Assembly (NCBI RefSeq): GCF_024138125.1 | Contig: NZ_CP099993.1 | Coordinates: 744,001-808,000 of the forward strand | Direction: 5' to 3' | Source of the DNA: Halorussus salilacus | GTDB lineage: Archaea; Halobacteriota; Halobacteria; Halobacteriales; Haladaptataceae | DNA length: 64,000 nucleotides | Part shown: piece after piece, positions 1-64,000 of the stretch | How the letters are laid out: every line of letters starts with the position of its first letter | Numbering within the stretch: the stretch's first letter is position 1 | Program-made: the position numbers and the translations under genes | The notes under the pieces: generated by a model | The model's database searches: none | What the model was told of the DNA's origin: nothing | Seen by the model: only the letters and a program-made list of their open reading frames with translations

Positions 1-875
1 GCCACGGCCTGTTCGAACCCTTCGACCTCGGCGACTGGGACGCCGAGGAGGTGCTGACCGAGGCCAACCTCGACTTCGACGCGATGCTGTTGGGCGACAA
101 CCACAAGCCCGGCCGGAAGGAGGTCGCGGGCGCGTGGGTCACCTACTGCGGGTCGACCGAGCGCTGTAGCACCGACGAGCGCGAGGACCGGGGGTACAAC
201 ATCGTGGAGTTCGACGGCGAGGTCTCAATCACCCGACGAGGGCTCGACGCTACCCGAGACTTCGCGTTCGTCTCGGTCGACCTCGGCGAGGACGAGGGCA
301 TCGACCGCGTCCGCGAGGCGGTCCGTGAGTACGACCTCGACGACGCGGTCGCCGTCATCGAAATCGAGGGCGAGGGCGAGCAGGTCACGCCCGCACGCGT
401 CGAGGAGTTCGCGCTGGAGGAGGGCGCGCTCGTCGCTCGCGTCAAGGACCGCCGGGAGGTCGAGGAGAGCGACGAGGACGTCGAGGTGTCCTTTGCCGAC
501 CCCGACGACGCGGTCCGAGAGCGCGTCCGGGACCTCGGACTCAGCGAGGCCGCCCGGGATATCGACGAGACGGTGCGGGCGAGCAAGGTCGCCGACTCGA
601 ACGTCCGCGAGTCGGTCCGGAATCGCGTGAGCGCCGTGATGGAGGAAGGCGACCTCACGGCGTTCGAGTCCGCGCCCGACGACGGTGGCCCCGAGGACGA
701 ATCGACCGACGCCGAACCGACCGACGCCGAACCGACCGACCCCAGAGGCGAACCCGAACCGGCCGACGCTGAATCCGGACCGGCCGAGTCGAAGCCCGAA
801 TCCGACGAACCGGCGGCCGACGCCGAACCGACCGACGCTACCGACGACCAGCGTTCGATGGAGGAGTACCTATGA
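1..875 (+). CDS. mre11: DNA double-strand break repair protein Mre11, C-terminal part (5' end outside window)
   Basis: The frame is open from base 3, giving the last 290 residues of the Mre11 nuclease subunit; the phosphoesterase core lies before the window. The visible part begins near the capping region (GDNHKP) and continues into a very acidic, low-complexity tail in which a TDAEP unit recurs around bases 697-745 and again near 825. The final residues QRSMEEYL fit the PCNA-binding PIP-box pattern Q-x-x-M-x-x-Y-L (inference). The stop overlaps the rad50 start by four bases (ATGA, 872-875), so translation is probably coupled. Mre11 with Rad50 tethers and trims broken DNA ends. Identification rests on the Rad50 partner and the general Mre11 tail layout. 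Confidence 0.9.
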
Positions 876-3538
876 AGTTCGAGCGCGTCCGCCTGCACAA
901 CTTCAAGTGCTACGCCGAGGCCGACCTCCGACTCGACGCCGGAGTGACGGTCATCCACGGGCTCAACGGGAGCGGGAAGTCCTCCCTGCTGGAAGCCTGC
1001 TTCTTCGCGCTCTACGGCGCGACGGCGCTCGACAGGACCCTCGACGACGTGGTCACCATCGGGGCCGAGGAGGCCGAAATCGAGCTGTGGTTCACCCACG
1101 AGGGCGGCGACTACCACGTTCGCAGGCGGATTCGGGCGACGGGCGAGCGCGCCCAGACCGCCGAGTGCGTGCTCGAAACGCCCGACGACACCGTCGACGG
1201 CGCGCGCGACGTGCGCGAGGAGATAACCCGGCTGTTCCGGATGGACTCGGAGGCGTTCGTCAACTGCGCGTACGTCCGGCAGGGCGAGGTCAACAAGCTC
1301 ATCAACGCCACGCCGGGCCAGCGCCAGGACATGATCGACGACCTCCTCCAGCTCGGGAAGCTGGAGGAGTACCGCGAGCGCGCCAGCGACGCCCGCCTCG
1401 GGGTCAAGAGCGTGCTGGACGACAAGCGCGGGAGCCTCTCGGAACTCGACGCTCAAGTCGAGGCCAAAGAGGAAAAGGACCTCCACGCCCGTCTCAACGA
1501 CCTCGAATCCGACCTCGAGGAGGTCGAGGCCGACATCGAGGACTTCGAGGACAACCGCGAGACCGCCCGGAAGACCCGCGATCAGGCCATAGAGGTGCTC
1601 GACTCCTACGAGGAGAAGCGCGAGGAGCTCGAATCGCTCGAAGACGACATCGAGGAACTGGAGTCCGAGATCGGCGAGACCGAACAGGAGCGAGTCGAAC
1701 ACGCCGAGCGCGTGCGAGAGCTCCGCGAGTGCATCGAGGACCGCGAAGCCGAAGTCGAGGACCTGCTCTCGGAGACCGCCCTCGACTCGGCCGACGAGGA
1801 CGCCATCGAGGCCCGAATCGACGAACTCGACGCCGAGGACGAGGACCTCGCGGCCGACCTCAACGACGCGAAGACGCAGGCCCAGATGTTCGGCAATCAG
1901 GCCGACAACCTCGCCGACCGGGCCGAGGAGTTCGAGTCGCGGGCCGAACGGAAGCGCGAGGACGCCGCCGACCTCGACGCCGAGGCCGAGGAGGCCGAGG
2001 CCGACCTCGAACGGCGCCGCGAGAAGCGCGGCCAGTTGGACGACGACATCGAGACCGAGATGGCGAAGTTCGAGGACGCACCGGTCGAGTTCGGCGACGC
2101 GGAGGCGTACCTCGAAGGCCGACGCGAGGCTCGCGCCGACCTCCGAAGCCGGATTCAGGACGTGAAAGCCGACCTCCAGAGCGCCCGCGACGGCGTGGCG
2201 GAGGCCGAGTCGCTCCTCGAAGAAGGCAGGTGTCCCGAGTGCGGCCAGCCCGTCGAGGACTCGCCGCACGTCGATTCGCTCGCCGAGGACCGCGAGCGCG
2301 TCGACGACCTCGAATCCGAACTCGCCGACCTCCGCGAGCGAGCCGACGACCTCGCCGACGCGGTCGAACGCGCCGAAGCACTCGCGGAAGCCGAGCGGGA
2401 AGTCGACCGGCTCCGCGAGAACCGCGAGCTGGCCGCCCAATCGGTCACGGACCGAGAGGAGACCGTCGCCGAGAAGCGCGAGGAGGCCGAGTCGCTCCGG
2501 GAGGAGGCCGACGAACTCGACGCCGAGGCCGAGGAGAAGCGCGAGGACGCCGAAGGCCTCCGCGAGAAGGCCGCGGAGCACCGCGAGACTGTCGAGGACC
2601 TCGAAGCCGAGCGCGAGAAACTGGCCGACGAGCGCGAGCGAATCGCCGAGATTCGGGAGCTACGCGCCGACATCGCCGACGCGGAGGACGACATCGAGCG
2701 CCACCGCGAGAAGCGTGCGAGTCTCGCAGACCAGAACGACCTCCGCCGCGAGCGGCTCGCCGACAAGCGCGACCGTCGGGCCGACCTCCGGGAGGCCTAC
2801 GACGAGGAGAAGGTCGAATCGGCCCGCGACGACAGAGAGCGCGCCGAGAACTATCTGGAGCAGGTCGAGGCGAAGTTGGAGGAGCTACGCGACCGGCGCG
2901 ACGACCTTCAGAGCCGCATCGGCGGCGTGAAGAGCGAGATAGAGGAACTCGAAGGTCTGCGCGAGCGCCGCGAGGAACTGGCCGAGCAGGTCGAGTCACT
3001 GGAGTCGCTACGCGACGAGACCGCCGACCTCCAAGAGATGTACGGCGACCTCCGGGCGGAACTCCGCCAGCGCAACGTCGACCACCTCGAAGGGATGCTC
3101 AACGAGGTGTTCGACCTGATATACCAGAACGACTCGTACGCGCGCATCGAGCTCGACGGCGAGTACGAACTCACCGTCTACCAGAAGGACGGCGAACCAC
3201 TCGACCCCGAACAGCTGTCGGGCGGCGAGCGCGCGCTGTTCAATCTCAGCCTCCGGTGTGCCATCTATCGCCTGCTCGCGGAGGGCATCGAGGGCGGCGC
3301 GCCGATGCCGCCGCTCATCCTCGACGAGCCGACCGTTTTCCTCGACTCGGGCCACGTCTCACAGCTCGTGGAACTGGTCGAGTCGATGCGCGAGCTGGGC
3401 GTCGAGCAGATCGTCGTCGTGAGCCACGACGACGAACTGGTCGCCGCGGCCGACGACGTGGTGTGGGTCGAGAAGGACTCGGTCTCGAACCGCTCGACCG
3501 TCGAGCGCCGGGACGCGGTGCTGGAGGCCGCCGACTGA
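872..3538 (+). CDS. rad50: DNA double-strand break repair ATPase Rad50
   Basis: An 888-residue SMC-like ATPase that bridges and remodels broken DNA with Mre11. Walker [10 protein letters not shown] is at residues 30-38, a long charged coiled coil fills about 170-720, the zinc hook CPEC sits at 454-457 in its middle, the ABC signature LSGGE is at 782-786 and Walker B LILDEP begins at 815. Length and order match archaeal Rad50. The ATG overlaps the mre11 stop, marking a two-gene operon. The repetitive Glu/Arg coiled coil causes very long spurious ORFs on the opposite strand (for example 143-2581), which I disregard. Confidence 0.97.
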
Positions 3539-3656
3539 CGGATTTCGGTCTCCCTCCCGATTCGTCGGACTGCCGTGGGCTGAACGGACTCCGCTCGGCG
3601 ACCTCGCCAGGTCCGATACCCAAATTCTTATGGTCTCGGGACGGTCGAGAAGGCGT

Positions 3657-6164
3657 ATGCGACCTATATCGAAGGCGATAACTCTCCTTCTCGTCAGTTC
3701 GCTCGCCGTGACGGCGGCGAGCGTCGGCGTCGTCGCAACCGGTGAAGCCGCCGGGGTCGGCACGGCGTCCGAGCACGTCGACGCCGTTACCCCCGCGGAG
3801 ACCGAACGCAATTCGACGGTCGCCCGGTCGCAGGCCGAATCCGGCGAGTTGGTGGTGGAGACGACCTTCTCACTCGAAGACGTCGATTCCGACGAGATTC
3901 GGGTGGTGAGGGAGTACCACTTGGGGAGCGGCGTCGATAGCGTCGAGGAGACGGTCGACCATCCCATCCGGGACGTCTCGACGTCGCACATGTCCGAGAG
4001 CGGGGGCGGGTCCGAGACCACGTTCCGCTGGGACGGCACGGGCGACGTCGCCAGAGTCGAGTACGTCGCCGACGCCAATGACCTCGGACGACTGCGAAGC
4101 GACCACTCGGGCCCCAAGCACGCCGCGCGCGGCGATGGCTACGCGGTCGTCGGCGCGACCTACGACGGCCTCCGCACGGACGCCGACACCACCGTCGGCG
4201 AGGTCGCGGTCGACGGGGAAGGAACCGCGGGTGAGACCTTCGCGGTGCTCGGACCGTACGAGGAGCACGTCGAGGAGGTCGAGGACGGTCAGGTCCGACT
4301 CGTCGTTCCCGACCACGCCGCCTTCGAGGCGGAGCCGAACGATGTGCTGGACGGGATTCGGGCGACCGACGAGCAGATAGACGCTGGCGTCTCGCCCGGG
4401 GCCAACGCCACCTTCATCGCGGTGAACCACTCACTCGGGGCACCGTCGGGAATCGAGTACGACAGCGGGTTCGGGTCCGAGGACCGGGCCAGCGACGTCG
4501 TCGTGGTGGACAACAGTTCCGACACGTTTTCGCCCATCTGGGAGCACGAGACGGTCCACCAGCGAAAGCAGTCCTACCGGACCGCCGACTCGGCGAAGTG
4601 GACCACCGAAGGAAACCCCCAGTACTACGGTCGCCTGCTCAGGTGGACCCAGGGTCACACCGAATTCGACCGGTTCAGGACGCATTTCAGTCTAGTCGAC
4701 GGCCACGCGAACGCCCGGCTATCCGACCCGGACACATGGGCGGGCGAACCCATTCCCGCCTCGAACTACGAGAAGGGTGCGCGGATGACCGCGTGGCTCG
4801 ACGCCGAAATCCGGAACGAGACCGACGGCGAGCGGAGCTACGAAGACGTGCTCCGGCGGATGAACGACCACTCGGGCCGACTCACCCACGGGGAGTTCCT
4901 CGACATCGTCGGCGATGTGGGTGGGTCCGACCTCGAATCAGCGGTCGACCGGTACGTGACGACCGACGCCGTCCCGCCGGAACCGCCGCAAAATCCGTAT
5001 CTGTACTCCGACGACGACATCGACTCGAACCTCTCGGTCGAACGCACCGACCCGAACGCCACCCCGGAGATGCATCCCGGCGGGCGGGTCATGGTTCCGG
5101 TCGAGGTGACCAACCACGGGTCCGAAGCGAGCGTGGCTCTCGGGTTCGAGTTCGCTCGACTCGACAACTGGACGTTCTTCGCTGGCGGGTCGGACACCGA
5201 CTTCGAACCGGTCCCCGGGGCCGACACGGGGTACTTCCAAGTCCCCGCCGGGGAGACCGAGACGGTCGACCTCTACTTCGTCGTGCCGGACAACGAGTCG
5301 GTCGAGTCCCACGACTTCGAGGTCACCGCGCGCGACCTCGCGGGCGAACAGGCCGCCCTCGACGGGAGCATCGAGGTGGTCGAGAAGGGGGCCGACAGTT
5401 CCGATGACTCGGAAGAGAGCGACGAGTCGGACGAGTCCGAGTCGGTCCCGCCGCCGTCGGCGGTCGGGATGGAGCTCGATTCCCCCGAACAGGTCGGGAC
5501 GACGGGCGAGAACGGGAGCGTCCCGGTCTATTCCGAAGGGCAGTCGCTGGACGTGACGCCGACGTTCGAGGCCACGAACTACACCGTGGAGTCCGTCGAG
5601 GTCCTCGTCAACGAGTCGAGAATCGTGAACCGAGCGAAAACGAACGTCCGGACCCGAGCGGAAAACGACACCGTAGCTACCGAGCCCAACCGGACGTTCC
5701 GGCTGTCGGATTCCGACGCTGGGTCCAAGAACGTGACCGTCAGGATGACCCTCGAGAACGGCGGGGTCGTCGAACGCAACCGGACCGTGTTGTTCAACGA
5801 CGAGCCCGAGGTGAGTATACACGGGTACAAGCGCGACCAGACGGGAGTTAAGAAGTTCCTCAAGGCGGGAGTGACCGACGACTACGGTGACCTCGAGTAT
5901 CGATGGATTGTCGACGGCGAGCAAGTCGGGACCGAGGACCACTACGAGTACGAGTACCCGGACGGTCGGGAGAACGTCACGCTGGTTGTCACCGACGAGT
6001 ACGGGGCGACCGCGAGGGAGTCGCGGACGTTCGAGGGGAGTCCGGGTCCGATGACGGTCTGGCTCGTCGCGATGGAATTCGCTCGGTCGACGCCGACACC
6101 CGTGTTGCTCGGAGGCGGTCTGGCGGTGGTCGCGGTCGGCCTGCTCGGGTGGCGGCTACGGTAG
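3657..6164 (+). CDS. Secreted, membrane-anchored HExxH metallopeptidase-like protein (M1/M61-like)
   Basis: An 835-residue surface protein. A hydrophobic signal segment covers about residues 6-30. The zinc motif HETVH lies at 297-301, followed 17 residues later by an acidic residue in TEGNPQYYG, the arrangement of gluzincin peptidases such as M1/M61. Then come beta-rich, PKD/CARDB-like domains, a Ser/Asp/Glu-rich linker near 590, and a C-terminal membrane helix ending in WRLR. Many N-x-S/T sites suit an exported haloarchaeal glycoprotein. ATG 3657 is chosen over 3630 because an AAATTCTTAT box (3622-3631) lies about 30 bases upstream, as in leaderless transcripts. The substrate is unknown. Confidence 0.75.
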   Translation: MRPISKAITLLLVSSLAVTAASVGVVATGEAAGVGTASEHVDAVTPAETERNSTVARSQAESGELVVETTFSLEDVDSDEIRVVREYHLGSGVDSVEETVDHPIRDVSTSHMSESGGGSETTFRWDGTGDVARVEYVADANDLGRLRSDHSGPKHAARGDGYAVVGATYDGLRTDADTTVGEVAVDGEGTAGETFAVLGPYEEHVEEVEDGQVRLVVPDHAAFEAEPNDVLDGIRATDEQIDAGVSPGANATFIAVNHSLGAPSGIEYDSGFGSEDRASDVVVVDNSSDTFSPIWEHETVHQRKQSYRTADSAKWTTEGNPQYYGRLLRWTQGHTEFDRFRTHFSLVDGHANARLSDPDTWAGEPIPASNYEKGARMTAWLDAEIRNETDGERSYEDVLRRMNDHSGRLTHGEFLDIVGDVGGSDLESAVDRYVTTDAVPPEPPQNPYLYSDDDIDSNLSVERTDPNATPEMHPGGRVMVPVEVTNHGSEASVALGFEFARLDNWTFFAGGSDTDFEPVPGADTGYFQVPAGETETVDLYFVVPDNESVESHDFEVTARDLAGEQAALDGSIEVVEKGADSSDDSEESDESDESESVPPPSAVGMELDSPEQVGTTGENGSVPVYSEGQSLDVTPTFEATNYTVESVEVLVNESRIVNRAKTNVRTRAENDTVATEPNRTFRLSDSDAGSKNVTVRMTLENGGVVERNRTVLFNDEPEVSIHGYKRDQTGVKKFLKAGVTDDYGDLEYRWIVDGEQVGTEDHYEYEYPDGRENVTLVVTDEYGATARESRTFEGSPGPMTVWLVAMEFARSTPTPVLLGGGLAVVAVGLLGWRLR

Positions 6165-6221
6165 CGCTTGGGACACTCGCCCTCCCGCGACGGCGTGCTC
6201 ACCGGTGTTGGACACCGGTCG

Positions 6222-6644
6222 TCAGTCGAGCAGATTCGTCAGTCCCTCGTCGGCCAGTTCGGTCGTGGCGTAGCCGCGCTCGCCAGCCACCTCGGCCTCC
6301 TCGACGAGGCCCGCGACGCGGAACTCCGTCAGGGCCCCGAGCAGGTCGCTCTCACAGAGGTCTGTGGCGTCGAGCAGGTACCTGACCGAGTGGGGGCCCC
6401 GCTCGTGGAGTTCCACGAGGAGGCCGAGCGCGCGCTCGTCGTGAACAGCCGTCAGAATCGTTCGGACGGACTCGGGGACGGCTCGCGCCGCGGTCGAAAG
6501 CGGCGACTCTCCCTCGACGGGATCGAGTTCGTCGGCGTCGCGGTAGGTCTCCGCGCCGGTCTCGGGGTCCCGGACCTTCCAGGAGTCGCCCGACGCCGTG
6601 ACGAGCAGATAGCGGTCCCCCTCGGGGTCTCGGACCGTTCGCAT
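6222..6644 (-). CDS. Haloarchaeal winged-helix-like protein
   Basis: A 140-residue soluble acidic protein. The N-terminal 45 residues form a small beta-rich segment (RDPEGDRYLLV, SGDSWKVRDPETG). The C-terminal two thirds read as a winged helix (ERALGLLVELHERGPHSVRYLL then a recognition-helix-like ESDLLGALTEFRVAGLVEE), suggesting DNA binding or a structural helix-turn-helix role. It is convergent with the preceding peptidase gene, 57 bases away. Its promoter region holds the 22-base tandem repeats at 6674-6739. I recognise the family only as haloarchaea-specific; function unknown. Confidence 0.75.
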   Translation of the reverse strand: MRTVRDPEGDRYLLVTASGDSWKVRDPETGAETYRDADELDPVEGESPLSTAARAVPESVRTILTAVHDERALGLLVELHERGPHSVRYLLDATDLCESDLLGALTEFRVAGLVEEAEVAGERGYATTELADEGLTNLLD

Positions 6645-6673
6645 GCCCGGACGTAGGCGGCCTCCGGGGTTAG

Positions 6674-6739
6674 TCCTTCCGAACTCCGGGGTCAGTCCTT
6701 CCGAACTCCGGGGTCAGTCCTTCCGAACTCCGGGGTTAG
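6674..6739. repeat. Three tandem 22-bp repeats in a gene boundary
   Basis: Three consecutive copies of a 22-base unit (TCCTTCCGAACTCCGGGG plus TCAG or TTAG) occupy 6674-6695, 6696-6717 and 6718-6739, preceded by a partial copy from 6662. The block sits between the start of the winged-helix gene (6644) and the stop of the next minus-strand gene, whose TAA (6738-6736) is part of the last unit. It could be operator repeats for the downstream gene or a 3' end expansion. Confidence 0.9.
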
Positions 6740-7059
6740 TCCTCCCGGACGGACCTGTAGCGGAACCACCCGCGGGCGAAGGCGACGACGCCGACCGCGA
6801 ACAGCGCCCCGCCGACCCGCCACCTCCCCTCGAACCCAACGAGCATCAGCCCGAGGCTCGCGGCGAACAGCGCGACGTTGAACAGCAGGACCAGCGTCCA
6901 GAACTGGCGCTTGAGGTCGGGGTCGGCGTCCTGCTCGGAGAGGCCCCCCACCCTCGGAGGGTCTGGCCGGAGGCCCTCTGCGGGGTCGTCGGGGCGAAGG
7001 TCTATTTCGGCCTGGTCGGCGTCGTCGAACGGGTCCTCGAACGGGTCGTCGGTCGGCAC
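6736..7059 (-). CDS. Small two-helix membrane protein, haloarchaeal
   Basis: A 107-residue protein from a GTG at 7059 (start inferred; the longer frame upstream overlaps the next gene and has noncoding composition). The acidic N-terminal half (DDPFEDPFDD) is followed by two hydrophobic helices (LVLLFNVALFAASLGLMLVG and VGGALFAVGVVAFARGWF) and a basic C-terminus. Similar to a haloarchaeal membrane family I recall as DUF7322; function unknown. It lies 38 bases after the 62-residue gene on the same strand and is probably co-transcribed with it. Confidence 0.7.
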   Translation of the reverse strand: MPTDDPFEDPFDDADQAEIDLRPDDPAEGLRPDPPRVGGLSEQDADPDLKRQFWTLVLLFNVALFAASLGLMLVGFEGRWRVGGALFAVGVVAFARGWFRYRSVRED

Positions 7060-7097
7060 TCTCGGAGCTTCGAAAAGCAACGGGGAAAGTAGTTCGG

Positions 7098-7286
7098 TTA
7101 GGTCTGCTCGTCGAGCGTCAGCGTGCTCCCCGCTTTCAACCACGCCAGCGGATTCTGGGAGTCGTAGAATACGACGCCGTCGTCCGTATCGTAGGCTTCG
7201 ACGGTCGCCTCCGTCTGCCCGTCGGCTTCGGGAAGCGCGGCTTCCGCACGGTCCAGCTCGTCGCCGGGGTTGGCGTGGTCGGACAT
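7098..7286 (-). CDS. Small conserved haloarchaeal protein (62 aa)
   Basis: A 62-residue acidic protein starting MSDHANPGDEL and ending LAWLKAGSTLTLDEQT. The ATG at 7286 is preferred to the upstream in-frame start because conserved-looking sequence begins there. The pattern of an acidic head, a short beta segment and a terminal AW-containing stretch resembles small haloarchaeal proteins (family label DUF7331 from memory); the 41-residue gene at 22955 shows a comparable ending. It is divergent from polB. Function unknown. Confidence 0.6.
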   Translation of the reverse strand: MSDHANPGDELDRAEAALPEADGQTEATVEAYDTDDGVVFYDSQNPLAWLKAGSTLTLDEQT

Positions 7287-7403
7287 TGGCGTCACCACAC
7301 CCCATGGTAAGTGTTAGCACATTATATGTCTTTCCATTCGACAAACGATTGCGAGGGTGCAGAAAGGGAGAGTTTTTACCCGGAAGCGCCAAAGCCGGGA
7401 CAC

Positions 7404-10400
7404 ATGAGCAATCCGGGGTCAGACGAGCGACAATCCGACCTCCATCGATTCACCGACGGAGGCGACGGCGGGCGCGATGTCGAGGCGGAAGCGCGGGCCG
7501 TCGCCGGGAGTGACACTCAGCGCGCCGATACCGTGGTCGACGCCGACGACTGGCTCCCCGAGCCAACCGGCGAAGTCGAGATGGCGGTGACGCAGGTCGA
7601 CTACACCATCGAGGGTTCGGGCGACGACGAAGCGCCGGTGATGCATGTGTTCGGGCGCACGTCCGACAACGAACTCGAACACGTCCGCGCGTTCGGCTTC
7701 CGACCGTACTTCTACGCGCCGACCGACTCGCTCGACGCCCCGCCCGAGGAGGAGTTCGACCGCCTCACGGGAAGCGAGACCACCGACGAAAACGGCGACC
7801 CCTACGAGAGCATCCGCGGCGAGCGGCTGACCAAGATATTCGGTCAGACGCCCCGAGACGTGGGAAACGTCCGCGACCACTTCGACCACTACGAGGCCGA
7901 CATCCTGTTCCCGAATAGGTTCCTCATCGACAAGGACATAAACAGCGGTATCCGGGTGCCCGAGCGCCGCGGCGAGGACGGCGACCTCTACGTCCCCCAC
8001 GAGGAGGTCGTCGCCGCCGAGGTGGACGCCGACCCGCGCGTGAACTACTTCGACATCGAGGTCGACGACCGCTCGGGCTTCCCCGAGGATGGCGAGGAGC
8101 GAATCGTCTGTCTCACCAGCTTCGACTCCTACGACGACACGTACGTCGCGTGGCTCTACGACGCCCCGGACGGGGACGCGGCGGTTCCCGAGAACCTCTC
8201 GGACTACGACCCCATCGAGGACGCCGACATCGACGTGGAGGTGCGGACGTTCGACGACGAGCGCGCGATGCTGGAGGCGTTTCTGGACTACATCGACGAG
8301 ACCGACCCGGATATCCTGACCGGCTGGAACTGCCTTCCGGCGGACAGCGAAATCCAGATGGCCGATGGGACGGAAAAAGAGATTCAAAACGTCGAAATCG
8401 GCGACGAGATCGTCGGTTCCGAGGACCAGAAAACGACGACTGCGAGAGTCACAAATAAATGGCGGAGCGAGAAGGAAGTTCTCGAATTCGGCTTGGCTGA
8501 CGGGACGACGCTCAGATCATCCGAAGAGCACCGTATCATGGTCGGCGACGACGAGACCGTCGATTGGAAGGAGGGAGGTGAAATCGAACCGGGTGATTAC
8601 GTACTTAAACCCCGAAAATTCCGGGTCGAAAGTACGACGGTTCCGACCATGGAGGAACTCGTCCCGGCAGAGAAACAGCGGTTCGACGACAAAGAGGCGA
8701 TTAGCGAGCTCAAAGACGAACTCCCGTACGGGGCAGTTACCGAGCTTTCAAGTGAGTTCGATGTCTCGAAGGAAGTTCTCTATCACCCCGAGACATCCGT
8801 TTGGGACGTAGAGCGATATGTCCACGCTTCGAACCAGTACGATGTGCCGGTTCCCGACGGTGGCACCGTCTACAAGCGAACAGGAGCCGATTTAAATCGT
8901 GAACTGACCGAACGGGAATTGTATCTCGCGGGATTGGTACTGACTGACGGGACGATGTCGACGGAGTACGGAATCCGGTTCTACAACACGCGAACGGAAC
9001 TGCACGAGCAATTCCCCGGTGAGAACGCACTTCAACCGGATGGAAAGGGATGCTACAAGCAGAACGTGCTCGACTATGCGACGATGTACGCGTTCCACGG
9101 ACTCGGGATTCCATTCGGCAACAAGAACGACGGCGAGGTCGACTTCTCGACAGTTTATCAGCTTCCCGAGAAGTATATCGCGCAGTTCCTCGCGGGTGTG
9201 ATCGACGGTGACGGTTGCATCTCTCACAACATTACAGTAGCGGCTGAAAACCGGAGTATCGGTCGTTGGTACGCGAAGCTGTTCCGACGACTCGGAATCT
9301 ATGCGAGACAACGCGGACACAAGATCGAAATCCCCGGGTCGAAGCGAGAGGTAGGGCGTCTTCGCGAGACGGTTCTCCCCCATATGTGCCACTCGGAGAA
9401 AGTCGAACGGCTCGAAACGTTCGAAGCCGGAAAGAGCCAGCAGTCGGAGAACATTCCGTACGCCCTCTTCGAAGCGGAGACTGGAACCGACGCCAAGCGT
9501 ATCGGTCGGGACAAGCACCGACGGAATATCAACCTGAAGCGCCACGAGACAGACTGCGAAGAATGGGAGGAGTACGTCTTCGTTCCGGTCGAGCAGGTCG
9601 AGCAAACTGAGACCGAGACGACGTACGACATCGAAACGACGACGCACAATTTCGTCGCCGAAGACTGCCTCGTCCACAACTGCGACGACTTCGACGTTCC
9701 GTACTTGCTCGACCGTATCGATACCCTCCAAAACGCACACGAGTACGACCTCGACTCCCAGCGCCTCTCGCGCGTCAACGAGGTGTGGCGCTCGGACTGG
9801 GGCGGCCCGTCGGTCAAGGGCCGGGTCGTGTTCGACCTGCTGTACGCCTACAAGCGCACCCAGTTCAGCGAACTCGAATCCTACCGGCTCGACGCGGTCG
9901 GCGAGACCGAACTCGGGGTCGGCAAGGAGCGCTACCCCGGCGACATCGGCGATCTCTGGGAGGACGACCCCGAGCGCCTGCTGGAGTACAACCTCCGGGA
10001 CGTCGAGATATGCGTCGAACTCGACCGCAAGCAGGACATCGTCTCCTTCTGGGAGGAGGTCGCCTCCTTCGTCGGCTGTAAGCTGGAGGACGCGACCACG
10101 CCCGGCGACGCGGTCGACGTCTACGTCCTCCACAAGGCCCACGGCCGGTTCGCGCTCCCCTCGAAGGGCCAGCAGGAGAGCGAGGACTACGAGGGCGGCG
10201 CGGTGTTCGAGCCCATCACGGGCGTCAAGGAGAACGTCACCGTGCTCGACCTGAAGAGCCTCTACCCCATGTCGATGGCGACCATCAACGCCTCGCCCGA
10301 GACGAAGGTCGACCCAGACGAGTACGAGAGCCGGGAGGCATTCGAGCGCGCGACGTACCGCGCGCCGAACGGCACCCACTTCCGCAAGGACAAGGACGGC

Positions 10401-11516
10401 ATCATCCGGGAGATCATCGACGAGACGCTCACCGAGCGCGAGGAGAAGAAGTCCCTCCGGAACGAGCGCGACCCCGGCACCGCGGAGTACGAGCGCTTCG
10501 ACCGCCAGCAGGCCGCGGTGAAGGTCATCATGAACTCGCTGTACGGCGTGCTGGGCTGGGAACGGTTCCGCCTCTACGACAAGGCGATGGGTGCCGCCAT
10601 CACCGCGACCGGCAGAGAGGTCATCGAGTACACCGACGAGGTGGCGACCGAGTTGGGCTACGAGGTGGCCTACGGGGACACCGACAGCGTAATGTTGGAA
10701 CTCGGACATGATGTCTCCAAGGACGAGGCCATCGAGCAGTCGTTCGACATCGAGGAGCGCATCAACGCGGCCTACGACGACTTCGCACGCGACGAACTCA
10801 ACGTCGATATCGACGGCGGCGAGGACCACCGCTTCCAGATCGAGTTCGAGAAGCTCTACCGACGCTTCTTCCAGGCTGGCACCAAGAAGCGCTACGCGGG
10901 CCACATCGTCTGGAAGGAGGGCAAAGACGTAGACGACATCGACATCACCGGCTTCGAGTACAAGCGCTCGGACATCGCGCCCATCACCAAGGAGGTCCAG
11001 AAGCGCGTCATCGAGATGATCGTCCACGGCGAGGACTTAGACGACGTGAAAGACTACGTCCACGAGGTCATCGAGGACTTCGAAAAAGAAGAAGCCGATT
11101 TAGAAAAGATGGGGATCCCAGGTGGCATCGGTCAGCGCCTTAGCGACTACGACACTGCGACAGCCCACATCCGCGGTGCTAAGTACGCAAATGCCATCCT
11201 TGGTACGAACTTTACACGAGGGAGCAAGCCGAAGCGGTTGTATCTTGAAAAAGTGGAACCCGAGTTCTTTGAGAGGAAGGAGCGAGAGAATCCTGATCTG
11301 CTTAGTGATCCGATGTATCGGGAGTTCAAACGTAATCCTGGCGTGATCTGCTTCGAATTCACTGACCAGATACCCGATGAGTTTAAAATTGATTACGAGA
11401 AAATGCTCGAAAAGACCCTCCAAGGGCCAATCGAGCGCATCTTAAAAGCACTCAATATCTCATGGGAGGAGGCAAAGGGTGAAGACCAACAGGCTGGTCT
11501 TGACCAGTATATGTGA
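7404..11516 (+). CDS. polB: DNA-directed DNA polymerase, family B, with an in-frame intein
   Basis: A 1370-codon frame; removing the 450-residue intein leaves a 920-residue replicative B-family polymerase. Exo I appears as YFDIEVDD, Exo II (GWN..DDFDVPYL) is split by the intein, and polymerase motifs LKSLYPMSM, MNSLYG and YGDTDS are intact, so other common intein sites are empty. ATG 7404 fits a TTTTTA box at 7373-7378. From about 11035-11090 to the stop, GC content and codon use drop sharply compared with the rest of the gene, and the displaced native last 33 codons persist at 12436-12534. The C-terminus QAGLDQYM fits a PIP box for PCNA binding. Confidence 0.97.
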   Translation: MSNPGSDERQSDLHRFTDGGDGGRDVEAEARAVAGSDTQRADTVVDADDWLPEPTGEVEMAVTQVDYTIEGSGDDEAPVMHVFGRTSDNELEHVRAFGFRPYFYAPTDSLDAPPEEEFDRLTGSETTDENGDPYESIRGERLTKIFGQTPRDVGNVRDHFDHYEADILFPNRFLIDKDINSGIRVPERRGEDGDLYVPHEEVVAAEVDADPRVNYFDIEVDDRSGFPEDGEERIVCLTSFDSYDDTYVAWLYDAPDGDAAVPENLSDYDPIEDADIDVEVRTFDDERAMLEAFLDYIDETDPDILTGWNCLPADSEIQMADGTEKEIQNVEIGDEIVGSEDQKTTTARVTNKWRSEKEVLEFGLADGTTLRSSEEHRIMVGDDETVDWKEGGEIEPGDYVLKPRKFRVESTTVPTMEELVPAEKQRFDDKEAISELKDELPYGAVTELSSEFDVSKEVLYHPETSVWDVERYVHASNQYDVPVPDGGTVYKRTGADLNRELTERELYLAGLVLTDGTMSTEYGIRFYNTRTELHEQFPGENALQPDGKGCYKQNVLDYATMYAFHGLGIPFGNKNDGEVDFSTVYQLPEKYIAQFLAGVIDGDGCISHNITVAAENRSIGRWYAKLFRRLGIYARQRGHKIEIPGSKREVGRLRETVLPHMCHSEKVERLETFEAGKSQQSENIPYALFEAETGTDAKRIGRDKHRRNINLKRHETDCEEWEEYVFVPVEQVEQTETETTYDIETTTHNFVAEDCLVHNCDDFDVPYLLDRIDTLQNAHEYDLDSQRLSRVNEVWRSDWGGPSVKGRVVFDLLYAYKRTQFSELESYRLDAVGETELGVGKERYPGDIGDLWEDDPERLLEYNLRDVEICVELDRKQDIVSFWEEVASFVGCKLEDATTPGDAVDVYVLHKAHGRFALPSKGQQESEDYEGGAVFEPITGVKENVTVLDLKSLYPMSMATINASPETKVDPDEYESREAFERATYRAPNGTHFRKDKDGIIREIIDETLTEREEKKSLRNERDPGTAEYERFDRQQAAVKVIMNSLYGVLGWERFRLYDKAMGAAITATGREVIEYTDEVATELGYEVAYGDTDSVMLELGHDVSKDEAIEQSFDIEERINAAYDDFARDELNVDIDGGEDHRFQIEFEKLYRRFFQAGTKKRYAGHIVWKEGKDVDDIDITGFEYKRSDIAPITKEVQKRVIEMIVHGEDLDDVKDYVHEVIEDFEKEEADLEKMGIPGGIGQRLSDYDTATAHIRGAKYANAILGTNFTRGSKPKRLYLEKVEPEFFERKERENPDLLSDPMYREFKRNPGVICFEFTDQIPDEFKIDYEKMLEKTLQGPIERILKALNISWEEAKGEDQQAGLDQYM
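8331..9680 (+). mobile_element. PolB intein with LAGLIDADG homing endonuclease domain
   Basis: 450 residues from Cys (CLPADSEIQ) to the terminal His-Asn (CLVHN), followed by Cys+1 of the extein (CDDFDVPYL). Splicing blocks are recognisable: N-terminal CLPADSEIQMADG, block B with SSEEHRIMV, and a C-terminal block THNFVAEDCLVHN. Two endonuclease motifs, LAGLVLTDG (about residues 199-207) and LAGVIDGDG (about 287-295), indicate a DOD-type homing enzyme that looks intact. It interrupts the conserved Exo II motif of the polymerase, so splicing is needed for a complete exonuclease. Its GC content is lower than that of the flanking extein. Confidence 0.95.
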
Positions 11517-11529
11517 TTAACAACTACTC

Positions 11530-11922
11530 TTAGGTATCTACAGGAACACCATCCTCGCGTGCGGCTTCAATGACTTCGTAGGCCCATTCTTGAGGAAGTT
11601 TATCCTGATGGCGGACAACGAATTGGACCCACTTCTCTCGTTCTTGCTCATTTAGCGTTTCGTGATATCTTGGTTCGACCTTCTCATAATCTGGCGGTTC
11701 CTCGTCGGGGAGAAGCGTTTCCGTGATTTCCAGCCCGTAGAGAGCCATAGCTCGTTGCATATAGTCCTTGATTGTGGACTCAGAGGTATCCATGTGTTTG
11801 GCCACACCATCGAACGAGTAGCCACGTTCTGTGTATGCGACAGCGGTAGCTTCAGGTTTCCGTAACTCCGTGATCTGAGCCAAGTAGCGTCCCCGCTGTG
11901 TTGCGTATCGGTCGTCGTCCAT
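11530..11922 (-). CDS. Helix-turn-helix protein in the foreign block
   Basis: A 130-residue protein. The stretch RKPEATAVAYTERGYS, then VAKHMDTSESTIKDYMQRA (about residues 22-58), is a sigma-70 region 4/LuxR-like helix-turn-helix in which TSESTIKDYM would be the recognition helix. The C-terminal half is charged and helical without a recognised domain. Such short HTH proteins are common on haloarchaeal plasmids and proviruses (general knowledge). It is convergent with polB, 13 bases from its stop, and has the AT-rich codon use of the insertion. Probable regulator; target unknown. Confidence 0.7.
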   Translation of the reverse strand: MDDDRYATQRGRYLAQITELRKPEATAVAYTERGYSFDGVAKHMDTSESTIKDYMQRAMALYGLEITETLLPDEEPPDYEKVEPRYHETLNEQEREKWVQFVVRHQDKLPQEWAYEVIEAAREDGVPVDT

Positions 11923-12026
11923 CTTTAGCCTTCTTTGTCTCCTAGATTCCTTAGAACTTGCTTTCTCAGATAATTGGTAATTTAGTCAATCAATGTTTTG
12001 ATTCTCCCGTGTATCACTACTGATGC

Positions 12027-12410
12027 ATGAGTTCAAACAATTGGATAGTCGGTGCTATCTTAGAAGATGGTTCGTATGATACCTTAACTCAGGCAGGGGG
12101 TATCAATCCAGCAATTATAGATGAAATTGTTTTCCCCCTCAGTCTTCCTTGGAACGACGATCCTGTCTTATACGGGAGTTCTCTTAAAAAAGTAGCGACA
12201 GATGAGCGAAAGATGGGTACGGAAATCACCCATAGTGCTCGAGTAGAGGATACGGTTCCTAACTCCGATCAAATCTGGCAGATAGAGATTGACATTTGGG
12301 AGTATCCTTCAGATGCTTTTAACACGTCAGAACTTCGTCGTAGTAATCAAATTCGAAATGCGCAGTGGGATCCTGATGATTTAATTGACGCAATGAAGAA
12401 GAAGTTCTAA
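12027..12410 (+). CDS. Hypothetical protein in the foreign block
   Basis: A 127-residue soluble protein (starts MSSNNWIVGAILEDG, ends DAMKKKF), not recognised. It has no signal or membrane segment; aromatic-rich beta-like segments (IDEIVFPLSLPW, IWQIEIDIWEYP) alternate with charged helices. It diverges from the HTH gene, with a 104-base AT-rich gap holding the likely promoters. Codon use is far more AT-rich than in chromosomal neighbours, supporting recent arrival with the insertion. Confidence 0.6.
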   Translation: MSSNNWIVGAILEDGSYDTLTQAGGINPAIIDEIVFPLSLPWNDDPVLYGSSLKKVATDERKMGTEITHSARVEDTVPNSDQIWQIEIDIWEYPSDAFNTSELRRSNQIRNAQWDPDDLIDAMKKKF

Positions 12411-12435
12411 GTGATTAAATAAGAGATTATAATTT

Positions 12436-12534
12436 CTCCAAGGCCCCATCGCGCGCGTCCTCGAAGCCCTCGACATCTCGTGGGACGAGGTCAAATCCGG
12501 GCAGGAGCAGACCGGACTCGGTAGTTTCGTCTGA
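12436..12534 (+). pseudogene. Remnant of the original polB 3' end (33 codons)
   Basis: Reads in frame LQGPIARVLEALDISW and so on to QTGLGSFV and TGA: exactly 33 codons counting the stop, the same length as the present polB end from 11418 (LQGPIERILKALNISW to QAGLDQYM). High GC marks it as native. It retains a PIP-box-like tail. It has no start codon or upstream coding sequence and is untranslated debris of the displaced polymerase end. Confidence 0.9.
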
Positions 12535-12681
12535 ACCCGGCGCGATTCGCTCGCCTCCGACCGCGCCACGGAGTTCGCGATTCCGGAAATATATTTCTCG
12601 TTCTGGGAAACCATTTACGTGGGAATGCGAAAGTATTATGGGTCGGACAACCCATTCTCCGAACGACTTAGGTGAACCAAT

Positions 12682-13590
12682 ATGGCAACGCTACAACTCA
12701 AAAATCTACACGCTGAGGTCGTCGAAGCCGACGAGAAGATCCTCAACGGCGTCGACCTCGAGGTCGAGTCCGGTGAGATTCACGCCCTGATGGGCCCCAA
12801 CGGGAGCGGGAAGTCCACCACGGCGAAGGTCATCGCGGGCCACCCCGCTTACGAGGTAACCGAGGGCGAGGTCCTCATCCACCTCGACGACGACGAGTTC
12901 GGCGACGAAGTCGAGATTCCCGACGACAAGCGCACCTGGAACCTCCTCGAACTGGAGCCGAACGAGCGCGCGGCGCTCGGCGTCTTCCTCGGCTTCCAGT
13001 ACCCCGCCGAGATCGAGGGCGTCACGATGGTGAACTTCCTGCGACAGGCCCTCAACGCCAAGCTCGGCGAGCGCGAGGAGCTCTTCGAGGACGACGACGA
13101 GGAGGAAGAAGAGGAGGAAGAAGCGGGCTACGACACCAGCCCGATGGAAGGCCCCGCCGACGAGGGCGAGGTCGGCGTCGCCGAGTTCCAGCAGATCCTC
13201 TCCGAGAAGATGGAACAGCTCGACATGGACGAGAAGTTCGCCCAGCGCTACCTCAACGCTGGCTTCTCCGGCGGCGAGAAGAAGCAGAACGAGGTGCTGC
13301 AGGCCGCCATCCTCGAACCCTCCATCGCGGTGCTCGACGAGATCGACTCCGGGCTGGACATCGACCGCCTGCAGGACGTGTCGAACGGCATCAACGCCCT
13401 GCGCGACGAGCAGGGCACCGGCATCCTCCAGATCACCCACTACCAGCGCATCCTCGACTACGTGGAGCCCGACCACGTCCACGTCATGCTCGACGGCGAG
13501 ATCGCCAAGAGCGGCGGCGCGGAGCTCGCCGAGAAGCTCGAGGACAAGGGGTACGACTGGGTCCGCGAGGAAGTCTACGAGGCCGCATAA
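12682..13590 (+). CDS. sufC: Fe-S cluster assembly ATPase SufC
   Basis: A 302-residue cytoplasmic ABC ATPase that drives the SufBCD scaffold for iron-sulfur cluster assembly. Walker A GPNGSGKSTT is near residues 38-47, the signature FSGGEKK and Walker B IAVLDEIDSGLD follow. It is longer than bacterial SufC (about 250 aa) because of an acidic insert around 130-160 (FEDDDEEEEEEEE), a haloarchaeal trait. A TATTATG box (12634-12640) lies about 45 bases upstream and AGGTGA just before the ATG, giving a short leader. First gene of sufCBD, 9 bases before sufB. Confidence 0.97.
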   Translation: MATLQLKNLHAEVVEADEKILNGVDLEVESGEIHALMGPNGSGKSTTAKVIAGHPAYEVTEGEVLIHLDDDEFGDEVEIPDDKRTWNLLELEPNERAALGVFLGFQYPAEIEGVTMVNFLRQALNAKLGEREELFEDDDEEEEEEEEAGYDTSPMEGPADEGEVGVAEFQQILSEKMEQLDMDEKFAQRYLNAGFSGGEKKQNEVLQAAILEPSIAVLDEIDSGLDIDRLQDVSNGINALRDEQGTGILQITHYQRILDYVEPDHVHVMLDGEIAKSGGAELAEKLEDKGYDWVREEVYEAA

Positions 13591-13599
13591 GGTGATATC

Positions 13600-15030
13600 A
13601 TGAGCTCAGAACAAGACCAACTACAAGAGACAAACACGGAGGAGCGCTTCGCGTTCAAGAAAGAAGAGCGCTCGGCGGTCAGGTCCGAGAAGGGGCTGAC
13701 CGAGGAGGTCGTCCGACTCATCAGCGAGGACAAGGGCGAGCCCGAGTGGATGCTCGACCGGCGTCTGCGCGCGCTCGAACACTACCAGAACATGCCGATG
13801 CCGACCGACTGGCCGGGCCAACCCGACCTCTCGGAACTCGACGTCGGGGAGATCGTCCCGTACATCCGGCCCGACGTCGACAAGCGCGCGGGCGCAGACA
13901 GCTGGGACGACCTGCCCGAGGACATCCAGGACACCTTCGAGAAACTGGGGATTCCGGAGGCCGAGCGCAAGGCGCTGTCGGGCGTCGGCGCGCAGTACGA
14001 GTCGGAGGTCGTCTACCAGAACATGCAGGAGCAGTGGGAACAGAAGGGCGTCGTGTTCATGAACATGGACGAGGCCGTCCAAGAGCATCCCGACCTCGTC
14101 AAAGAGCACTTCATGACCTCCTGCGTGCCCCCGTCGGACAACAAGTTCGCCGCACTTCACGGCGCAGTGTGGAGTGGCGGCTCGTTCGTCTACGTCCCCG
14201 AGGACGTGACGGTCGAGATGCCCGTGCAGGCGTACTTCCGGATGAACTCCGAGGGGATGGGCCAGTTCGAGCACACCCTCATCATCGCCGAACCCGGGAG
14301 CGAAGTCCACTACATCGAGGGGTGTAGCGCGCCCAAATACGGCACGCACAACCTCCACAGCGGTGGCGTCGAGGTGTTCGTCAAGGAGGACGCCCACGTC
14401 CAGTACTCGACGGTGCAGAACTGGTCGAAGAACACGTTCAACCTCAACACCAAGCGCGCGCTGGTCGAGGCTGGCGGGCGCATGGAGTGGGTCTCGGGCT
14501 CGATGGGCTCGAAAGCCACCATGCTGTACCCCTGCAGTATTCTGAAGGGCCGGGGCGCGAGCGCCAACCACATCTCCATCGCGTTCGCGGGCGAGGGTCA
14601 GGACATCGACACCGGCGCCAAGGTCTACCACAACGCCCCCCGCACGAAGTCCACCATCGAGTCGAAGTCGATTTCGAAGGACGGCGGGCGCACGAACTAC
14701 CGCGGGCTCGTCCACATCAGCGATGGCGCAGAGCATTCGAGTACGAGCGTCGAGTGTGACGCGCTGATGTTCGACAACGAGAGCACGTCGGACACGATGC
14801 CGTACATGGAGATCGACGAGAACAAGGTCGACGTCGCCCACGAGGCGACGGTCGGCAAGATTGGCGACGAGGACGTCTTCTACCTCCAGTCGCGGGGACT
14901 GGACGACGACGACGCCAAGCAGATGATCGTTTCCGGGTTCATCGAACCGCTGACCGAGGAACTGCCAATCGAGTACGCCGTCGAGATGAACCGACTCATC
15001 GAACTCGAAATGGAGGGGAGCCTCGGATGA
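13600..15030 (+). CDS. sufB: Fe-S cluster assembly protein SufB
   Basis: A 476-residue scaffold subunit of the SufBCD complex. The conserved core is clear: ASCVPPSDNKFAALHGAVW-type region near residue 170-190, EGCSAPKYG around 242-250, the parallel beta-helix and the C-terminal QSRGLDDDDAKQMIVSGFIEP stretch shared with SufD. Length matches the family. It follows sufC by 9 bases and overlaps sufD by four (ATGA at 15027), so the three subunits are made from one mRNA. Confidence 0.97.
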   Translation: MSSEQDQLQETNTEERFAFKKEERSAVRSEKGLTEEVVRLISEDKGEPEWMLDRRLRALEHYQNMPMPTDWPGQPDLSELDVGEIVPYIRPDVDKRAGADSWDDLPEDIQDTFEKLGIPEAERKALSGVGAQYESEVVYQNMQEQWEQKGVVFMNMDEAVQEHPDLVKEHFMTSCVPPSDNKFAALHGAVWSGGSFVYVPEDVTVEMPVQAYFRMNSEGMGQFEHTLIIAEPGSEVHYIEGCSAPKYGTHNLHSGGVEVFVKEDAHVQYSTVQNWSKNTFNLNTKRALVEAGGRMEWVSGSMGSKATMLYPCSILKGRGASANHISIAFAGEGQDIDTGAKVYHNAPRTKSTIESKSISKDGGRTNYRGLVHISDGAEHSSTSVECDALMFDNESTSDTMPYMEIDENKVDVAHEATVGKIGDEDVFYLQSRGLDDDDAKQMIVSGFIEPLTEELPIEYAVEMNRLIELEMEGSLG

Positions 15031-16238
15031 CCGCGACGCAGGTCCACGAGACCATCTCCGAGGAGACGGTCCGCGAGATTTCGGAGGACCTCGGGGAACC
15101 CGAGTGGCTCCTCGAAACGCGACTCGACGCGCTCGCGGCGCTCGAAGAACTGGAGATGCCCGACGTGATTCGGACGCCGGGACGCGACTGGACCAACCTC
15201 GACGCGCTCGACTACGAGGGCTTCGTCGACCCGCTGAACGCCGCCGAGGAGAAGGACCAGGTCGGCCCCGACGAGGTCGAGGTCCTGCCGTTCGCCGAGG
15301 CCGTCGCCGAGCGCGAGGACCTCCTGGCCGAGCACTTCGGGTCGGTAATCGACCCCGAGGAGAACTACCTCACCGCGCTCTCGACCGCGCTGTTCAGCAC
15401 CGGCACGGTGGTCTACGTCCCGAAGAACGTCGACGCCGAGGACGTGACCATCCGGACGACGCAGAACTCCCGGTCGCTGTTCAACTACACGCTGGTCGTC
15501 ACCGAGCAGTCCTCGTCGGTCACCATCCTCGAACGGCAGGACACCGGTGACCCGGTCGATGGCGAGCGCTACTACAGCGGCCTCGTCGAAGTCGCCGCGG
15601 GCGAGAACAGCCACGTCCAGTACGGCTCCCTGCAGGACCTCGACGACGAGACCTACAACTACACCCTCAAGCGGGGCGTCACCGACGACTACGCGACGGT
15701 CAACTGGGTCGAGGGGAACGTCGGTTCGCGCCTGACGAAGTCCTCGGTCGAGACCGAACTCGACGGCGAGGGCTCGGAGACCAAGACGGTCGGGGCGTTC
15801 TTCGGCCACGAGGACCAGCACTTCGACATCGCGGCGCGGGTGTGGCACAACGCCGCCCATACGACCGCCGACCTCGTGACCCGCGGCGTCCTCGACGACT
15901 CGGCGCGCTCGGTGTACGAGGGCGTCCAAGACGTCGGCACCGAGGCGTGGGACACCAACTCCTACCAGCGCGAGAACACGCTGATGCTCTCCGACGAGAG
16001 CGAGGCCGACGCCTCCCCGAAGCTCATCATCAACAACCACGACACCGAGGCGAGCCACTCGGCCACCGTCGGGCAGGTCGACGAGGAGGACCTCTTCTAC
16101 ATGACCTCCCGCGGGGTCGACGACGAGTCGGCGCGGAACATGCTGGTCGAGGGCTTCTTCGTCCCGGTCCTCGAGGAGATCGAGGTCGAGGAGCTCCGCG
16201 AGGACCTCGAAGCCAAGGTCCGCGAGCGGCTTCGGTAA
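15027..16238 (+). CDS. sufD: Fe-S cluster assembly protein SufD
   Basis: A 403-residue SufBD-family subunit that pairs with SufB on the SufC dimer. The beta-helix core (VVYVPKNV, YTLVVTEQSSSVTILE, FFGHEDQHFDI) and the C-terminal signature TSRGVDDESARNMLVEGFF are visible. It overlaps sufB by four bases. The operon ends here; 3' of the stop lie three tandem 19-base repeats (16253-16309) and then the ferritin-like gene with its own promoter, a co-location of Fe-S assembly and iron storage. Confidence 0.96.
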   Translation: MTATQVHETISEETVREISEDLGEPEWLLETRLDALAALEELEMPDVIRTPGRDWTNLDALDYEGFVDPLNAAEEKDQVGPDEVEVLPFAEAVAEREDLLAEHFGSVIDPEENYLTALSTALFSTGTVVYVPKNVDAEDVTIRTTQNSRSLFNYTLVVTEQSSSVTILERQDTGDPVDGERYYSGLVEVAAGENSHVQYGSLQDLDDETYNYTLKRGVTDDYATVNWVEGNVGSRLTKSSVETELDGEGSETKTVGAFFGHEDQHFDIAARVWHNAAHTTADLVTRGVLDDSARSVYEGVQDVGTEAWDTNSYQRENTLMLSDESEADASPKLIINNHDTEASHSATVGQVDEEDLFYMTSRGVDDESARNMLVEGFFVPVLEEIEVEELREDLEAKVRERLR

Positions 16239-16252
16239 TCGGTCCCCGACCT

Positions 16253-16309
16253 CGACTCGCACCGTTCTGCGCGACTCGCACCGTTCTGCGCGACTCGCGC
16301 CTTTCTGCG
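16253..16309. repeat. Three tandem 19-bp repeats after sufD
   Basis: The unit CGACTCGCACCGTTCTGCG occurs at 16253-16271 and 16272-16290 exactly and at 16291-16309 with two or three changes. It starts 14 bases after the sufD stop. It may act at the sufD mRNA 3' end or as operator sites for the ferritin-like gene downstream; the sequence does not decide. Confidence 0.9.
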
Positions 16310-16374
16310 TCGTCCGCTCGGGAGCCCCATTTCAATCACATCTGTTAAGTCCCCTAGCGCCTCAATTGCGCACG

Positions 16375-16416
16375 ATGACCTTCGTATCGCCGTTCGAGCG
16401 CGGGTGGTCGGCGTGA
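16375..16416 (+). CDS. Possible 13-codon leader peptide before the ferritin-like gene
   Basis: An ATG at 16375 lies 28 bases after the centre of a TTAAG box (16345-16349), the spacing of leaderless haloarchaeal transcripts. It opens a 13-residue frame (MTFVSPFERGWSA) whose TGA (16414-16416) overlaps the GTG start (16413) of the ferritin-like gene as GTGA. This arrangement would couple translation of the main gene to the leader. It could be chance. Confidence 0.35.
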   Translation: MTFVSPFERGWSA

Positions 16417-16904
16417 GCGTCGGCCACCGCGTCTCGACCGACAACCAGCTCGTTCGCCTGCTCCAGATCGCCGTCGTGCTGGAGGAGGTCGTCGAGGTGC
16501 GGGCGGCGCGCCACTACGAGACGCTGTCGCCCGAGGAGCGAGAGGCCGACATCGAGGACCTCCTCTCGGAGGCCCGCGAGGAGTCGGCCGACCACCGCGA
16601 GCGCCTCGAAGCCCTCATCGACCGACTCGACGCCGAGGCGGTCCCGCTCGAAGAGGTCGAGCAACTGGTCGAGGCCCAGTACGCCCAGACCGCCCCGGAG
16701 GACTTCGACGGCGTCCTCTACGACCAGTTACACGGCGAGGAGACGGCGTACAAATTCTACGACGACCTCATCGAAGCCATCGAAGCCAGCGACGCGACCT
16801 TCGGTCTCGACCGCGAGGAACTGCTCGCGACGTTGCGGGAGATACGCGAGGAGGAGGCCGAGGGCGTCGAGGAAGTGACCGCGGTCATGGAGGACAGAGA
16901 ATGA
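16413..16904 (+). CDS. Ferritin-like (rubrerythrin-type) helical protein
   Basis: A 163-residue protein from GTG 16413 (an in-frame GTG at 16404 is an alternative). It is nearly all helical with Glu/His spaced as in ferritin-like four-helix bundles: LEEVVEVRAARHYE, EESADHRERL, HGEETAYKFYDDLIEAIE and EEEAEGVEEV, each able to supply E-x-x-H iron ligands. A role in iron storage or detoxification is inferred. It overlaps by four bases (ATGA) with a DtxR-type regulator gene and lies directly after sufCBD, so the region forms an iron-handling block. Exact subfamily uncertain. Confidence 0.7.
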   Translation: MSVGHRVSTDNQLVRLLQIAVVLEEVVEVRAARHYETLSPEEREADIEDLLSEAREESADHRERLEALIDRLDAEAVPLEEVEQLVEAQYAQTAPEDFDGVLYDQLHGEETAYKFYDDLIEAIEASDATFGLDREELLATLREIREEEAEGVEEVTAVMEDRE

Positions 16905-17329
16905 ACACCGCAGATCAGTACCTGAAGGCGATATATCTCGTCCAGAAGATGGAGAACGGTCCGGCCTCGACCGGAGCGCTGGCCGAGCGCCTCGACGTGA
17001 GCCCCGCCAGCGTCAACGAGATGATCGGCAAGCTCCAAGAGCGCGGTCTCGCCGACCACGAGAAGTACAAGGGCGTCAGCCTCACCGACGAGGGCATCGA
17101 ACAGGCCCGCGAGGCGCTCCAGACCTACTGCATCATCGAGCGCTTCCTGAAGAACGTCCTCGAAGTCGAGGAGTTCCCGGCCGAGGCGAAGGCCCTCGAA
17201 AGCGTCATCGACGAGACGGTCGCCGAGCGACTCGACACCATCATCGACCGCGAACCCCACTGTCCCGACTGCTTCGACGCCGAGGCCGACATGTGCGCGG
17301 AGCTGATGCGAGAAGGCGAGGCCGACTGA
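16901..17329 (+). CDS. DtxR/SirR-family metal-dependent transcriptional regulator (short form)
   Basis: A 142-residue regulator. The N-terminal winged helix (TADQYLKAIYLVQKM then LAERLDVSPASVNEMIGKL, residues 3-50) is typical of DtxR/MntR/IdeR, followed by the dimerisation/metal-binding helices (CIIERFLKNVLEVEEF) and a C-terminal cysteine cluster (HCPDCFDAEADMC). There is no C-terminal SH3/FeoA domain, unlike the paralogue at 21736-22458. Co-translated with the ferritin-like gene, so it probably senses iron and regulates this operon; that assignment is from context. Confidence 0.85.
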   Translation: MNTADQYLKAIYLVQKMENGPASTGALAERLDVSPASVNEMIGKLQERGLADHEKYKGVSLTDEGIEQAREALQTYCIIERFLKNVLEVEEFPAEAKALESVIDETVAERLDTIIDREPHCPDCFDAEADMCAELMREGEAD

Positions 17330-17389
17330 GGGTTCGGCGTCTTTCAATTGCGATACGTTCAAGTGGATTGTGCCATTAGAATCGGGTGC

Positions 17390-17493
17390 AGTCCCGTGGT
17401 GTAGTGGCCAATCATAATGGCCTTTGGACGAGGCTGGTATCTTCCAGTTGCGGAAGACAGCCATTGACGGCGGTTCGAATCCGCCCGGGACTA
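17390..17493 (+). tRNA. tRNA-Gln (UUG) with a 31-nt intron
   Basis: Folded by hand. The acceptor stem AGTCCCG (17390-17396) pairs with CGGGACT (17486-17492), discriminator A at 17493. The T arm GGCGG/TTCGAAT/CCGCC spans 17469-17485. The anticodon stem ATGGC (17417-17421) pairs with GCCAT (17460-17464); the loop reads C-T-TTG-G, anticodon TTG at 17424-17426. Bases 17428-17458 are a 31-base intron at the canonical 37/38 position, removable by the archaeal splicing endonuclease. Mature length is 73 nt without encoded CCA. Haloarchaeal tRNA-Gln introns of this size are known. Confidence 0.93.
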
Positions 17494-17568
17494 CTCATAA
17501 ACCAAATTACATTTTGGAGTGGTGACACCAACCCTTATCCAACCCCGCGACCTATGGCACGCTAACCC

Positions 17569-17787
17569 ATGGGTCTCTTCCGGAAGCTCGGAAAGCAGGT
17601 CGAGCAGTTCAAGCAGGACGCCAAGACCGCCGCCGACGAGGCCGCTGGCTACGAGTGCGCGGCGTGTGGCGCGCGGTTTCACACCTCACAGGACGACTGT
17701 CCGGAGTGCGGGTCCGACGAAGTGGCTGCGATAGACCCGGAGACCGCCGAGACCGCGAGTTCGGACGCCGCCGATTCCGGAGAGTAA
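17569..17787 (+). CDS. Small zinc-ribbon protein
   Basis: A 72-residue protein with an amphipathic N-terminal helix (MGLFRKLGKQVEQFKQDAK) and a two-knuckle zinc ribbon, CAACG and CPECGS, with an Asp/Ser/Ala-rich tail. Such proteins are common in haloarchaea; no specific function is known. A CTTATCC box at about 17533-17539 lies roughly 33 bases upstream. It starts 75 bases after tRNA-Gln. Confidence 0.8.
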   Translation: MGLFRKLGKQVEQFKQDAKTAADEAAGYECAACGARFHTSQDDCPECGSDEVAAIDPETAETASSDAADSGE

Positions 17788-17810
17788 CGTCCGACGCGTT
17801 CGGCCAGCGA

Positions 17811-18069
17811 GTGGCGTTCGGGGTGGGTACCCGCTCGAACGCCGCGCTCTCGTCTCCGCCGTCGTTCTCGCCCTCGGTTCCGTCCTCTCGTCACCGCCAT
17901 CCGTCACCACGACCTGCTCGCGGTTGGGGTGCCCGTCGCCGTTGGAACCTCCCAGCATGCGAACGCGGCGTCGACGGAACTCTCGGTCAACGCGTCGGCC
18001 GCGAGCGCCGCGAACGCGGCGCTCGCGGCCGACCGAAACCGGTCTCGGTGGACCGGGTCTGAGGGGTAG
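17811..18069 (+). pseudogene. Possible degraded membrane-protein gene fragment
   Basis: Two frames join into one plausible membrane-protein beginning. The frame through 17846 reads RRALVSAVVLALGSVL; about 17886-17893 it must lose one base to continue as TAIRHHDLLAVGVPVAVG and HANAASTELSVNASAAS in the frame ending at TAG 18067-18069. The hydrophobic pair followed by a STELSV region recalls the N-terminus of DUF58-type haloarchaeal membrane proteins (weak, from memory). No intact ORF covers the stretch 17788-18226, and I see no other gene there. Confidence 0.3.
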
Positions 18070-18226
18070 ACACCGGTTACCGCCGTCGGTGTGTAGCTTC
18101 AGACCTTCTTTGCCCCCGCCGAGACGTTCGGCAAGCGACGCATAACAAAGCCGTTGCCTACGGTCGTTACGCGTGCATGGTCCCCACTCGGAGGGAACGA
18201 GACGAACACCGCCGCCGCGAACAGCG

Positions 18227-18517
18227 ATGGACCTGACGCTGGTCGCGGCCTCCTCGGTCCTGTTCGTCGGCGTCGGGTACGCCTTCGTCCGGCGAGCGCG
18301 GCGGTCCCGGGTCGTCGTGTGGGCGCTCGTCTGCGCGTCGCTGTTCGCGCTCTCGACCCGCGACCTGTTCCGGTCCCGCGAGCGGAGCCGTCCCGGTCGG
18401 ACGCCGAGCGACGGCCGGTCCGACCGCTCGGCGGGGCGCGCCGACGCGACCGACGACGGGTCCCGTCCCCCGCTGGTCGCGCGGCTCCGCCGACGCGTCG
18501 GCGGCTGGTTCGGATGA
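18227..18517 (+). CDS. Small membrane protein, hypothetical
   Basis: A 96-residue frame from ATG 18227. Residues about 2-20 (DLTLVAASSVLFVGVGYAF) and 28-43 (VVVWALVCASLFALST) are membrane helices joined by a short basic loop; the C-terminal half is basic and low complexity (RSRERSRPGR), ending RLRRRVGGWFG. No family recognised. It precedes the alaX gene on the same strand by 90 bases. The hydrophobic profile supports a real gene but the tail composition is typical of noncoding GC-rich frames. Confidence 0.45.
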   Translation: MDLTLVAASSVLFVGVGYAFVRRARRSRVVVWALVCASLFALSTRDLFRSRERSRPGRTPSDGRSDRSAGRADATDDGSRPPLVARLRRRVGGWFG

Positions 18518-18607
18518 GCCGACGGTTGCGGGGGTCTCGGAGTTCCGACGCGCGAACGAGTTACCGCCAGCCCATGGGTTAAGACGCTCGGGGACCACCC
18601 ACCACCC

Positions 18608-19333
18608 ATGAGCGAACAGCGCTACCTCCCCGACGCCGACGGCGTGACGGAGTTCGAGGCCACGGTCGAAGACGCGACCGACGAGTACGTCGTCCTCGAT
18701 GGCACCTACTTCTACCCAGAGGGCGGCGGCCAGCCCGCCGACCGGGGCGCGCTGGAGTGGGACGGCGGCCGCGCCGAGGTCCGAGACGTCAGGAAGAACC
18801 ACGGCGACGTTCGCCACTACGTCGAGGGAATCGAGGGCGAGCGCCCCGAGGCGGGCGACCGCGTCGAGGGGCGGATCGACGCCGAGCGCCGCGAGGCCCA
18901 CCGCCGGATGCACACCGCCCAGCACGTCGTCTCGCGGGTCGTCCTCGACGAGTACGGCGGCGAGACCGCCGGGAACCAGATTCGGGCCGACCGGTCGCGC
19001 ATCGACTTCGAGCCGGTGGACTTCTCGGCGGAGGACGTAGAACGCATCGAGCACCTGTCGAACGAGGCGATAGCGCGGGACCCCTCGGTCACGAAGGCCG
19101 AGCGCCCGCGCGCGGAGGTCGAGGAAGAGGTCGACGAGGGGCGTTCGCTCCTCGACCTCATCCCCGACCACGTCGACCCGCTCCGGGTGGTCGAGATCGA
19201 GGACTTCGACTACTGCCCGTGCGGGGGCACCCACGTCGACAGCCTCGCCGAGATCGGTCGGATTCGAATCACGAACCGCGAGTCGAAGGGAGCCGACACC
19301 GAGCGCATGGAGTTCGTACTGGAGGACTCGTGA
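18608..19333 (+). CDS. alaX: Alanyl-tRNA editing protein AlaX
   Basis: A 241-residue free-standing editing domain related to the C-terminal part of AlaRS, which hydrolyses mischarged tRNA(Ala). The first part contains FYPEGGGQPADRG, the shared AlaRS/AlaX signature; the zinc/catalytic ligands are RMHTAQH (H-x-x-x-H) and C-x-x-x-H in CPCGGTHV. Length suits the medium AlaX-M class. The ATG is 90 bases after the small membrane protein gene. Confidence 0.93.
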   Translation: MSEQRYLPDADGVTEFEATVEDATDEYVVLDGTYFYPEGGGQPADRGALEWDGGRAEVRDVRKNHGDVRHYVEGIEGERPEAGDRVEGRIDAERREAHRRMHTAQHVVSRVVLDEYGGETAGNQIRADRSRIDFEPVDFSAEDVERIEHLSNEAIARDPSVTKAERPRAEVEEEVDEGRSLLDLIPDHVDPLRVVEIEDFDYCPCGGTHVDSLAEIGRIRITNRESKGADTERMEFVLEDS

Positions 19334-19536
19334 GCCGTCTGCCTTCGGGGCGGGAACTCGGTGCCGAAATGTCGGGGTCCGAAGGCGAGTCGAGGTCGAA
19401 TCACGCGAGGGCACTTCGGACGGACGCCGGAGGACTCGCGCGCGCCCTCGAATCTCCTCGTCGTAACTCTAAAGAGTCAATCATTCGTTTATACGAGTAA
19501 CAATGAGTACGCAGGCCTGTCAATCGGGGTGGTTCC

Positions 19537-20250
19537 GTGGGCGTTGAAATCAAGGAGTCGCCCGTCGCGGAGTCCGAGTTCGAGGAGATGAAGGAGTTCG
19601 TCTACGAGTACCTCTCGGCCAGCGTCGAGAACGAGGACGGCGGCGGCCGGATGCGGTGGTACCCGTGGCACTCCGCGGAGTACCGGTTCAACCACATCCT
19701 CAACGTGGTCGACCTCGCCGAGACCATCGCGGAGTCAGAGGGCGCGGACGTGGACGTGGCCCGCGTGGCCGCGCTGTTCCACGACATCGCCAAGCTCGAC
19801 GCCGACCAGGACGTTCACGCCGAGGAGGGCGCGCGCATCGCGCGCAAGTACCTCGAGACCCACGGCGACTTCCCCGACTCGTTCGTCGAGGAGGTGTGCA
19901 AGGCGGTCGAGAACCACTCGTATCAGGGCGAGGTGACCGACCTCCCGCTCGAAACCCAGTGTCTCATCGAGGCCGACCTGCTCGACAAGGTCGGCGCGAA
20001 CGGGACCGCGCTGATGCTCCTGCGGATGGGCTACGAGGCCCGCACCCACATGGACGCCGCCGAGATGGTCGACCGCGTGATGGAGCGGGGCAAGGACGCC
20101 GCCGACCGCGTCCGCAGCGACACCGCCGAGGGCATCGCCCACGAGCGACTCAAGCGCGTCAAGTGGTTCCGCGAGTGGCTCGAAGCCGAGGTGCCCGAGA
20201 TGGACCGCGAGCACTCCGGGTCGCCGCGGGGTCACGAGCGGCGGCCCTAG
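19537..20250 (+). CDS. HD-domain phosphohydrolase
   Basis: A 237-residue protein from GTG 19537. The HD superfamily metal ligands are present: FNHILNVVDLAE (first His), LFHDIAKLD (His-Asp) and later VENHSYQG and EADLLDKVGA, so it should hydrolyse a phosphate mono- or diester; the substrate is unknown. TTTATAC lies at 19489-19495 about 45 bases upstream. It ends tail-to-tail with lysE, the two stop codons sharing CTAG (20247-20250). Confidence 0.88.
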   Translation: MGVEIKESPVAESEFEEMKEFVYEYLSASVENEDGGGRMRWYPWHSAEYRFNHILNVVDLAETIAESEGADVDVARVAALFHDIAKLDADQDVHAEEGARIARKYLETHGDFPDSFVEEVCKAVENHSYQGEVTDLPLETQCLIEADLLDKVGANGTALMLLRMGYEARTHMDAAEMVDRVMERGKDAADRVRSDTAEGIAHERLKRVKWFREWLEAEVPEMDREHSGSPRGHERRP

Positions 20251-20912
20251 CCGAGCACCACAACCGCCTCGCGGAGAAAGGAGAGTCCGGCGAGCGCCAG
20301 CACCGCGGCGCTGAGGTAGGCCACGGCGGGCGCGAACGCGTCCACGCGCCGCCCGGCCGCGACCAGCGCGGCCGGAAAGCCGGTTATCCAGACCCCGATG
20401 CCCGCGAAGAAGCCGACGACGATGACCGGGCTTCCGGTGGCGACGCTGACGCCGCCGAGCGCATCAAGGGTGAACTGTCCGGGGTCGAGCAGACCGACGC
20501 CCGCGGTGAGCCACCAGAGTATCTGGTAGGGGTTGGTGAGCGCGAGCGCGAACGCCTTCCGGAAGCCCCTGCTGTCGGCCGACGAGGCCGCCGGGGCGGC
20601 CTCGTCGGCACCGAACGCGGCGCTGGCGTCGCTCGCCGCGCCGTACGCGAAGTACAGCATCAGCAGGCCGCCAGCGCCGAACAGCGCGGCCCGGACGGCC
20701 GGAAGTTCGTCCACGACCGCGACCACCCCGAGCAACGCCAGCGCGAAGAAGCAGGCGTCGGCGGTCATCGCGCCGAGTCCCGCGCGGAATCCCGACCCCC
20801 AGCCGCGGAGGACGCTCTCCTCGGCGATGATGGCGTTCATCGGCCCCGGCGGCGCGGCGAGCGACAGTCCGAGGGCCACGCCAGCGAGCGCGGAGACGGC
20901 TCCGTCGAGCAT
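20247..20912 (-). CDS. LysE/RhtB-family exporter
   Basis: A 221-residue, six-helix inner membrane protein. The N-terminal signature APPGPMNAIIAEESVLRGW and GLGAMTADACFF are typical of LysE/RhtB amino-acid or small-molecule exporters. A small Ala/Asp-rich loop divides the two helix triplets; ALTNPYQILWW is the second-half motif. The substrate cannot be assigned. Convergent with the HD gene, sharing stop bases. Its upstream gap (20913-21031) contains a perfect 34-base palindrome. Confidence 0.88.
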   Translation of the reverse strand: MLDGAVSALAGVALGLSLAAPPGPMNAIIAEESVLRGWGSGFRAGLGAMTADACFFALALLGVVAVVDELPAVRAALFGAGGLLMLYFAYGAASDASAAFGADEAAPAASSADSRGFRKAFALALTNPYQILWWLTAGVGLLDPGQFTLDALGGVSVATGSPVIVVGFFAGIGVWITGFPAALVAAGRRVDAFAPAVAYLSAAVLALAGLSFLREAVVVLG

Positions 20913-20966
20913 CGGTTCGGGGTTCGAATCCGGGCGTGAAAAGGCCTGCTACACCGGCGAGGGCTT

Positions 20967-21000
20967 CGGGGCGGCCCGCGCCCGGGCGCGGGCCGCCCCG
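20967..21000 (-). terminator. 34-bp perfect palindrome downstream of the GDT1-like gene
   Basis: Arms CGGGGCGGCCCGCGCCC (20967-20983) and its exact reverse complement (20984-21000) with no loop. It starts 32 bases after the stop of the minus-strand GDT1-like gene and 55 bases before lysE. A role as an RNA hairpin at the 3' end of the metal operon is the simplest reading, but there is no T-run. Confidence 0.55.
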
Positions 21001-21031
21001 GTGGAAAACGGAACGAGGGGGCCAGCGCGCC

Positions 21032-21739
21032 TCAGAACGCGCCGAGGAGTGCCGACGACACCGCGCCGACGAGGCTCTCCCAGACCGAGAAACCGGTCGC
21101 GACCGCCAGAAGGGTGTCGGCCGCGAAGAACGCGAACAGCGCCGCCGCCCCGAAGTGGGCCTTCCGGGGGTCGAACCGGTCGGAGAACCGGTGGAAGAAG
21201 TAGGCGTTCGCGAGGCTCACGGGGATGATGGCGGCCATCTCGCCGACCCAGATGGCCGAGGTCGCGCCGTACTGGGCGGCGAGTCCGATGGTGACCAGCT
21301 GGGTCTTGTCGCCGAACTCGCCCGCGGCCATCATCACGAAGATGGGGGCGAATCCGCCCCACGACTCCGAGAGGTCCCGGCCCGCGATGGTGGGGAGGTC
21401 GACGTTCGGGGTGACCGTCGCGAACCCGCCGTCGGACTCGACCGACGTCCCCGACTCGTCGGCCGGAGGTGCCGACCGCCACAGCAGGACCGCGAACGCC
21501 AGGAACAGCGTCGCGGTCAGGAGGTCGAGCGCGAGCGGCGAGAGCGCGGTCTGGAGCGCCCGCCCGAACAGGATTTCGAGCGCGGTCCACCCCGCGAACG
21601 CCGCGCCCGCGGCGCTCACGACGACCTTGGGGTCGTACCGGGTCGAGAGGCCAGCGATGATGAACTGGACCTTCTCGCCCGGCAGGACCGCGAGCTGGGC
21701 GACGAACGCCACGACCGCGATCTCGGCCCAGCCGGTCAC
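21032..21739 (-). CDS. TMEM165/GDT1 (UPF0016) family cation transporter
   Basis: A 235-residue membrane protein with two related halves. The second half has the family motif E-x-G-D-K in GEFGDKTQLVTIGLA; the first half has the shortened counterpart LPGEKVQFIIAGLS, where the Gly-Asp is missing. Known members export Mn or Ca; manganese export is suggested here because the gene overlaps by four bases with a DtxR/MntR-type regulator. An acidic loop lies between the halves (about residues 100-130). Confidence 0.85.
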   Translation of the reverse strand: MTGWAEIAVVAFVAQLAVLPGEKVQFIIAGLSTRYDPKVVVSAAGAAFAGWTALEILFGRALQTALSPLALDLLTATLFLAFAVLLWRSAPPADESGTSVESDGGFATVTPNVDLPTIAGRDLSESWGGFAPIFVMMAAGEFGDKTQLVTIGLAAQYGATSAIWVGEMAAIIPVSLANAYFFHRFSDRFDPRKAHFGAAALFAFFAADTLLAVATGFSVWESLVGAVSSALLGAF

Positions 21740-22458
21740 GCACCACCCACCCCGGTTTCGGGGGTCTCGTTGGCGGGGTCGACCGTTCGGACCCGGATGG
21801 ACCGGGCGACGTTCTCGGGCAGGCTCTGGTCGCGTCGCTCGCTATCGGCGGCGGCCTCGCGGTCGAACGCCACCGTCACCATGCCGAACGGAGCCACGTC
21901 GACGACCTCGAGTTCGGTGCCGGGCGTGATGCCCGCGTCGGCGAGGTAGCCCAGTTCCTCCTCGTCGCGGTCGCTCACGCGCGCGACCACGACCGCGTCG
22001 CCCGAGTCGTACTCGGTGAGGGGCGTCGTGTCGTCCTCCTCGGGCGGCGTGAGGTCGGCGCTCGGGATGGGGTCGCCGTGCGGGTCGACCTCGGGGTCGC
22101 CCAGCGCCTCGGCGACCCGGCGCTCGAACTCCTCGCTGATGTGGTGTTCGAGCCGGTCGGCCTCGTCGTGGACCTCGTTCCACGAGTAGTCGAGGTGCTC
22201 GGTCAGGTACGCCTCCAGCAGGCGGTGGTGGCGCAGGACTTCGAGCGCGACCGTCTCTCCCTCCGGGGTGAGTTCGACTCCCTTGTACTTCTCGCGCTCG
22301 ACCAGCCCCCGGTCTTCGAGCTTCTCGACCATGCTCGTCACCGTCGGCGGCGTCACGTCGAGGTACTCCGCGATTGCCGAGGTGGCGACGGGAGCGCCGT
22401 CCTCCGTCTGGAGGGCGTAGATGGCTTTCAGATAGTCCTCCATCACGTCGCTCAACAT
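21736..22458 (-). CDS. MntR/DtxR-family metal-dependent regulator with FeoA-like domain
   Basis: A 240-residue repressor. The N-terminal winged helix (EDYLKAIYALQ then IAEYLDVTPPTVTSMVEKL), the dimerisation/metal helix region (RHHRLLEAYLTEHLDYSWNEVHDEADRLEHH) and a C-terminal SH3-like FeoA domain (about 150-215) are all present. It is the first gene of an operon with the GDT1-like transporter. A palindrome (22466-22481) lies between a TATA box and the start codon, so it probably represses itself. Manganese is favoured over iron by the GDT1 partner (inference). Confidence 0.9.
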   Translation of the reverse strand: MLSDVMEDYLKAIYALQTEDGAPVATSAIAEYLDVTPPTVTSMVEKLEDRGLVEREKYKGVELTPEGETVALEVLRHHRLLEAYLTEHLDYSWNEVHDEADRLEHHISEEFERRVAEALGDPEVDPHGDPIPSADLTPPEEDDTTPLTEYDSGDAVVVARVSDRDEEELGYLADAGITPGTELEVVDVAPFGMVTVAFDREAAADSERRDQSLPENVARSIRVRTVDPANETPETGVGGA

Positions 22459-22465
22459 GGTGTCG

Positions 22466-22481
22466 TTTAGATTCGTCTAAA
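22466..22481. promoter_or_regulatory. DtxR-type operator in the MntR-like promoter
   Basis: TTTAGA-TTCG-TCTAAA, a perfect 6-base inverted repeat with 4-base spacer. It lies 8 bases upstream of the start codon (22458, minus strand) and just inside a TTTATA box (22483-22488), so a bound dimer would cover the transcription start. Size and position match metal-repressor operators. Confidence 0.65.
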
Positions 22482-22502
22482 GTTTATATTTGTCCCTGTC
22501 CG

Positions 22503-22538
22503 GGAGGGCGGGAGACCGCCTGCGGTCTCCCGCCCTCC
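22503..22538. repeat. Perfect palindrome in a divergent intergenic region
   Basis: Arms of 17 bases (GGAGGGCGGGAGACCGC at 22503-22519 and its exact complement at 22522-22538) around the dinucleotide CT. It sits between two divergently transcribed genes, so it is not a terminator. Confidence 0.85.
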
Positions 22539-22671
22539 GGGAGAGTGTGCGACAGACCGCGCGAAACCGACGTTACCGGGCGTTTACTCGGCGATAGACC
22601 GGTCGTGTGCGACCGCCATCGAGCGCGTAGACGGCGTATAACTATGCCCGGGAGCGCCGTGGGTCCGAATC

Positions 22672-22842
22672 ATGTCGAGAGCCGCGACCAGAATCGGGTG
22701 CCCGAACTGCGACGACCCCACCGTGGAGGTCGCCCGCGTCGTCGGCGAGCGCGACCCGGAGTTCCACGACGCGGGGCGACTCAAGGGGACGAGCGTCGAC
22801 TGTAGCAACTGCGGCGACGAGTTCGAAGTATACTTCTACTGA
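22672..22842 (+). CDS. Very small zinc-ribbon protein (56 aa)
   Basis: A 56-residue protein with two CxxC pairs, GCPNCDD (residues 9-15) and DCSNCGDEF (43-51), a compact zinc ribbon separated by a charged helix-like segment, ending EVYFY. A TATAACT box lies about 35 bases upstream. Haloarchaea encode many such mini zinc-finger proteins, several affecting metabolism or biofilm formation; the role of this one is unknown. Confidence 0.75.
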   Translation: MSRAATRIGCPNCDDPTVEVARVVGERDPEFHDAGRLKGTSVDCSNCGDEFEVYFY

Positions 22843-22954
22843 CCCCCTGACGCGATTCCGACCGCCGAACGCGAGCCCTTCCCCCCGCTTCGGTGGGCCT
22901 GACCCGGATGTAGACGGTCAATAACGATGTGACCGCTGGACGTGGGTGAGAGAC

Positions 22955-23080
22955 ATGACCGACTCAGAATCGAGCCGGGGCGTGACCGCCCACCACCACG
23001 ACGGCAGTCTCGAACTCCGGTCGTCGGCGTCGCCCGACGCGTGGATCATCGCCGACAACCCCGCGACGGTCGAGCGCTAG
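22955..23080 (+). CDS. Tiny conserved-looking haloarchaeal protein (41 aa)
   Basis: A 41-residue frame starting MTDSESSRGV, with HHHDGSLELRSSASPDAW and ending NPATVER. The beta-like segment followed by AW resembles the end of the 62-residue gene at 7098-7286. It stops tail-to-tail with thrC, the two stops sharing CTAG at 23077-23080, which argues that the end is real. Function unknown. Confidence 0.5.
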   Translation: MTDSESSRGVTAHHHDGSLELRSSASPDAWIIADNPATVER

Positions 23081-24321
23081 ATTCCCTTGCTCATCAGGTG
23101 ACTCCGGAGCACGTCGTCGTCCTTGTTGCCCGCGCCGGTGTTGAGCAGGACGACGGTGTCGTCTTCGTCGAACTCCCCGCGTCGGGCGAGTTCCCACGCG
23201 CCGCTGGCGGCCGCCGCGCAGGTCGCGCCCATCTCCAGTCCCTCGCGCTGGGCGACCGCGACCGCGCTGTCGAGGATGTCCTCGTCGCTGGTGGCGACCG
23301 CGCCCCCGTCGCTCTCGCGCAGGGCGTCGAGGATGAGGGGACTCGCGCCGGGGTCCGGAATCTCGATGCCGCCACAGATGGTGTCGGGGACCTCCCAGAC
23401 CTCGTGAACGTCCTTGCCCTCCTCGAACGCCTCGACGACGGGCGCGCATCCCGACGACTGGGCCGCGTACATCGACGGGAGTTCGTCGGTGAGGCCCAGC
23501 TCGCGGAGTTCCTTGGCCGCCTTGTGCATCCCGACGAGGCCGACGCCGCCGCCGGTCGGGTAGACGACCGCGTCGGGGACCTCCCAGTCGTTCTGCTCGA
23601 CCACCTCGTAGAGCATGGTCTTCTTGCCCTCGTGGCGGTAGGGCGTCACGAACGTCTTGACCGAGTACCAGTCGTCGTGCTCGGCCATCGCGTCGGCGTA
23701 GGCCTCGCCCGCGTCGCCGATGCGCCCCTCGACGACCGTGAGGTCGCCGCCGTGGACGTTGACCATCGCCTTGTTCGTGAACCCCGACCGGGAGGGCAGG
23801 AAGACGTGCGAGTCGAGTCCGGCGCGGGCGGCGTAGGCCGCGGCGGCCTGCCCGGCGTTGCCCGCGGAGTTGAGCGCCACGTCGGTCGCGCCGTGCTGGA
23901 CCGCCGCCGTCACGGCGGCGGTCTGCCCGCGGTCCTTGAACGTGCCCGTGGGGTTGCGGCCCTCGTCCTTGAGCAGGACGCGCCCGACCCCCAACTCCTC
24001 GGCGAGGTCGGGACACTCGACGAGCTGGGTCGCGCCCTCGTCCATCGTGACCGCCGATTCCCGCGGGAAGGGGAGAAGTTCCTCGTAGCGCCACATCGAG
24101 TCGAACCGCCGCGATTCGAGGGTCTCGCGCATGAGGTCGATGGCGTCATCGGAGTTCGAAGAACTCCGATTGCTCGTCAGGCTCCGCCTGACGGCGTCGT
24201 AGTCGTAGTCGGGGTCCAGAATCCCGTCGCAGTCGGGACAGCGGTGGGTCGCGGTCTCGGCGTCGAACGTCTCGCCGCAGTCGACGCAGGTCAGGCCGAC
24301 GAACGCCTCGGTGGTCTCCAT
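23077..24321 (-). CDS. thrC: Threonine synthase
   Basis: A 414-residue PLP enzyme converting O-phosphohomoserine to threonine. An N-terminal zinc ribbon (CVDCGETF, CPDCDG) typical of archaeal ThrC precedes the fold-type II core; the PLP lysine is in PTGTFKDRGQ (about residue 129) and the substrate/cofactor loop SAGNAGQ follows. ATG 24321 (METTEAFVG) is used; ATG 24348 is possible. An odd Ser/Asn-rich insert (SLTSNRSSSNSDD, near residue 50) coincides with two adjacent perfect palindromes at 24148-24193, suggesting a small palindromic insertion tolerated in a linker. Confidence 0.93.
   Translation of the reverse strand: METTEAFVGLTCVDCGETFDAETATHRCPDCDGILDPDYDYDAVRRSLTSNRSSSNSDDAIDLMRETLESRRFDSMWRYEELLPFPRESAVTMDEGATQLVECPDLAEELGVGRVLLKDEGRNPTGTFKDRGQTAAVTAAVQHGATDVALNSAGNAGQAAAAYAARAGLDSHVFLPSRSGFTNKAMVNVHGGDLTVVEGRIGDAGEAYADAMAEHDDWYSVKTFVTPYRHEGKKTMLYEVVEQNDWEVPDAVVYPTGGGVGLVGMHKAAKELRELGLTDELPSMYAAQSSGCAPVVEAFEEGKDVHEVWEVPDTICGGIEIPDPGASPLILDALRESDGGAVATSDEDILDSAVAVAQREGLEMGATCAAAASGAWELARRGEFDEDDTVVLLNTGAGNKDDDVLRSHLMSKGI
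24148..24193. repeat. Pair of palindromes inside thrC
   Basis: ATCGGAGTTC-GAA-GAACTCCGAT (24148-24170, 10-base arms) is followed four bases later by CGTCAGGC-TCC-GCCTGACG (24175-24193, 8-base arms). Both are perfect and lie in coding sequence for the low-complexity linker between the zinc ribbon and the PLP core. Confidence 0.85.
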
Positions 24322-24409
24322 GCGCGGGCGTTGGAAGTCGAGGGACATATCGCTGGCCCTTCGCGGCAAGGGGTCGGGGTTCCGGGCAGAGGGCGGGCCG
24401 TCGCCGCGG

Positions 24410-25186
24410 TCACTCCCACTCGGGCTCGCGGTCGTCGAGGAACGCCCCCATCCCCTCGCGCTGGTCGTGGGTGCCGAACAGGCCGCTCCAGAGGCGGCGC
24501 TCGTACCGGAGTCCAGCCTCCTGACTCGTCTCGTGGGCCTGATTCAGCGCCTCCTTGGCGGCCCGCAGGGCGTAGGCGGGCTTTTCGGCGAGGTCGGCGG
24601 CGAGTTCCGCGACGTGGTCGTCGAGCTGGTCGCCCGCGACGACCTCGCCGACGAGGCCGTGTTCGTGGGCGTCTTGGGCGTCGATGCGCTCGCCGAAGAA
24701 GATCAGGCGGCGCGCTATCTCGTCGCCGACGAGGCGCGGGAGCCGCTGGCTCCCGCCCCAGCCGGGGATGATGCCCAGATCGATCTCGGTCTGACCGATG
24801 ACCGCGTCCTCGGTCGCGACCCGGAGGTCGCAGGCCAGCGCGAGTTCACAGCCCCCGCCGAAGGCGTAGCCGTTGATGGCGGCGATGACGGGCGCGGGGA
24901 AGCGTTCGAGCTTGTCGGCGACCCGGTGGCCCAGTTCGGCGTAGGCCTGGGCCTCGGGCGTCGAGAGGTCCCGCATGTAACTGATGTCGGCGCCCGCGAC
25001 GAAGGCGTCCTCGCCCGCGCCGGTGAGGACGAGCGCGCGAGCGCCCTCCTCGTCGGCCTCCGCGAGCGCCTCCTCGATGGCCTCCAGCGTCTCGACGTTC
25101 AGGGCGTTGAGTCGGTCGGGTCGGTCGACGGTCAGGGTTGCGACCCCGCCGTCGAACGTGAGCCGGATTGTGTCCCACTCGGACAT
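24410..25186 (-). CDS. Enoyl-CoA hydratase/isomerase family protein
   Basis: A 258-residue crotonase-fold enzyme. The oxyanion-hole regions FVAGADISYM and INGYAFGGGCELALACD and the catalytic-region EIDLGIIPGWGGSQRL (Glu in the position used by hydratases) are present. It probably hydrates 2-enoyl-CoA in fatty-acid or 3-hydroxybutyryl-CoA metabolism. The region upstream (25187-25608) has no gene but a dispersed repeat copy. It is followed at 88 bases by thrC on the same strand, without an obvious functional link. Confidence 0.92.
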   Translation of the reverse strand: MSEWDTIRLTFDGGVATLTVDRPDRLNALNVETLEAIEEALAEADEEGARALVLTGAGEDAFVAGADISYMRDLSTPEAQAYAELGHRVADKLERFPAPVIAAINGYAFGGGCELALACDLRVATEDAVIGQTEIDLGIIPGWGGSQRLPRLVGDEIARRLIFFGERIDAQDAHEHGLVGEVVAGDQLDDHVAELAADLAEKPAYALRAAKEALNQAHETSQEAGLRYERRLWSGLFGTHDQREGMGAFLDDREPEWE

Positions 25187-25307
25187 ATTCGGACCGACGA
25201 CCGCGCACGGAATAATCCTTCCGAGAGACGGTCACGTTCCCGAGGGGTCGACTCTCTCGTGTTCGGGCGACCCCTGCATCCGGGTGCGAGACGTTGACCT
25301 CTCCGCA

Positions 25308-25452
25308 CCGGCGCGCGCTGGCGCGACCCGCAAGTGGTCGCGCCATCGTTCGCGCGAGGGATGAGTATCGCAGGGTGTGAGCGGAGCGAACACCCGAGAA
25401 ACGCAGTCGGTTGGGGAGGACGTGGCCCGCGGTCGCGGTGCGGTCTCACAGG
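25308..25452 (+). repeat. Dispersed hairpin repeat, copy 1 (5' part)
   Basis: Shares with copies at 28388-28657 and 60014-60284 the order: GGCGCGCGCTGGCGCGACC, a hairpin closing with GGTCGCGCC, GCGCGAGGGATGAG, an inverted repeat around GAGCGGAGCGA, the core CAGTCGGTTGGGGAGGAC and GCGGTCGCGGTGC. It lacks the second half present in the other two. It lies in the 422-base gap 25187-25608, where I see no gene. Confidence 0.9.
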
Positions 25453-25608
25453 TACCGGGAGTAGCTAGCCGCATGCTGACTGCCCCACCGAACCCGAATC
25501 GACCTTCTCGACGAGTTAGCACCGCGAAAATCCCCGAATTCTGCCACGATTCTGTCTCGTTCTCCCTTCCGGAAAGCGGAAATATCGCCCGGCCGTACCG
25601 TCCGGGCG

Positions 25609-26109
25609 ATGACTCTCTCGGACGAGGCCCGCGACCGACTCGCCGACCTGGTGGAGCTACAGCCGACCAAGAACGCCGAACTGCAGGAGCGGTGGGGGCT
25701 CGACAGCGGGAGCGAGGTCCATCAGTACCTCGAAAACGAACTCAAGGACTACTACTACCGGGACGACAACAGCCTCATCCGCGCGACCGCCGAGGCCGCC
25801 GACCTCGTGGACGTGGAACCCGGCGTCGAGTCGGGCGAGGGCGGGGGCGTCCCCGAGGTCATCCGGGTGCCCGAACTCCAGCGACAGGTGTTCGCCGTGG
25901 TCGCCGGTCCCGACGACGACTCCGAGAGCGTGGTGTCGGTGCTGAACAAACTCCGCGAGGAGTTCGGTATCGACCCCGAGGCCGAGGCGGTCCGGAGCGC
26001 GCTCCAGAGCCTCCGGCGCAAGGGCGTCGTCGAGGTCGTCTATCGCGCCGTGCCGACCTTCCGGCTGACCGTGGCGCGCGACGAAGTGGACGTTCGGGTG
26101 TCGGACTAA
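25609..26109 (+). CDS. Haloarchaeal DUF5797-like protein
   Basis: A 166-residue soluble acidic protein. The N-terminal half (ARDRLADLVELQPTKNAELQERW, then EVHQYLENELKDYYYRDDNSLIRAT) reads as a winged-helix-like domain that recognises or pairs through YYYRDD; the C-terminal half (VVSVLNKLREEFG, SALQSLRRKGVVEVVYR) looks like a second winged helix. I know this family as the haloarchaeal DUF5797. It is convergent with the DUF5787-like gene, the stops sharing CTAA at 26106-26109. Possible regulator; function unproven. Confidence 0.8.
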   Translation: MTLSDEARDRLADLVELQPTKNAELQERWGLDSGSEVHQYLENELKDYYYRDDNSLIRATAEAADLVDVEPGVESGEGGGVPEVIRVPELQRQVFAVVAGPDDDSESVVSVLNKLREEFGIDPEAEAVRSALQSLRRKGVVEVVYRAVPTFRLTVARDEVDVRVSD

Positions 26110-27188
26110 TCGGGACGCTCGCGCTCCCGACGCACCTCCAGCAGTCGCCGAATCCCCTTTCCCGGTCCGCCCTCGATGGGCCAGCCCCGCGTGCGCCACT
26201 GGGGCGGTTCGGGCGAGAACTCCGGACACGACCCCGAACACTCCGCACCGGTCTGGTGACAGGCCTTCGCGCCGCAGTACGGCAGGAGCGTCCGGCCCTC
26301 GCGTCGAAGCCGGAAGTGCCGACAGTCCGGGCGCATCGTCCCGGCGTAGTCGCGCCACCCCGTCTCGTAGGCGCGCTCGGCGATTTCGAGTCGCTTGTGG
26401 ACCTTCCACTCGGGGTCGGCGTACTCGAAGCGCCCGGCGGTCCCGCCGTACTTGTTGCTCTCGCCGCGTTCAAGGATTCTGGTGCCGGGGGCGTCGGCGT
26501 CGAGGGTTCTGGGGTACCACTCCACGCTGGCGTCGCCCGCACCGCCCGCGTGGTCCCCGCCGCCCGCGTCGGCCGAATCGGTGTCGAGCGTCAGGATACC
26601 CGCTTCGACGGGCACGCTTTCGAGGAGCGCGGGTTCGACGCGCTCGCCCGTCGCGCGGGTCGCGACCCACACCTCGTCGGCGAGCGCGAGCGCCACGTCG
26701 TACTCCAGTTGGGGCCGGAGGGCGCGGGCCGCGCTCGCGTCGAGGTCGGGCTTGTTCTCGACCGCGACGACCCGCCGGACCCAGTCGGGATACGCCCACT
26801 TGCGGCGAATCTGGAGCCTGTTCCCTCGCTTGCGGACCTCCAGAATCCCGCGGTCGTCGGCCCGATGAATCGACTCGCGGACGTACCGCCACGGGTACCC
26901 CGGGTCCGGGAGGGCCTCGCGGTACCACTCCCAGTCGGCGGGCGCGTGGGGGACCACGTCGAGCAAATCCGAGTCGAGTCGCTCGGGACCGAAGTTCGTC
27001 CGCTTGCGGAGACCGTCGGGGTCGACCTCGACCACGATGGTGTCCCATCGCCTGCGCCGGGTGCCGAGCTGTCGGGCGACGATGGCGGGCCGGGTCTCGG
27101 ACGCCTCGCCCGGCGGCCACTCGCGCTCGGCCCACCGACAGGTCCGCAACTCGAAGACGAACTCGGGGTCGGCCTCGGCGTCGCTCAC
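26106..27188 (-). CDS. Haloarchaeal DUF5787-like protein, nuclease-like fold suspected
   Basis: A 360-residue protein from GTG 27188 (upstream in-frame sequence overlaps the Nudix gene and is noncoding). It starts VSDAEADPEFVFELRTCRWAE, includes VVAVENKPDLDASAARALRPQLEYDVALALADEVWVAT, an arrangement (E-x-K, later D) like restriction-endonuclease-type folds, and a C-terminal cysteine-rich patch (CGAKACHQTGAECSGSC) that could bind metal or an Fe-S cluster. I recall the family as DUF5787. Nuclease function is inference only. Confidence 0.75.
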   Translation of the reverse strand: MSDAEADPEFVFELRTCRWAEREWPPGEASETRPAIVARQLGTRRRRWDTIVVEVDPDGLRKRTNFGPERLDSDLLDVVPHAPADWEWYREALPDPGYPWRYVRESIHRADDRGILEVRKRGNRLQIRRKWAYPDWVRRVVAVENKPDLDASAARALRPQLEYDVALALADEVWVATRATGERVEPALLESVPVEAGILTLDTDSADAGGGDHAGGAGDASVEWYPRTLDADAPGTRILERGESNKYGGTAGRFEYADPEWKVHKRLEIAERAYETGWRDYAGTMRPDCRHFRLRREGRTLLPYCGAKACHQTGAECSGSCPEFSPEPPQWRTRGWPIEGGPGKGIRRLLEVRRERERPD

Positions 27189-27303
27189 GGCCGGACGTTG
27201 GAGCGAACGGGCGTAAGTCGTTCGGAAGTCGGTGCGGTTCGCGGCGGAGGCATAGCGATACGTCTGTCCGACGGGCGAAACGCGCCGCCAACGAGGGACG
27301 CGC

Positions 27304-27741
27304 TCAGATGTCGCCGTTGCCCTCCTTCTCGTTGAGGAACTCGTGGGCGTCTTCGAGTATCTCTCGCGGGCCGTCCTGCGTGATGGTGTTGATGGCCTGG
27401 TCGTAGTCGCGCCACTGGTGGTCGCGGTGTTCGTGGGAGAGCTCGGCGCTCGCCTCATAGGACTTCGCGACGAACAGGTGGACCGTCTTGTGGATGGTGT
27501 TGCCGTTCGCCTCGAAGACGTAGTCGTAGTCGTCCCGGAAGCCGTCGAGCAGGCGGAAGTCCTCGATTCCGGCCTCCTCTTTGACCTCGCGGATCGCGGT
27601 TTGCTGTAGCTCTTCGTCCCCCTCCACGCCGCCCTTGGGGAACTCCCAGTCGCCCGGGCGCGACTTGAGGAGGAGGTATTCGCGTCGACCGCGGGTGTCC
27701 CTGAACAGGATCGCACCCGCGCTCGTGGCTTGAACCGTCAT
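27304..27741 (-). CDS. Nudix hydrolase
   Basis: A 145-residue enzyme. The Nudix box is complete, GGVEGDEELQQTAIREVKEE followed by AGIE, with the preceding WEFPKGG strand-loop, so it should cleave nucleoside diphosphates linked to another moiety; the small size and the sequence TVQATSAGAILFRD resemble diadenosine-polyphosphate hydrolases. ATG 27741 is chosen because Nudix homology begins there. It ends 115 bases before the DUF5787-like gene on the same strand. Confidence 0.93.
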   Translation of the reverse strand: MTVQATSAGAILFRDTRGRREYLLLKSRPGDWEFPKGGVEGDEELQQTAIREVKEEAGIEDFRLLDGFRDDYDYVFEANGNTIHKTVHLFVAKSYEASAELSHEHRDHQWRDYDQAINTITQDGPREILEDAHEFLNEKEGNGDI

Positions 27742-27886
27742 TTGATGGTGTCTATACGGCGGTGCGTTAAGAGAATGTCGGAGGACTGCGCGCGGAGTCG
27801 GGCGGGTCCCCGCCAGCCACACCGTCGGAAGAACAGGCGATTTACGTACCTCGACGCTGAAGTGGTCGGACACCCAGCACCCAGCC

Positions 27887-28213
27887 ATGACCTTCGTAAC
27901 CAGAATCAGCCTCCAGAGCGGGAATCGCCCCGCGCTGGACCGCGTGGTGGACCGGATTCGAACGACCGCAGAGCGAAAGGGCGCGGAGCTCCGCGGGCCC
28001 CACTCGGCCCCGCCGACCGACCTCTCGGTGCCCCAGTACAAGACGACCGGCGGCGACGAGTCCCGCCAGTTCCGGTCGTGGGACTACACCGTCTACGCCC
28101 GCCAGCTGGAGATCGTGGGCCACAACGACGTGGCGCGGCAGGTCGCGGAGTTCGAGTTCCCCGACGGCGTCCACGTCGAGGTCGAGCTAGAGCAGATCGA
28201 ACAGATGGCGTAG
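27887..28213 (+). CDS. uS10/mL48-like ribosomal protein paralogue
   Basis: A 108-residue protein. The fold-defining pattern resembles ribosomal protein uS10: TFVTRISLQSGNRPALDRVVDRI, PQYK near residue 50 and RSWDYTVYARQLEIVG, HVEVELEQI at the end. It is not the main S10, which in archaea lies with EF-1A. Haloarchaea carry such uS10/mL48-type paralogues; whether it joins ribosomes is unknown. No operon partner; Nudix is divergent. Confidence 0.7.
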   Translation: MTFVTRISLQSGNRPALDRVVDRIRTTAERKGAELRGPHSAPPTDLSVPQYKTTGGDESRQFRSWDYTVYARQLEIVGHNDVARQVAEFEFPDGVHVEVELEQIEQMA

Positions 28214-28271
28214 TCGCGGCTTGGATTCCGTTTCGTTTCTGTCTTCGTGATTCAGGGACTCTCGAATAGCG

Positions 28272-28395
28272 ACGTTCCGTCCTCGAAAGCCCTCGACTCA
28301 GTGATACGGACCTCAAATGACCACGTTCCGTCCTCGAAAGCCCTCGACTCAGTGACACGGACCTCAAATGACCACGCTCCGTCCTCGAAAGCCCC
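28272..28395. repeat. 51-bp direct tandem repeats adjoining a dispersed repeat
   Basis: Units at 28272-28322 and 28323-28373 differ at few bases (for example GTGATACGG versus GTGACACGG); a third, partial unit (28374-28395) runs into the dispersed repeat that begins at 28388. The shared edge CGTCCTCGAAAGCCC suggests the tandem copies arose by slippage or unequal exchange at the repeat border. Spacing is exactly 51 bases. Confidence 0.92.
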
Positions 28396-28657
28396 CGGCC
28401 GCTCGCGGTCGCTGTGCAGGATATTCGGCGCTCTCAGCAACGCCCGCGCCGAATAGGGCCTGCACAGGCGACTGAAGTAAACGCGAGCGGCCGGGCCCTT
28501 TCAGTCCGACCCGGCCGCACAGCACCGCGACCGCAGGCCACAGTCCTCCCCAACCGACTGCGGTCCTCGACTGCTCGTTTCACTCGCAGTCTGCGGTCCT
28601 CATCCCTCGCACGCCTTGGCGCGACCCAAACCGCGGGTCGCGCCAGCGCGCGCCGGG
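28388..28657 (-). repeat. Dispersed hairpin repeat, copy 2 (full, inverted)
   Basis: Reverse complement of the element seen at 60014-60284. Read on the minus strand it runs from CCGGCGCGCGCTGGCGCGAC through the core CAGTCGGTTGGGGAGGAC and GCGGTCGCGGTGCTGT to GGGCCCGGCCGCTCGCGTTT, then a second half with CCTATTCGGCG, a long hairpin, CCTGCACAGCGACCGCGAGC and GGCCGGGGGCTTTC. GGCCGCTCGCG and CGCGAGCGGCC form a large outer stem of the second half. It fills the gene-free gap 28214-28717 with the tandem repeats. Confidence 0.92.
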
Positions 28658-28717
28658 TGGAAAAGCCAATTCCGGAATAGTCGAAGAAAAGACCGATTCG
28701 AAACGCGAACCCGCGAC

Positions 28718-28984
28718 TCAGAACGCCGATTCGCCGACGCGCTCTAGGTAGGTCGCGGTCCCGGTGTGTGCGTCGTCGTCGAACGACTCGACCCGGAGGC
28801 GGACCCGCGCGTCCACCGCGTCGGCGGGAGCGTTCTCGACCCGGAGGATCGTGTTACCGACGCGCGCGACCGGCGTGTCGCCGTCGTGGCCCGTCACGAA
28901 CACGGTGATCTCCTCGCCGGGGTCGAAGCTCGGCGTGTGCGACCGGAAGCCCCAGCCAGCGAGGTACTTGTCGAGGAAGCTCAT
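28718..28984 (-). CDS. Small haloarchaeal protein with TRAM/OB-like fold (DUF7513-like)
   Basis: An 88-residue acidic protein starting MSFLDKYLAGWGFRS. The rest is beta-rich with the order EEITVFVTGHDGDTPVARVGN, AVDARVRLRVESFDDDAHTG, TATYLERVGES, reminiscent of TRAM/OB-type small folds; I recall the family as DUF7513. Its ATG overlaps the nhaC stop by four bases (28981-28984), so the pair is one operon and it may modulate the antiporter (inference). Confidence 0.7.
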   Translation of the reverse strand: MSFLDKYLAGWGFRSHTPSFDPGEEITVFVTGHDGDTPVARVGNTILRVENAPADAVDARVRLRVESFDDDAHTGTATYLERVGESAF

Positions 28985-30558
28985 ACGCGGGCCACCTCCT
29001 CGGACTCGCGGTCCGAGACGTATTCGAGTCCGAACCCGGTCAGCGCCGAGAGGACGAAGATTCCGAACAGGAACCACCCGTGGAACACGAACGGCCACAC
29101 TTCCGCGGGATTGACCAGCATCTCGCGGGTGAACCACTCGAAGCCCTCCGCGCCGACCAGCGACTGCATCTCGGCGTAGCCCACGAGGACGCCGCCCGCC
29201 CACGGGAAGATGTAGCCCAGCGCCGAGGTGTTGGCGTCGAGGATGTTCGCGCGCCGGTAGCCGTTGATGTTGAACCGCTCGCCGATGCGCGCGATGTAGG
29301 GCGCGATGGCGATTTCGGCCGCCGTGTTGATGGTTATCATCGCGTTGACCGACGCGGTCCCGAGCACCATGGTGGTCTCGGCGCGCCGGACGTTGGTGGC
29401 GACCCGGTTCAGCAGGAAGTCCTGGATGGCCTCGAAGCCGCCGCCCTTGATCATGATGCGCGCCCCCGCCACGATGAGCAGGGTCAGCACGATGAGCGGG
29501 AAGAAGCCCGACGCACCGCTGTAGATGCTGCCGCCGACGCCGACCTGATCGGACCCGGCCGGGACCGTCGTGAGGAACGGCAGGAACGAGAGCGACTCGG
29601 CGAACCCCGAACTGTCGGGCGCGCGGAACACGACCATGTCGGCGACCGACGCGAGCCCGAACGCGAGGTTCGCGACGGCCGCGACGATGATGCCCCACGA
29701 AATCGCCTCGACGATGTGACGGCCCCGGACCGCGGTGAAGATGACGGCCGCGATGGACGCGAGGTGGACCAGACCGAGCGGCCGAGCGCTCTCGGCGAGC
29801 ACGTTCGCGCTCTCGGCGACCTCGACGCCGGACATCGACGCGCCCGCCACGAGGTAGCCCGCGAACGCCAGCACCGCCGCGACGATGGCGTACTTGAACC
29901 GGGAGGCGACGACGCCCCCGATGTCCGAGTCCTGCGTGACCGCGCTCACGATGGTGGTGTCGCTGACCGGTGCGAGGTTGTCGCCGAACACCGCGCCCGA
30001 GAGGATGGCCCCGAACAGCAGGACCGGGTTCGCGCCGACCAGCACGCCCGCCGGGAAGAACAGGCCGGTGAACGCGATGGTGGTCCCGTAGCCCGTGCCG
30101 ATGCCGGTCGCGAGCAGGCCCGCGAGGATGAACGTGACCGCGGGGAACAGCGCCGCGCCGACCGAGAGGAAGTCGGCGGCCCACACGAGGCCGCCGACGA
30201 ACCCGCCCGCCTGGATGGTGTCGGCGAACATGCCCGCCCAGAGCCACGCCACGATGGCTGTCGCGGCGACGCGCTGGGTCATCCCCTCGAAGATGGTGTT
30301 GGCGTAGGTCTTCCAGTCGCCCTTGGCGAAGAACATCCCCACGATGAGCGCGAGCAGCATTCCTGCCACCAGCCCCGTGGTGTCGCCGATGCGGAACAGT
30401 CCGCTCTGGACGATGGCCCACGCGATGAACAGCGCGATGGGGATGGTGCTCGCGATGGGCCCGCCGTAGAACTCGATGCGGCTCTCGCGACGCGCCGCTC
30501 GCTCCTCGGCCAGTTCCTGCGCTACTTCGTCGTCCGTCGAATCGTCAGAGTTTTCCAT
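28981..30558 (-). CDS. nhaC: NhaC-family Na+/H+ antiporter
   Basis: A 525-residue membrane protein of about 11-12 helices. The NhaC signature GDNLAPVSDTTIVSAVTQ is clear, with further conserved segments GIGTGYGTTIAFTGLFFPAG and the C-terminal INTAAEIAIAP. The acidic N-terminus (MENSDDSTDDEV) is cytoplasmic. It would exchange sodium or a related substrate against protons, useful for a halophile. Substrate specificity within NhaC (Na+, malate/lactate in relatives) cannot be read from sequence. Confidence 0.92.
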   Translation of the reverse strand: MENSDDSTDDEVAQELAEERAARRESRIEFYGGPIASTIPIALFIAWAIVQSGLFRIGDTTGLVAGMLLALIVGMFFAKGDWKTYANTIFEGMTQRVAATAIVAWLWAGMFADTIQAGGFVGGLVWAADFLSVGAALFPAVTFILAGLLATGIGTGYGTTIAFTGLFFPAGVLVGANPVLLFGAILSGAVFGDNLAPVSDTTIVSAVTQDSDIGGVVASRFKYAIVAAVLAFAGYLVAGASMSGVEVAESANVLAESARPLGLVHLASIAAVIFTAVRGRHIVEAISWGIIVAAVANLAFGLASVADMVVFRAPDSSGFAESLSFLPFLTTVPAGSDQVGVGGSIYSGASGFFPLIVLTLLIVAGARIMIKGGGFEAIQDFLLNRVATNVRRAETTMVLGTASVNAMITINTAAEIAIAPYIARIGERFNINGYRRANILDANTSALGYIFPWAGGVLVGYAEMQSLVGAEGFEWFTREMLVNPAEVWPFVFHGWFLFGIFVLSALTGFGLEYVSDRESEEVARV

Positions 30559-30707
30559 GCACTCGCCTCCGTATCACCACCGATTTGCGCGGAGGGTTAT
30601 AAATCATCCCGAGAAACTGTCAACTCGAACATCATTGTGCGGTCGAGCCGGTCGTGCGGATTGCCGGGCCTGGAGGACTTATGTCGCCTCCGCACCACCG
30701 CACGGGT

Positions 30708-31991
30708 ATGAGCCAACAGGCCGCACCCGACCGACTGGTCGAACTCCGACGCGACCTCCACCGCCACCCCGAACCCGCGTGGCGGGAGTTCTACACCACC
30801 GCGCGCATCGTCGAGGAACTCGAACGGGTCGGCGTCGACGACCTGTACGTCGGTCCGGACGCAATCGCCGAGGACGAGCGGATGGCGGTCCCCGACGACG
30901 AGGAACTCGACGAGTGGTACGAGCAGGCCCGCGAAGAGGGCGCAGACGAGGGGATACTCGAACAGCTACGGGGCGGGTACACCGGCGCGGTCGCCGTCGT
31001 CGAGAAGGGCGAGGGCCCCACGGTCGGACTCCGGGTGGACATCGACGGCCTCCTGCGTGGGGAGTCCGAGGACGACGACCACGTCCCCGCCGCCGAGGGG
31101 TTCCGGTCCGAGCACGAGGGGGCGATGCACGCCTGCGGCCACGACGCCCACGCGACCATCGGCATCGGGGTCATCGAGGCGGTCAAGGAGACCGACTTCG
31201 AGGGCACCTTCAAGGTGTTCTTCCAGCCCGGCGAGGAGATGATCGCGGGCGGGAAGGCGATGGCCGAGAGCGACCACATCGCCGACGTCGACGACCTGCT
31301 GGCGGTCCACATCGGACTCGACCACCCGACCGGCGAGGTCGTCGCGGGACTCGACGGCTTCCTCGCGGTCAGCCACTTCCTCGCGGAGTTCGAAGGCGAG
31401 CCCGCCCACGCCGGGGGCCAGCCCAACGAGGGAGAGAACGCCATCCAGGCGGTCGCGACCGCCATCCAGAACCTCTACGCCATCCCGCGCCACGAGGACG
31501 GCGCGACCCGGGTCAACGCCGGGAAGATAGGCGGCGGCACCGCGACCAACATCATCGCCGAGCGGGCCCACGTCGAGGGCGAGGTCCGGGGCGAGACCAC
31601 CGAACTCAAGGACTACATGAAAGAGCGGGCCGAGCGCGCGCTCGAATCCGCCGCCGAGATGCACGGCTGTACGGTCGAGCGCTCGACCAACGGCGAGGCC
31701 CCCAGCGCCGAGAGCGACCAGGAACTCGTGGACGCGGTCGGCGCGGTCGCGGGCGAGACCGACGGCGTGGAGAACGTAATCGAGCGCGACGAACTCGGCG
31801 GGAGCGAGGACGCGACCTACCTGATGCGCGCCGTCCAGGAGAACGGCGGCCGCGCGGCGTACGTCGGAGTCGGTACCGACCACCCCGGCGGTCACCACAC
31901 CGCGACGTTCGACGTAGACGAGGACTCCATCCCCATCGCCATCGACGTGCTCGCGGGGGCCGTCGCCGCGCTCGGCGAGCGCCGACCCTGA
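30708..31991 (+). CDS. M20-family amidohydrolase
   Basis: A 427-residue zinc-dependent hydrolase of the aminoacylase/hippurate hydrolase group. It starts in the canonical way (LVELRRDLHRHPEPAWREF), has the metal-site MHACGHDAHAT (residues 140-150), FFQPGEE, the dimerisation-domain PAHAGGQPNEGENAI and the late metal ligand GTDHPGGHHTATFD. A long acidic insert (about 45-80: DERMAVPDDEELDEWYEQ) is haloarchaeal. ATG 30708 fits a CTTATG box about 30 bases upstream. It probably deacylates N-acyl amino acids or related amides, possibly indole-acetyl conjugates. Confidence 0.92.
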   Translation: MSQQAAPDRLVELRRDLHRHPEPAWREFYTTARIVEELERVGVDDLYVGPDAIAEDERMAVPDDEELDEWYEQAREEGADEGILEQLRGGYTGAVAVVEKGEGPTVGLRVDIDGLLRGESEDDDHVPAAEGFRSEHEGAMHACGHDAHATIGIGVIEAVKETDFEGTFKVFFQPGEEMIAGGKAMAESDHIADVDDLLAVHIGLDHPTGEVVAGLDGFLAVSHFLAEFEGEPAHAGGQPNEGENAIQAVATAIQNLYAIPRHEDGATRVNAGKIGGGTATNIIAERAHVEGEVRGETTELKDYMKERAERALESAAEMHGCTVERSTNGEAPSAESDQELVDAVGAVAGETDGVENVIERDELGGSEDATYLMRAVQENGGRAAYVGVGTDHPGGHHTATFDVDEDSIPIAIDVLAGAVAALGERRP

Positions 31992-32209
31992 GCGCACGTC
32001 GGTCCGGCCTCCGCGCCGGTCGCCGCATCGGTCGCCGTCCCGTAGTCGCCGTCCCGCGGTCACGTCGGCCGTCTTCGAGAACCGCCGCGCTCGCTATCGT
32101 GTCAGATTGAAAATTGACTCGACACAAGGTATTCAAATTGGATTCAAGGAATTTTTATAGATAGACGCGCGACTGTCGAGTAGCACCTCTTCCCGGAGGA
32201 GAATGACAG

Positions 32210-32506
32210 ATGAGTGAGAACCTGAGCGAGAACCCGAACGACGCCGGTCTTACCGGTGCGAGTCGACCACAGAACGAGGACGAACCGCTCAGCACGGCGG
32301 TCATCGACGCGGTGGCCGCCGCCGCCGACGTGGAACCGGCGGAGCTCGGAACGTCCCTGTACGACCAGATAGACCCCGACGCGCTCGACAACCTCTTCAG
32401 TAACCGACACAACGGAATGCCGCGCGGTAGCGGCCACGTCGTCTTTCGCGTGCTCGACTACGAGGTCACGGTTTACAGCGACGGCCACGTCGTCGTCGAC
32501 GAGTAA
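32210..32506 (+). CDS. HalOD1 output-domain protein
   Basis: A 98-residue protein consisting of one haloarchaeal output domain: PLSTAVIDAVAAAADVEP, LGTSLYDQIDPDALDNLFS, and VVFRVLDYEVTVYSDGHVVV. HalOD1 domains also occur fused to response-regulator and PAS proteins, so it is probably part of a signalling output; here it stands alone. A TTTTTATA box (32151-32158) precedes it by about 55 bases. Confidence 0.85.
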   Translation: MSENLSENPNDAGLTGASRPQNEDEPLSTAVIDAVAAAADVEPAELGTSLYDQIDPDALDNLFSNRHNGMPRGSGHVVFRVLDYEVTVYSDGHVVVDE

Positions 32507-32623
32507 GCGACCGCCCCCTCGACGCTTCCCGACACCCGCTTTGCGCGAGGAGCCGTGGGCTCGTTTCGGCGGCAAACGGTCCGAGTCGAAAGCTCTAATC
32601 GGGAGGGCTTCGAATCCCGGCGT

Positions 32624-32914
32624 ATGGCCGACGAAAACGAAGACGACGAGGAACCCGCCGTCGAACTCGGCGAGGGCGAACCCGTCGACGGTGCGCCCCT
32701 CGCGAGAATCGCGTCGCGACTCCACTGGCCGATCCAGAAGAGCGAGATCGTCCGGAAGGTCGGCGACGAGACCGTCCGGACCCCCGACGGCCCGCGCGAC
32801 CTGACCGACGTGCTGGCCGACGTCGAGGAGACGTACTTCGACAGCCGACAGGAGTTCACCCGCAACGTCCGCGAGGTGGTCGGGACCGGTCCCGTGCCGA
32901 CCGCCGACGAGTAA
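32624..32914 (+). CDS. DUF5789-like haloarchaeal protein
   Basis: A 96-residue acidic protein from ATG 32624. Its core (PLARIASRLHWPIQKSEIVR, then KVGDETVRTPDGPRDLTDVL, and FDSRQEFTRNVREVVGTGPV) is the pattern I recall as the haloarchaeal family DUF5789. It stops one base before the GTG of the CPBP-like gene, with which it is probably co-transcribed. Function unknown. Confidence 0.8.
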   Translation: MADENEDDEEPAVELGEGEPVDGAPLARIASRLHWPIQKSEIVRKVGDETVRTPDGPRDLTDVLADVEETYFDSRQEFTRNVREVVGTGPVPTADE

Positions 32915-32915
32915 C

Positions 32916-33596
32916 GTGTCGGTCGCGCGGTCGGTCCGCCGGGAACTCGCCCGGCTGAGCTGGGTCCAGCGGTCCCTGCTCGCGGGCGCGGTCCTGACGG
33001 CGGCGTGGATGTCGTGGGACGTATCCGGGCTGAACGAGCGGCTCGTCCGGGACGTCGTCGTGTACATCCTCGCGCCGCTGGCGCTGGCGCTCACTCACGG
33101 GCGTCACATCGGATTCAGAGTGAATCGACGCGCGCTCCGAAACACAGCGTTGCTCTCGCTTTTCGTCCTCCCGTTCTACGTCGTCGGGTCGTCGCTCCCG
33201 ACGATTCGGGCCTACTACCCCATGTGGGAGACCGGCGCGGCGCTCGGGGAGTTTCTCCCCCACGCGCTCAAGCAGTTCGTCATCGCCTTCGCGGCCGAGA
33301 CGTACTACCGGGGACTGCTCTGCGTCGGCGTCCGCGAGGTCGGCTTCAAGAGCGTGTTCATCAGTCCCATCGTCTACGCGTTCCACCACCTCTACAAGCC
33401 GCCCATCGAGTTGGCGCTGTCGGGACCGACAGACGTGCTGTTCGGTGCGGTCGACTATCACAGCGAGTCCATCCTGCCGTCCGTGGTCGCACACGGCGTC
33501 GGACTGGCTGCGCTCGACTGGCTGGTGCTCCACCCGCCGGTGGTGCCGCCCGAGCTGGTCCTGCGGTGGCTCTCGTGGCTCCCGATTCCGCTGTAG
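32916..33596 (+). CDS. CPBP-like intramembrane protease homologue (possibly inactive)
   Basis: A 226-residue, multi-helix membrane protein from GTG 32916. The arrangement AETYYRG then VYAFHHLY then VAHGVGLAALDW follows the CPBP/Rce1 motifs E-E-x-x-x-R, F-x-x-x-H and H-x-x-x-N/D. Here the first position of motif 1 is Ala, leaving a single Glu, so catalysis may be weakened or the gene may be a non-proteolytic member. It follows the DUF5789-like gene by one base. Confidence 0.7.
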   Translation: MSVARSVRRELARLSWVQRSLLAGAVLTAAWMSWDVSGLNERLVRDVVVYILAPLALALTHGRHIGFRVNRRALRNTALLSLFVLPFYVVGSSLPTIRAYYPMWETGAALGEFLPHALKQFVIAFAAETYYRGLLCVGVREVGFKSVFISPIVYAFHHLYKPPIELALSGPTDVLFGAVDYHSESILPSVVAHGVGLAALDWLVLHPPVVPPELVLRWLSWLPIPL

Positions 33597-33801
33597 CGCG
33601 GTCCGGAGACCGCTCGGGCGCTCGACCCGGAAAAGAGTTTTCAGACGCGCTCTCCGCCGCAACAGCTGGAAGAACGGACTACATCTGTACGAACGAAACA
33701 GACTTTCAATCGAGATTACGAGTTAAGTATGTTTAGGTCTTACGGTGCATCTGACCTGTTCCCTCAGTGATTACACCCCGCGGACCAACGGAGAGACACA
33801 G

Positions 33802-33894
33802 ATGAGTAGAAGCGACGACGTGCGGGAAACAGTCGAACTCACACGAAACCACGGCGCGGAGACGCCCTGCGGCCGACGGGACGGGCAGGAGTGA
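33802..33894 (+). CDS. Possible 30-codon leader ORF before the glycosidase gene
   Basis: A 30-residue frame (MSRSDDVRETVELTRNHGAE and so on, ending RRDGQE) whose TGA (33892-33894) overlaps the upstream GTG start of the glycosidase gene (33891) as GTGA. The peptide is hydrophilic. It may serve translational coupling; conservation would be needed to support it. Confidence 0.3.
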   Translation: MSRSDDVRETVELTRNHGAETPCGRRDGQE

Positions 33895-35903
33895 CCGGGA
33901 TGGATTCGTCGGTTCATCGGCTACGCCCCGTCGGAGGCGACGCCGCGCGACGAGAGGCTTCCGCTTCGCCCCTCAACGACGCGAGCGGGTTCGAAGCCGA
34001 CGCCGAAGGAGATGGCGTCCGGTTCGAGTCGCCGACCGGGACGCCGTCCGAGGACGGGTACGCGGCGCTCGACCTCCTGGTCGAGGGCGAGGAGTCGGTC
34101 AAGTTCCACCTGCGATTCTCCTCGGCAGACGGGGAGACGCGCGTCCTCGGCTTCCGACTGCTCCCGGCGTGTCAGGCGCGCGTTCGAGTGCCCCTCGCGG
34201 CCATCGCGGACGACTCGTTCGTGCTGGAACGGGACGGGGCGGTCCTTCAACGCCGCGTCCAAGGCGACCGATTCGACCCCTCGAAACTCGACCAAATCGA
34301 GTTGCGACTCGATCGGGCGGCCTCGACGCCGGTTCGGTGGTGGCAGACGCCGCTCGGGATTCGAGGCGATGAACCGCCGCGTCTCACCGACCCCGACCTC
34401 CCCGACGGACCGCTACTCGACGAGTTCGGACAGTCCGCCCGGCGCTCGTGGTCGGGGAAGACGGAATCGCGTTCGGAACTCGAAGGGCGACTCCGACGCC
34501 AGCGCGACCGACCGGCCGACCGGTCGCGGAGAGCGGAACGCTCGGAGTGGGGCGGGTGGACGGACGGCCCGAGGTTCGAGGCGACCGGCTACTTCCGAAT
34601 CGAACGCGACGGCGACCGCTGGTGGCTGGTAGACCCGGACGGCCGCCCGTTCTGGTCGACCGGCATCTGCTGTATCCGGCCCTACCCCGAGACGGCCTAC
34701 GGCGGACTCGACGACGCGCTGGCGTGGCTTCCCGACTCCAACAGGGAGTTCGCGGCCGCGTTCGACTCGACCGACGCACCGGACGAAGTGTCGACCGTGA
34801 ACTACCTCGTGGCGAACCTGATTCGGGCGTTCGGACCGAACGAGTGGCGCGACGCGTGGGAGCGAATCGTCGACGGCGAGTTACGGCGGTTAGGAGTCAC
34901 AACCGTGGGCGCGTGGTCGGACCGAGAGTGGGCGCGCGACGCCGCGTGGCCCTACGTCCGGACGCTCCCGTGGGAGTTCGACGGCGTCGAGTCGGTGGCG
35001 TGGGACTTCCCCGACGTGTTCTCGCCCGCGTTCGAGGCGGCCGCCGAGGAAGTGGCCGCGCCGCTCGCCGAGACCGCTGGAGATGCCGCGCTGGTCGGCT
35101 ACTTCCTCGGGAACGAACCCGACTGGGCGTGGATGGACGAGTTGCCCGCGTGGGAGATGCTCCGCTCGACGGAGGCGTGTGAGACCCGGACCGCGTTCGC
35201 CGAGTGGCTCCGAGAGCGCTACGACTCTGCGTCGGCACTCTCGGACTCGTGGGACGCGGACTGTTCGTTCGCGGACGTGGAGTCGGGGCGCTGGACCCAG
35301 TCGCGCCCGGACGGAGCGACCGCCGATCTCCGCGCGTTCAGCGAGCGCATGTCCGAGCGGTTCTACGAGACTCTCGTCACCGCGTGTCGCCGCGTCGACT
35401 CCGAACACCTGTGTCTCGGCACGCGGTTCCCATGGTCGCCGCCCGAGTGGGCGGTCCCCGGACTGAAGTCGTTCGACGTGCTCTGTCTCAACTGCTTCCG
35501 GCCGCGCGTCCCCGAGGAATACGGCGAACTGTGCGAGCGACTGTCGGCTCCCCTCCTCGTCGGGGAGTTCCTGTTCGGCGCGCTCGATGTCGGTCTACCC
35601 GCACCGGGCGTCCAGTGGGTTCCCGACCAGCGGGCGCGCGGCGACGCGTATCGGGTGTTCGTCGAAGACGCCGCGAGTCGGCCGTGGTGCGTGGGTGCCC
35701 ACTGGTACGGCCTGTACGACCAGTCCGCGATGGGGAAGCGCAACGGCGCGAACTTCAACATCGGGATTTACGACGTTTGCAACCGATCGTACGAAGAATT
35801 ACTCGATTCGATACGGGCGAGCAATCGGCACATCTACGAGGTAGCCGCGGGATGCCGTGTGCCGTACGCCGACGAACCGGAGTACCTCGGCGTCTATTTC
35901 TAG
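33891..35903 (+). CDS. Glycoside hydrolase, GH50/agarase-like
   Basis: A 670-residue protein (667 if translation starts at ATG 33900). The N-terminal 170 residues are a beta-sandwich-like module; then WWLVDPDGRPFWSTGI (about 243-258) marks the start of a TIM barrel of the GH-A clan as found in beta-agarases. Acid/base Glu409 lies in GNEPDW and nucleophile candidate Glu559 in VGEFLFGALD; the late GAHWYGLYDQ and GNFNIGIYD-like region (GANFNIGIYD) matches the substrate end of the barrel. No signal peptide, so it is predicted intracellular. The substrate may be a galactan or other polysaccharide; gene stands alone without transporters. Confidence 0.7.
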   Translation: MTGMDSSVHRLRPVGGDAARREASASPLNDASGFEADAEGDGVRFESPTGTPSEDGYAALDLLVEGEESVKFHLRFSSADGETRVLGFRLLPACQARVRVPLAAIADDSFVLERDGAVLQRRVQGDRFDPSKLDQIELRLDRAASTPVRWWQTPLGIRGDEPPRLTDPDLPDGPLLDEFGQSARRSWSGKTESRSELEGRLRRQRDRPADRSRRAERSEWGGWTDGPRFEATGYFRIERDGDRWWLVDPDGRPFWSTGICCIRPYPETAYGGLDDALAWLPDSNREFAAAFDSTDAPDEVSTVNYLVANLIRAFGPNEWRDAWERIVDGELRRLGVTTVGAWSDREWARDAAWPYVRTLPWEFDGVESVAWDFPDVFSPAFEAAAEEVAAPLAETAGDAALVGYFLGNEPDWAWMDELPAWEMLRSTEACETRTAFAEWLRERYDSASALSDSWDADCSFADVESGRWTQSRPDGATADLRAFSERMSERFYETLVTACRRVDSEHLCLGTRFPWSPPEWAVPGLKSFDVLCLNCFRPRVPEEYGELCERLSAPLLVGEFLFGALDVGLPAPGVQWVPDQRARGDAYRVFVEDAASRPWCVGAHWYGLYDQSAMGKRNGANFNIGIYDVCNRSYEELLDSIRASNRHIYEVAAGCRVPYADEPEYLGVYF

Positions 35904-35949
35904 CTTTTGAGCGCGGCTTTTTCACCGCTCGGCTCCAATGGAGTCTCGC

Positions 35950-36399
35950 ATGACGCTCCCAATCGACCCCACGGCACTCGACGCCGGGGACATCGGCGAG
36001 AAGGAAGCGACGCTGGAGATGGACCACGAGGAGGCCGTCGAGCACGTCCGCGAGGCGTTCACGGACGCCGGGTTCGGCGTCGCGGTCGAGTTCTCGGCTT
36101 CCGAGATGCTCAACGAGAAGGTGGACGCGGGCCGCGACCCCTACTACGTGCTCGGAGCGTGCAATCCGAACATGGCCGACCGGGCGCTCGACGAAAGCGA
36201 CAACCGAATCGGCGCGCTGTTCCCCTGCAATGTGGTCGTCTGGCAGGAGGAACCCGGTCGACAGACGGTCTACCACGTCAGCATCATGCGGGCCGCTCGT
36301 CTGCTGGGGATGGCTCCCGACGACGACGAGTGGGCCGACATCGTCTCCGGGACCGGCGAACTGGTCGAGGAGGCGTGGGGCAACCTCGATACCGCGTAG
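35950..36399 (+). CDS. DUF302-family protein
   Basis: A 149-residue soluble protein from ATG 35950; an ATG at 35938 is in frame, but the TTTTT box at 35918-35922 is 29 bases from 35950 as in leaderless genes. Core: EEAVEHVREAFTDAGFGV, YYVLGACNPNMADRALDE, IGALFPCNVVVWQE, typical DUF302 with a conserved Cys in CNP and in PCNV. Function of the family is unknown (possibly ligand or heme related). The stop abuts that of the convergent membrane protein gene. Confidence 0.85.
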   Translation: MTLPIDPTALDAGDIGEKEATLEMDHEEAVEHVREAFTDAGFGVAVEFSASEMLNEKVDAGRDPYYVLGACNPNMADRALDESDNRIGALFPCNVVVWQEEPGRQTVYHVSIMRAARLLGMAPDDDEWADIVSGTGELVEEAWGNLDTA

Positions 36400-36621
36400 C
36401 TACTCCTCGTCGTTCAACCGACGGATCTCCTCGCGGAGCAGTTCGACCTCCCGGCGGAGCTCCGCGATCTCGTCGTCCGGCATCCCCTCCGACTTCGAGC
36501 GCGTGTAGAGGAGAAATCCACCGCCGACGAGCGCCAGCGGCAGGCCAAACAGGACTACGACGACCAGGAGGATGACTACCAGCTCGAGGCCACCGGGGAC
36601 GGGGCCGAAGAGCGGAACCAT
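36400..36621 (-). CDS. Small membrane protein with coiled-coil tail
   Basis: A 73-residue protein: one strong helix (LELVVILLVVVVLFGLPLAL, with a Gly-rich extension to LLYTRSK) followed by a charged coiled coil (EIAELRREVELLREEIRRLN). ATG 36621 fits a TTTATT box about 30 bases upstream on the minus strand. It resembles phage-shock/lipoprotein-like small envelope proteins only superficially; no family is assigned. It follows nreA by 44 bases on the same strand. Confidence 0.7.
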   Translation of the reverse strand: MVPLFGPVPGGLELVVILLVVVVLFGLPLALVGGGFLLYTRSKSEGMPDDEIAELRREVELLREEIRRLNDEE

Positions 36622-36665
36622 ATCGGGAACTGGTTCGAGGGCGAGAATAAATCTTCTCGTCGTCC

Positions 36666-37925
36666 TCACGAGAAGTCCGAGAGGTTCGCCTGAAGTCCCG
36701 AGAGCATGTCGGACTTGCGCCGGAGGTCGCCGAGCGACACCGGGAGCTGGGGGACGAGCTGGCCGACCGCGCCGTGGAACGTCTCGGCCTCGCCGTATTC
36801 GCCGTCGAAGGCGTTCCGGACGCTCTCGCGGATCTGCCAGACGCCGACCGGGGCCCAGTAGTCGTCCGAGACCTCCCGGAGGACGAGACACTTCGCCTGC
36901 CGACCGACCGATTCGAGGTGTTCGAGGACCGCCAGCCGCGAGGCGTAGTACGCACCCGCGGTCTCGTCGACGTATCCGGTGCGGCCCTCGAACCCCTCCG
37001 AGGCGCTCGCCATCCACGTCTCGCCGTTGGGGTCCTGATTCCAGATACTGCCGGGCGCTTTCATCTCGACCAGTTCGAACTCCCACTGGCCGGGCGTCAG
37101 GACGACCCAGTAGCGGTTGCCGACGTACTCGTTGACCCAGACCTGGGTCTCGTCGACGCTCGGATTGGTTCGGATCTGGCCCCGGAGGAACTGCCCAATG
37201 GTGTCGTCGACCGCGGTTATCGACCACCGGGTGGGGACGAGCCGCCGGTTCTCGCCCTTGCCGAGCGCGCCCGCCGAGAGGATGTCGTTTATCTCGTAGA
37301 CGTCGAATCCGCGCCGGTAAAGGTAGGTCATCGCGCCCTGTGCCTGCCAGTCGTCGTCTTCGAGGGTCTTCTTCACCGGGCGCGGGACGTGGGGGTTCTC
37401 CGCGAGGTCGGCGGAGGTCGCGCGGGCCGACGGCCCAGTCGGGGTCGCGACGTCGTCGACCTCGAGGTCGAGGTCCAGCGAGTCCGAGAGTCCGATCTCG
37501 ACGTCGACCGGTCGGTCGGCGATGGCGACCTCGCGCTGGGTGCCGACGAAGCCGTCCCACGCGTCGTCGACGCGGGTCACGTCGGCGGAGTGGTTCGAGT
37601 TCAGCAGGCCGGTCCGGTACTGGAGGACGTTGTCGATGTCGAGGCCGCGCTCGTACCATTCGCTACTCGTGGCGAACTCCGAGGCGCGCTCTTCTTCCCC
37701 GACGGGCGAGAGGATGCCGGTCGAGACGTTGGGGTAGTCCGACCGGCCGACGAAGACGGAGGGAGAGGTGCTCCCGAACAGCGAATCGCCCTGCGCCACG
37801 TCGGCGAACCGGTCTTTCACCTCGTCGACGTAGTCGAGGATCTCGTAGGACTTCTCCTCGGCGAGGCGGCGCTTACGCTGGTCCTCGTCGGGTTCGAGAC
37901 CCTCGATGTACTCGTCGAGACGCAT
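36666..37925 (-). CDS. nreA: DNA repair protein NreA
   Basis: A 419-residue archaeal Nre-family protein. The N-terminus (MRLDEYIEGLEPDEDQR) and the conserved segment LFGSTSPSVFVGRSDYPNVS, TGILSP and YRTGLLNSNHSADV are characteristic. Nre proteins act with PCNA in DNA damage tolerance, notably against mitomycin-type crosslinks in Haloferax (known for the family). The C-terminus QANLSDFS fits a PIP-box (Q-x-x-L-x-x-F-x). There is no N-terminal zinc cluster visible, unlike some Nre members. Confidence 0.9.
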   Translation of the reverse strand: MRLDEYIEGLEPDEDQRKRRLAEEKSYEILDYVDEVKDRFADVAQGDSLFGSTSPSVFVGRSDYPNVSTGILSPVGEEERASEFATSSEWYERGLDIDNVLQYRTGLLNSNHSADVTRVDDAWDGFVGTQREVAIADRPVDVEIGLSDSLDLDLEVDDVATPTGPSARATSADLAENPHVPRPVKKTLEDDDWQAQGAMTYLYRRGFDVYEINDILSAGALGKGENRRLVPTRWSITAVDDTIGQFLRGQIRTNPSVDETQVWVNEYVGNRYWVVLTPGQWEFELVEMKAPGSIWNQDPNGETWMASASEGFEGRTGYVDETAGAYYASRLAVLEHLESVGRQAKCLVLREVSDDYWAPVGVWQIRESVRNAFDGEYGEAETFHGAVGQLVPQLPVSLGDLRRKSDMLSGLQANLSDFS

Positions 37926-38218
37926 TCGACCGGAGTTGGCACTCGAAGGGTTTGAACCTTTCTCGCAGTCGGAGAAGGTCCGAGGCTCGGTTGGGCTTGC
38001 AGGTGGTCCTCGGGTCTCCCGGAGCGGTCGGGCCACCGTTTCGCGGGCCGTTCCGGGGAGGCGGTCAGGTCACGCCACGGATTGGACGCGTCTCCGTACT
38101 TGAACCTACGGACCCGACGGAATCGTAATGCGGGAAATCGTGAACCGGAGAACCGCGATACGAATGCGGGAGGCTCCCCGAGGGGCGCGAGGGACCGCGA
38201 GAAGTCAGTAGAAGACGC

Positions 38219-39184
38219 TTAGCTGTGGATGCCCATCGCTTCGATCTGCTCTTGATACCGGTTCCGGATTGTGACCTCGGTGACCTGCGCGACGTCGGCG
38301 ACCTCGCGCTGGGTCTTCTTCTCGTTACAGAGCAGTGACGCCGCGTAGATGGCGGCGGCGGCGTAGCCGGTCGGGGACTTGCCCGAGAGCAGACCCTCCT
38401 CGGCGGTGGTCTCGATTATCTCGTTGGCCTTCGTCTGGACTTCTTCGCTGAGTTCGAGTTCGGAACAGAACCGCGGGACGTACTTCTTCGGGTCGACCGG
38501 CTTCATCTCCAGACCGAGTTCCTGGGAGATGTAGCGATACGTTCGTCCGATCTCCTTGCGTTCGACGCGTGATACCTCCGAGATCTCTTCGAGGCTTCGC
38601 GGGATGCCCTCCTTTCGACAGGCGGCGTAGAGCGCGGAGGTGGCGACGCCCTCGATGGAGCGGCCCCGGATGAGGTCCTCCTTGAGCGCGCGCCGGTAGA
38701 TGACCGACGCGACCTCCCGAACCGACCGCGGGACGCCGAGCGCCGAGGCCATGCGGTCGATCTCGCTGAGCGCGAACTGGAGGTTGCGCTCGCCCGCGTC
38801 CTTGGTGCGGATGCGTTCCTGCCACTTGCGCAGGCGGTGCATCTGACTCCGCTTTTTCGACGAGATGGACCGCCCGTAGGCGTCCTTGTCCTTCCAGTCG
38901 ATGGTAGTCGTCAGCCCCTTGTCGTGCATCGTCTGGGTCGTCGGCGCGCCGACGCGACTCTTCTCCTGACGTTCCTGGTGGTTGAACGCGCGCCACTCAG
39001 GACCGGGGTCGATCTGTTCTTCTTCGACGACCAGACCGCAGTCGTCGCAGACGAGTTCCGCCCTGTCGGAACTCTTGACGAGGTTGTCGGAACCACACTC
39101 CGGGCACTCCCGTACACCCTCTTCGGCCTCGTCCTGTTGCTCCGCCTCGGCTTGGCGCTCCCGCTGGCGAGTGGACCGTGTCAT
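38219..39184 (-). CDS. tfb: Transcription initiation factor TFB (TFIIB-like)
   Basis: A 321-residue general transcription factor that recruits RNA polymerase to TBP-TATA promoters. The N-terminal zinc ribbon has Cys27/Cys30 (CPECG) and Cys46/Cys49 (CDDCG); then the B-finger region ([17 protein letters not shown]) and two cyclin repeats ([20 protein letters not shown], and [25 protein letters not shown]), with the C-terminal HTH ([23 protein letters not shown]). Haloarchaea usually have several TFBs; which one this is cannot be told. Confidence 0.96.
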
Positions 39185-39360
39185 CGCACTTTTATAGTAG
39201 TAGTGCCGACGGACTTAAACCCTTGGTCGCGAATGTGGTGTTTCGAATCCGACAGAACGAGCGTCGAATCGCCTGTGCGCGAAATTCGGGCGGTTCGGTC
39301 GAATCGCCCGACGAGACCGCCATCGGAAAGCGTTTATGTCGGTGTCGAGGAGGTGACCCC

Positions 39361-39954
39361 ATGCCCGTCATCGAGTGCGACGTCGGCCTCGCCCGTGAGA
39401 GACTCGTCGAGGCCGGGGCGGAAATCTCTTCGGGTAGCTCCGAACACGAGCGCTGGCGCACGGAGTACGGCGACGCGGTCGCGGTCGCCTACGACGGCAA
39501 GGTCGTCGTGCAGGGGTCGAACCCGCAGGACATCGAGACGCTACTCCGCGAGGAGGGCGGTCACGCCTACGTCTACTTCGACGGCGCGAGCAGGGGGAAC
39601 CCCGGCCCCGCGGCGGTCGGCTGGGTCATCGTCACCAGCGACGGCATCGCGGCCGAGGGGAGCGAACGCATCGGGCGCGCGACGAACAACCAGGCCGAGT
39701 ACGAGGCCCTGATTCGCGCGCTCCGGGCCGCGCGCGACTACGGCTTCGACACGGTCGAAGTGAAGGGCGACTCCCAGCTCGTGGTCAAGCAGGTCACGGG
39801 CGCGTGGAACGCCAACGACCCCGAACTCCGCGAGCGCCGGGTCACGGTTCGGGAACTGCTCGCGGCGTTCGACGACTGGGAGCTCAGCCACGTTCCGCGG
39901 GAGATAAACGACCGCGCCGACGACCTAGCTAACGAGGCGCTCGACGATGGCTGA
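39361..39954 (+). CDS. rnhA: Ribonuclease HI
   Basis: A 197-residue enzyme cutting RNA in RNA-DNA hybrids. An N-terminal domain of about 65 residues precedes the catalytic core, which has the D-E-D-D residues in YFDGASRGNPGPAAVG, NNQAEYEAL, VKGDSQLVVKQV and RADDLANEAL. It resembles the archaeal/Sulfolobus-type RNase HI. The ATG at 39361 has a TTTATG box 25 bases upstream and a good GGAGGTGA ribosome-binding site (39349-39356), unusual for the leaderless-like spacing. It overlaps the downstream gene by eight bases. Confidence 0.95.
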   Translation: MPVIECDVGLARERLVEAGAEISSGSSEHERWRTEYGDAVAVAYDGKVVVQGSNPQDIETLLREEGGHAYVYFDGASRGNPGPAAVGWVIVTSDGIAAEGSERIGRATNNQAEYEALIRALRAARDYGFDTVEVKGDSQLVVKQVTGAWNANDPELRERRVTVRELLAAFDDWELSHVPREINDRADDLANEALDDG

Positions 39955-40489
39955 TGACGACCTTCCCGAGGAGACGGTAGACCGGGCCGAACGGCTCACC
40001 CGACTCGCGCGCGAGGCAGTCGACGACGCGGAGGCGGCCGCCTACCGCGAGGAGCGCGCGGAGTTACTGGGCGACCACGGCTACACCGCTCGGGTCCGCG
40101 AGGACGACCCTGGCGAGACGCTCGTCCTCCACCCCGACGAATGGGTGGACGACGGCATGATCCACCCCGAGCGAGTCGAGGACACCTCGCGCGCGGTCGA
40201 GCGGTCGCTGTCGGGACCGGGCGACCCCGAGGAGTGGGACGCGGTCGACGAACACAACCGCGAGGTCACCGACCGCGTCCGCGAGGCTCACGGCGACGTT
40301 CACGGCGACAACGCCGCTGCGTTCGCCGACTTCATGAGCAACCACTACGCGCGACAGGTCGAGTCGGCGACGGCCGAAGAAATCGCGGAGTTCCTGACGG
40401 AGTACTACCCCCGGAACGCGTGGCCCTCCGAGGACCAGCGAGCGGTCGTCGAGGAGTCGGTCGAACTGGTGTTCGACGCGGTCGAATAG
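39947..40489 (+). CDS. rnhA-operon protein (DUF7108-like)
   Basis: A 180-residue acidic, mainly helical protein. Recognisable segments are DRAERLTRLAREAVDDAEAA, LVLHPDEWVDDGMI and FADFMSNHYARQVESAT, EFLTEYYPRNAWPSEDQ. It overlaps rnhA by eight bases and is probably co-translated; I know it as the haloarchaeal rnhA-operon protein (DUF7108 label from memory). No function assigned; convergent with the PadR gene. Confidence 0.8.
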   Translation: MADDDLPEETVDRAERLTRLAREAVDDAEAAAYREERAELLGDHGYTARVREDDPGETLVLHPDEWVDDGMIHPERVEDTSRAVERSLSGPGDPEEWDAVDEHNREVTDRVREAHGDVHGDNAAAFADFMSNHYARQVESATAEEIAEFLTEYYPRNAWPSEDQRAVVEESVELVFDAVE

Positions 40490-40508
40490 TGAGTACCCGT
40501 CGTCGGGA

Positions 40509-40865
40509 TTACTCGTTGTCGGCGACGAGGTCGCGGACCTGCTCGGCGCGCTCGTCGTCGGTGACGAACTTCGAGAGCTTCCACTGGAGGGCGTCGACGA
40601 CCACCGCGAGGCCCTCGTCGGTCAGTTCGTACTGGTTCGTCCGCTTGTCGAGTTCGCTCTTCTCGACGTACCCCTTCTCGACGAGGGTATCGAGGTTGGG
40701 GTAGAGGCGGCCGTGGTTGACTTCCTCACCGTAGAACTCCTCCAACTCGCGCTTGATGGCGAGACCGTACATCGGTTCCTCGGAGAGGATGGTCAGGATG
40801 TTCTGCTGGAAGGCGGTGAGGTTGCGAGCGGTACTCGTCTCTGTGAGTGTCTGTGCCTCTGACAT
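40509..40865 (-). CDS. PadR-family transcriptional regulator
   Basis: A 118-residue winged-helix regulator from ATG 40865 (a GTG at 40892 is too close to the TATTTAA box at 40899-40905). Core: NLTAFQQNILTILSEEPMYG, LAIKRELEEFYGEEVNHGRL, YPNLDTLVEKGYVEKSE, then TNQYELTDEGLAVV: the PadR-N fold with its Y-G-x-x-I motif. The start MSEAQTLTETSTARN resembles haloarchaeal PadR-like oxidative-stress regulator RosR; that identity is suggestive only. It ends 20 bases after the convergent rnhA-operon gene. Confidence 0.88.
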   Translation of the reverse strand: MSEAQTLTETSTARNLTAFQQNILTILSEEPMYGLAIKRELEEFYGEEVNHGRLYPNLDTLVEKGYVEKSELDKRTNQYELTDEGLAVVVDALQWKLSKFVTDDERAEQVRDLVADNE

Positions 40866-41088
40866 AGACTCTGACACCCTCGGATTTGTCACGATGGTAT
40901 TTAATCCTTCCCAACTCGGTCGGGGTTTTCAGAATTTATCCGCCGGTTGTACCACTACTCTGTACGGCATTTAAATACTCTTTCGAAAATCGGCTTTAGG
41001 TGTCACGCGGATTTCTGGTTCGGCGCGCCGGGTTTCGCGCCGGAAGCCGAAAGGACTTTCCTGACTTCGGACGGAACCTCTCCTGCAC

Positions 41089-41622
41089 ATGACGAACCTC
41101 TGGGAAGATCTGGAGACCGGACCGAACCCGCCCGAGGAGATCTACGCGGTCGTCGAGTGTCTCAAAGGCGAGCGCAACAAGTACGAGTACGACAAGGACA
41201 TCCCCGGCGTGATGCTCGACCGCGTCCTCCACAGCAACGTCCACTACCCGAGCGACTACGGATTCATCCCCCAGTCGTACTACGACGACGAGGACCCCTT
41301 CGACGTGCTGGTCCTCGTCGAGGACCAGACGTTCCCCGGGTGTGTCATCGAGGCCCGTCCGGTCGCGTTGATGAAGATGGACGACGACGGCGAGCAGGAC
41401 GACAAGGTCATCGCGGTTCCCTCCGAGGACCCCCGTTACGACCACATTCAGGACCTCGAAGACGTCCCCCAGCAGACCCTCGACGAGATAGACGAGTTCT
41501 TCGCGACCTACAAGAACCTCGAAGCTGGCAAGGAGGTCGAGACCCAGGGCTGGGAGGACAAGCAGGCCGCGAAGGACGCCATCGAGCACGCCATGGACCT
41601 CTACGAGCAGACGTTCGCGTAG
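41089..41622 (+). CDS. ppa: Inorganic pyrophosphatase
   Basis: A 177-residue family I soluble pyrophosphatase. Signature D-x-D-P-x-D is DDEDPFDVLVL (about residues 64-74), with NKYEYDKDIPGVMLDRVLHS and YPSDYGFIP at the active site. It removes pyrophosphate from biosynthetic reactions. A TTTAAATA box at 40970-40978 may be its promoter with a long leader, or a second promoter is closer; the ATG 41089 has no strong SD. Confidence 0.97.
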   Translation: MTNLWEDLETGPNPPEEIYAVVECLKGERNKYEYDKDIPGVMLDRVLHSNVHYPSDYGFIPQSYYDDEDPFDVLVLVEDQTFPGCVIEARPVALMKMDDDGEQDDKVIAVPSEDPRYDHIQDLEDVPQQTLDEIDEFFATYKNLEAGKEVETQGWEDKQAAKDAIEHAMDLYEQTFA

Positions 41623-41710
41623 CCGAACGCGTCCCATACCCTTCTCGTCAGTCTCAGCCAGCGGATACCTGCCCGAAACTATTTGAGGTTGGCCCGGACA
41701 CCCCGAATCG

Positions 41711-42826
41711 ATGGCGTTCGGGTCTCCGCTCGACGGTGCCGAGATGGTCGTCATGGCAGCCACGCTTCTGCTCTCGGGCGGGCTGGTCTTCTACGCCGCC
41801 CAGACGTTCAACGACTGGCGGCGCGACGGCGAGCGGGCACCGGTCGACGCGCTCAAGAACACGGTCGCCGGACAGAACCGGGTCGCGCTCGTCGTCCCCG
41901 ACGGCCCGAGCATCGACGCCCTCGCCGCGGCGGTCGGCCTGCAGGCGCTCTGTCGGGAGTGGGGCGTCACCGCCCGACTGTTCGCCGAGGGCGCGGTGAC
42001 CGGCGAGGACAGCAAGACGTTCTGCAACATCTTCGACCTCGAACTCACCGAGGTCGGCGAGACCGGCGACGACCTCACCGACTGCGACGCCGCAATCGCG
42101 GTCGGCGGCGGGGGCGGCGTCCCCCGGCTCTCGAACAACCCCCCGGTCGTCGCGGTCGTCCGCCACCGGCCCACCGCCGAGGAGAACATCCTCACCGTGA
42201 CGCCGACCGACGACGGCGCGACCTCGACCACGGTCGCGCGCCTGCTCGACCAGGAGATGGTGATTCCCGACCAGCGAGTCGCCACCGCGCTGCTCTACGG
42301 GGTCCGGGCCGGGACTCGGGAGTTCCGCCGGGCGAACGGCCAGCACGACTACGAGGCCGCGGGGTTCCTCCACACCTACGCCGACCTCGGTCGCATCGAG
42401 GACCTCCGGTCGCCGGGCATGAGCGGCGACACCTTCGACGTGATCAGCGACGCGATAGCCAACCGCGAGCGGCGCGCGAGCTTCGCGGCGACCAACGTCG
42501 GGTCTGTTCCCGCGGTGTCGGCGCTGGAGGAGGCCGCCGACACGATGCTCCGGCTGGAGGGCGTCTCGACCGCCGCCGTCTTCGGCATCCACGAGGAGAC
42601 CATCGTGGTCTCTTGCCGCGCCGAGGACGTCCGCACCAACGCCCTCGACATCCTCGACACCGCCTTCGAGAACAGCGAGACCACCGGCGGGAACACCGAC
42701 TCGGCGACCGCGCGCGTCCCGCTCGGCCTGTTCGCGCAGGTGGACGGCGAACACGAGGAGACTCTCGACATGCTCATCGACACGAGCACCCGGAAGTCGC
42801 TGTTCGAGGCGTTCGAGAGTTCGTGA
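41711..42826 (+). CDS. DHH-family protein with lost active site (paralogue of 58753-59943)
   Basis: A 371-residue protein: an N-terminal membrane helix (residues 12-32) then a DHH-like fold. In the intact paralogue the metal-binding segments are HPNPDPDAMA and VVDHHPGNG; here they read VPDGPSIDALAA and VVRHRPTAE, so the Asp and His ligands are gone. The rest keeps the family shape, including an acidic C-terminus. It may have become a sensor or partner. It follows ppa by 88 bases. No catalytic activity should be assumed. Confidence 0.8.
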   Translation: MAFGSPLDGAEMVVMAATLLLSGGLVFYAAQTFNDWRRDGERAPVDALKNTVAGQNRVALVVPDGPSIDALAAAVGLQALCREWGVTARLFAEGAVTGEDSKTFCNIFDLELTEVGETGDDLTDCDAAIAVGGGGGVPRLSNNPPVVAVVRHRPTAEENILTVTPTDDGATSTTVARLLDQEMVIPDQRVATALLYGVRAGTREFRRANGQHDYEAAGFLHTYADLGRIEDLRSPGMSGDTFDVISDAIANRERRASFAATNVGSVPAVSALEEAADTMLRLEGVSTAAVFGIHEETIVVSCRAEDVRTNALDILDTAFENSETTGGNTDSATARVPLGLFAQVDGEHEETLDMLIDTSTRKSLFEAFESS

Positions 42827-42973
42827 GGGCGTGGAAACGTCGGGAAGGTCCCGGTCGAGTTAGGAGGTTTCCGGTCGATGGTTCTGCTCGGTTTTTCGGG
42901 ATGGGTGAGGGAGTCGTGAATTTCGAAACGGGTGAAGAAATCGTGACGCTAGCTATCGCCGGTACCTATGAAG

Positions 42974-43027
42974 ACCGCACCGCCACCGCACCGCCACCGC
43001 ACCGCCACCGCACCGCCACCGCACCGC
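42974..43027. repeat. 11-bp tandem repeat array in a gene-free gap
   Basis: Unit ACCGCACCGCC repeats with an 11-base period in four full copies and most of a fifth. It is in the 393-base gap between the degenerate DHH gene and the phosphatase-family gene; the remainder holds an inverted repeat (43047-43077) and the promoter/AT-rich AAGAAATTTCTT palindrome near 43181-43192. No gene is apparent in the gap. Confidence 0.93.
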
Positions 43028-43046
43028 GCCCCGTGCCTCCCCGCGT

Positions 43047-43077
43047 GCGAACTCGCTCGCGGTGCGAGCGAGTTCGC
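43047..43077. repeat. Perfect 14-bp inverted repeat, intergenic
   Basis: GCGAACTCGCTCGC and GCGAGCGAGTTCGC separated by GGT, 43047-43077. It follows the 11-base tandem array; it may be a hairpin, but no coding gene ends close by. Confidence 0.85.
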
Positions 43078-43219
43078 GGCGCATCCCGTGGTCGGTGGAG
43101 GTGCGCGAAACCGGGTTCGGGTTCGCCCCCGGTTCGCTGGCAATCCCTCATAATCGTTCGGGTCGAAGGCCGACCCTGCGAAAAGAAATTTCTTGTATCC
43201 GGTCCTCGTAGGGGGGTGC

Positions 43220-44563
43220 ATGGGTCTCTTCGATAGGCTCCGTGGAGACGATAAGCCACGCGTTGCCTTCTTCGGTATCGACGGCGTGCCGTACAGCTTT
43301 CTCGAGGACCACTTCGACGAGTTCGAGAACCTCGCTACCCTCGCCGACGAGGGGTCGGCCGGGCCGATAGACAGCATCGTCCCGCCCGAGTCCTCGGCGT
43401 GCTGGCCCTCCCTCACCACCGGAGTCAACCCCGGTGAGACCGGCGTCTACGGCTTCCAGGACCGCGAAATCGGGAGCTACGACACCTACGTCCCGATGGG
43501 TCGAGACGTGCAGGCGACCCGGGTCTGGGACCGGGTGCAGGAGTCGGGGCGAGACGCCACGGTGATGAACGTCCCCGTCACCTTCCCGCCCCAGCGCAAC
43601 GTCCAGCGGATGGTCTCGGGGTTCCTCTCGCCGGGCGTGGACAAGGCGGCGTACCCCGACGAGATGCGCGAGCAACTCGAATCGGTCGGATACAGAATCG
43701 ACGCCAACGCGAAACTCGGCCACGACGAGGACAAATCGGAGTTCATCGAGAACGCCCACGAGACGCTCGACGCCCGCTACGAGGCGTTCAAGCACTACCT
43801 GCAGGAGGACGACTGGGACCTCTTTTTCGGCGTGTTCATGACGACCGACCGGGTCAACCACTTCCTGTTCAAGCACTACGAGGACGACGGCGAGTACCGC
43901 GAGGAGTTCCTCGACTTCTACCGGAAGCTCGACCGCTACCTCGGCGAGATTCGACAGAACCTTCCCGACGACGTGACGATGCTGGTCGCGTCCGACCACG
44001 GATTCACCTCGCTTGACTACGAGTTCTACGCCAACACCTGGCTCGAACGGGAGGGCTGGCTCTCCTTCGAGGACGACGACCACGAGGAACTGGGCGACAT
44101 CACCGACGACACCGAGGCCTACTCGCTCATCCCCGGCCGGTTCTACATCAACCTCGAAGGCCGCGAACCCCGAGGAAGCGTCCCCGAGAGCGAGTACGAG
44201 GACAAACGCGCCCAGCTCAAGGAGGCACTCGAAAACCTCGAAGGCCCCGACGGCCGGAAGGTGGTCGAGCGCGTGGTCGAGAAGGAGGAGGCATTCCACG
44301 GCGACCACGACGACATCGCGCCCGACCTCGTCGCCATCCCCAACTACGGCTTCGACCTCAAGGCCGGGTTCAAGGGCCACGACGACGCGTTCGGGCAGGG
44401 TCCGCGAAACGGGATGCACAGCTTCGACAACGCCTCGCTGTTCGTCGACGACCCCGAGGCGAACGTCGAGGACGTCGACCTCTTCGACATCGCGCCCACC
44501 ATCCTCGACCTGCTGGAGGCCGACTACGACGCCGCGGAGTTCGACGGCCGGAGCCTGGTGTAG
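43220..44563 (+). CDS. Alkaline-phosphatase-superfamily phosphodiesterase/nucleotide pyrophosphatase-like
   Basis: A 447-residue enzyme. Metal-binding Asp in FFGIDGVPYSFL (residues 17-28), the nucleophile region PPESSACWPSLTTGVNPG, FGVFMTTDRVNHFLF (Asp/His) and ASDHGFTSL (Asp-His) match the type I phosphodiesterase/NPP group. It starts at ATG 43220 with GGGGGGTG immediately upstream as a Shine-Dalgarno-like site; an in-frame ATG at 43193 is less likely. It may act on nucleotide- or lipid-linked phosphodiesters; substrate unknown. No signal peptide is visible. Confidence 0.85.
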   Translation: MGLFDRLRGDDKPRVAFFGIDGVPYSFLEDHFDEFENLATLADEGSAGPIDSIVPPESSACWPSLTTGVNPGETGVYGFQDREIGSYDTYVPMGRDVQATRVWDRVQESGRDATVMNVPVTFPPQRNVQRMVSGFLSPGVDKAAYPDEMREQLESVGYRIDANAKLGHDEDKSEFIENAHETLDARYEAFKHYLQEDDWDLFFGVFMTTDRVNHFLFKHYEDDGEYREEFLDFYRKLDRYLGEIRQNLPDDVTMLVASDHGFTSLDYEFYANTWLEREGWLSFEDDDHEELGDITDDTEAYSLIPGRFYINLEGREPRGSVPESEYEDKRAQLKEALENLEGPDGRKVVERVVEKEEAFHGDHDDIAPDLVAIPNYGFDLKAGFKGHDDAFGQGPRNGMHSFDNASLFVDDPEANVEDVDLFDIAPTILDLLEADYDAAEFDGRSLV

Positions 44564-44635
44564 CGTCGCGTCTTCGACCGCGAGCGCGTTGCACCGCGTC
44601 CTCGACCGCGAGCGCGTCGAACGCGAGACCACCGT

Positions 44636-44668
44636 CCGGATTCGGCCGCGAGACGCGGCCGAATCCGG
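44636..44668 (+). terminator. Hairpin between the phosphatase-family and FNT-Usp genes
   Basis: CCGGATTCGGCCGCG and CGCGGCCGAATCCGG around AGA: perfect 15-base arms, 73 bases past the phosphatase-family stop. Downstream bases include TTAGTTTTTTT (44685-44695), so the hairpin plus T-run could end the transcript. Confidence 0.55.
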
Positions 44669-44713
44669 CGAGAATGCCAAACGCTTAGTTTTTTTAGGAA
44701 CTACGGTCGGCCG

Positions 44714-46537
44714 ATGGTAGACCCCGACCAGTCTGACCCCGACGCCGAACCGGACGAGCGAGTCCGGGAAGCGGTCGAACGCTCCCGGAGCGGCGCGCCA
44801 GCGGCCGGGTCGGTCGTTCGCGACCGGTTCACGACCGACGAGGTGTTCCAGCGCATCCTCGCGGCCGCCGACGAGGAGATCACCTCGGGGAGCCGCGAAC
44901 TGTTCTTCAGCGCGCTCGCGGGTGGTTTCGCCATCACCATCACGTTCATGCTGTACGTCTCGATGTCGGCCTCGACCGACAGCCACCCGGTGTTGAGCGC
45001 GTTGCTGTACCCGTTGGGGTTCATCTACATCATCATCGGCGGCTACCAACTCTACACCGAGAACACGCTCCCGCCGGTCGCGCTCACGCTCGAACGGGTG
45101 GCGAGCATCCCCGCGATGTTGCGCAACTGGACGGTCGTGCTCGCGGGGAACTTCGCTGGCGGCGCGGCCGGGGCGGCCGCGCTCGCGTTCGGCGGCGTCC
45201 TCTCGCCGGAGGCCGCGACCAAGGCGGCCGAGATCGCCCAGCACGGCGTCGAGACCGGCTGGTGGTCGCTGTTCGCGAAGGCCGCCTTCGCGGGGCTCAT
45301 CGTCGCGGGCGTCGTCTGGGTGGAGTACGCCGCCCGCGACACCATCTCGCGGGTGGTCGTGGTGTATCTCGCCTTCCTTGCGATTCCGCTCGGCGACCTG
45401 TTCCACTCGGTGGTCTCGTTCACCGAGATGCTCTATCTCGTTCTCTTGGGTGACTTCGCCTTCCTGCCCGGGATGACCGAGTTCGTCCTTCCGGTCCTGC
45501 TGGGCAACACCGTCGGCGGGGTGGTCCTCGTCACCGTGGTCAACTACTTCCAGACCACCGAACGCCGCCTCGAATCCGCGCGGTTCGAGGGGGCAGACAG
45601 ACAGCTCTCGCTTCGCGAGTGGGTGTTCGGCGGGCTGGTCGGCCGGGCGTACGTCCCCCTCATCGACACCGGCGAGGCCCACCCGGCTGCGAATCCCGAC
45701 CGATACAGGGTGGTCGTGCCCATCTCGAACCCCCGGACCGAATCGCGGCTGGTCGATCTCGCCTGTACGGTCGCCAGCCAGCACGAGGACGCGGTCGTCC
45801 ACGCGGTCCACATCGTCCAGCTTCCGACCCGTGGCACACAGGGGTACGGTGCCGACCAGCGCGAGCGCATCGTCGCCGAGTCCGAGAGGCATCTGGCCGA
45901 CATCGGCGCGACGGCCGAGAGCTACGGCGTCGACTATGAGACCTCGACGGTGGTCTCGCACCGCTCGTTCGAGGAGCTGTTCGACATCGCCGAGCGCGAG
46001 CGCGCCGACCTCGTGGTGATGGGCTGGGACGACAAGCGGCCGTGGACGGGGCGAGCCGAGCGCTCGCTCGGCGAACTCACCAACAGCCTCCCCTGTGACT
46101 TCCTCGTGTTCAAGGACCGCGGCCTCGACCCCTCGAAGTTGCTCATCCCGACCGCGGGCGGTCCCCACTGCGACCTGAACGCCGCGGTGGCGCGGGCGTT
46201 CCGCGCCACCGCCGACGCGGAGGTGACGGTCCTCCACATCGTCGACGGGCCGGACGAGCGCGAGGCTGGCGAGGCGTTCCTCGAAGAGTGGGCGGCCGAC
46301 AACGACCTCGGCGACGCGAGGCTCGTCGTCGACGACTCGGGCGACGTGGAAGCCGCCATCGAGCGCGAGGCCGCCGACCACTCGCTGTTGTTCATGGGCG
46401 CGACCGAACGAGGGTTGCTCGCGCGGCTCGCGACCGACTCGCTACACTTCGACGTGGTCGACGACACGAGAACGTCGGTCGTACTCGCCGAGCGCGCGAC
46501 CCGTCGGAGCCTCGTCGAACGGCTGTTCGGCCGGTGA
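44714..46537 (+). CDS. Formate/nitrite-transporter-family protein fused to two UspA domains
   Basis: A 607-residue fusion. Residues about 50-285 are a six-helix FNT channel (ELFFSALAGGFAITITF, LLYPLGFIYIIIGG, GNFAGGAAGA, LLGNTVGGVVLVTVVNYFQT). From about 305 two Usp-like domains follow: VVVPISNPRTESRLVDLACT to NSLPCDFLVF, and LLIPTAGGPHCDLNAAVARA to RTSVVLAE. Usp domains likely gate or sense nucleotide state. The anion exported is unknown. The combination is known in haloarchaea. Confidence 0.9.
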   Translation: MVDPDQSDPDAEPDERVREAVERSRSGAPAAGSVVRDRFTTDEVFQRILAAADEEITSGSRELFFSALAGGFAITITFMLYVSMSASTDSHPVLSALLYPLGFIYIIIGGYQLYTENTLPPVALTLERVASIPAMLRNWTVVLAGNFAGGAAGAAALAFGGVLSPEAATKAAEIAQHGVETGWWSLFAKAAFAGLIVAGVVWVEYAARDTISRVVVVYLAFLAIPLGDLFHSVVSFTEMLYLVLLGDFAFLPGMTEFVLPVLLGNTVGGVVLVTVVNYFQTTERRLESARFEGADRQLSLREWVFGGLVGRAYVPLIDTGEAHPAANPDRYRVVVPISNPRTESRLVDLACTVASQHEDAVVHAVHIVQLPTRGTQGYGADQRERIVAESERHLADIGATAESYGVDYETSTVVSHRSFEELFDIAERERADLVVMGWDDKRPWTGRAERSLGELTNSLPCDFLVFKDRGLDPSKLLIPTAGGPHCDLNAAVARAFRATADAEVTVLHIVDGPDEREAGEAFLEEWAADNDLGDARLVVDDSGDVEAAIEREAADHSLLFMGATERGLLARLATDSLHFDVVDDTRTSVVLAERATRRSLVERLFGR

Positions 46538-46539
46538 CC

Positions 46540-47619
46540 TCAGATCAGGTCGTCTAGCTCGTCGTTGTGGAACTGCTCGGCCGGGTCGCGCTCGGGTTCG
46601 TCGGCCTGCTTGCTGGCCTGTTTCGCGCGCTCCATGAACTCCTCGACTCGGTCGGAGCGTTCGACCCCGCCGAGCAGGATGAGCGACGCGAGCCGACCGC
46701 TGTCGAGCGGGAAGTCCCCGCCCCGGACCTGCAGGCTCCCGGTCTCGTCTTCCATCCACTTTCGGGCGCGCTCGACGCCCTTCCGCGGGATGGCCTCGGG
46801 CTGGCCCGCCACGACCAGCAGGCCCGAGTCGGCCTCGACCGCGTTCGGCAGGCTGAGGTTGCTGAGGAGCGCCCGCCGGGTCGTCGAAGTCACGGTGTTG
46901 ATGTTCTCCTCGGCCTCGTCGCTGGCTTCCGCGCTCGCGAATCCGAGCGTGGCGATGCCGCCCGACCGGAGGGTGTTGATGACCTCGCTGGAGTCGACCA
47001 CGCTCTCGCCGACCCCCTCGACCGCCTCGCCCGAGGCGAACAGCAGACCGACACGCTGGGCGATGTTCTGGTTGATGGACTCGAACGCCTCGCCGACGCT
47101 CTCGCCCGAGGAGTGCCACGCGTCGTTGTCGATGAGCAGGGTCGCGTCGGCCTCCCGGACGAGGGTCATCAGCGACCGCCCGGCGTTGGCCTGATACATC
47201 GCGCCCTCGCCCCTGCCCGGCAGGATGCCGAGGCCGTAGACCGGAATCTCGTAGACGCGATTGAGTTCGCGCGCGAGGACGGGCGCGCCGCCCGACCCGG
47301 TGCCGCCGCCGAGTCCGGCGACGACGAAGATGGCCTCGGCCTCGGCGGTGATGCGGCCGTCGAGAGCGTCCATCACCTCGGTCGCGTCGCTCTGCATGAC
47401 CTCCGCGCCGAGTTCGTTGTCGCCGCCGACGCCGTGGCCCTTCACGCGGTCCTGACCGATCAGCACCGTGTCGAGGTCGAGCGACTGGAGGTCGGTCCTC
47501 GCGGAGTTGACCGCGAGCGCGCCTTTGACCGCGCCGAATCCCATCCGCTGGTCGTACTCGGCTAGCTTCTGAGTCAACTTCCCCCCGGCTTGTCCGACAC
47601 CAATCAGGACGACTTTCAT
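46540..47619 (-). CDS. cetZ: CetZ family tubulin-like GTPase
   Basis: A 359-residue tubulin-superfamily protein. The GTP-binding signature GGGTGSG is at residues 104-110, MKVVLIGVGQAGG at the start, and the nucleotide-binding NEDEL-like GGDNELGAEVM. Length and the GVGQAGGKL opening favour CetZ, the haloarchaeal cell-shape/motility tubulin group, rather than FtsZ. It is convergent with the FNT-Usp gene by two bases and divergent from the pilus cluster, which is 145 bases away. Which CetZ subtype cannot be told. Confidence 0.9.
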   Translation of the reverse strand: MKVVLIGVGQAGGKLTQKLAEYDQRMGFGAVKGALAVNSARTDLQSLDLDTVLIGQDRVKGHGVGGDNELGAEVMQSDATEVMDALDGRITAEAEAIFVVAGLGGGTGSGGAPVLARELNRVYEIPVYGLGILPGRGEGAMYQANAGRSLMTLVREADATLLIDNDAWHSSGESVGEAFESINQNIAQRVGLLFASGEAVEGVGESVVDSSEVINTLRSGGIATLGFASAEASDEAEENINTVTSTTRRALLSNLSLPNAVEADSGLLVVAGQPEAIPRKGVERARKWMEDETGSLQVRGGDFPLDSGRLASLILLGGVERSDRVEEFMERAKQASKQADEPERDPAEQFHNDELDDLI

Positions 47620-47733
47620 GGGAGGGAGACTCGAATTCGCGCATAATCAACCTTGCGGCACTCGGTCTGGCGTCCCGGCGAGGCGGTCCCCAGTCCGGGT
47701 ACGGTTCGGTCGCGACACGGCCGCGAACGTACC

Positions 47734-47764
47734 CTTAAATACCAGAACGGGACCACACCGGGCC
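47734..47764 (+). promoter_or_regulatory. Pilus-cluster promoter module, copy 1
   Basis: CTTAAATACC then AGAACGGGACCA directly before the ATG at 47765. Same module as 48796-48826 and 52702-52732. TTAAAT centre is 28 bases from the ATG, so the transcript starts at the ATG (leaderless). The extra fixed stretch ACGGGACCA lies between TATA box and start. Confidence 0.8.
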
Positions 47765-48247
47765 ATGTCCGAACCGGACGCACTGGACGAGCGACTCCGC
47801 GCCGTCGAGCGCGCGCTCACCGACGGCGACCGCGACCTGACCGACCTCAGAACCGGCGCGGAACTGACCCGCGAGGTCGAGGCGCTCTGCGAGCGCCTCG
47901 ACGACGCGGAGGACCGACTCGACGAACTCGACGCCGCGACGCAGGCGCTCAGGGGCTACGTCGGGAGCGTCCGGGCGGTCAACGAGTCTGTCGAGCGCCG
48001 GGCCGACGCCGCACTCGCGAAGGCCGAGTCGCTCGAAACCGACCGCCAGTCCCGTTCCGGCCGGGATTCGGGGGCCGACTCCGACTTCGCATCCGACTCC
48101 GACCCCGGACTCGCCCGCCACCCCGGTCCCACCTGCGACTGCGAGCGTCGCCGGGCCGACCCCTCGGAGTGGCCGGGGACCGAGGCCGAGACTGCGCCAG
48201 ACGAGTCTCCCGGCCTGCTCGCCAGACTCGCGGAGGCGCTGTCGTGA
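47765..48247 (+). CDS. Coiled-coil protein of the pilus/secretion cluster (DUF7310-like)
   Basis: A 160-residue protein. The first 95 residues are an alternating Glu/Arg/Leu coiled coil (LDERLRAVERALTD, ELTREVEALCERLDDAEDR), followed by a Ser/Asp-rich linker, a CDCERR pair and a short C-terminal helix (GLLARLAEALS). It starts the cluster and its GTGA overlap at 48244 couples it to the next gene. Family label DUF7310 from memory. It may help anchor the ATPase. Confidence 0.75.
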   Translation: MSEPDALDERLRAVERALTDGDRDLTDLRTGAELTREVEALCERLDDAEDRLDELDAATQALRGYVGSVRAVNESVERRADAALAKAESLETDRQSRSGRDSGADSDFASDSDPGLARHPGPTCDCERRRADPSEWPGTEAETAPDESPGLLARLAEALS

Positions 48248-48855
48248 TACGCACCGTCCTCGCCGTGGTGCTCGCCGCGGCGCTCGTGGGTGTCGCGACC
48301 CCCGCGCTCGACGCGGCGCGCACGACCCGGTCCGAGCGACTGACCGCGGCCGAACTCGGCCGGGTCGAGACCGCCGCGGAGGGTCTCGTCGCCGAGGAGA
48401 CCCCCGCAGGACCGGGCGGGCCGGGACCGCGGCGCACCCTCGAAATCGAGCTGCCGGGCGACTCGCCGACGACAGCACCGGTCGCGTACGTCGCGTTCGG
48501 CGGTCGGCCCGGGGAGTCGGTGGCCGACACCGGCCGCACCGACGCCGTCGCGTTCAGAGTCGCGGGCGGTCGCCACCACGTCCACCGGGTCGGGGTCGAC
48601 CTCCGAGTGGCGGGCCGGGACGAAGTGGCGGGCCGGGACCGAGTGACGGTCCGAAACGGCGGCGAGTCGCCCCCGCGGGGGCGACTCGCCGCCGACGCCC
48701 GTCCCCTCGTCCTCCGAGGCGGGGCCGCCTATCGGCTGGTCCTCCGGCTCCGCGAGGACGACGGTCGGCCGACCGTCGTCCTCGCCGCCCGAGAACTTAA
48801 ATCCGAGAACGGGACCACCCCGGCACATGCGAGACCTGCTGGCGCGACTGCGTGA
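48244..48855 (+). CDS. Membrane-anchored/pseudopilin-like protein of the cluster (DUF7311-like)
   Basis: A 203-residue protein from GTG 48244 (GTGA overlap with the previous stop). A hydrophobic N-terminal helix (TVLAVVLAAALVGVATPAL) behind a short basic start, then a mixed beta region. Residues near 140 (NGGESPPRGRLAADAR) are encoded by a perfect 38-base palindrome, 48657-48694. It overlaps the ATPase gene by 29 bases; the promoter of that gene is within its 3' end. Predicted exported with an N-terminal anchor. Confidence 0.7.
   Translation: MIRTVLAVVLAAALVGVATPALDAARTTRSERLTAAELGRVETAAEGLVAEETPAGPGGPGPRRTLEIELPGDSPTTAPVAYVAFGGRPGESVADTGRTDAVAFRVAGGRHHVHRVGVDLRVAGRDEVAGRDRVTVRNGGESPPRGRLAADARPLVLRGGAAYRLVLRLREDDGRPTVVLAARELKSENGTTPAHARPAGATA
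48657..48694. repeat. 38-bp perfect palindrome in coding sequence
   Basis: CGGCGGCGAGTCGCCCCCG and its exact reverse complement with no loop, inside the DUF7311-like gene. In frame it encodes a Gly/Ser/Pro/Arg linker. As RNA or cruciform DNA it would be very stable. Confidence 0.92.
48796..48826 (+). promoter_or_regulatory. Pilus-cluster promoter module, copy 2
   Basis: CTTAAATCC (48796-48804) and GAGAACGGGACCA (48805-48817), followed by the ATG at 48827; 28 bases from TATA centre to ATG. It lies inside the 3' end of the preceding CDS. Confidence 0.8.
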
Positions 48856-50716
48856 GACCGACGACCCGGCGTGCGCGTGCGAACCGACGTTCGAGTCCGA
48901 CCGGCTCGTGCTCGACGCGACCGACTGCCCCGGGAGCGGCGACCTCGCGGCGTCCCCGGACTGCCGAGCCACCGCGGTCGCGGCGCTCGCCGACAGGAGC
49001 GCCGACGCGGTCCTGACCCGGACGGAGGGCGTCGAGCGCGCCTACGAGGGCGAGGCCGCGACCGTGCTCGTCGCGGCCGGGCGGTTCGCCGAGCGGGTCG
49101 CCTTCTACGACGAGCGACTCGCCGACCGCGCCGAGCGCGACCCGCTGGACGCGGCCCGCGCCGCGGTCGGGCGCGCAGGGCCGGTCGGCGACATCGTCGC
49201 GGAGACCGGACTGGCCGAGGTCGCTCGCGACGCCGGGAGCGACGACGACGCGCTCCGGGCGTTCGTCGGGCCGCCGATGGCCCGGTCCCGGGTCGCCGCG
49301 CGACCCCCTCCCGACGCGGCGCTCGCCGAGTCGCGGTCGCTGTCGAGCGGCGCGACCGTCCGAATCTACGACGGCCCGGACCGCGCGCTGCGGACCTACC
49401 ACCTCGAACCGGTCGAAGCCACCTTCGACGCCGCCGCGCTGGAGACGCTGGCGCGCGCCCACGACCTGCTCGCGGAGGGGGTCGTCTCGGGCGAGTCCGA
49501 CCGCGCGCCGGGGCGGGCGGTCCGCCGGGTGGCCGATTCCGACCAGCGGGTCGAGGACCTCGCGGCGGTCCTCGGCAAGCACACCCGCGGGTACGGCGTC
49601 CTCGCCGACCTGTTCGCCGACCCCGCGGTGTCGGACGTGTTCGCGACCGCCCCGGTCGGGTCGAACCCGCTCCGGGTCACCGTCGACGGCGAGCGCATGC
49701 GGACCAACGTCCGACTCACCGAGGCGGGCGCGGAGACGCTGGCCTCGCGGGTCCGGCGCGCGAGCGGCCGAGCGTTCTCGCGGGCCGCGCCCACCCTCGC
49801 CGCGACCGCCGAGACCGGCGCGGGAGCCGTGCGTGTCGCGGGCGTCACCGACCCGGTCTGCGACGGGCCGGGGTTCGCGTTCCGCGCCCGCGAGGCGACG
49901 CCGTGGACCCTGCCCGCGCTGGTCGAGAACGGGACCGTCCCCGCCGACGCCGCGGCCCTGCTCTCGCTCGCCGTCGAGCGCGCGGCCGCGGGACTCGTCG
50001 CCGGGGCCCGCGGTGCGGGCAAGACCACCGCCCTCGGCGCGCTCCTGTGGGAACTGCCCGCCGCGGTCCGGACCGTGGTCATCGAGGACACCCCCGAACT
50101 CCCGGTCGGCCCGCTCCAGTCCCGGGGCCGGGACGTCCAACCGCTGCGGACCGCGACCGACGACGGCACCGGTCTCTCGCCCTCGGACGCGCTCCGGACC
50201 GCGCTCCGACTCGGGGAGGGCGCGCTGGTCGTCGGGGAGGTCCGGGGCGAGGAGGCCGCGGTCCTCTACGAGGCGATGCGGGTCGGCGCGAGCGGCGACG
50301 CCGTCCTCGGCACCATCCACGGCGACGGCGGCGCGGCGGTCCGCGAGCGCGTGGTCTCGGACCTCGGCGTCCCGGCCTCGTCGTTCGCGGTGACCGACCT
50401 CGTCGCGAGCCTCGAAACGACGGCGACCCCGGAGGGCGAGCGCCGCCGGGTCCGGGCGGTCGAGGAGGTCGTCGACGGCGACCGCTTCGAGCCCCTCTTC
50501 GAGGTCCGGGACGACGCCCTCCGACCCACCGGCCGGATCGAGCGCGGGGAGAGCCGCCTCGTCGCGTCGCTCGCCGACCCCGACGAGCGCTACGCCGACG
50601 TTCGCGAGACGCTCGCCGACCGCGAGACCCTGCTCGACCGACTCGCCCGCGAAGGCCGGACGGACCCGGCCGACGTGACGAGGGCCTACGCCGAACGCGA
50701 CCGGAGGAGCGCGTGA
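48827..50716 (+). CDS. Type II/IV secretion-system ATPase (archaeal pilus motor, PilB/GspE-like)
   Basis: A 629-residue cytoplasmic hexameric ATPase that powers assembly of a type IV pilus-like structure. Walker A GARGAGKTT is at 393-401, the Asp box IEDTPELPV and Walker B-like GALVVGEVRGEEA follow, plus the His-box LGTIHGDG. A cysteine pair at CACEPTF and CPGSG near the N-terminus may bind zinc. It has its own promoter module and a GTGA overlap with the membrane-platform gene downstream. It is divergent in sequence from the main PilB3-type proteins, so it probably drives a separate structure. Confidence 0.92.
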   Translation: MRDLLARLRETDDPACACEPTFESDRLVLDATDCPGSGDLAASPDCRATAVAALADRSADAVLTRTEGVERAYEGEAATVLVAAGRFAERVAFYDERLADRAERDPLDAARAAVGRAGPVGDIVAETGLAEVARDAGSDDDALRAFVGPPMARSRVAARPPPDAALAESRSLSSGATVRIYDGPDRALRTYHLEPVEATFDAAALETLARAHDLLAEGVVSGESDRAPGRAVRRVADSDQRVEDLAAVLGKHTRGYGVLADLFADPAVSDVFATAPVGSNPLRVTVDGERMRTNVRLTEAGAETLASRVRRASGRAFSRAAPTLAATAETGAGAVRVAGVTDPVCDGPGFAFRAREATPWTLPALVENGTVPADAAALLSLAVERAAAGLVAGARGAGKTTALGALLWELPAAVRTVVIEDTPELPVGPLQSRGRDVQPLRTATDDGTGLSPSDALRTALRLGEGALVVGEVRGEEAAVLYEAMRVGASGDAVLGTIHGDGGAAVRERVVSDLGVPASSFAVTDLVASLETTATPEGERRRVRAVEEVVDGDRFEPLFEVRDDALRPTGRIERGESRLVASLADPDERYADVRETLADRETLLDRLAREGRTDPADVTRAYAERDRRSA

Positions 50717-52395
50717 GTCCCCTCGAACGACTCACTCGGCTCTATCCGTGGGCGGTCTCCCCGGACGACGACCTCGTCCGGGCGCTGGCGTACCTCGACG
50801 CCGAGGCCGACGCCGAGACCGCGGTCCGGGCGGGCTACGGGCTCGCACTCCTCGTCGCGCTCCTCGGTGTTCCCGCGCTGGCGGTCGCGCCCACGCGGGC
50901 GCGACCGCCAGCGCTCGCGGGACTGCTCGCGGTCGCGCTCGGGGCCGTCCACGCGGCCGAACGCGGGCCCGTCGCGCTGGCGACCGCCCGACGGACCGCG
51001 GCGCTTGGTGCCGCCCCCGCGCTGGTCGCCCGGCTGGTCCTCCGGATGCGGATCGAACCCGCCAGCGAGCGCGCCGCGGCGTTCGCCGCCGACGCCGACG
51101 GGGAACTCGCCGACAGCCTCCGGGATCACGTCCGGCGAGCGGCCGGGACCCCGCGGTCGGGGCTCGCGGCGTTCGGCGCGACGTGGGCCGACTGGAACCC
51201 GCCGTTGCGTCGGTCGGTCCTGCTCGTCGTGGCCGCGGCCGACGCGCCCGCCGGAGAGCGCAATCGGACCCTCGACCGGGCGATGGACGCCGTCCTCGAC
51301 GGCAACCGCGACCGGATGGCGGCGTTCGCCGACAGCGTTCGGGGACCGACGACGGGGGTGTACGCGTTCGGCGTCCTGCTCCCGCTCGCGCTGGTCGCGG
51401 TCCTCCCGGCCGCCCGAATCGCGGGCGTTCCCGTCTCGATACCCGTGCTGGTCGCGGTCTACGACCTGCTCCTGCCCGCCGCGCTGGTCGCGGCGGGCGC
51501 GTGGTTGCTCGTGCGCCGCCCCGCCGCGTTCCCGCCGCCGCGGGTGTCCCGGGACCACCCCGACGTGCCCGACCGGAACTGGCCCGCGATTGCGGTGGGC
51601 GGCCTCGCGGGACTCCTCGCTCTCGGAGCCACCGTCCCGCTTCCGGCGTGGACGCGCTGGCTCGCGGTTCCGGGAGCCGCGCTCGGCGCGGCGCTGGTCG
51701 CGCGCTACCGCCCGGTCAAACTCGTCCGGGACGACGCCCGCCGCGTCGAGGCCAACCTGACCGACGCGCTCTACCTCGTGGGGCGGCGGGTGAGCGACGG
51801 CGCCGCGGTCGAGTCGGCGGTCGCCGATTCGGCGCCGGAGGTCGCGGGCCGGACCGGCGAGACGCTCGCGGAGGCCGCGGGCGTCCAGCGGCGGCTTCGA
51901 GTGGGCGTGCGCGAGGCGTTCCTCGGCGAGCACGGCGCGCTCGCCGACGTTCCCAGCCCGCAGGCCCGGACCGTGGCCGCCCTGCTCGCGCTGGCCGCCC
52001 GCGAGGGGCGGCCAGCGGGTCGGGCCGTGGTGTCGATGGCCGACCACGTCGACGACCTCCGGCGGGTCGAGCGCGAGGCCCGCCGGGAACTCGCCAGCGT
52101 GACCGGGACGCTCCGGAACACCGCCGCAATCTTCGGCCCGCTGGTCGGAGGCGCGACGGTCGCGCTCGCCGACGGGATGGCCTCCGGGGCGCTGGGCGAA
52201 CCCTTCCCGACCGCGCCGCTCGGTCTCGCAGTCGGCGGGTACGTGCTGGTGCTGGCCGCGATTCTGACCGCGCTCGCGACCGGACTGGAGCGCGGGTTCG
52301 ACCGCTCGCTCGTGGGGTATCGCGTGGGACTGGCGCTGGTCTGTGCGGTCGGGTCGTTCCTCGCGGGGTTCGCGGGGGCCGGACTCGCGGCCTGA
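50713..52395 (+). CDS. Type II secretion F-family membrane platform protein (TadC/PilC-like)
   Basis: A 560-residue membrane protein from GTG 50713. Two T2SSF-like halves are visible: LADSLRDHVRRAAGTPRSGL, and LTDALYLVGRRVSDGAAVES with EAFLGEHGALADVPSPQ, flanked by clusters of helices (LLVALLGVPALAV, ALVAVLPAARIAG, GGLAGLLALGATV, GYVLVLAAILTAL). It pairs with the upstream ATPase. A perfect 18-base-arm palindrome lies at 50875-50914 in its coding sequence. It ends the ATPase operon; a 337-base gap follows. Confidence 0.88.
   Translation: MSPLERLTRLYPWAVSPDDDLVRALAYLDAEADAETAVRAGYGLALLVALLGVPALAVAPTRARPPALAGLLAVALGAVHAAERGPVALATARRTAALGAAPALVARLVLRMRIEPASERAAAFAADADGELADSLRDHVRRAAGTPRSGLAAFGATWADWNPPLRRSVLLVVAAADAPAGERNRTLDRAMDAVLDGNRDRMAAFADSVRGPTTGVYAFGVLLPLALVAVLPAARIAGVPVSIPVLVAVYDLLLPAALVAAGAWLLVRRPAAFPPPRVSRDHPDVPDRNWPAIAVGGLAGLLALGATVPLPAWTRWLAVPGAALGAALVARYRPVKLVRDDARRVEANLTDALYLVGRRVSDGAAVESAVADSAPEVAGRTGETLAEAAGVQRRLRVGVREAFLGEHGALADVPSPQARTVAALLALAAREGRPAGRAVVSMADHVDDLRRVEREARRELASVTGTLRNTAAIFGPLVGGATVALADGMASGALGEPFPTAPLGLAVGGYVLVLAAILTALATGLERGFDRSLVGYRVGLALVCAVGSFLAGFAGAGLAA
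50875..50914. repeat. Long palindrome inside the secretion membrane-protein gene
   Basis: GCGCTGGCGGTCGCGCCC and GGGCGCGACCGCCAGCGC around ACGC, 18-base perfect arms. In frame it encodes ALAVAPTRARPPALA. Confidence 0.92.
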
Positions 52396-52489
52396 GCGCG
52401 ACCGTCGGCTCCCCCGCTTTCTTCGAAACTGCCGACCGTTCCAAGCGGCGCGCGGTGGTTCGGCGCGCGGTTTGCGCCGAACCATCACT

Positions 52490-52580
52490 CGCGCGAGGGA
52501 GGCGGCCGCCTCGCGCGGTCGCCGAGGCTGGGGAGGCGCGAGGCCCGCGGTCGCGGTGCTGTGCGGTGCGGTCGCGGTCC
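52490..52580 (+). repeat. Degenerate piece of the dispersed hairpin repeat
   Basis: Contains CGCGAGGGAG, CTGGGGAGGCGCGAGGCC and CCGCGGTCGCGGTGCTGTGC in the order seen in the full copies but shortened and diverged. It lies in the gene-free gap 52396-52732 between the secretion membrane-platform gene and the DUF7283-like gene; the rest of that gap shows inverted repeats and the P3 promoter but no gene. Confidence 0.6.
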
Positions 52581-52701
52581 TTCTAGGTGACGACGATAGC
52601 TAGCTTCGTCGTAGCGTTCTCCTCTGGAAGCGAGACCCGAGAGTCAACCGCCAGCACCCCGGAGACCCGGAACCTCGACCGCGACCCACCCCGGCTGAAG
52701 G

Positions 52702-52732
52702 TTTAAATCCGAGGACGGGACCAACCCGTGCC
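52702..52732 (+). promoter_or_regulatory. Pilus-cluster promoter module, copy 3
   Basis: TTTAAATCC (52702-52710) and GAGGACGGGACCA (52711-52723), then the ATG at 52733. Spacing of 28 bases from TATA centre equals the other two copies exactly. Confidence 0.8.
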
Positions 52733-53194
52733 ATGTTCGACGCACCAGTCGAGACGTGGTACCTCTGGGTCGGCCTCGCGCTCGCGAGCAGCGCCGCCCT
52801 CGGCCTCGCGGTCTCGCTCCCCCGCGCACCCCCGCCGGACGCCGCGGGCGTCGCCGACACCGTGGACTCGGTCGCCGCGAGCGACCGCGCCGCGACCGCG
52901 GTCCACCCGGTGTCGGCCGAGGTCAGAATCGGCCCCTACCGCGTGTGGCTCCGCGACGACGGCGCGACCGGCCACGCGACGCTCGCCTACGGTCCCGTCA
53001 CGCCCGTCCGTCGCGGGACCGCGCTGTGGGACGTGCTCCGCGGGACGCCGCCCGAGTCGGCGTTCGGGTCGCCCGGGGCGTTCCGGGACGCCGCGGCCGA
53101 CGCGCGCGACCGACCCCCGGCGTGGCGGACCACCGGAGAACTGACCGTCCGGGCGGTCTCGTGGGAGGGCGTGGATGTCACCCTCGTCGGGTAG
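52733..53194 (+). CDS. Membrane-anchored protein of the cluster (DUF7283-like)
   Basis: A 153-residue protein: N-terminal helix (TWYLWVGLALASSAALGLAV), Ala/Asp-rich linker, then a beta-rich domain with VSAEVRIGPYRVWLRDDG and ending VRAVSWEGVDVTLVG. It overlaps the next gene by 20 bases. It starts a second transcription unit of the cluster through the copy-3 promoter. Possible minor-pilin-like or accessory component; label DUF7283 from memory. Confidence 0.75.
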   Translation: MFDAPVETWYLWVGLALASSAALGLAVSLPRAPPPDAAGVADTVDSVAASDRAATAVHPVSAEVRIGPYRVWLRDDGATGHATLAYGPVTPVRRGTALWDVLRGTPPESAFGSPGAFRDAAADARDRPPAWRTTGELTVRAVSWEGVDVTLVG

Positions 53195-53579
53195 GGCGCA
53201 GGTCGAGCCGCTCGCGGCGCTGGTGGCCGTCTTCGCCGTCGGACTCGCGGTGTCGGCGTACGCTGGGGTCCTCGATTCGGCCCTCCCGACGCCCGACCGG
53301 AACCTCGCCGACCCGACCGTCGAGCGCGCCGAGCGCGCGGTGACCGACGCCGGGGTGGTCGCCCCCGACGAACTCGCCGGGGGACTCGACGCCGGTCCCG
53401 ACGGCTACCGGCTGAACCTCACCCTCGTCGCAGGCGACCGGACGTGGCACGCGGGACCGCGAGCGCCGCCGACCGTCGATTCCGCCGCCGCCAGCGACGC
53501 CGCCGAGGTAACCGTCAGCGTCCGAGTCGCACCCGGCCGGGTGCGACCCGGACGCCTCCGCGCGGAGGTGTGGCCGTGA
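53175..53579 (+). CDS. Pilin-like protein of the cluster (DUF7285-like)
   Basis: A 134-residue protein whose N-terminus SSGRAQVEPLAALVAVFAVG has the archaeal prepilin layout (short basic leader, Gly-Arg-Ala-Gln, then a hydrophobic helix). The mature part is beta-rich (YRLNLTLVAGDRTWHAG, AAEVTVSVRVAPGR). A 22-base palindrome at 53526-53547 is in its 3' part. Overlap with the DUF7283-like gene suggests co-translation. Label DUF7285 from memory. Confidence 0.75.
   Translation: MSPSSGRAQVEPLAALVAVFAVGLAVSAYAGVLDSALPTPDRNLADPTVERAERAVTDAGVVAPDELAGGLDAGPDGYRLNLTLVAGDRTWHAGPRAPPTVDSAAASDAAEVTVSVRVAPGRVRPGRLRAEVWP
53526..53547. repeat. 22-bp palindrome in coding sequence
   Basis: GTCGCACCCGG-CCGGGTGCGAC, perfect, encoding the RVAPGRVRP part of the DUF7285-like protein. 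Confidence 0.85.
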
Positions 53580-53616
53580 CGCGACGCCGAGTCGGTTCGG
53601 CGTCGGAGGCCCGGAG

Positions 53617-54191
53617 ATGACGGCGACGCCCCGCGCCATCAGCACGGTCCTCGACGCGTCGGTCTGTCTCCTGCTGGTCAGCGCGAGCGCGCTCACGCTG
53701 GTCACGGTTCCGACCGAAGACGGGAGCGACCCGACCGAGGCCGACGAGACGGCCGACCTGCTCGCTTCGAGCACCGCGGCGGTGACCTACGAGGTCGGTG
53801 ACGAGGACCGGACCGCCCACGACACGCTGGCTGGCCTGCTCGCGACCGCGGCGGTCGCGAGCAGGCCGGACGGCGATTCCGGGGTCGCCCCGACAGGGAG
53901 TTTCGAGCGCGCGGTCACCGAACGCGTAAACCGCACCCTCCGGCGGTCGGGCGGCCGCGCGCAGGTGGTCGCTCGCGCGGAACCGGGCGCGAGCGCGTCG
54001 GCGGGGTCCCGCGCGGGGACGCCGCCGACGCGCCGACCGCTTCCGTCCCGGGGGATTCCGGCGGCGCGCGAGTCGTCGCCGGAGCGGTCCCGCCGCCGGA
54101 CGCCGACGTTCACGCCGCCGCGCTCTCGGTTCCGGGAGGCCCCGAAGACCGGGTTCGCGTCCGGCTCACCGTCAGAACGTGGTCGTCGTGA
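53617..54191 (+). pseudogene. Prepilin-like gene (DUF7284-like) with an apparent frameshift
   Basis: The start (MTATPRAISTVLDASVCLLL, hydrophobic helix VSASALTLVTVP) to about residue 120 reads as a normal cluster protein. Near 53980-54060 the natural frame shifts by one lost base: the shifted frame continues VVAGAVPPPDADVHAAALSV and VRVRLTVRTWSS to TGA 54189-54191, a GTGA overlap with the next gene. The GGGGG run in the stretch TCCCGGGGGATTCC (54045-54058) is a likely slippage site. A sequencing error is possible, because everything else about the gene and its overlap looks intact. The ORF in the unshifted frame runs into the next gene. Confidence 0.6.
53833..53867. repeat. Palindrome inside the DUF7284-like gene
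   Basis: GGCCTGCTCGCGACCGC-G-GCGGTCGCGAGCAGGCC, 17-base perfect arms with a 1-base loop, encoding AGLLATAAVASRP. Confidence 0.92.
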
Positions 54192-57100
54192 GGCTGGCCG
54201 ACGACCGCCGCGGGCGGGTGCCGTTCGCGCTCGTCGGGGTGGTGTTGCTCGTCGGGAGCGCCGCCATCGGCGCGACGCTCGCTGGCGATTCGACCCCGCG
54301 GACCGACCGGTCGGTCGGGACCGCGATGGACCGCACGACCGCCGCGACCAACACCGCCCTGCGCGGGGCGGTCGCCGACGCCGGACGGGCGGCCGCCCGC
54401 GAACCGGTCACGGCCTCGGCCAATACCACCGCGGGAGTCGTGCTGAACGACTCGACGCCGTACCGCGACTACCTCCGGATTCGAATCTACCTCGAAGCGC
54501 GGTCGGCCCTCGACGGGGTCGGCGTGCGCGAGGGCGACGTTCGCGGGTCGGTCTCGCTCCCGGCGGTCTCGAACGCCAGTGAGCTCCGAGACGCCAAGCG
54601 TCGGGTCCGAATCGCCCCGGCGGGCGAGTCTGAGAACCGGGGGCTGCGGGTCCGAATCGAGAACGTCACCGTCACGGCGACTCGCGGCGGGGAAGCCGTC
54701 GAGCGCGAGACCGTCTCCCCGTCGCTCGTCGTGGCGACGCCCGCGCTGGCGCTCCACGAGCGGACCGAGCGGTTCGAGTCGCGGCTGAATCGCGGGCCGC
54801 TCGACCCGGGTCTCGGGCGACGCCTGACCGCTCGGCTGTACGCCGTCGCGTGGGCGCGCGGCTACGCCCAGCGCGGCGGCGCACCCATCCAGAACGTGGT
54901 GGCGAACCGCCACGTCGAACTCGCGGCGAACGGCGCGCTCCTGGGCGAACAGCGGACCGCGTTCGGCCGCAACGACCCCGCGGGGCGTCGGGCGGCCGCG
55001 TGGGCGACCGCGAGGGTCGGTGCGACCGACCTCCTGACGGGAATCGACGACCAGCGCGGGACCCGCCGGACCGAGTCACTACTGGCCGCCGCCGACCGAT
55101 ACCGCGAGGAGAACCCGATGCCCGGAAGCGTCGCCGACCCCGAGGCGTCCCACCGGGACGCCCGGACGGTCGGCGTCAACCGAACCGCAGATCGGGCGTT
55201 CGAGGCGTTCGTCGCGGGCGAGAACGAGGCCCGAGCGAACCCGGAGTTCGACGAGACACTGCGCTCGGCCTACGAGGTCGAGACCCGACTCGTCGCGTCG
55301 GTCCGGGAGGTCGACGCCGAACCGCGGCCGTCGCTCGACCCGCCGGGCGAGAACTGGACGCTCGCCGACCGCCGGGTCGAGACGACGACCAAGGTCGAGC
55401 GCGATGCGAGCGCGCCACCGCCCGAGACGCCGCCGGGATGGCACCTGCTGGATTCCGAGACCCGGCGGGTCGTCCGGACCAAGACGCTGGTGGCCGACTG
55501 GACCCGCGGAAACGAGACCAGAACCACGACCCAGCGCTGGACCGAGGCGTCGGTCGCTCGCGTCGGCATCGCCGGGGACCACCGCGTCGGCGACGGCGAC
55601 CCCGCGCCGACCCGTCCCGTGGCTGGCGTCCACGAGCGCGGCGGGCCGCTCGGCGGGCCGAACCTCCGGGACGTCTCGGCGCGGGCGACCGAGAGGCTGG
55701 TCGCCGACAGCGGCGGGTTCGACGCGGCGGCCCGCCGCGCGGTCGAGGGGAACCTCGACACCCGGACCCGGCGCGTGTCGGGGCGACGACCCGCCGACCT
55801 CCGCCGGTGGGCGTATCTCGACCTCGTCGACCTCCGCGAGCGAGTCCGGAACGTCTCGGTCGAGGCCTCACCCACTGCGGCGGTCGCCGACGAGGAGCCA
55901 CCGGCCGCCGCGCTCGCTCGCGAACTCCGCACCCGGCGGGCGGAACTACTCGGCGTCCCCGAACGCTACGACGGCGCGGCCGACCGGGTGCGGGTCGCGG
56001 CGCGCGCCGCCTACCTCGACCGCGTCCTCGCGCGACTCGACGCCCGCGCCGACCGTACAACCGAGACCCGCCGGGGACTGGACGGCGCGCTGGGCGACGC
56101 CGGGGTGTCGCTCGACCGCGCGCGGAGGATTCTCCGCGAGCGGACGACCCCCGCGACGCCCCCGCCCCGCCCCGTGCCCGCCGACGGCCCGGGCGCGGCC
56201 GCGAACCTGAGCGTCTCGGGCGCGCCGCCGTACCTCACGCTCGCGGAACTCGACCGCGAGCAGGTGTCGGCGATTCCGGAGAACGAGACGCGCTATCCCC
56301 TCGAAGCCCGGAATCTGAACGTCTTCACGGTGCCGTACGGCGACGCCGCCGACGCGGTGGCGTCGGCGTTCGACCGCGAGACCGACACCGACGGGGGCGG
56401 GACCGACCTCCGGACCAGCGGGCTCGCGCTACGGGCGGCCAACCGGACGCTCGACGCCCGCGAGAGCGACGCGCTCACCGAGCGCCGGAACGCCCTCCGG
56501 TCGGAGCTGTCGGCGTCGCTGGAGACGGTCGCAGAGGACCTCGTCGCGCAGCTGGCGATGCCCCGCCACGACCTCACGGTCCGAGAGCGCGAGCGGGCGG
56601 TCCGGGACGGTCTCAGTCGATGGAACACGACCGCGGGCCGGGCGCTCGCGGTGTCGAACGGCTCGGCGGCCGACGCGATACGCGACGAACTGCTCGACCG
56701 GCGACCGGAGCTCCGGCGGGCCGACCGCCGGGACTGGGTCGAGACAAGGACCGAGACCGCACTCGAAGACGCGCGTCGAGACGCCGCGGGACCCGACCGG
56801 TCGGCCGTGAACCGGACCGCGAGCAAGGCCCGGGAACTGGCGCGCGACGCCGCGAAGGACGCCGTGAAGTCCGGCATCGAGAACGCGACAGAGCGAGCCA
56901 AGGAACGGTGGTTCGGCGAGGTGCTCGCGTCGGTTCCGGCCGGACTGCCGGTCGCGCCCGTTCCGGGCCACTGGTACGCGACCGTCAACGTCTGGGACGT
57001 GTCAGTTGCCGGTCAGTACGAGCGGTTCGCGGTCGGCGCACCGGCCGGGACGCCCGACGCGTCCGGGGTCGGCGAGTCGACCGGACCCGAGGGGTCGGCC

Positions 57101-57331
57101 AGCGTCGGCGGGTCGGCGCGCCGACCCGCCGACGCGGTGACGTACGTCCGCGAGGAGGGGTCGGTCGACCTCGACGTGGACGGCGACGGAGACCCCGAGG
57201 AACTCGGCCGGACCGACCGGGTCTCGTTCGAGAGCGAGACGGTCGTCGTGGTGGTCGTCCCGCCGGGGCCCCCGGGCGTCGGTGACACCGACGGGAACGG
57301 AGACGAGCGCTCGCCGGGGTGGGACAAGTGA
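54188..57331 (+). CDS. Very large membrane-anchored surface protein of the cluster (DUF7286-like)
   Basis: A 1047-residue protein from GTG 54188 (GTGA overlap with the preceding frame). An N-terminal helix (PFALVGVVLLVGSAAIGATL) is followed by about 1000 charged residues with many N-x-S/T sites, coiled-coil-like stretches (RAERELGV type), and a beta-rich C-terminal domain (WYATVNVWDVSVAGQYERFAVG) ending in a Gly/Asp tail. It is the last and longest gene of the cluster. A stalk or surface anchor of the pilus-like structure is a reasonable guess. Label DUF7286 from memory. Confidence 0.8.
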   Translation: MRLADDRRGRVPFALVGVVLLVGSAAIGATLAGDSTPRTDRSVGTAMDRTTAATNTALRGAVADAGRAAAREPVTASANTTAGVVLNDSTPYRDYLRIRIYLEARSALDGVGVREGDVRGSVSLPAVSNASELRDAKRRVRIAPAGESENRGLRVRIENVTVTATRGGEAVERETVSPSLVVATPALALHERTERFESRLNRGPLDPGLGRRLTARLYAVAWARGYAQRGGAPIQNVVANRHVELAANGALLGEQRTAFGRNDPAGRRAAAWATARVGATDLLTGIDDQRGTRRTESLLAAADRYREENPMPGSVADPEASHRDARTVGVNRTADRAFEAFVAGENEARANPEFDETLRSAYEVETRLVASVREVDAEPRPSLDPPGENWTLADRRVETTTKVERDASAPPPETPPGWHLLDSETRRVVRTKTLVADWTRGNETRTTTQRWTEASVARVGIAGDHRVGDGDPAPTRPVAGVHERGGPLGGPNLRDVSARATERLVADSGGFDAAARRAVEGNLDTRTRRVSGRRPADLRRWAYLDLVDLRERVRNVSVEASPTAAVADEEPPAAALARELRTRRAELLGVPERYDGAADRVRVAARAAYLDRVLARLDARADRTTETRRGLDGALGDAGVSLDRARRILRERTTPATPPPRPVPADGPGAAANLSVSGAPPYLTLAELDREQVSAIPENETRYPLEARNLNVFTVPYGDAADAVASAFDRETDTDGGGTDLRTSGLALRAANRTLDARESDALTERRNALRSELSASLETVAEDLVAQLAMPRHDLTVRERERAVRDGLSRWNTTAGRALAVSNGSAADAIRDELLDRRPELRRADRRDWVETRTETALEDARRDAAGPDRSAVNRTASKARELARDAAKDAVKSGIENATERAKERWFGEVLASVPAGLPVAPVPGHWYATVNVWDVSVAGQYERFAVGAPAGTPDASGVGESTGPEGSASVGGSARRPADAVTYVREEGSVDLDVDGDGDPEELGRTDRVSFESETVVVVVVPPGPPGVGDTDGNGDERSPGWDK

Positions 57332-57365
57332 AACCCCTTTCAACTGCCGACCCCTGGGTCCGGGT

Positions 57366-57791
57366 ATGCTCTACGACGACATCGAGGACCCCGAGTCGGT
57401 GACGCCCGCGCAACTCCGCGCGGAGTACCTCGCGGAGCTTGCGGCGGTCATCGACGAACTGGGCGTCGACGCGGTGGCCGAGGAGAGCGGCGTGGACCGG
57501 GAACTGGTCGCGGCCGTGGCGGCGGGCGAGGAGCCGACAGTCGAGCTGGCCGACGCGGCGGCCGTGCTGGCGGTCGACGACGGGACGCCCCCCGAGGACG
57601 CCATCCTGCTGGAGACCCGCGACCACCTCCTGCTGGGGATGACGACCGCGGTCCTCGACGTGGACACCATCGCGGCCGAGATGGACGACATGGACGGCAA
57701 GCAGGTCCAGCAGAAGATAGAGGGTCGCGCGCCGATGACGCTGGCGGAGTACGCCCGACTCCACCGGTTCATCGCGGGGCGACAGGACTGA
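57366..57791 (+). CDS. DUF5791-like haloarchaeal protein
   Basis: A 141-residue helical acidic protein (AQLRAEYLAELAAVIDELGV, VDRELVAAVAAGEEPTVELA, MTTAVLDVDTIAAEMDDMDG, QQKIEGRAPMTLAEYARLHR). I know it as the haloarchaeal DUF5791. It has an XRE-like helical flavour (Q-L-R, E-L-V) but no clear HTH. It precedes the epimerase gene by two bases, likely one operon. Confidence 0.8.
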   Translation: MLYDDIEDPESVTPAQLRAEYLAELAAVIDELGVDAVAEESGVDRELVAAVAAGEEPTVELADAAAVLAVDDGTPPEDAILLETRDHLLLGMTTAVLDVDTIAAEMDDMDGKQVQQKIEGRAPMTLAEYARLHRFIAGRQD

Positions 57792-57793
57792 CA

Positions 57794-58693
57794 ATGGACG
57801 TCGCGATTCTGGGATGCGGCTACGTCGGCCTCGAACTCGGCCGCCGATTGGTCGCGGCGGGCCACCGCGCGGTCGGCGTCCGGCGCTCGGACGCCGGACT
57901 CGACGCCGTCGAGGCGGCGGGTCTGGAGGCGGTCCGGGCCGACGTGACCGACCCCGAGGACCTCGCGGCGGTCCCCGACGCCGACGCGGTGGTGTTCGCC
58001 GCGAGTTCCGGCGGTCGGGACGCCGCCGCGGCCCGCGAGGTGTACGTCGAGGGGCTACGGACCGCAATCGAGGCGTTCGGCGAGCGAGCGAACCCGCCCG
58101 ACCGGTTCGTCTACACCTCCAGCACGGGTGTCTACGGCGACCACGGCGGCGACTGGGTCGACGAAGAAACCGCGCTGGACCCCGCGACCGAGAAGGCAGA
58201 AGTGCTGGTCGAGGCCGAGCGCGTGGCCCGCGAGGTCCCGCGCGAGTACGGCGTCGACGGCACCGTCGCGCGGCTGGCGGGCATCTACGGGCCGGGCCGG
58301 ACTCGGCTGGAGCGGTATCTGGAGGGGCCGGTCACGGAGGGGTACCTCAACATGGTCCACCGCGACGACATCGCGGGCGCGATTCGGTTCCTGCTGGAGG
58401 AGGGGTTGGCCCGCGACGAAGTGGTGCTGGTCGTCGACGACGAACCCGTCTCGAAGTGGGCGTTCGCCGACTGGCTGGCCGACGGGTGTGGGGTGGCGCG
58501 CCCCGAAAAGCGCACCGTCGAGGAGCGACTCGCCGACGCCGACGACGCCTCCGAGCGAGTGCGTCGGCGACTCCTCACGAGCAAGCGGTGTTCGAACGCG
58601 AAGCTACGGGGCCTCGGGTATCAGTTCGAATATCCGACGTATCGGGAGGGATACCGGCCGGAAATCGAGGCACTGCAGTCCGACGGCGGGTGA
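57794..58693 (+). CDS. NAD(P)-binding SDR/epimerase-like protein
   Basis: A 299-residue Rossmann enzyme. The dinucleotide motif GCGYVG (residues 7-12) is followed by the domain pattern VVFAASSGG and FVYTSSTGVYGDHGGDW; the usual YxxxK catalytic pair is not evident, which suits atypical or extended SDRs. It resembles sugar-nucleotide epimerases and SDR_a4-type proteins. No substrate is evident. It lies two bases downstream of the DUF5791-like gene. Confidence 0.85.
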   Translation: MDVAILGCGYVGLELGRRLVAAGHRAVGVRRSDAGLDAVEAAGLEAVRADVTDPEDLAAVPDADAVVFAASSGGRDAAAAREVYVEGLRTAIEAFGERANPPDRFVYTSSTGVYGDHGGDWVDEETALDPATEKAEVLVEAERVAREVPREYGVDGTVARLAGIYGPGRTRLERYLEGPVTEGYLNMVHRDDIAGAIRFLLEEGLARDEVVLVVDDEPVSKWAFADWLADGCGVARPEKRTVEERLADADDASERVRRRLLTSKRCSNAKLRGLGYQFEYPTYREGYRPEIEALQSDGG

Positions 58694-58752
58694 AATCATC
58701 CGATATTCGTATCGGGCAAATTTCTTGTCGCTCGGGATAGTCAGGGACTGAC

Positions 58753-59943
58753 ATGCAACTGTCGGTCGCTCGGGACCTGCGGATTCGGGAGGTCCTCCGG
58801 ACCGCCGAGTCCTACTGGCAGACCTCCCCCGAACTCGTGGGGGCGGCCGCGCTCGGCGCTATCGCGCTGGTGGCGACGCTCTGGCTGGTCGTCCGCTGGA
58901 TTCGGCGACCGATGGGCGCGCGCCTCAAGCGCGCGCTCTCGAAGCGCGAGGCGGTCGCCGTCCTGATGCACCCCAACCCCGACCCGGACGCGATGGCCTG
59001 CGCCATCGGCGTCGCCCACGTCGCGTCGGCGGTCGGCACCGACGCGACCCTCCAGTTCGCCGGACAGATACGACACCAGCAGAACCGGGCGTTCCGGACC
59101 GTGCTGGACCTCGACCTCGAAAAGATCGACCACGTAGACGACATCGCGGCCGACGACGTGGTGCTGGTCGACCACAACACCCCGCGGGGCTTCGAGGGAG
59201 CCGAGCGTGTCGAACCCTACGCCGTGGTCGACCACCACCCCGGCAACGGCACCGGCGAGGTGTTCACAGACCAGCGCACCGACTACGGGGCCTGCGCGAC
59301 CATCATCGCCGAGTACCTCGAAGAAGTGGGGGGAACCCCGGTCGGCCCCGAGGAGTCCGAGGCCGACGTGGACGGATTCGTGGTCCCTCCGGAGGTCTCG
59401 ACGGGACTGCTCTACGGGGTGCAGGCCGACACCAAGCACCTGACCAACGGATGCACCGACGCGGAGTTCCACGCCGCGTCGTACCTCTACCGGGGCGTCG
59501 ACGAGGACCTGCTCGACCGCATCGCCAATCCGCAGGTCAGCGCCGAGGTGCTGGAGGTAAAGTCCCGGGCCATCTCCGAGCGGGACGTCCGCGGGTCGTT
59601 CGCGGTCAGCGACGTGGGGCGCATCGACAACGCCGACGCCATCCCGCAGGCGGCCGACGAACTCCTCAAACTGGAGGGCGTGACCGCGGTGGTCGTCTAC
59701 GGCCGCCGGAACGACACGGTCCACCTCTCGGGGCGCTCGCGCGACGACCGGGTCCACATGGGCAAGGCGCTCGAAACCGTGGTCGAGGACATCCCCGCCG
59801 CGAGCGCCGGGGGCCACGCCCGGATGGGCGGCGGGCAGGTACCCGTCGACGGCGCGGCGATAGCCCACGACTCGGAGGTCCAGATGTGGTCCCAGAACGA
59901 ACTCACGGGCGACATCTTCGCCTCGCTGAACGGCGACGTGTGA
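58753..59943 (+). CDS. DHH-family phosphoesterase, membrane-anchored
   Basis: A 396-residue protein. A membrane helix (about 30-48) precedes a complete DHH domain: HPNPDPDAMACAIG, VLVDHNTPRG, AVVDHHPGNG, and QRTDYGACATI; a DHHA1 domain with GGHARMGGGQ completes it. Oligoribonuclease/cyclic-di-AMP-type phosphodiesterase activity on phosphodiesters is expected. The gene at 41711-42826 is a paralogue without the ligands. ATG 58753 follows a gap containing no feature. Confidence 0.92.
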   Translation: MQLSVARDLRIREVLRTAESYWQTSPELVGAAALGAIALVATLWLVVRWIRRPMGARLKRALSKREAVAVLMHPNPDPDAMACAIGVAHVASAVGTDATLQFAGQIRHQQNRAFRTVLDLDLEKIDHVDDIAADDVVLVDHNTPRGFEGAERVEPYAVVDHHPGNGTGEVFTDQRTDYGACATIIAEYLEEVGGTPVGPEESEADVDGFVVPPEVSTGLLYGVQADTKHLTNGCTDAEFHAASYLYRGVDEDLLDRIANPQVSAEVLEVKSRAISERDVRGSFAVSDVGRIDNADAIPQAADELLKLEGVTAVVVYGRRNDTVHLSGRSRDDRVHMGKALETVVEDIPAASAGGHARMGGGQVPVDGAAIAHDSEVQMWSQNELTGDIFASLNGDV

Positions 59944-60013
59944 GAACGTCCTCGGCTACTTCTCGGCTTGCTCTCGGTGAATCCACCCACCCCACCTATC
60001 CCACCTACCCAAC

Positions 60014-60284
60014 CCGGCGCGCGCTGGCGCGACCCGGCTGTGTTGGGTCGCGCCATCAGCGCGCGAGGGATGAGCATCGCAGATTGCGAACGGAGTGAGC
60101 AATCGAGAAGCGCAGTCGGTTGGGGAGGACAGTGGCCTGCGGTCGCGGTGCTGTCGGTCGGACTGAAAGGGCCCGGCCGCTCGCGTTTACGTGGTCGTCT
60201 GCGCGGGCCACTATTTCGAGGCGCGAGCGAAGCGAGCGCCGATGAAATATCCCGCACAGCGACCGCGAGCGGCCGGGGGCTTTC
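60014..60284 (+). repeat. Dispersed hairpin repeat, copy 3 (full)
   Basis: The most complete copy in the plus orientation: GGCGCGCGCTGGCGCGACCC, a hairpin, GGGTCGCGCC, GCGCGAGGGATGAGCATCGC, core CAGTCGGTTGGGGAGGAC, AGTGGCCTGCGGTCGCGGTG, TCGGACTGAAAGGGCCCGG, GCCGCTCGCGTTTACG, ATATCCCGCACAGCGACCG, ending GCGGCCGGGGGCTTTC. It occupies the 486-base gap 59944-60429; the right part of the gap carries the aldo/keto reductase promoter. Confidence 0.92.
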
Positions 60285-60429
60285 TGAGCCTGCTTGGCTC
60301 AAGAATCCCCAATCCGTAGCGAGCGTCCGGTGGCTTTCTGTGTCTACTTCGCCTCGATTACTCGTCTCGATGTGCACCCTCGACCCCGAATCCCGCGGCC
60401 TTATCCCGACTCGACGGATACATCCGAGT

Positions 60430-61518
60430 ATGGCGACCGACGACGGCACGTACGAGTACAAACTCCAGCACGGCGACGAGTTCGGCCGGACCTACTTCCG
60501 GCGGTTCGACGGCCTCGCGGTCTCGTCCATCGGCGTCGGTACCTATCTTGGCGACCCGACCGACGAGGTGGATTCGCGGTACCGCGACGCCGTCGCTACG
60601 GCGCTCGAATCCGGCGTCAACGTGGTCGACACCGCCGTCAACTACCGGTGCCAGCGCAGCGAGCGCGCGGTCGGCCGAGCCATCGAGGACGCCGACGTAT
60701 CTCGGGACGCCGTCTTCGTCTCCACGAAGGGGGGATTTCTCCCCTTCGACGGCGAGCGCCCGGAGGACCCAGGCGAGTACGTCAAACGCGAGTTCGTGGA
60801 CTCGGGGCTCGTCGACCGCGAGGACCTCGCGCGGGGGAGCCACTGCATCGCCCCGGACTTCATCGACGCCCAGTTGGACCGGTCGCTCGACAACCTCGGG
60901 GTCGACGAAATCGACTGCTACTACGTCCACAACCCCGAGACACAGCTCCACGCCCGGTCGCGCGAGGAGGTGTACGACCGGCTCGAAGCCACCTTCGCGC
61001 GACTCGAAGAGCGCGCCGCCGCGGGCGACATCTCGACCTACGGCGTGGCGACGTGGAACGCCTTCCGAGTCCCCGAGGACGACGACCAGTACCTCTCGCT
61101 GTCCGAAATCGTCTCGCGCGCCCGGACGGCCGCGAAGTCGGCGGAGAACACCGCGACCCACTTCCGCGCGATTCAGCTCCCGTTCAACGTCTTCATGGCC
61201 GACGCGTTCACCGTCGAGTCCCAGCGAGGCCCCGAGGGACCCCAGAGCGCGCTCTGGTTCGCCCACGAGGCGGGCCTGAACGTCTTCACCAGCGCCAGCA
61301 TCGCGCAGGGCGACCTCGCAGACCGGATTCCCGAGGACGTGGGCGAGCGACTGGCGGGCGACACCACGGTCCAGCGCGCCATCAACTTCGCCCGGAGCGC
61401 GCCGGGCGTGACGAGCTCGCTGGTGGGGATGAGCGACCCCGAGCACGTCGAGGAGAACGTCGAAGCCGGGCGATTCGACCCGCTCGGGGCCGACGCGTTC
61501 GACGCGGTGTTCGAGTAG
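60430..61518 (+). CDS. Aldo/keto reductase
   Basis: A 362-residue (beta/alpha)8 oxidoreductase. The catalytic tetrad is present: Asp and Tyr in VVDTAVNYRC, Lys in FVSTKGG, His in CYYVHNPE. The C-terminal half includes the cofactor-side segments QLPFNVFMADAF and SSLVGMSDPEHVEENVEA. It is longer than classical 310-residue members because of an N-terminal extension. ATG 60430 has a CCTTATCC-type box about 30 bases upstream. Substrate unknown. Confidence 0.92.
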   Translation: MATDDGTYEYKLQHGDEFGRTYFRRFDGLAVSSIGVGTYLGDPTDEVDSRYRDAVATALESGVNVVDTAVNYRCQRSERAVGRAIEDADVSRDAVFVSTKGGFLPFDGERPEDPGEYVKREFVDSGLVDREDLARGSHCIAPDFIDAQLDRSLDNLGVDEIDCYYVHNPETQLHARSREEVYDRLEATFARLEERAAAGDISTYGVATWNAFRVPEDDDQYLSLSEIVSRARTAAKSAENTATHFRAIQLPFNVFMADAFTVESQRGPEGPQSALWFAHEAGLNVFTSASIAQGDLADRIPEDVGERLAGDTTVQRAINFARSAPGVTSSLVGMSDPEHVEENVEAGRFDPLGADAFDAVFE

Positions 61519-61536
61519 TCGAGCGCTCACGGGGGC

Positions 61537-61863
61537 CTACGAGTAGTCGGAGGTCTCGGGGTCGCCGGAGGTCTCGGGGCCGTCGGCGGTAGGAGCGTCG
61601 GGCAATCGCGAGACGACGCGCTCGGCGTCGTCGTTCCACGGCGTCGTCTCCTCGCAGAGGCGCGCGAGGTACTCCTCGGTGACGTACTCCAGTTCGAACG
61701 CGAGCTGGCGCATCGCGTCGATTTGCTCGGGCGAGAGGTCGTCGCTCCAGTAGAGTGTGTTCGCCACTGGCTCGACGGTCGCCGCCGCGTCGTCGAGCAG
61801 GCAGTCGAGCGAGTGGGCCGCTGTCTGGCGAGCGACCCGCTCCCAGTCGTCGGCGTCGGTCAC
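61537..61863 (-). CDS. Small haloarchaeal helical protein
   Basis: A 108-residue acidic protein from GTG 61863: VTDADDWERVARQTAAHSLD, TVEPVANTLYWSDDLSPEQI, LAFELEYVTEEYLARLCEET and a Pro/Asp-rich tail. No family recognised; it ends 19 bases after the convergent aldo/keto reductase stop. Start choice is inferred, since upstream in-frame sequence is noncoding in composition. Confidence 0.6.
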   Translation of the reverse strand: MTDADDWERVARQTAAHSLDCLLDDAAATVEPVANTLYWSDDLSPEQIDAMRQLAFELEYVTEEYLARLCEETTPWNDDAERVVSRLPDAPTADGPETSGDPETSDYS

Positions 61864-62128
61864 GGGTCGGACCCCCTCGTGTCGGCGGATTGGCGGGCGA
61901 TGCTCTCGGATTTTCGGGTGGAGATGGCGTTCATGGGTGGCGCGGAAGCGGGTGGTCCTGAGCATCGCCACCGGCTTTCATCATCGGACCGAGGTGCTTC
62001 CGTATGAGCCGTGTCGAGACTGATACTTAATTGTATCTGTTGAAGTCAACATATCTGGTAGCCGATTTTGCCATATTATGCTGAGAATCGGCGGCGTTAT
62101 CCGGGTGTTCTGCCGTTTCTTTCCCACG

Positions 62129-62404
62129 ATGTATCGCCGCGTCAGTTGGATGAAAGCCGTCGACCACGCGATACTTACCTTCTTCAGCCAACATCATCTA
62201 GAACTGACTCCGAGTAACGTCGCACGGAATATCAACTACAGTCAGGGGTACGTACGAAACAGGTGTAAACTGCTTTCGGACCACGGCCTGCTGAACCGCG
62301 ACGTGAGTAATTCCGACCCCTTCTACAGTCTCTCGGAGTTGGGCGAGCGATATCTCGCGGGCGACCTTCGCGCGGCGGAACTCGAAGACGAAGAAAATGA
62401 ATGA
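62129..62404 (+). CDS. Winged-helix (phiH1-repressor-like) regulator
   Basis: A 91-residue protein (start inferred at ATG 62129; 62078 and 62150 are alternatives). The winged helix runs VDHAILTFFSQHHLELTPSN, VARNINYSQGYVRNRCKLLS, DHGLLNRDVSNSDPFYSLSE, LGERYLAGDL, which is the pattern of halovirus phiH1 repressor-like proteins found widely in haloarchaea. It lies in an AT-richer patch with the membrane gene below and may be an accessory remnant. Confidence 0.8.
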   Translation: MYRRVSWMKAVDHAILTFFSQHHLELTPSNVARNINYSQGYVRNRCKLLSDHGLLNRDVSNSDPFYSLSELGERYLAGDLRAAELEDEENE

Positions 62405-62519
62405 CGATTCTAACCGTAGTGGTACTTGCGAACTATCGCTGACGAACTCCGTGAACTAATCGACTAAAACAAAAGACTGCTCAGGAAACCGTTACCTTTT
62501 CCACTGTGTTGCCCAGTTT

Positions 62520-62555
62520 CGGACGAGTCGGAGTACTGGTACTCCGACTCGTCCG
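62520..62555. terminator. Hairpin between convergent genes
   Basis: CGGACGAGTCGGAGTAC-TG-GTACTCCGACTCGTCCG: perfect 17-base arms with a 2-base loop, midway between the winged-helix gene (ending 62404) and the convergent membrane-protein gene (ending 62628). Its position suits a two-way terminator. Confidence 0.7.
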
Positions 62556-62627
62556 CGTTCGTGGGCCGTTTTCCCTCTGAGTTCATGGTACGATTTACTT
62601 CGAACTCGAAGCATAAAAAGACCGGTG

Positions 62628-63203
62628 TTAGTCGTTCTGAACCCGAGATTGGATTACTGCGAGCACGACGGTTACGACGAATAGCAATCCGACGATGAGA
62701 GTGAGAATCTCTAGAGACTTCAGGGCAAGTAGCGATGCCGCTCCAAGGGAGACGCCGAGAACGAAGAACAACTGGCAGGCTATCAATAGATACCCATTGA
62801 ATTCGACGATGGTTTGATTGGCGCTTATCCATCCTTCGAATTGGACTAGTAGATCGGCCTCCCACGGGGCACTCATCTCGTTCCGCCTCAATCGACCGAG
62901 GTAACTGGCTTTCGGGCCAATCACCTCGTTCGACTCGTTGTACACGATGACGCCGAACGTCAACGAGAGGAGGAACGAAAAGAGACTCAACGCGGCTACG
63001 GATTTGTTTATGCCCGAAGTGCCGATAACGCGAACCCCCGTCGCGCCGACACCCAGTAAGAGCGCCGTAATGCGGACCGTTCGGAGTGCCTTATCGTCTA
63101 TGTCGTCGATGTCGGATTTCTGTGCCTCTAGTACGTGACGACCCTCCTCGTACGTAATCCGCTCTCGATTGTTTCGCCACTCGGGGTCCTCGCTGGCTGT
63201 CAT
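62628..63203 (-). CDS. Four-helix membrane protein, hypothetical
   Basis: A 191-residue protein from ATG 63203. An N-terminal cytoplasmic helix (EEGRHVLEAQKSDIDDIDDK) is followed by four helices (VRITALLLGVGATGVRVI, SVAALSLFSFLLSLTFGVIV, GYLLIACQLFFVLGVSLGAA, LEILTLIVGLLFVVTVVLAV). It resembles SLATT-like effector/membrane families in layout only. AT-richer than neighbours. Function unknown. Confidence 0.65.
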   Translation of the reverse strand: MTASEDPEWRNNRERITYEEGRHVLEAQKSDIDDIDDKALRTVRITALLLGVGATGVRVIGTSGINKSVAALSLFSFLLSLTFGVIVYNESNEVIGPKASYLGRLRRNEMSAPWEADLLVQFEGWISANQTIVEFNGYLLIACQLFFVLGVSLGAASLLALKSLEILTLIVGLLFVVTVVLAVIQSRVQND

Positions 63204-63380
63204 CGGTCTTATACCGCCCGTCTCGGGATAGACCCTTGACTTTGTTGAATTTATCACAACAGAGACAATCACTTCGAGCGTTGACTCCGGGATTTTCGAA
63301 GACCCCGGTAGGTAGAGCCCGGCGACCGAACCGCGGGCGATTCCACCGACTTTTCAACCCGGCCTCCTAACTCCCCCACG

Positions 63381-64000
63381 ATGGAGTACGGACAGGAGGC
63401 CGTCGCGACGCTCCACGACCTGACCGGCCGGGTGCCCGACGCGCCGACCGACCGCGCCGCGGTGGTCGTCCCGATGACCGAGCGCGAGTACGCGGGGCTG
63501 GCGGCCGAGCGCGTCCTCTCGGAACTGGAATCGGTCGCGCCCGGCCGGGTGGTCGTCCCCCTGCGCGCGCCCGCCGGGAAGGTCGGGGCGTTCTGCGACT
63601 GGCTCGCGGGCTTCGACCTGCCCCTCGACGCGGTCTGGTGCAACGGCCCCGGCGTGACCGACCTGCTGACCGACCGCGGCCTCAACGGCGAGGCGGGCAA
63701 GGGCCGGGACGTGTGGCTCGCGCTCGGGGTCGCGGCCGCCAGCCACGACTACGTGGTGGTCCACGACGCCGACGCGAAGACCTACGAGGGTACGGACGTT
63801 GCTCGCCTGCTCTTTCCGCTCGCTCGGGGCTACGACTTCTCGAAGGGCTACTACGCCCGCGTCGAGAACAACCGCCTCTACGGGCGGCTGTGTCGGCTGT
63901 TCTACGCCCCGCTGGTCCGGGCGCTGGCCGACGCCCACCCCGAGGCCGACGTGCTGGCGTACCTTGGGGCGTTCCGGTACGCGCTCGCCGGGGAGTTCGG
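63381..64000 (+). CDS. Glycosyltransferase, glucosyl/mannosyl-3-phosphoglycerate-synthase-like (5' part)
   Basis: The first 206 codons of a gene leaving the window. The opening MEYGQEAVATLHDLTGRVPD leads to a GT-A fold with AVVVPMTEREYAGLAAERVL, GLNGEAGKGRDVWLALGVAA and the metal-binding VVHDADAKTYE, the DxD motif of the GpgS/MpgS-like families that make glycosylated 3-phosphoglycerate or mannosylglycerate-type solutes. The precise reaction needs the rest of the gene. Confidence 0.75.
   Translation, partial: MEYGQEAVATLHDLTGRVPDAPTDRAAVVVPMTEREYAGLAAERVLSELESVAPGRVVVPLRAPAGKVGAFCDWLAGFDLPLDAVWCNGPGVTDLLTDRGLNGEAGKGRDVWLALGVAAASHDYVVVHDADAKTYEGTDVARLLFPLARGYDFSKGYYARVENNRLYGRLCRLFYAPLVRALADAHPEADVLAYLGAFRYALAGEF

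Follow-up and report, generated by a model that had tools for sequence, protein, structure and literature searches.

A fixed-register promoter module of Halorussus salilacus as candidate cis-element of a haloarchaeal DNA-uptake (competence) regulon

The window, a stretch of 64,000 nucleotides of Halorussus salilacus (NZ_CP099993.1, positions 744,001 to 808,000 of the forward strand, numbered from its first letter), carries a type IV pilus cluster with three copies of one promoter module; a fourth, weaker copy stands at a small RNA locus on the opposite strand:

47735-47755, + strand: promoter module 1 (TATA TTAAAT plus spacer box), reads TTAAATACCAGAACGGGACCA; 30.5 bits; ATG 47765
47765..48247, + strand: leaderless gene, DUF7310 coiled coil, driven by module 1; PF23991, E 1e-31
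48244..48855, + strand: DUF7311 gene; PF23993, E 1e-40
48797-48817, + strand: promoter module 2, reads TTAAATCCGAGAACGGGACCA; 37.5 bits; ATG 48827
48827..50716, + strand: leaderless gene, type II/IV secretion (pilus assembly) ATPase, driven by module 2; PF00437, E 1.6e-16
50713..52395, + strand: probable PilC-like membrane platform; PF00482 T2SSF, E 0.0025, weak, under the curated cut-off
52703-52723, + strand: promoter module 3, reads TTAAATCCGAGGACGGGACCA; 42.7 bits; ATG 52733
52733..53194, + strand: leaderless gene, DUF7283, driven by module 3; PF23954, E 5e-51
53175..53579, + strand: DUF7285 gene; PF23956
54179..57331, + strand: DUF7286 gene (1050 aa); PF23957
38071..38111, - strand: fourth, weaker module of the window; 17.2 bits; its start point is that of a class II RNA
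37993..38073, - strand: class II pseudoknot RNA, upstream of nreA; model R2, 52.8 bits
36666..37925, - strand: nreA (Archaeal Nre), downstream of the class II RNA; PF04894, E 4e-95

Module 1 lies in the divergent intergenic region shared with cetZ; module 2 is an internal promoter, within the 3' end of the DUF7311 reading frame. The ATPase (48827..50716) was T2SSE/TadA-like, its TadA family match falling under the cut-off of that model. The class II RNA starts with GTGACCTGA and ends with CTGCAAGCCC; nreA was rejected as a module target, the nearby site driving this RNA instead.

The sequence TTAAAT-N6-ACGGGACCA was present before the three pilus-cluster genes, with exactly 30 nt from the first T to the A of the ATG. 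A shared module before ATG 47765, 48827 and 52733 had been proposed in the first-pass annotation, and the sequences, read directly, agree far beyond chance; the distance from box centre to ATG was 27.5 nt in all three cases, in agreement with the claimed 28. The TTAAAT part of the proposed motif stood; its spacer part did not and reads AG[A/G]ACGGGACCA rather than A(G)GACGGGACCA. Likeness among the three modules runs on past the box first delimited, towards the ATG. A distance of some 28 nt between box centre and ATG is ordinary for leaderless TATA promoters; the TATA-to-ATG spacer, however, had no general conservation across 59 leaderless-like genes of the same genome, whose ordinary TATA promoters are without the module spacer. 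The conserved spacer of the module, unlike its TATA-to-ATG distance, is therefore out of the ordinary, as had been claimed. The module consensus was CGAANGT-TTAAAT-MCGAAGMCGGGACCAACCCGGCCC-RTG.

The module was searched genome-wide with a sequence model (R1): 31 strong sites (at least 22.5 bits) were found in the Halorussus genome, the next score, after a clear gap, being 17.2; the own-genome scores are partly so by construction, because the training sites of R1 were mainly from Halorussus. The module is thus not a feature of the pilus cluster as first supposed; about 31 promoters of the genome carry it. The 21-mer TTAAATNCNAGNACGGGACCA (3 mismatches or fewer) gave 23 sites genome-wide, against 0 for a reversed-pattern control. 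The short core GACGGGACCA was rejected as a signal: alone it occurs at chance level (139 matches, 158 expected, at 2 mismatches or fewer), and significance therefore lies in the whole module in fixed register. A strict pattern with fixed GCCRTG end, run on 21 genomes, returned 2 sites, both in a single genome; it was too strict, and was replaced by mismatches and the model. Among 306 called gene starts (464 kb of the genome; region scanned: 150 nt ahead of the start to 60 nt into the gene), 4 had a site scoring above 0, all 4 being module sites, and the next best score was -3.0. A generic leaderless promoter was rejected by this null together with the 59-gene spacer profile. Alignment A1 comprised 53 sites (54 minus row L018, a weak match).

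Downstream of the 31 sites lie 13 leaderless protein genes and 14 small RNAs. The former encode the pilus ATPase and partners, pilins, a TctA-family membrane protein, MinD-like and HerA-like ATPases, NucS-like, Cas4-like and PLD nucleases, VapB and DUF6735. Occurrence before many unrelated genes had been named beforehand as speaking against special control; in number the genes are many, but in kind they are not unrelated, 11 of the 13 protein targets being pilus, TctA, MinD, HerA-like or nuclease genes. The VapB antitoxin, DUF6735 and the 14 RNA sites are of no obvious service to DNA uptake. The TctA family PF01970 is represented by a single protein in this genome, and that one is module-driven; the HerA/DUF87 protein under the module matched with E 1.6e-5. 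None of the module targets in this genome stood out as a transcription factor, and no candidate for the regulator came to light.

On the repair side, an extra RPA promoter carries a distal module site (41 bits), and those in front of Mre11-Rad50 and of an XPD-like helicase are weak (15-16 bits); RPA, Mre11 and the XPD-like gene were set aside as core targets, and a repair side of the regulon is thin. These sites, with the NucS-like, Cas4-like and HerA-like targets, bear on a DNA-damage regulon, by which the box would run a UV/damage response inducing pili, DNA exchange and repair together, after the manner of Ups and Ced in Sulfolobales, whose genes respond to DNA damage with strong induction (PMC11868833). 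Core genes of repair and recombination figure among the targets only through distal or low-scoring sites, and the best conserved target, TctA, is known from transformation rather than repair; a damage regulon is on balance unlikely. Uptake genes might otherwise serve nutritional scavenging of DNA under phosphate or nutrient control, recombination being incidental: extracellular DNA is a phosphorus source for haloarchaea and is discriminated by its source (PMC8443641, in the part available), and an exported nuclease would fit. Phosphate or nucleotide transport genes are not among the module targets examined, and the single-strand-processing nucleases within the regulon suggest protection or recombination over digestion, which leaves scavenging very improbable.

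Conservation was examined in other haloarchaea by protein-seeded tests, box scores being compared with those of control windows. The box scored above all controls at 79 of 80 loci before TctA (160 control windows), 24 of 30 before the pilus ATPase (60), 18 of 28 before HerA-like genes (56) and 17 of 30 before MinD-like genes (120); a box above controls was not detected at 6/30, 10/28 and 13/30 of the last three gene sets, respectively, and many of those below-control loci had a degenerate box in register. Module sites preceded the same genes in 7 genomes from other genera, with lineage-specific box changes (GGGACCA in Halorussus, GCGGCCA in Halorubrum). In 59 genomes, the pilus ATPase and HerA-like genes were both present in 27, both absent in 28 and discordant in 4 (uncorrected for phylogeny); each is absent from about half of these genomes. 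In two genomes (G035, G064) the genes for the MinD-like, HerA-like and pilus ATPases fall within a span of about 10-14 kb.

These data weigh against a recent duplication of the control sequence, one of the two origins first offered. Had the module spread as a copied promoter cassette, mobile or recently duplicated, its abundance would be explained, as would the several copies accompanied by RNA genes of a single family; yet the flanks differ, module likeness drops off right past the start point in the site alignment, and the element is kept, with lineage-specific changes, at the same orthologues in distant genera and families. The TctA, pilus ATPase and HerA-like tests largely refute such copying, which is hardly credible. 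TATA and BRE-like positions are conserved along with the box, and the register to the start point is strict. Both points, and a GC-rich melting region, would suit a core-promoter variant with no dedicated regulator, its GC-rich start region being read by a TFB paralogue or responding to supercoiling or nucleotide supply; base-specific conservation (GGGACCA) nevertheless exceeds composition, and the module is confined to a functionally narrow gene set (56 other TATA leaderless-like genes sampled lack it), so that a variant of this kind is quite unlikely.

As to the other origin first offered, the best explanation of the module is a regulator, or an initiation factor, common to its promoters; most likely one conserved DNA-binding regulator reads it. 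Repression relieved by a signal is somewhat favoured over an activator or a dedicated initiation factor, because the GC-rich module covers the melting and start region at fixed register.

The 14 module-driven small RNAs form two families, class I and class II. Both are families absent from Rfam: its covariance models gave 4 matches in all from 13 loci and 10 loci, none near the gathering score. Class II RNA is an H-type pseudoknot; in alignment A3 (37 sequences; 7 long or odd ones of 44 excluded) 15 of 15 pairs had changes on both sides, covariation as high was met in 0 of 500 shuffles, and slid controls were much lower; paired cells amounted to 93.4% in P1 and 64.8% in P2. Up to 33 model matches were found in one genome. 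For class I (RNAalifold, 16 sequences) 16 pairs were obtained, 6 with changes on both sides, the middle being variable; its structure is no more than probable. Of the 78 sites that lack a long leaderless frame, 44 have a minimal frame of start codon, single codon and stop (about 2% expected; hand estimate from base composition). TGA accounts for 42 of these 44 stops and ACC for 23 of the middle codons, so that a motif at the RNA level is no less likely than translation; codon-level selection on the class II two-codon frame was set aside.

Taken together, the module is probably the cis-element of a haloarchaeal DNA-uptake (competence) regulon, read by one conserved predicted regulator. One cis-element stands before pilus, DNA-transport and DNA-processing genes and is conserved at orthologous genes across lineages; at family level, its TctA, MinD-like and type IV pilus targets correspond to genes essential for archaeal transformation (PMC10133366, available parts), the orthology of haloarchaeal TctA with MMJJ_13030 having as its basis the shared Pfam family. 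According to that report, natural transformation of Methanococcus maripaludis requires a TctA-family protein, a secreted thermonuclease, type IV pili, and MMJJ_11080 (MinD/ParA-like) together with its operon partner; a TctA homologue is likewise essential in Methanoculleus thermophilus.

In the mechanism proposed, the module (about 20-25 bp) would fill the space from the TATA box to the start of leaderless transcripts, presumed at +30. Type IV pili would catch DNA; the exported PLD nuclease would process it; the TctA-family protein, perhaps with the HerA-like ATPase, would carry it across the membrane; MinD-like ATPases would position the uptake machinery; and NucS-like and Cas4-like nucleases (in Halorussus also the extra RPA promoter) would handle single-stranded DNA inside the cell. 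The two small RNA families would be switched on together with the uptake genes. A bolder reading, possible though short of an even chance, is that of a first cis-regulatory code of an archaeal competence regulon: an ancestral haloarchaeal switch for a TctA-based import machine, pilus, nucleases and two RNA families tuning or guarding the uptake state. The pseudoknot RNA transcripts would there begin with a two-codon GTG-NNN-stop reading frame.

DNA import in archaea is poorly known, the gene list coming from a few methanogens; in the literature searched nothing was found on control of the uptake state in haloarchaea, and no description of the box or of a haloarchaeal competence regulon was recognised. 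A recognisable promoter box could give a genome-readable list of haloarchaeal uptake machinery, grouping TctA, MinD, HerA-like, PLD, NucS-like and Cas4-like proteins as one candidate pathway; it may serve as bait for isolating the regulator, and might help to foresee in which haloarchaea transformation is possible, and when. The co-regulated pseudoknot RNAs add a structured RNA family not in Rfam.

In bacterial competence regulons (ComK, sigma-X/ComX, Sxy-CRP) one element coordinates pilus, DNA entry and single-strand DNA handling, and some streptococci have co-regulated small RNAs in theirs. The haloarchaeal module would be alike in both respects; it differs in lying between TATA and start in an archaeal promoter, and ComEC is not expected. 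Archaeal repressor operators may also sit between TATA and start site; the likeness is one of position, the module being distinguished by fixed register to the start codon and by conservation across Halobacteria at several orthologous targets. CedB, the DNA import ATPase of the Ups/Ced systems, is HerA/VirB4-like, and to our knowledge no TATA-to-start box of the module kind has been described for them. The Ups/Ced systems of Sulfolobales (PMC11868833) place pili and DNA import under common control, as is proposed here for haloarchaea; they differ in being crenarchaeal and DNA-damage-induced, with other membrane proteins. The M. maripaludis set (Fonseca et al. 2023, PMC10133366) is a list of genes obtained by methanogen genetics, and its available parts give no cis-element or regulon; its OB-fold protein MMJJ_13020 and archaeosortase ArtE have no identified counterpart among the haloarchaeal targets, and the exported nuclease is a thermonuclease there and PLD-type in haloarchaea. 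The two sets, as far as those parts go, have in common the type IV pilus, the TctA-family membrane protein, the MinD/ParA-like gene with its downstream partner, and an exported nuclease.

The three-gene promoter module of the pilus cluster (a TATA box TTAAAT followed by a conserved spacer element up to the start codon), the divergent gene at its edge and the RNA locus discussed below are located in the window, which spans G000:C1:744001–808000, as follows:

47735–47755: module 1
48797–48817: module 2
52703–52723: module 3
46540–47619 (−): CetZ tubulin gene, divergent from the pilus cluster; the intergenic region with module 1 is common to both
37993–38073 (−): class II RNA with a weak module site
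36666–37925 (−): nreA, downstream of this RNA

The distance from the first T of the box to the A of ATG was exactly 30 nt in each case, as the fixed spacing in the first-pass annotation implied; the spacer was slightly misspelled there, the true reading being AG[A/G]ACGGGACCA. The core word by itself was no commoner in the window than chance; the full 21-mer with up to 3 mismatches was found at 23 genome sites vs 0 for the reversed control, and a sequence-only model (R1) gave 31 sites.

Comparison with ordinary promoters: 20 stretches of 20 kb each, distributed genome-wide, together with the window (464 kb in total); 306 genes called by GC3 bias; weight matrix built from an alignment of 53 sites. 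In the 59 of 306 genes whose TATA box lies at a leaderless distance, the TATA-to-start-codon spacer was not generally conserved; the three pilus genes scored 40–54 and the next −3.0. Over all 306 gene starts, the score exceeded 0 at four, all of them module sites (next best −3.0). A generic promoter is thus ruled out by both the spacers and the 306-gene null, and the annotated claim that the module goes beyond basal promoters holds. The stretch conserved in 54 sites runs from a BRE-like CGAA through TTAAAT to MCGARGMCGGGACCAACCCGG and decays just past the start point.

Sites in the source genome: R1 gave 31 sites scoring 22.5 bits or more; a further 5, at 15–17 bits, were retained for inspection, with noise below; most of the 31 were in the training set, and therefore the score gap, not the E-value, carries weight. 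By our reading, the strong sites precede 13 leaderless protein genes, 9 class I RNAs and 5 class II RNAs, with 4 others (2 without assignment, one ahead of a second VapB gene and one lying distally before RPA). Leaderless targets were DUF7310, the pilus ATPase and DUF7283 in the pilus cluster; Pilin_N and DUF7382, which appears pilin-like; TctA, MinD-like and HerA/DUF87-like; NucS_N plus Zn_ribbon_Top1; Cas4/DUF83-like; PLD (NucT-like matches below cut-off); VapB antitoxin and DUF6735. By our own judgement, 11 of these 13 suit pili, DNA transport or DNA processing. Of the five weak sites, two belong to RNAs (the class II RNA in the window that precedes nreA, and one of class I), one stands before an XPD-like helicase, one lies distally before Mre11-Rad50 and one is without an assigned target. 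Association with the pilus cluster, as first annotated, is correct for its three genes and too narrow for the genome. VapB genes lie downstream of three sites (G000:C1:341654, −; 2447490, −; 2059428, +), one leaderless, one at 77 nt and one at 680 nt past a class II RNA. At about G000:C1:1266080–1266161, divergent HerA-like and DUF7382 genes are served by back-to-back modules with TATA boxes less than 20 nt apart; genome G146 (L213) is arranged in the same way.

Module across haloarchaea: R1 matched at E ≤ 0.01 in 95 of 146 genomes of the order, with 11–38 matches in each of the 14 Halorussus-genus genomes listed, 7–25 in several genera of other families and 0–5 in many others. In seven genomes of other genera, 72 of 111 R1 matches were inspected (30 and 43 rows, one repeat); at these sites the module preceded TctA in six genomes (G146, G092, G110, G090, G104, G066), NucS-like in four, Cas4-like and DUF7382 in three each, PLD and HerA-like in two each, DUF7283, DUF7310 or the pilus ATPase in four (G146, G020, G090, G066), and MinD-like operons in four (G110, G066, G020, G104), the last as MinD then a RadA/KaiC-like gene, or DUF7857 then MinD.

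Protein-seeded tests (loci chosen by protein, box ignored): the module score exceeded all 160 control windows at 79 of 80 named TctA loci, at least 2 of which repeat module sequences from training, the sole exception being Halorhabdus salina (L259); the Halorubrum box is CCGAAGCCGCGGCCA, with register unchanged. With a few Halorussus loci also in training, the module exceeded controls at 24/30 pilus ATPase loci (60 controls; 26/30 with the upstream DUF7310 region added, against that region's own 60), 18/28 HerA-like loci (56 controls) and 17/30 MinD-like loci (120 controls). Pilus ATPase and HerA-like genes were both present or both absent in 55 of 59 genomes; in G064 (G064:C2:21671-25961) and G035 (G035:C1:3350768-3355064) about 1.4 kb separates them, and both genomes have a MinD-like gene no more than about 10 kb from the HerA-like one. 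These two pilus ATPase genes carry in-frame stops (1 TGA; 1 TAG and 1 TAA, respectively). Recent duplication of the control sequence, proposed in the first-pass annotation, was not supported.

RNAs at module start points: many start points lack a reading frame. Of 282 unique sites (all loci collected, skewed by protein-seeded loci), 204 had an open frame of at least 55 codons, 44 a start, one codon and a stop, 16 GGAC and 18 other. The 44 short-frame sites are class II RNAs: about 80 nt; 5' GTGACCTGA; two crossing helices (pseudoknot); CTGTTCGCC-like 3' end; frame (e.g., L186, L204, L191) GTG/ATG, one codon, stop (42 TGA, 1 TAA, 1 TAG), perhaps a way to cancel leaderless translation of an RNA opening with a start codon. 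In 37 aligned sequences, compensatory changes were seen at 15/15 pairs; 0 of 500 shuffles reached the observed covariation, and pairing fell from 78% to 35–47% once the partner was slid. In four genomes, a class II model built without the promoter (R2) found 7, 15, 33 and 4 copies, respectively; the box stood at exact register in 30/30 loci examined of the 59 matches (maximum of 150 control windows −25.4), 24 of which came from promoter-selected sequences, the box being present in 6/6 of the remainder. Class I RNAs (GGACG...CAGTCCGACTA...GGCTGAGCC; L011, L016, L026, L027, L028, L088 and others) are longer and more variable, 64–250 nt, with kept ends, a highly variable GC-rich middle hairpin and weaker structural evidence; about nine copies stand at strong sites in the source genome, L028 and L087 being divergent members. 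In two genomes (L028, L049) a class I RNA is immediately followed by a CutA-like gene. Neither class had an Rfam match.

Control: the promoter observation as a whole is confirmed, and the module genes probably share a regulator. Overlapping the start region, the box extends as far as the start codon. Archaeal regulators bound at the start region normally block TFB or polymerase; because of this, repression of that kind by a putative regulator on the box would be the first choice, and an initiation factor or activator acting there the second.

Comparison with DNA uptake: according to a study of Methanococcus maripaludis combining a transformation screen with deletions (PMC10133366), natural transformation requires type IV pili, TctA-family MMJJ_13030, OB-fold MMJJ_13020, MinD/ParA-like MMJJ_11080 with MMJJ_11090, an exported thermonuclease, and archaeosortase ArtE; a TctA homologue is likewise required in Methanoculleus thermophilus, and TctA is proposed by the authors, who cite the lack of ComEC in archaea, to be the DNA transporter (PMC10133366). 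Plasmid DNA uptake by haloarchaea is also reported (PMC6759562). Box, targets and conservation were computed; from the M. maripaludis gene overlap and haloarchaeal plasmid uptake, we therefore infer that the box is a cis-element of a DNA-uptake regulon. Four M. maripaludis transformation gene kinds are box targets, namely pili, TctA, MinD plus a partner gene and an exported nuclease, although the haloarchaeal nuclease belongs to another family than thermonuclease.
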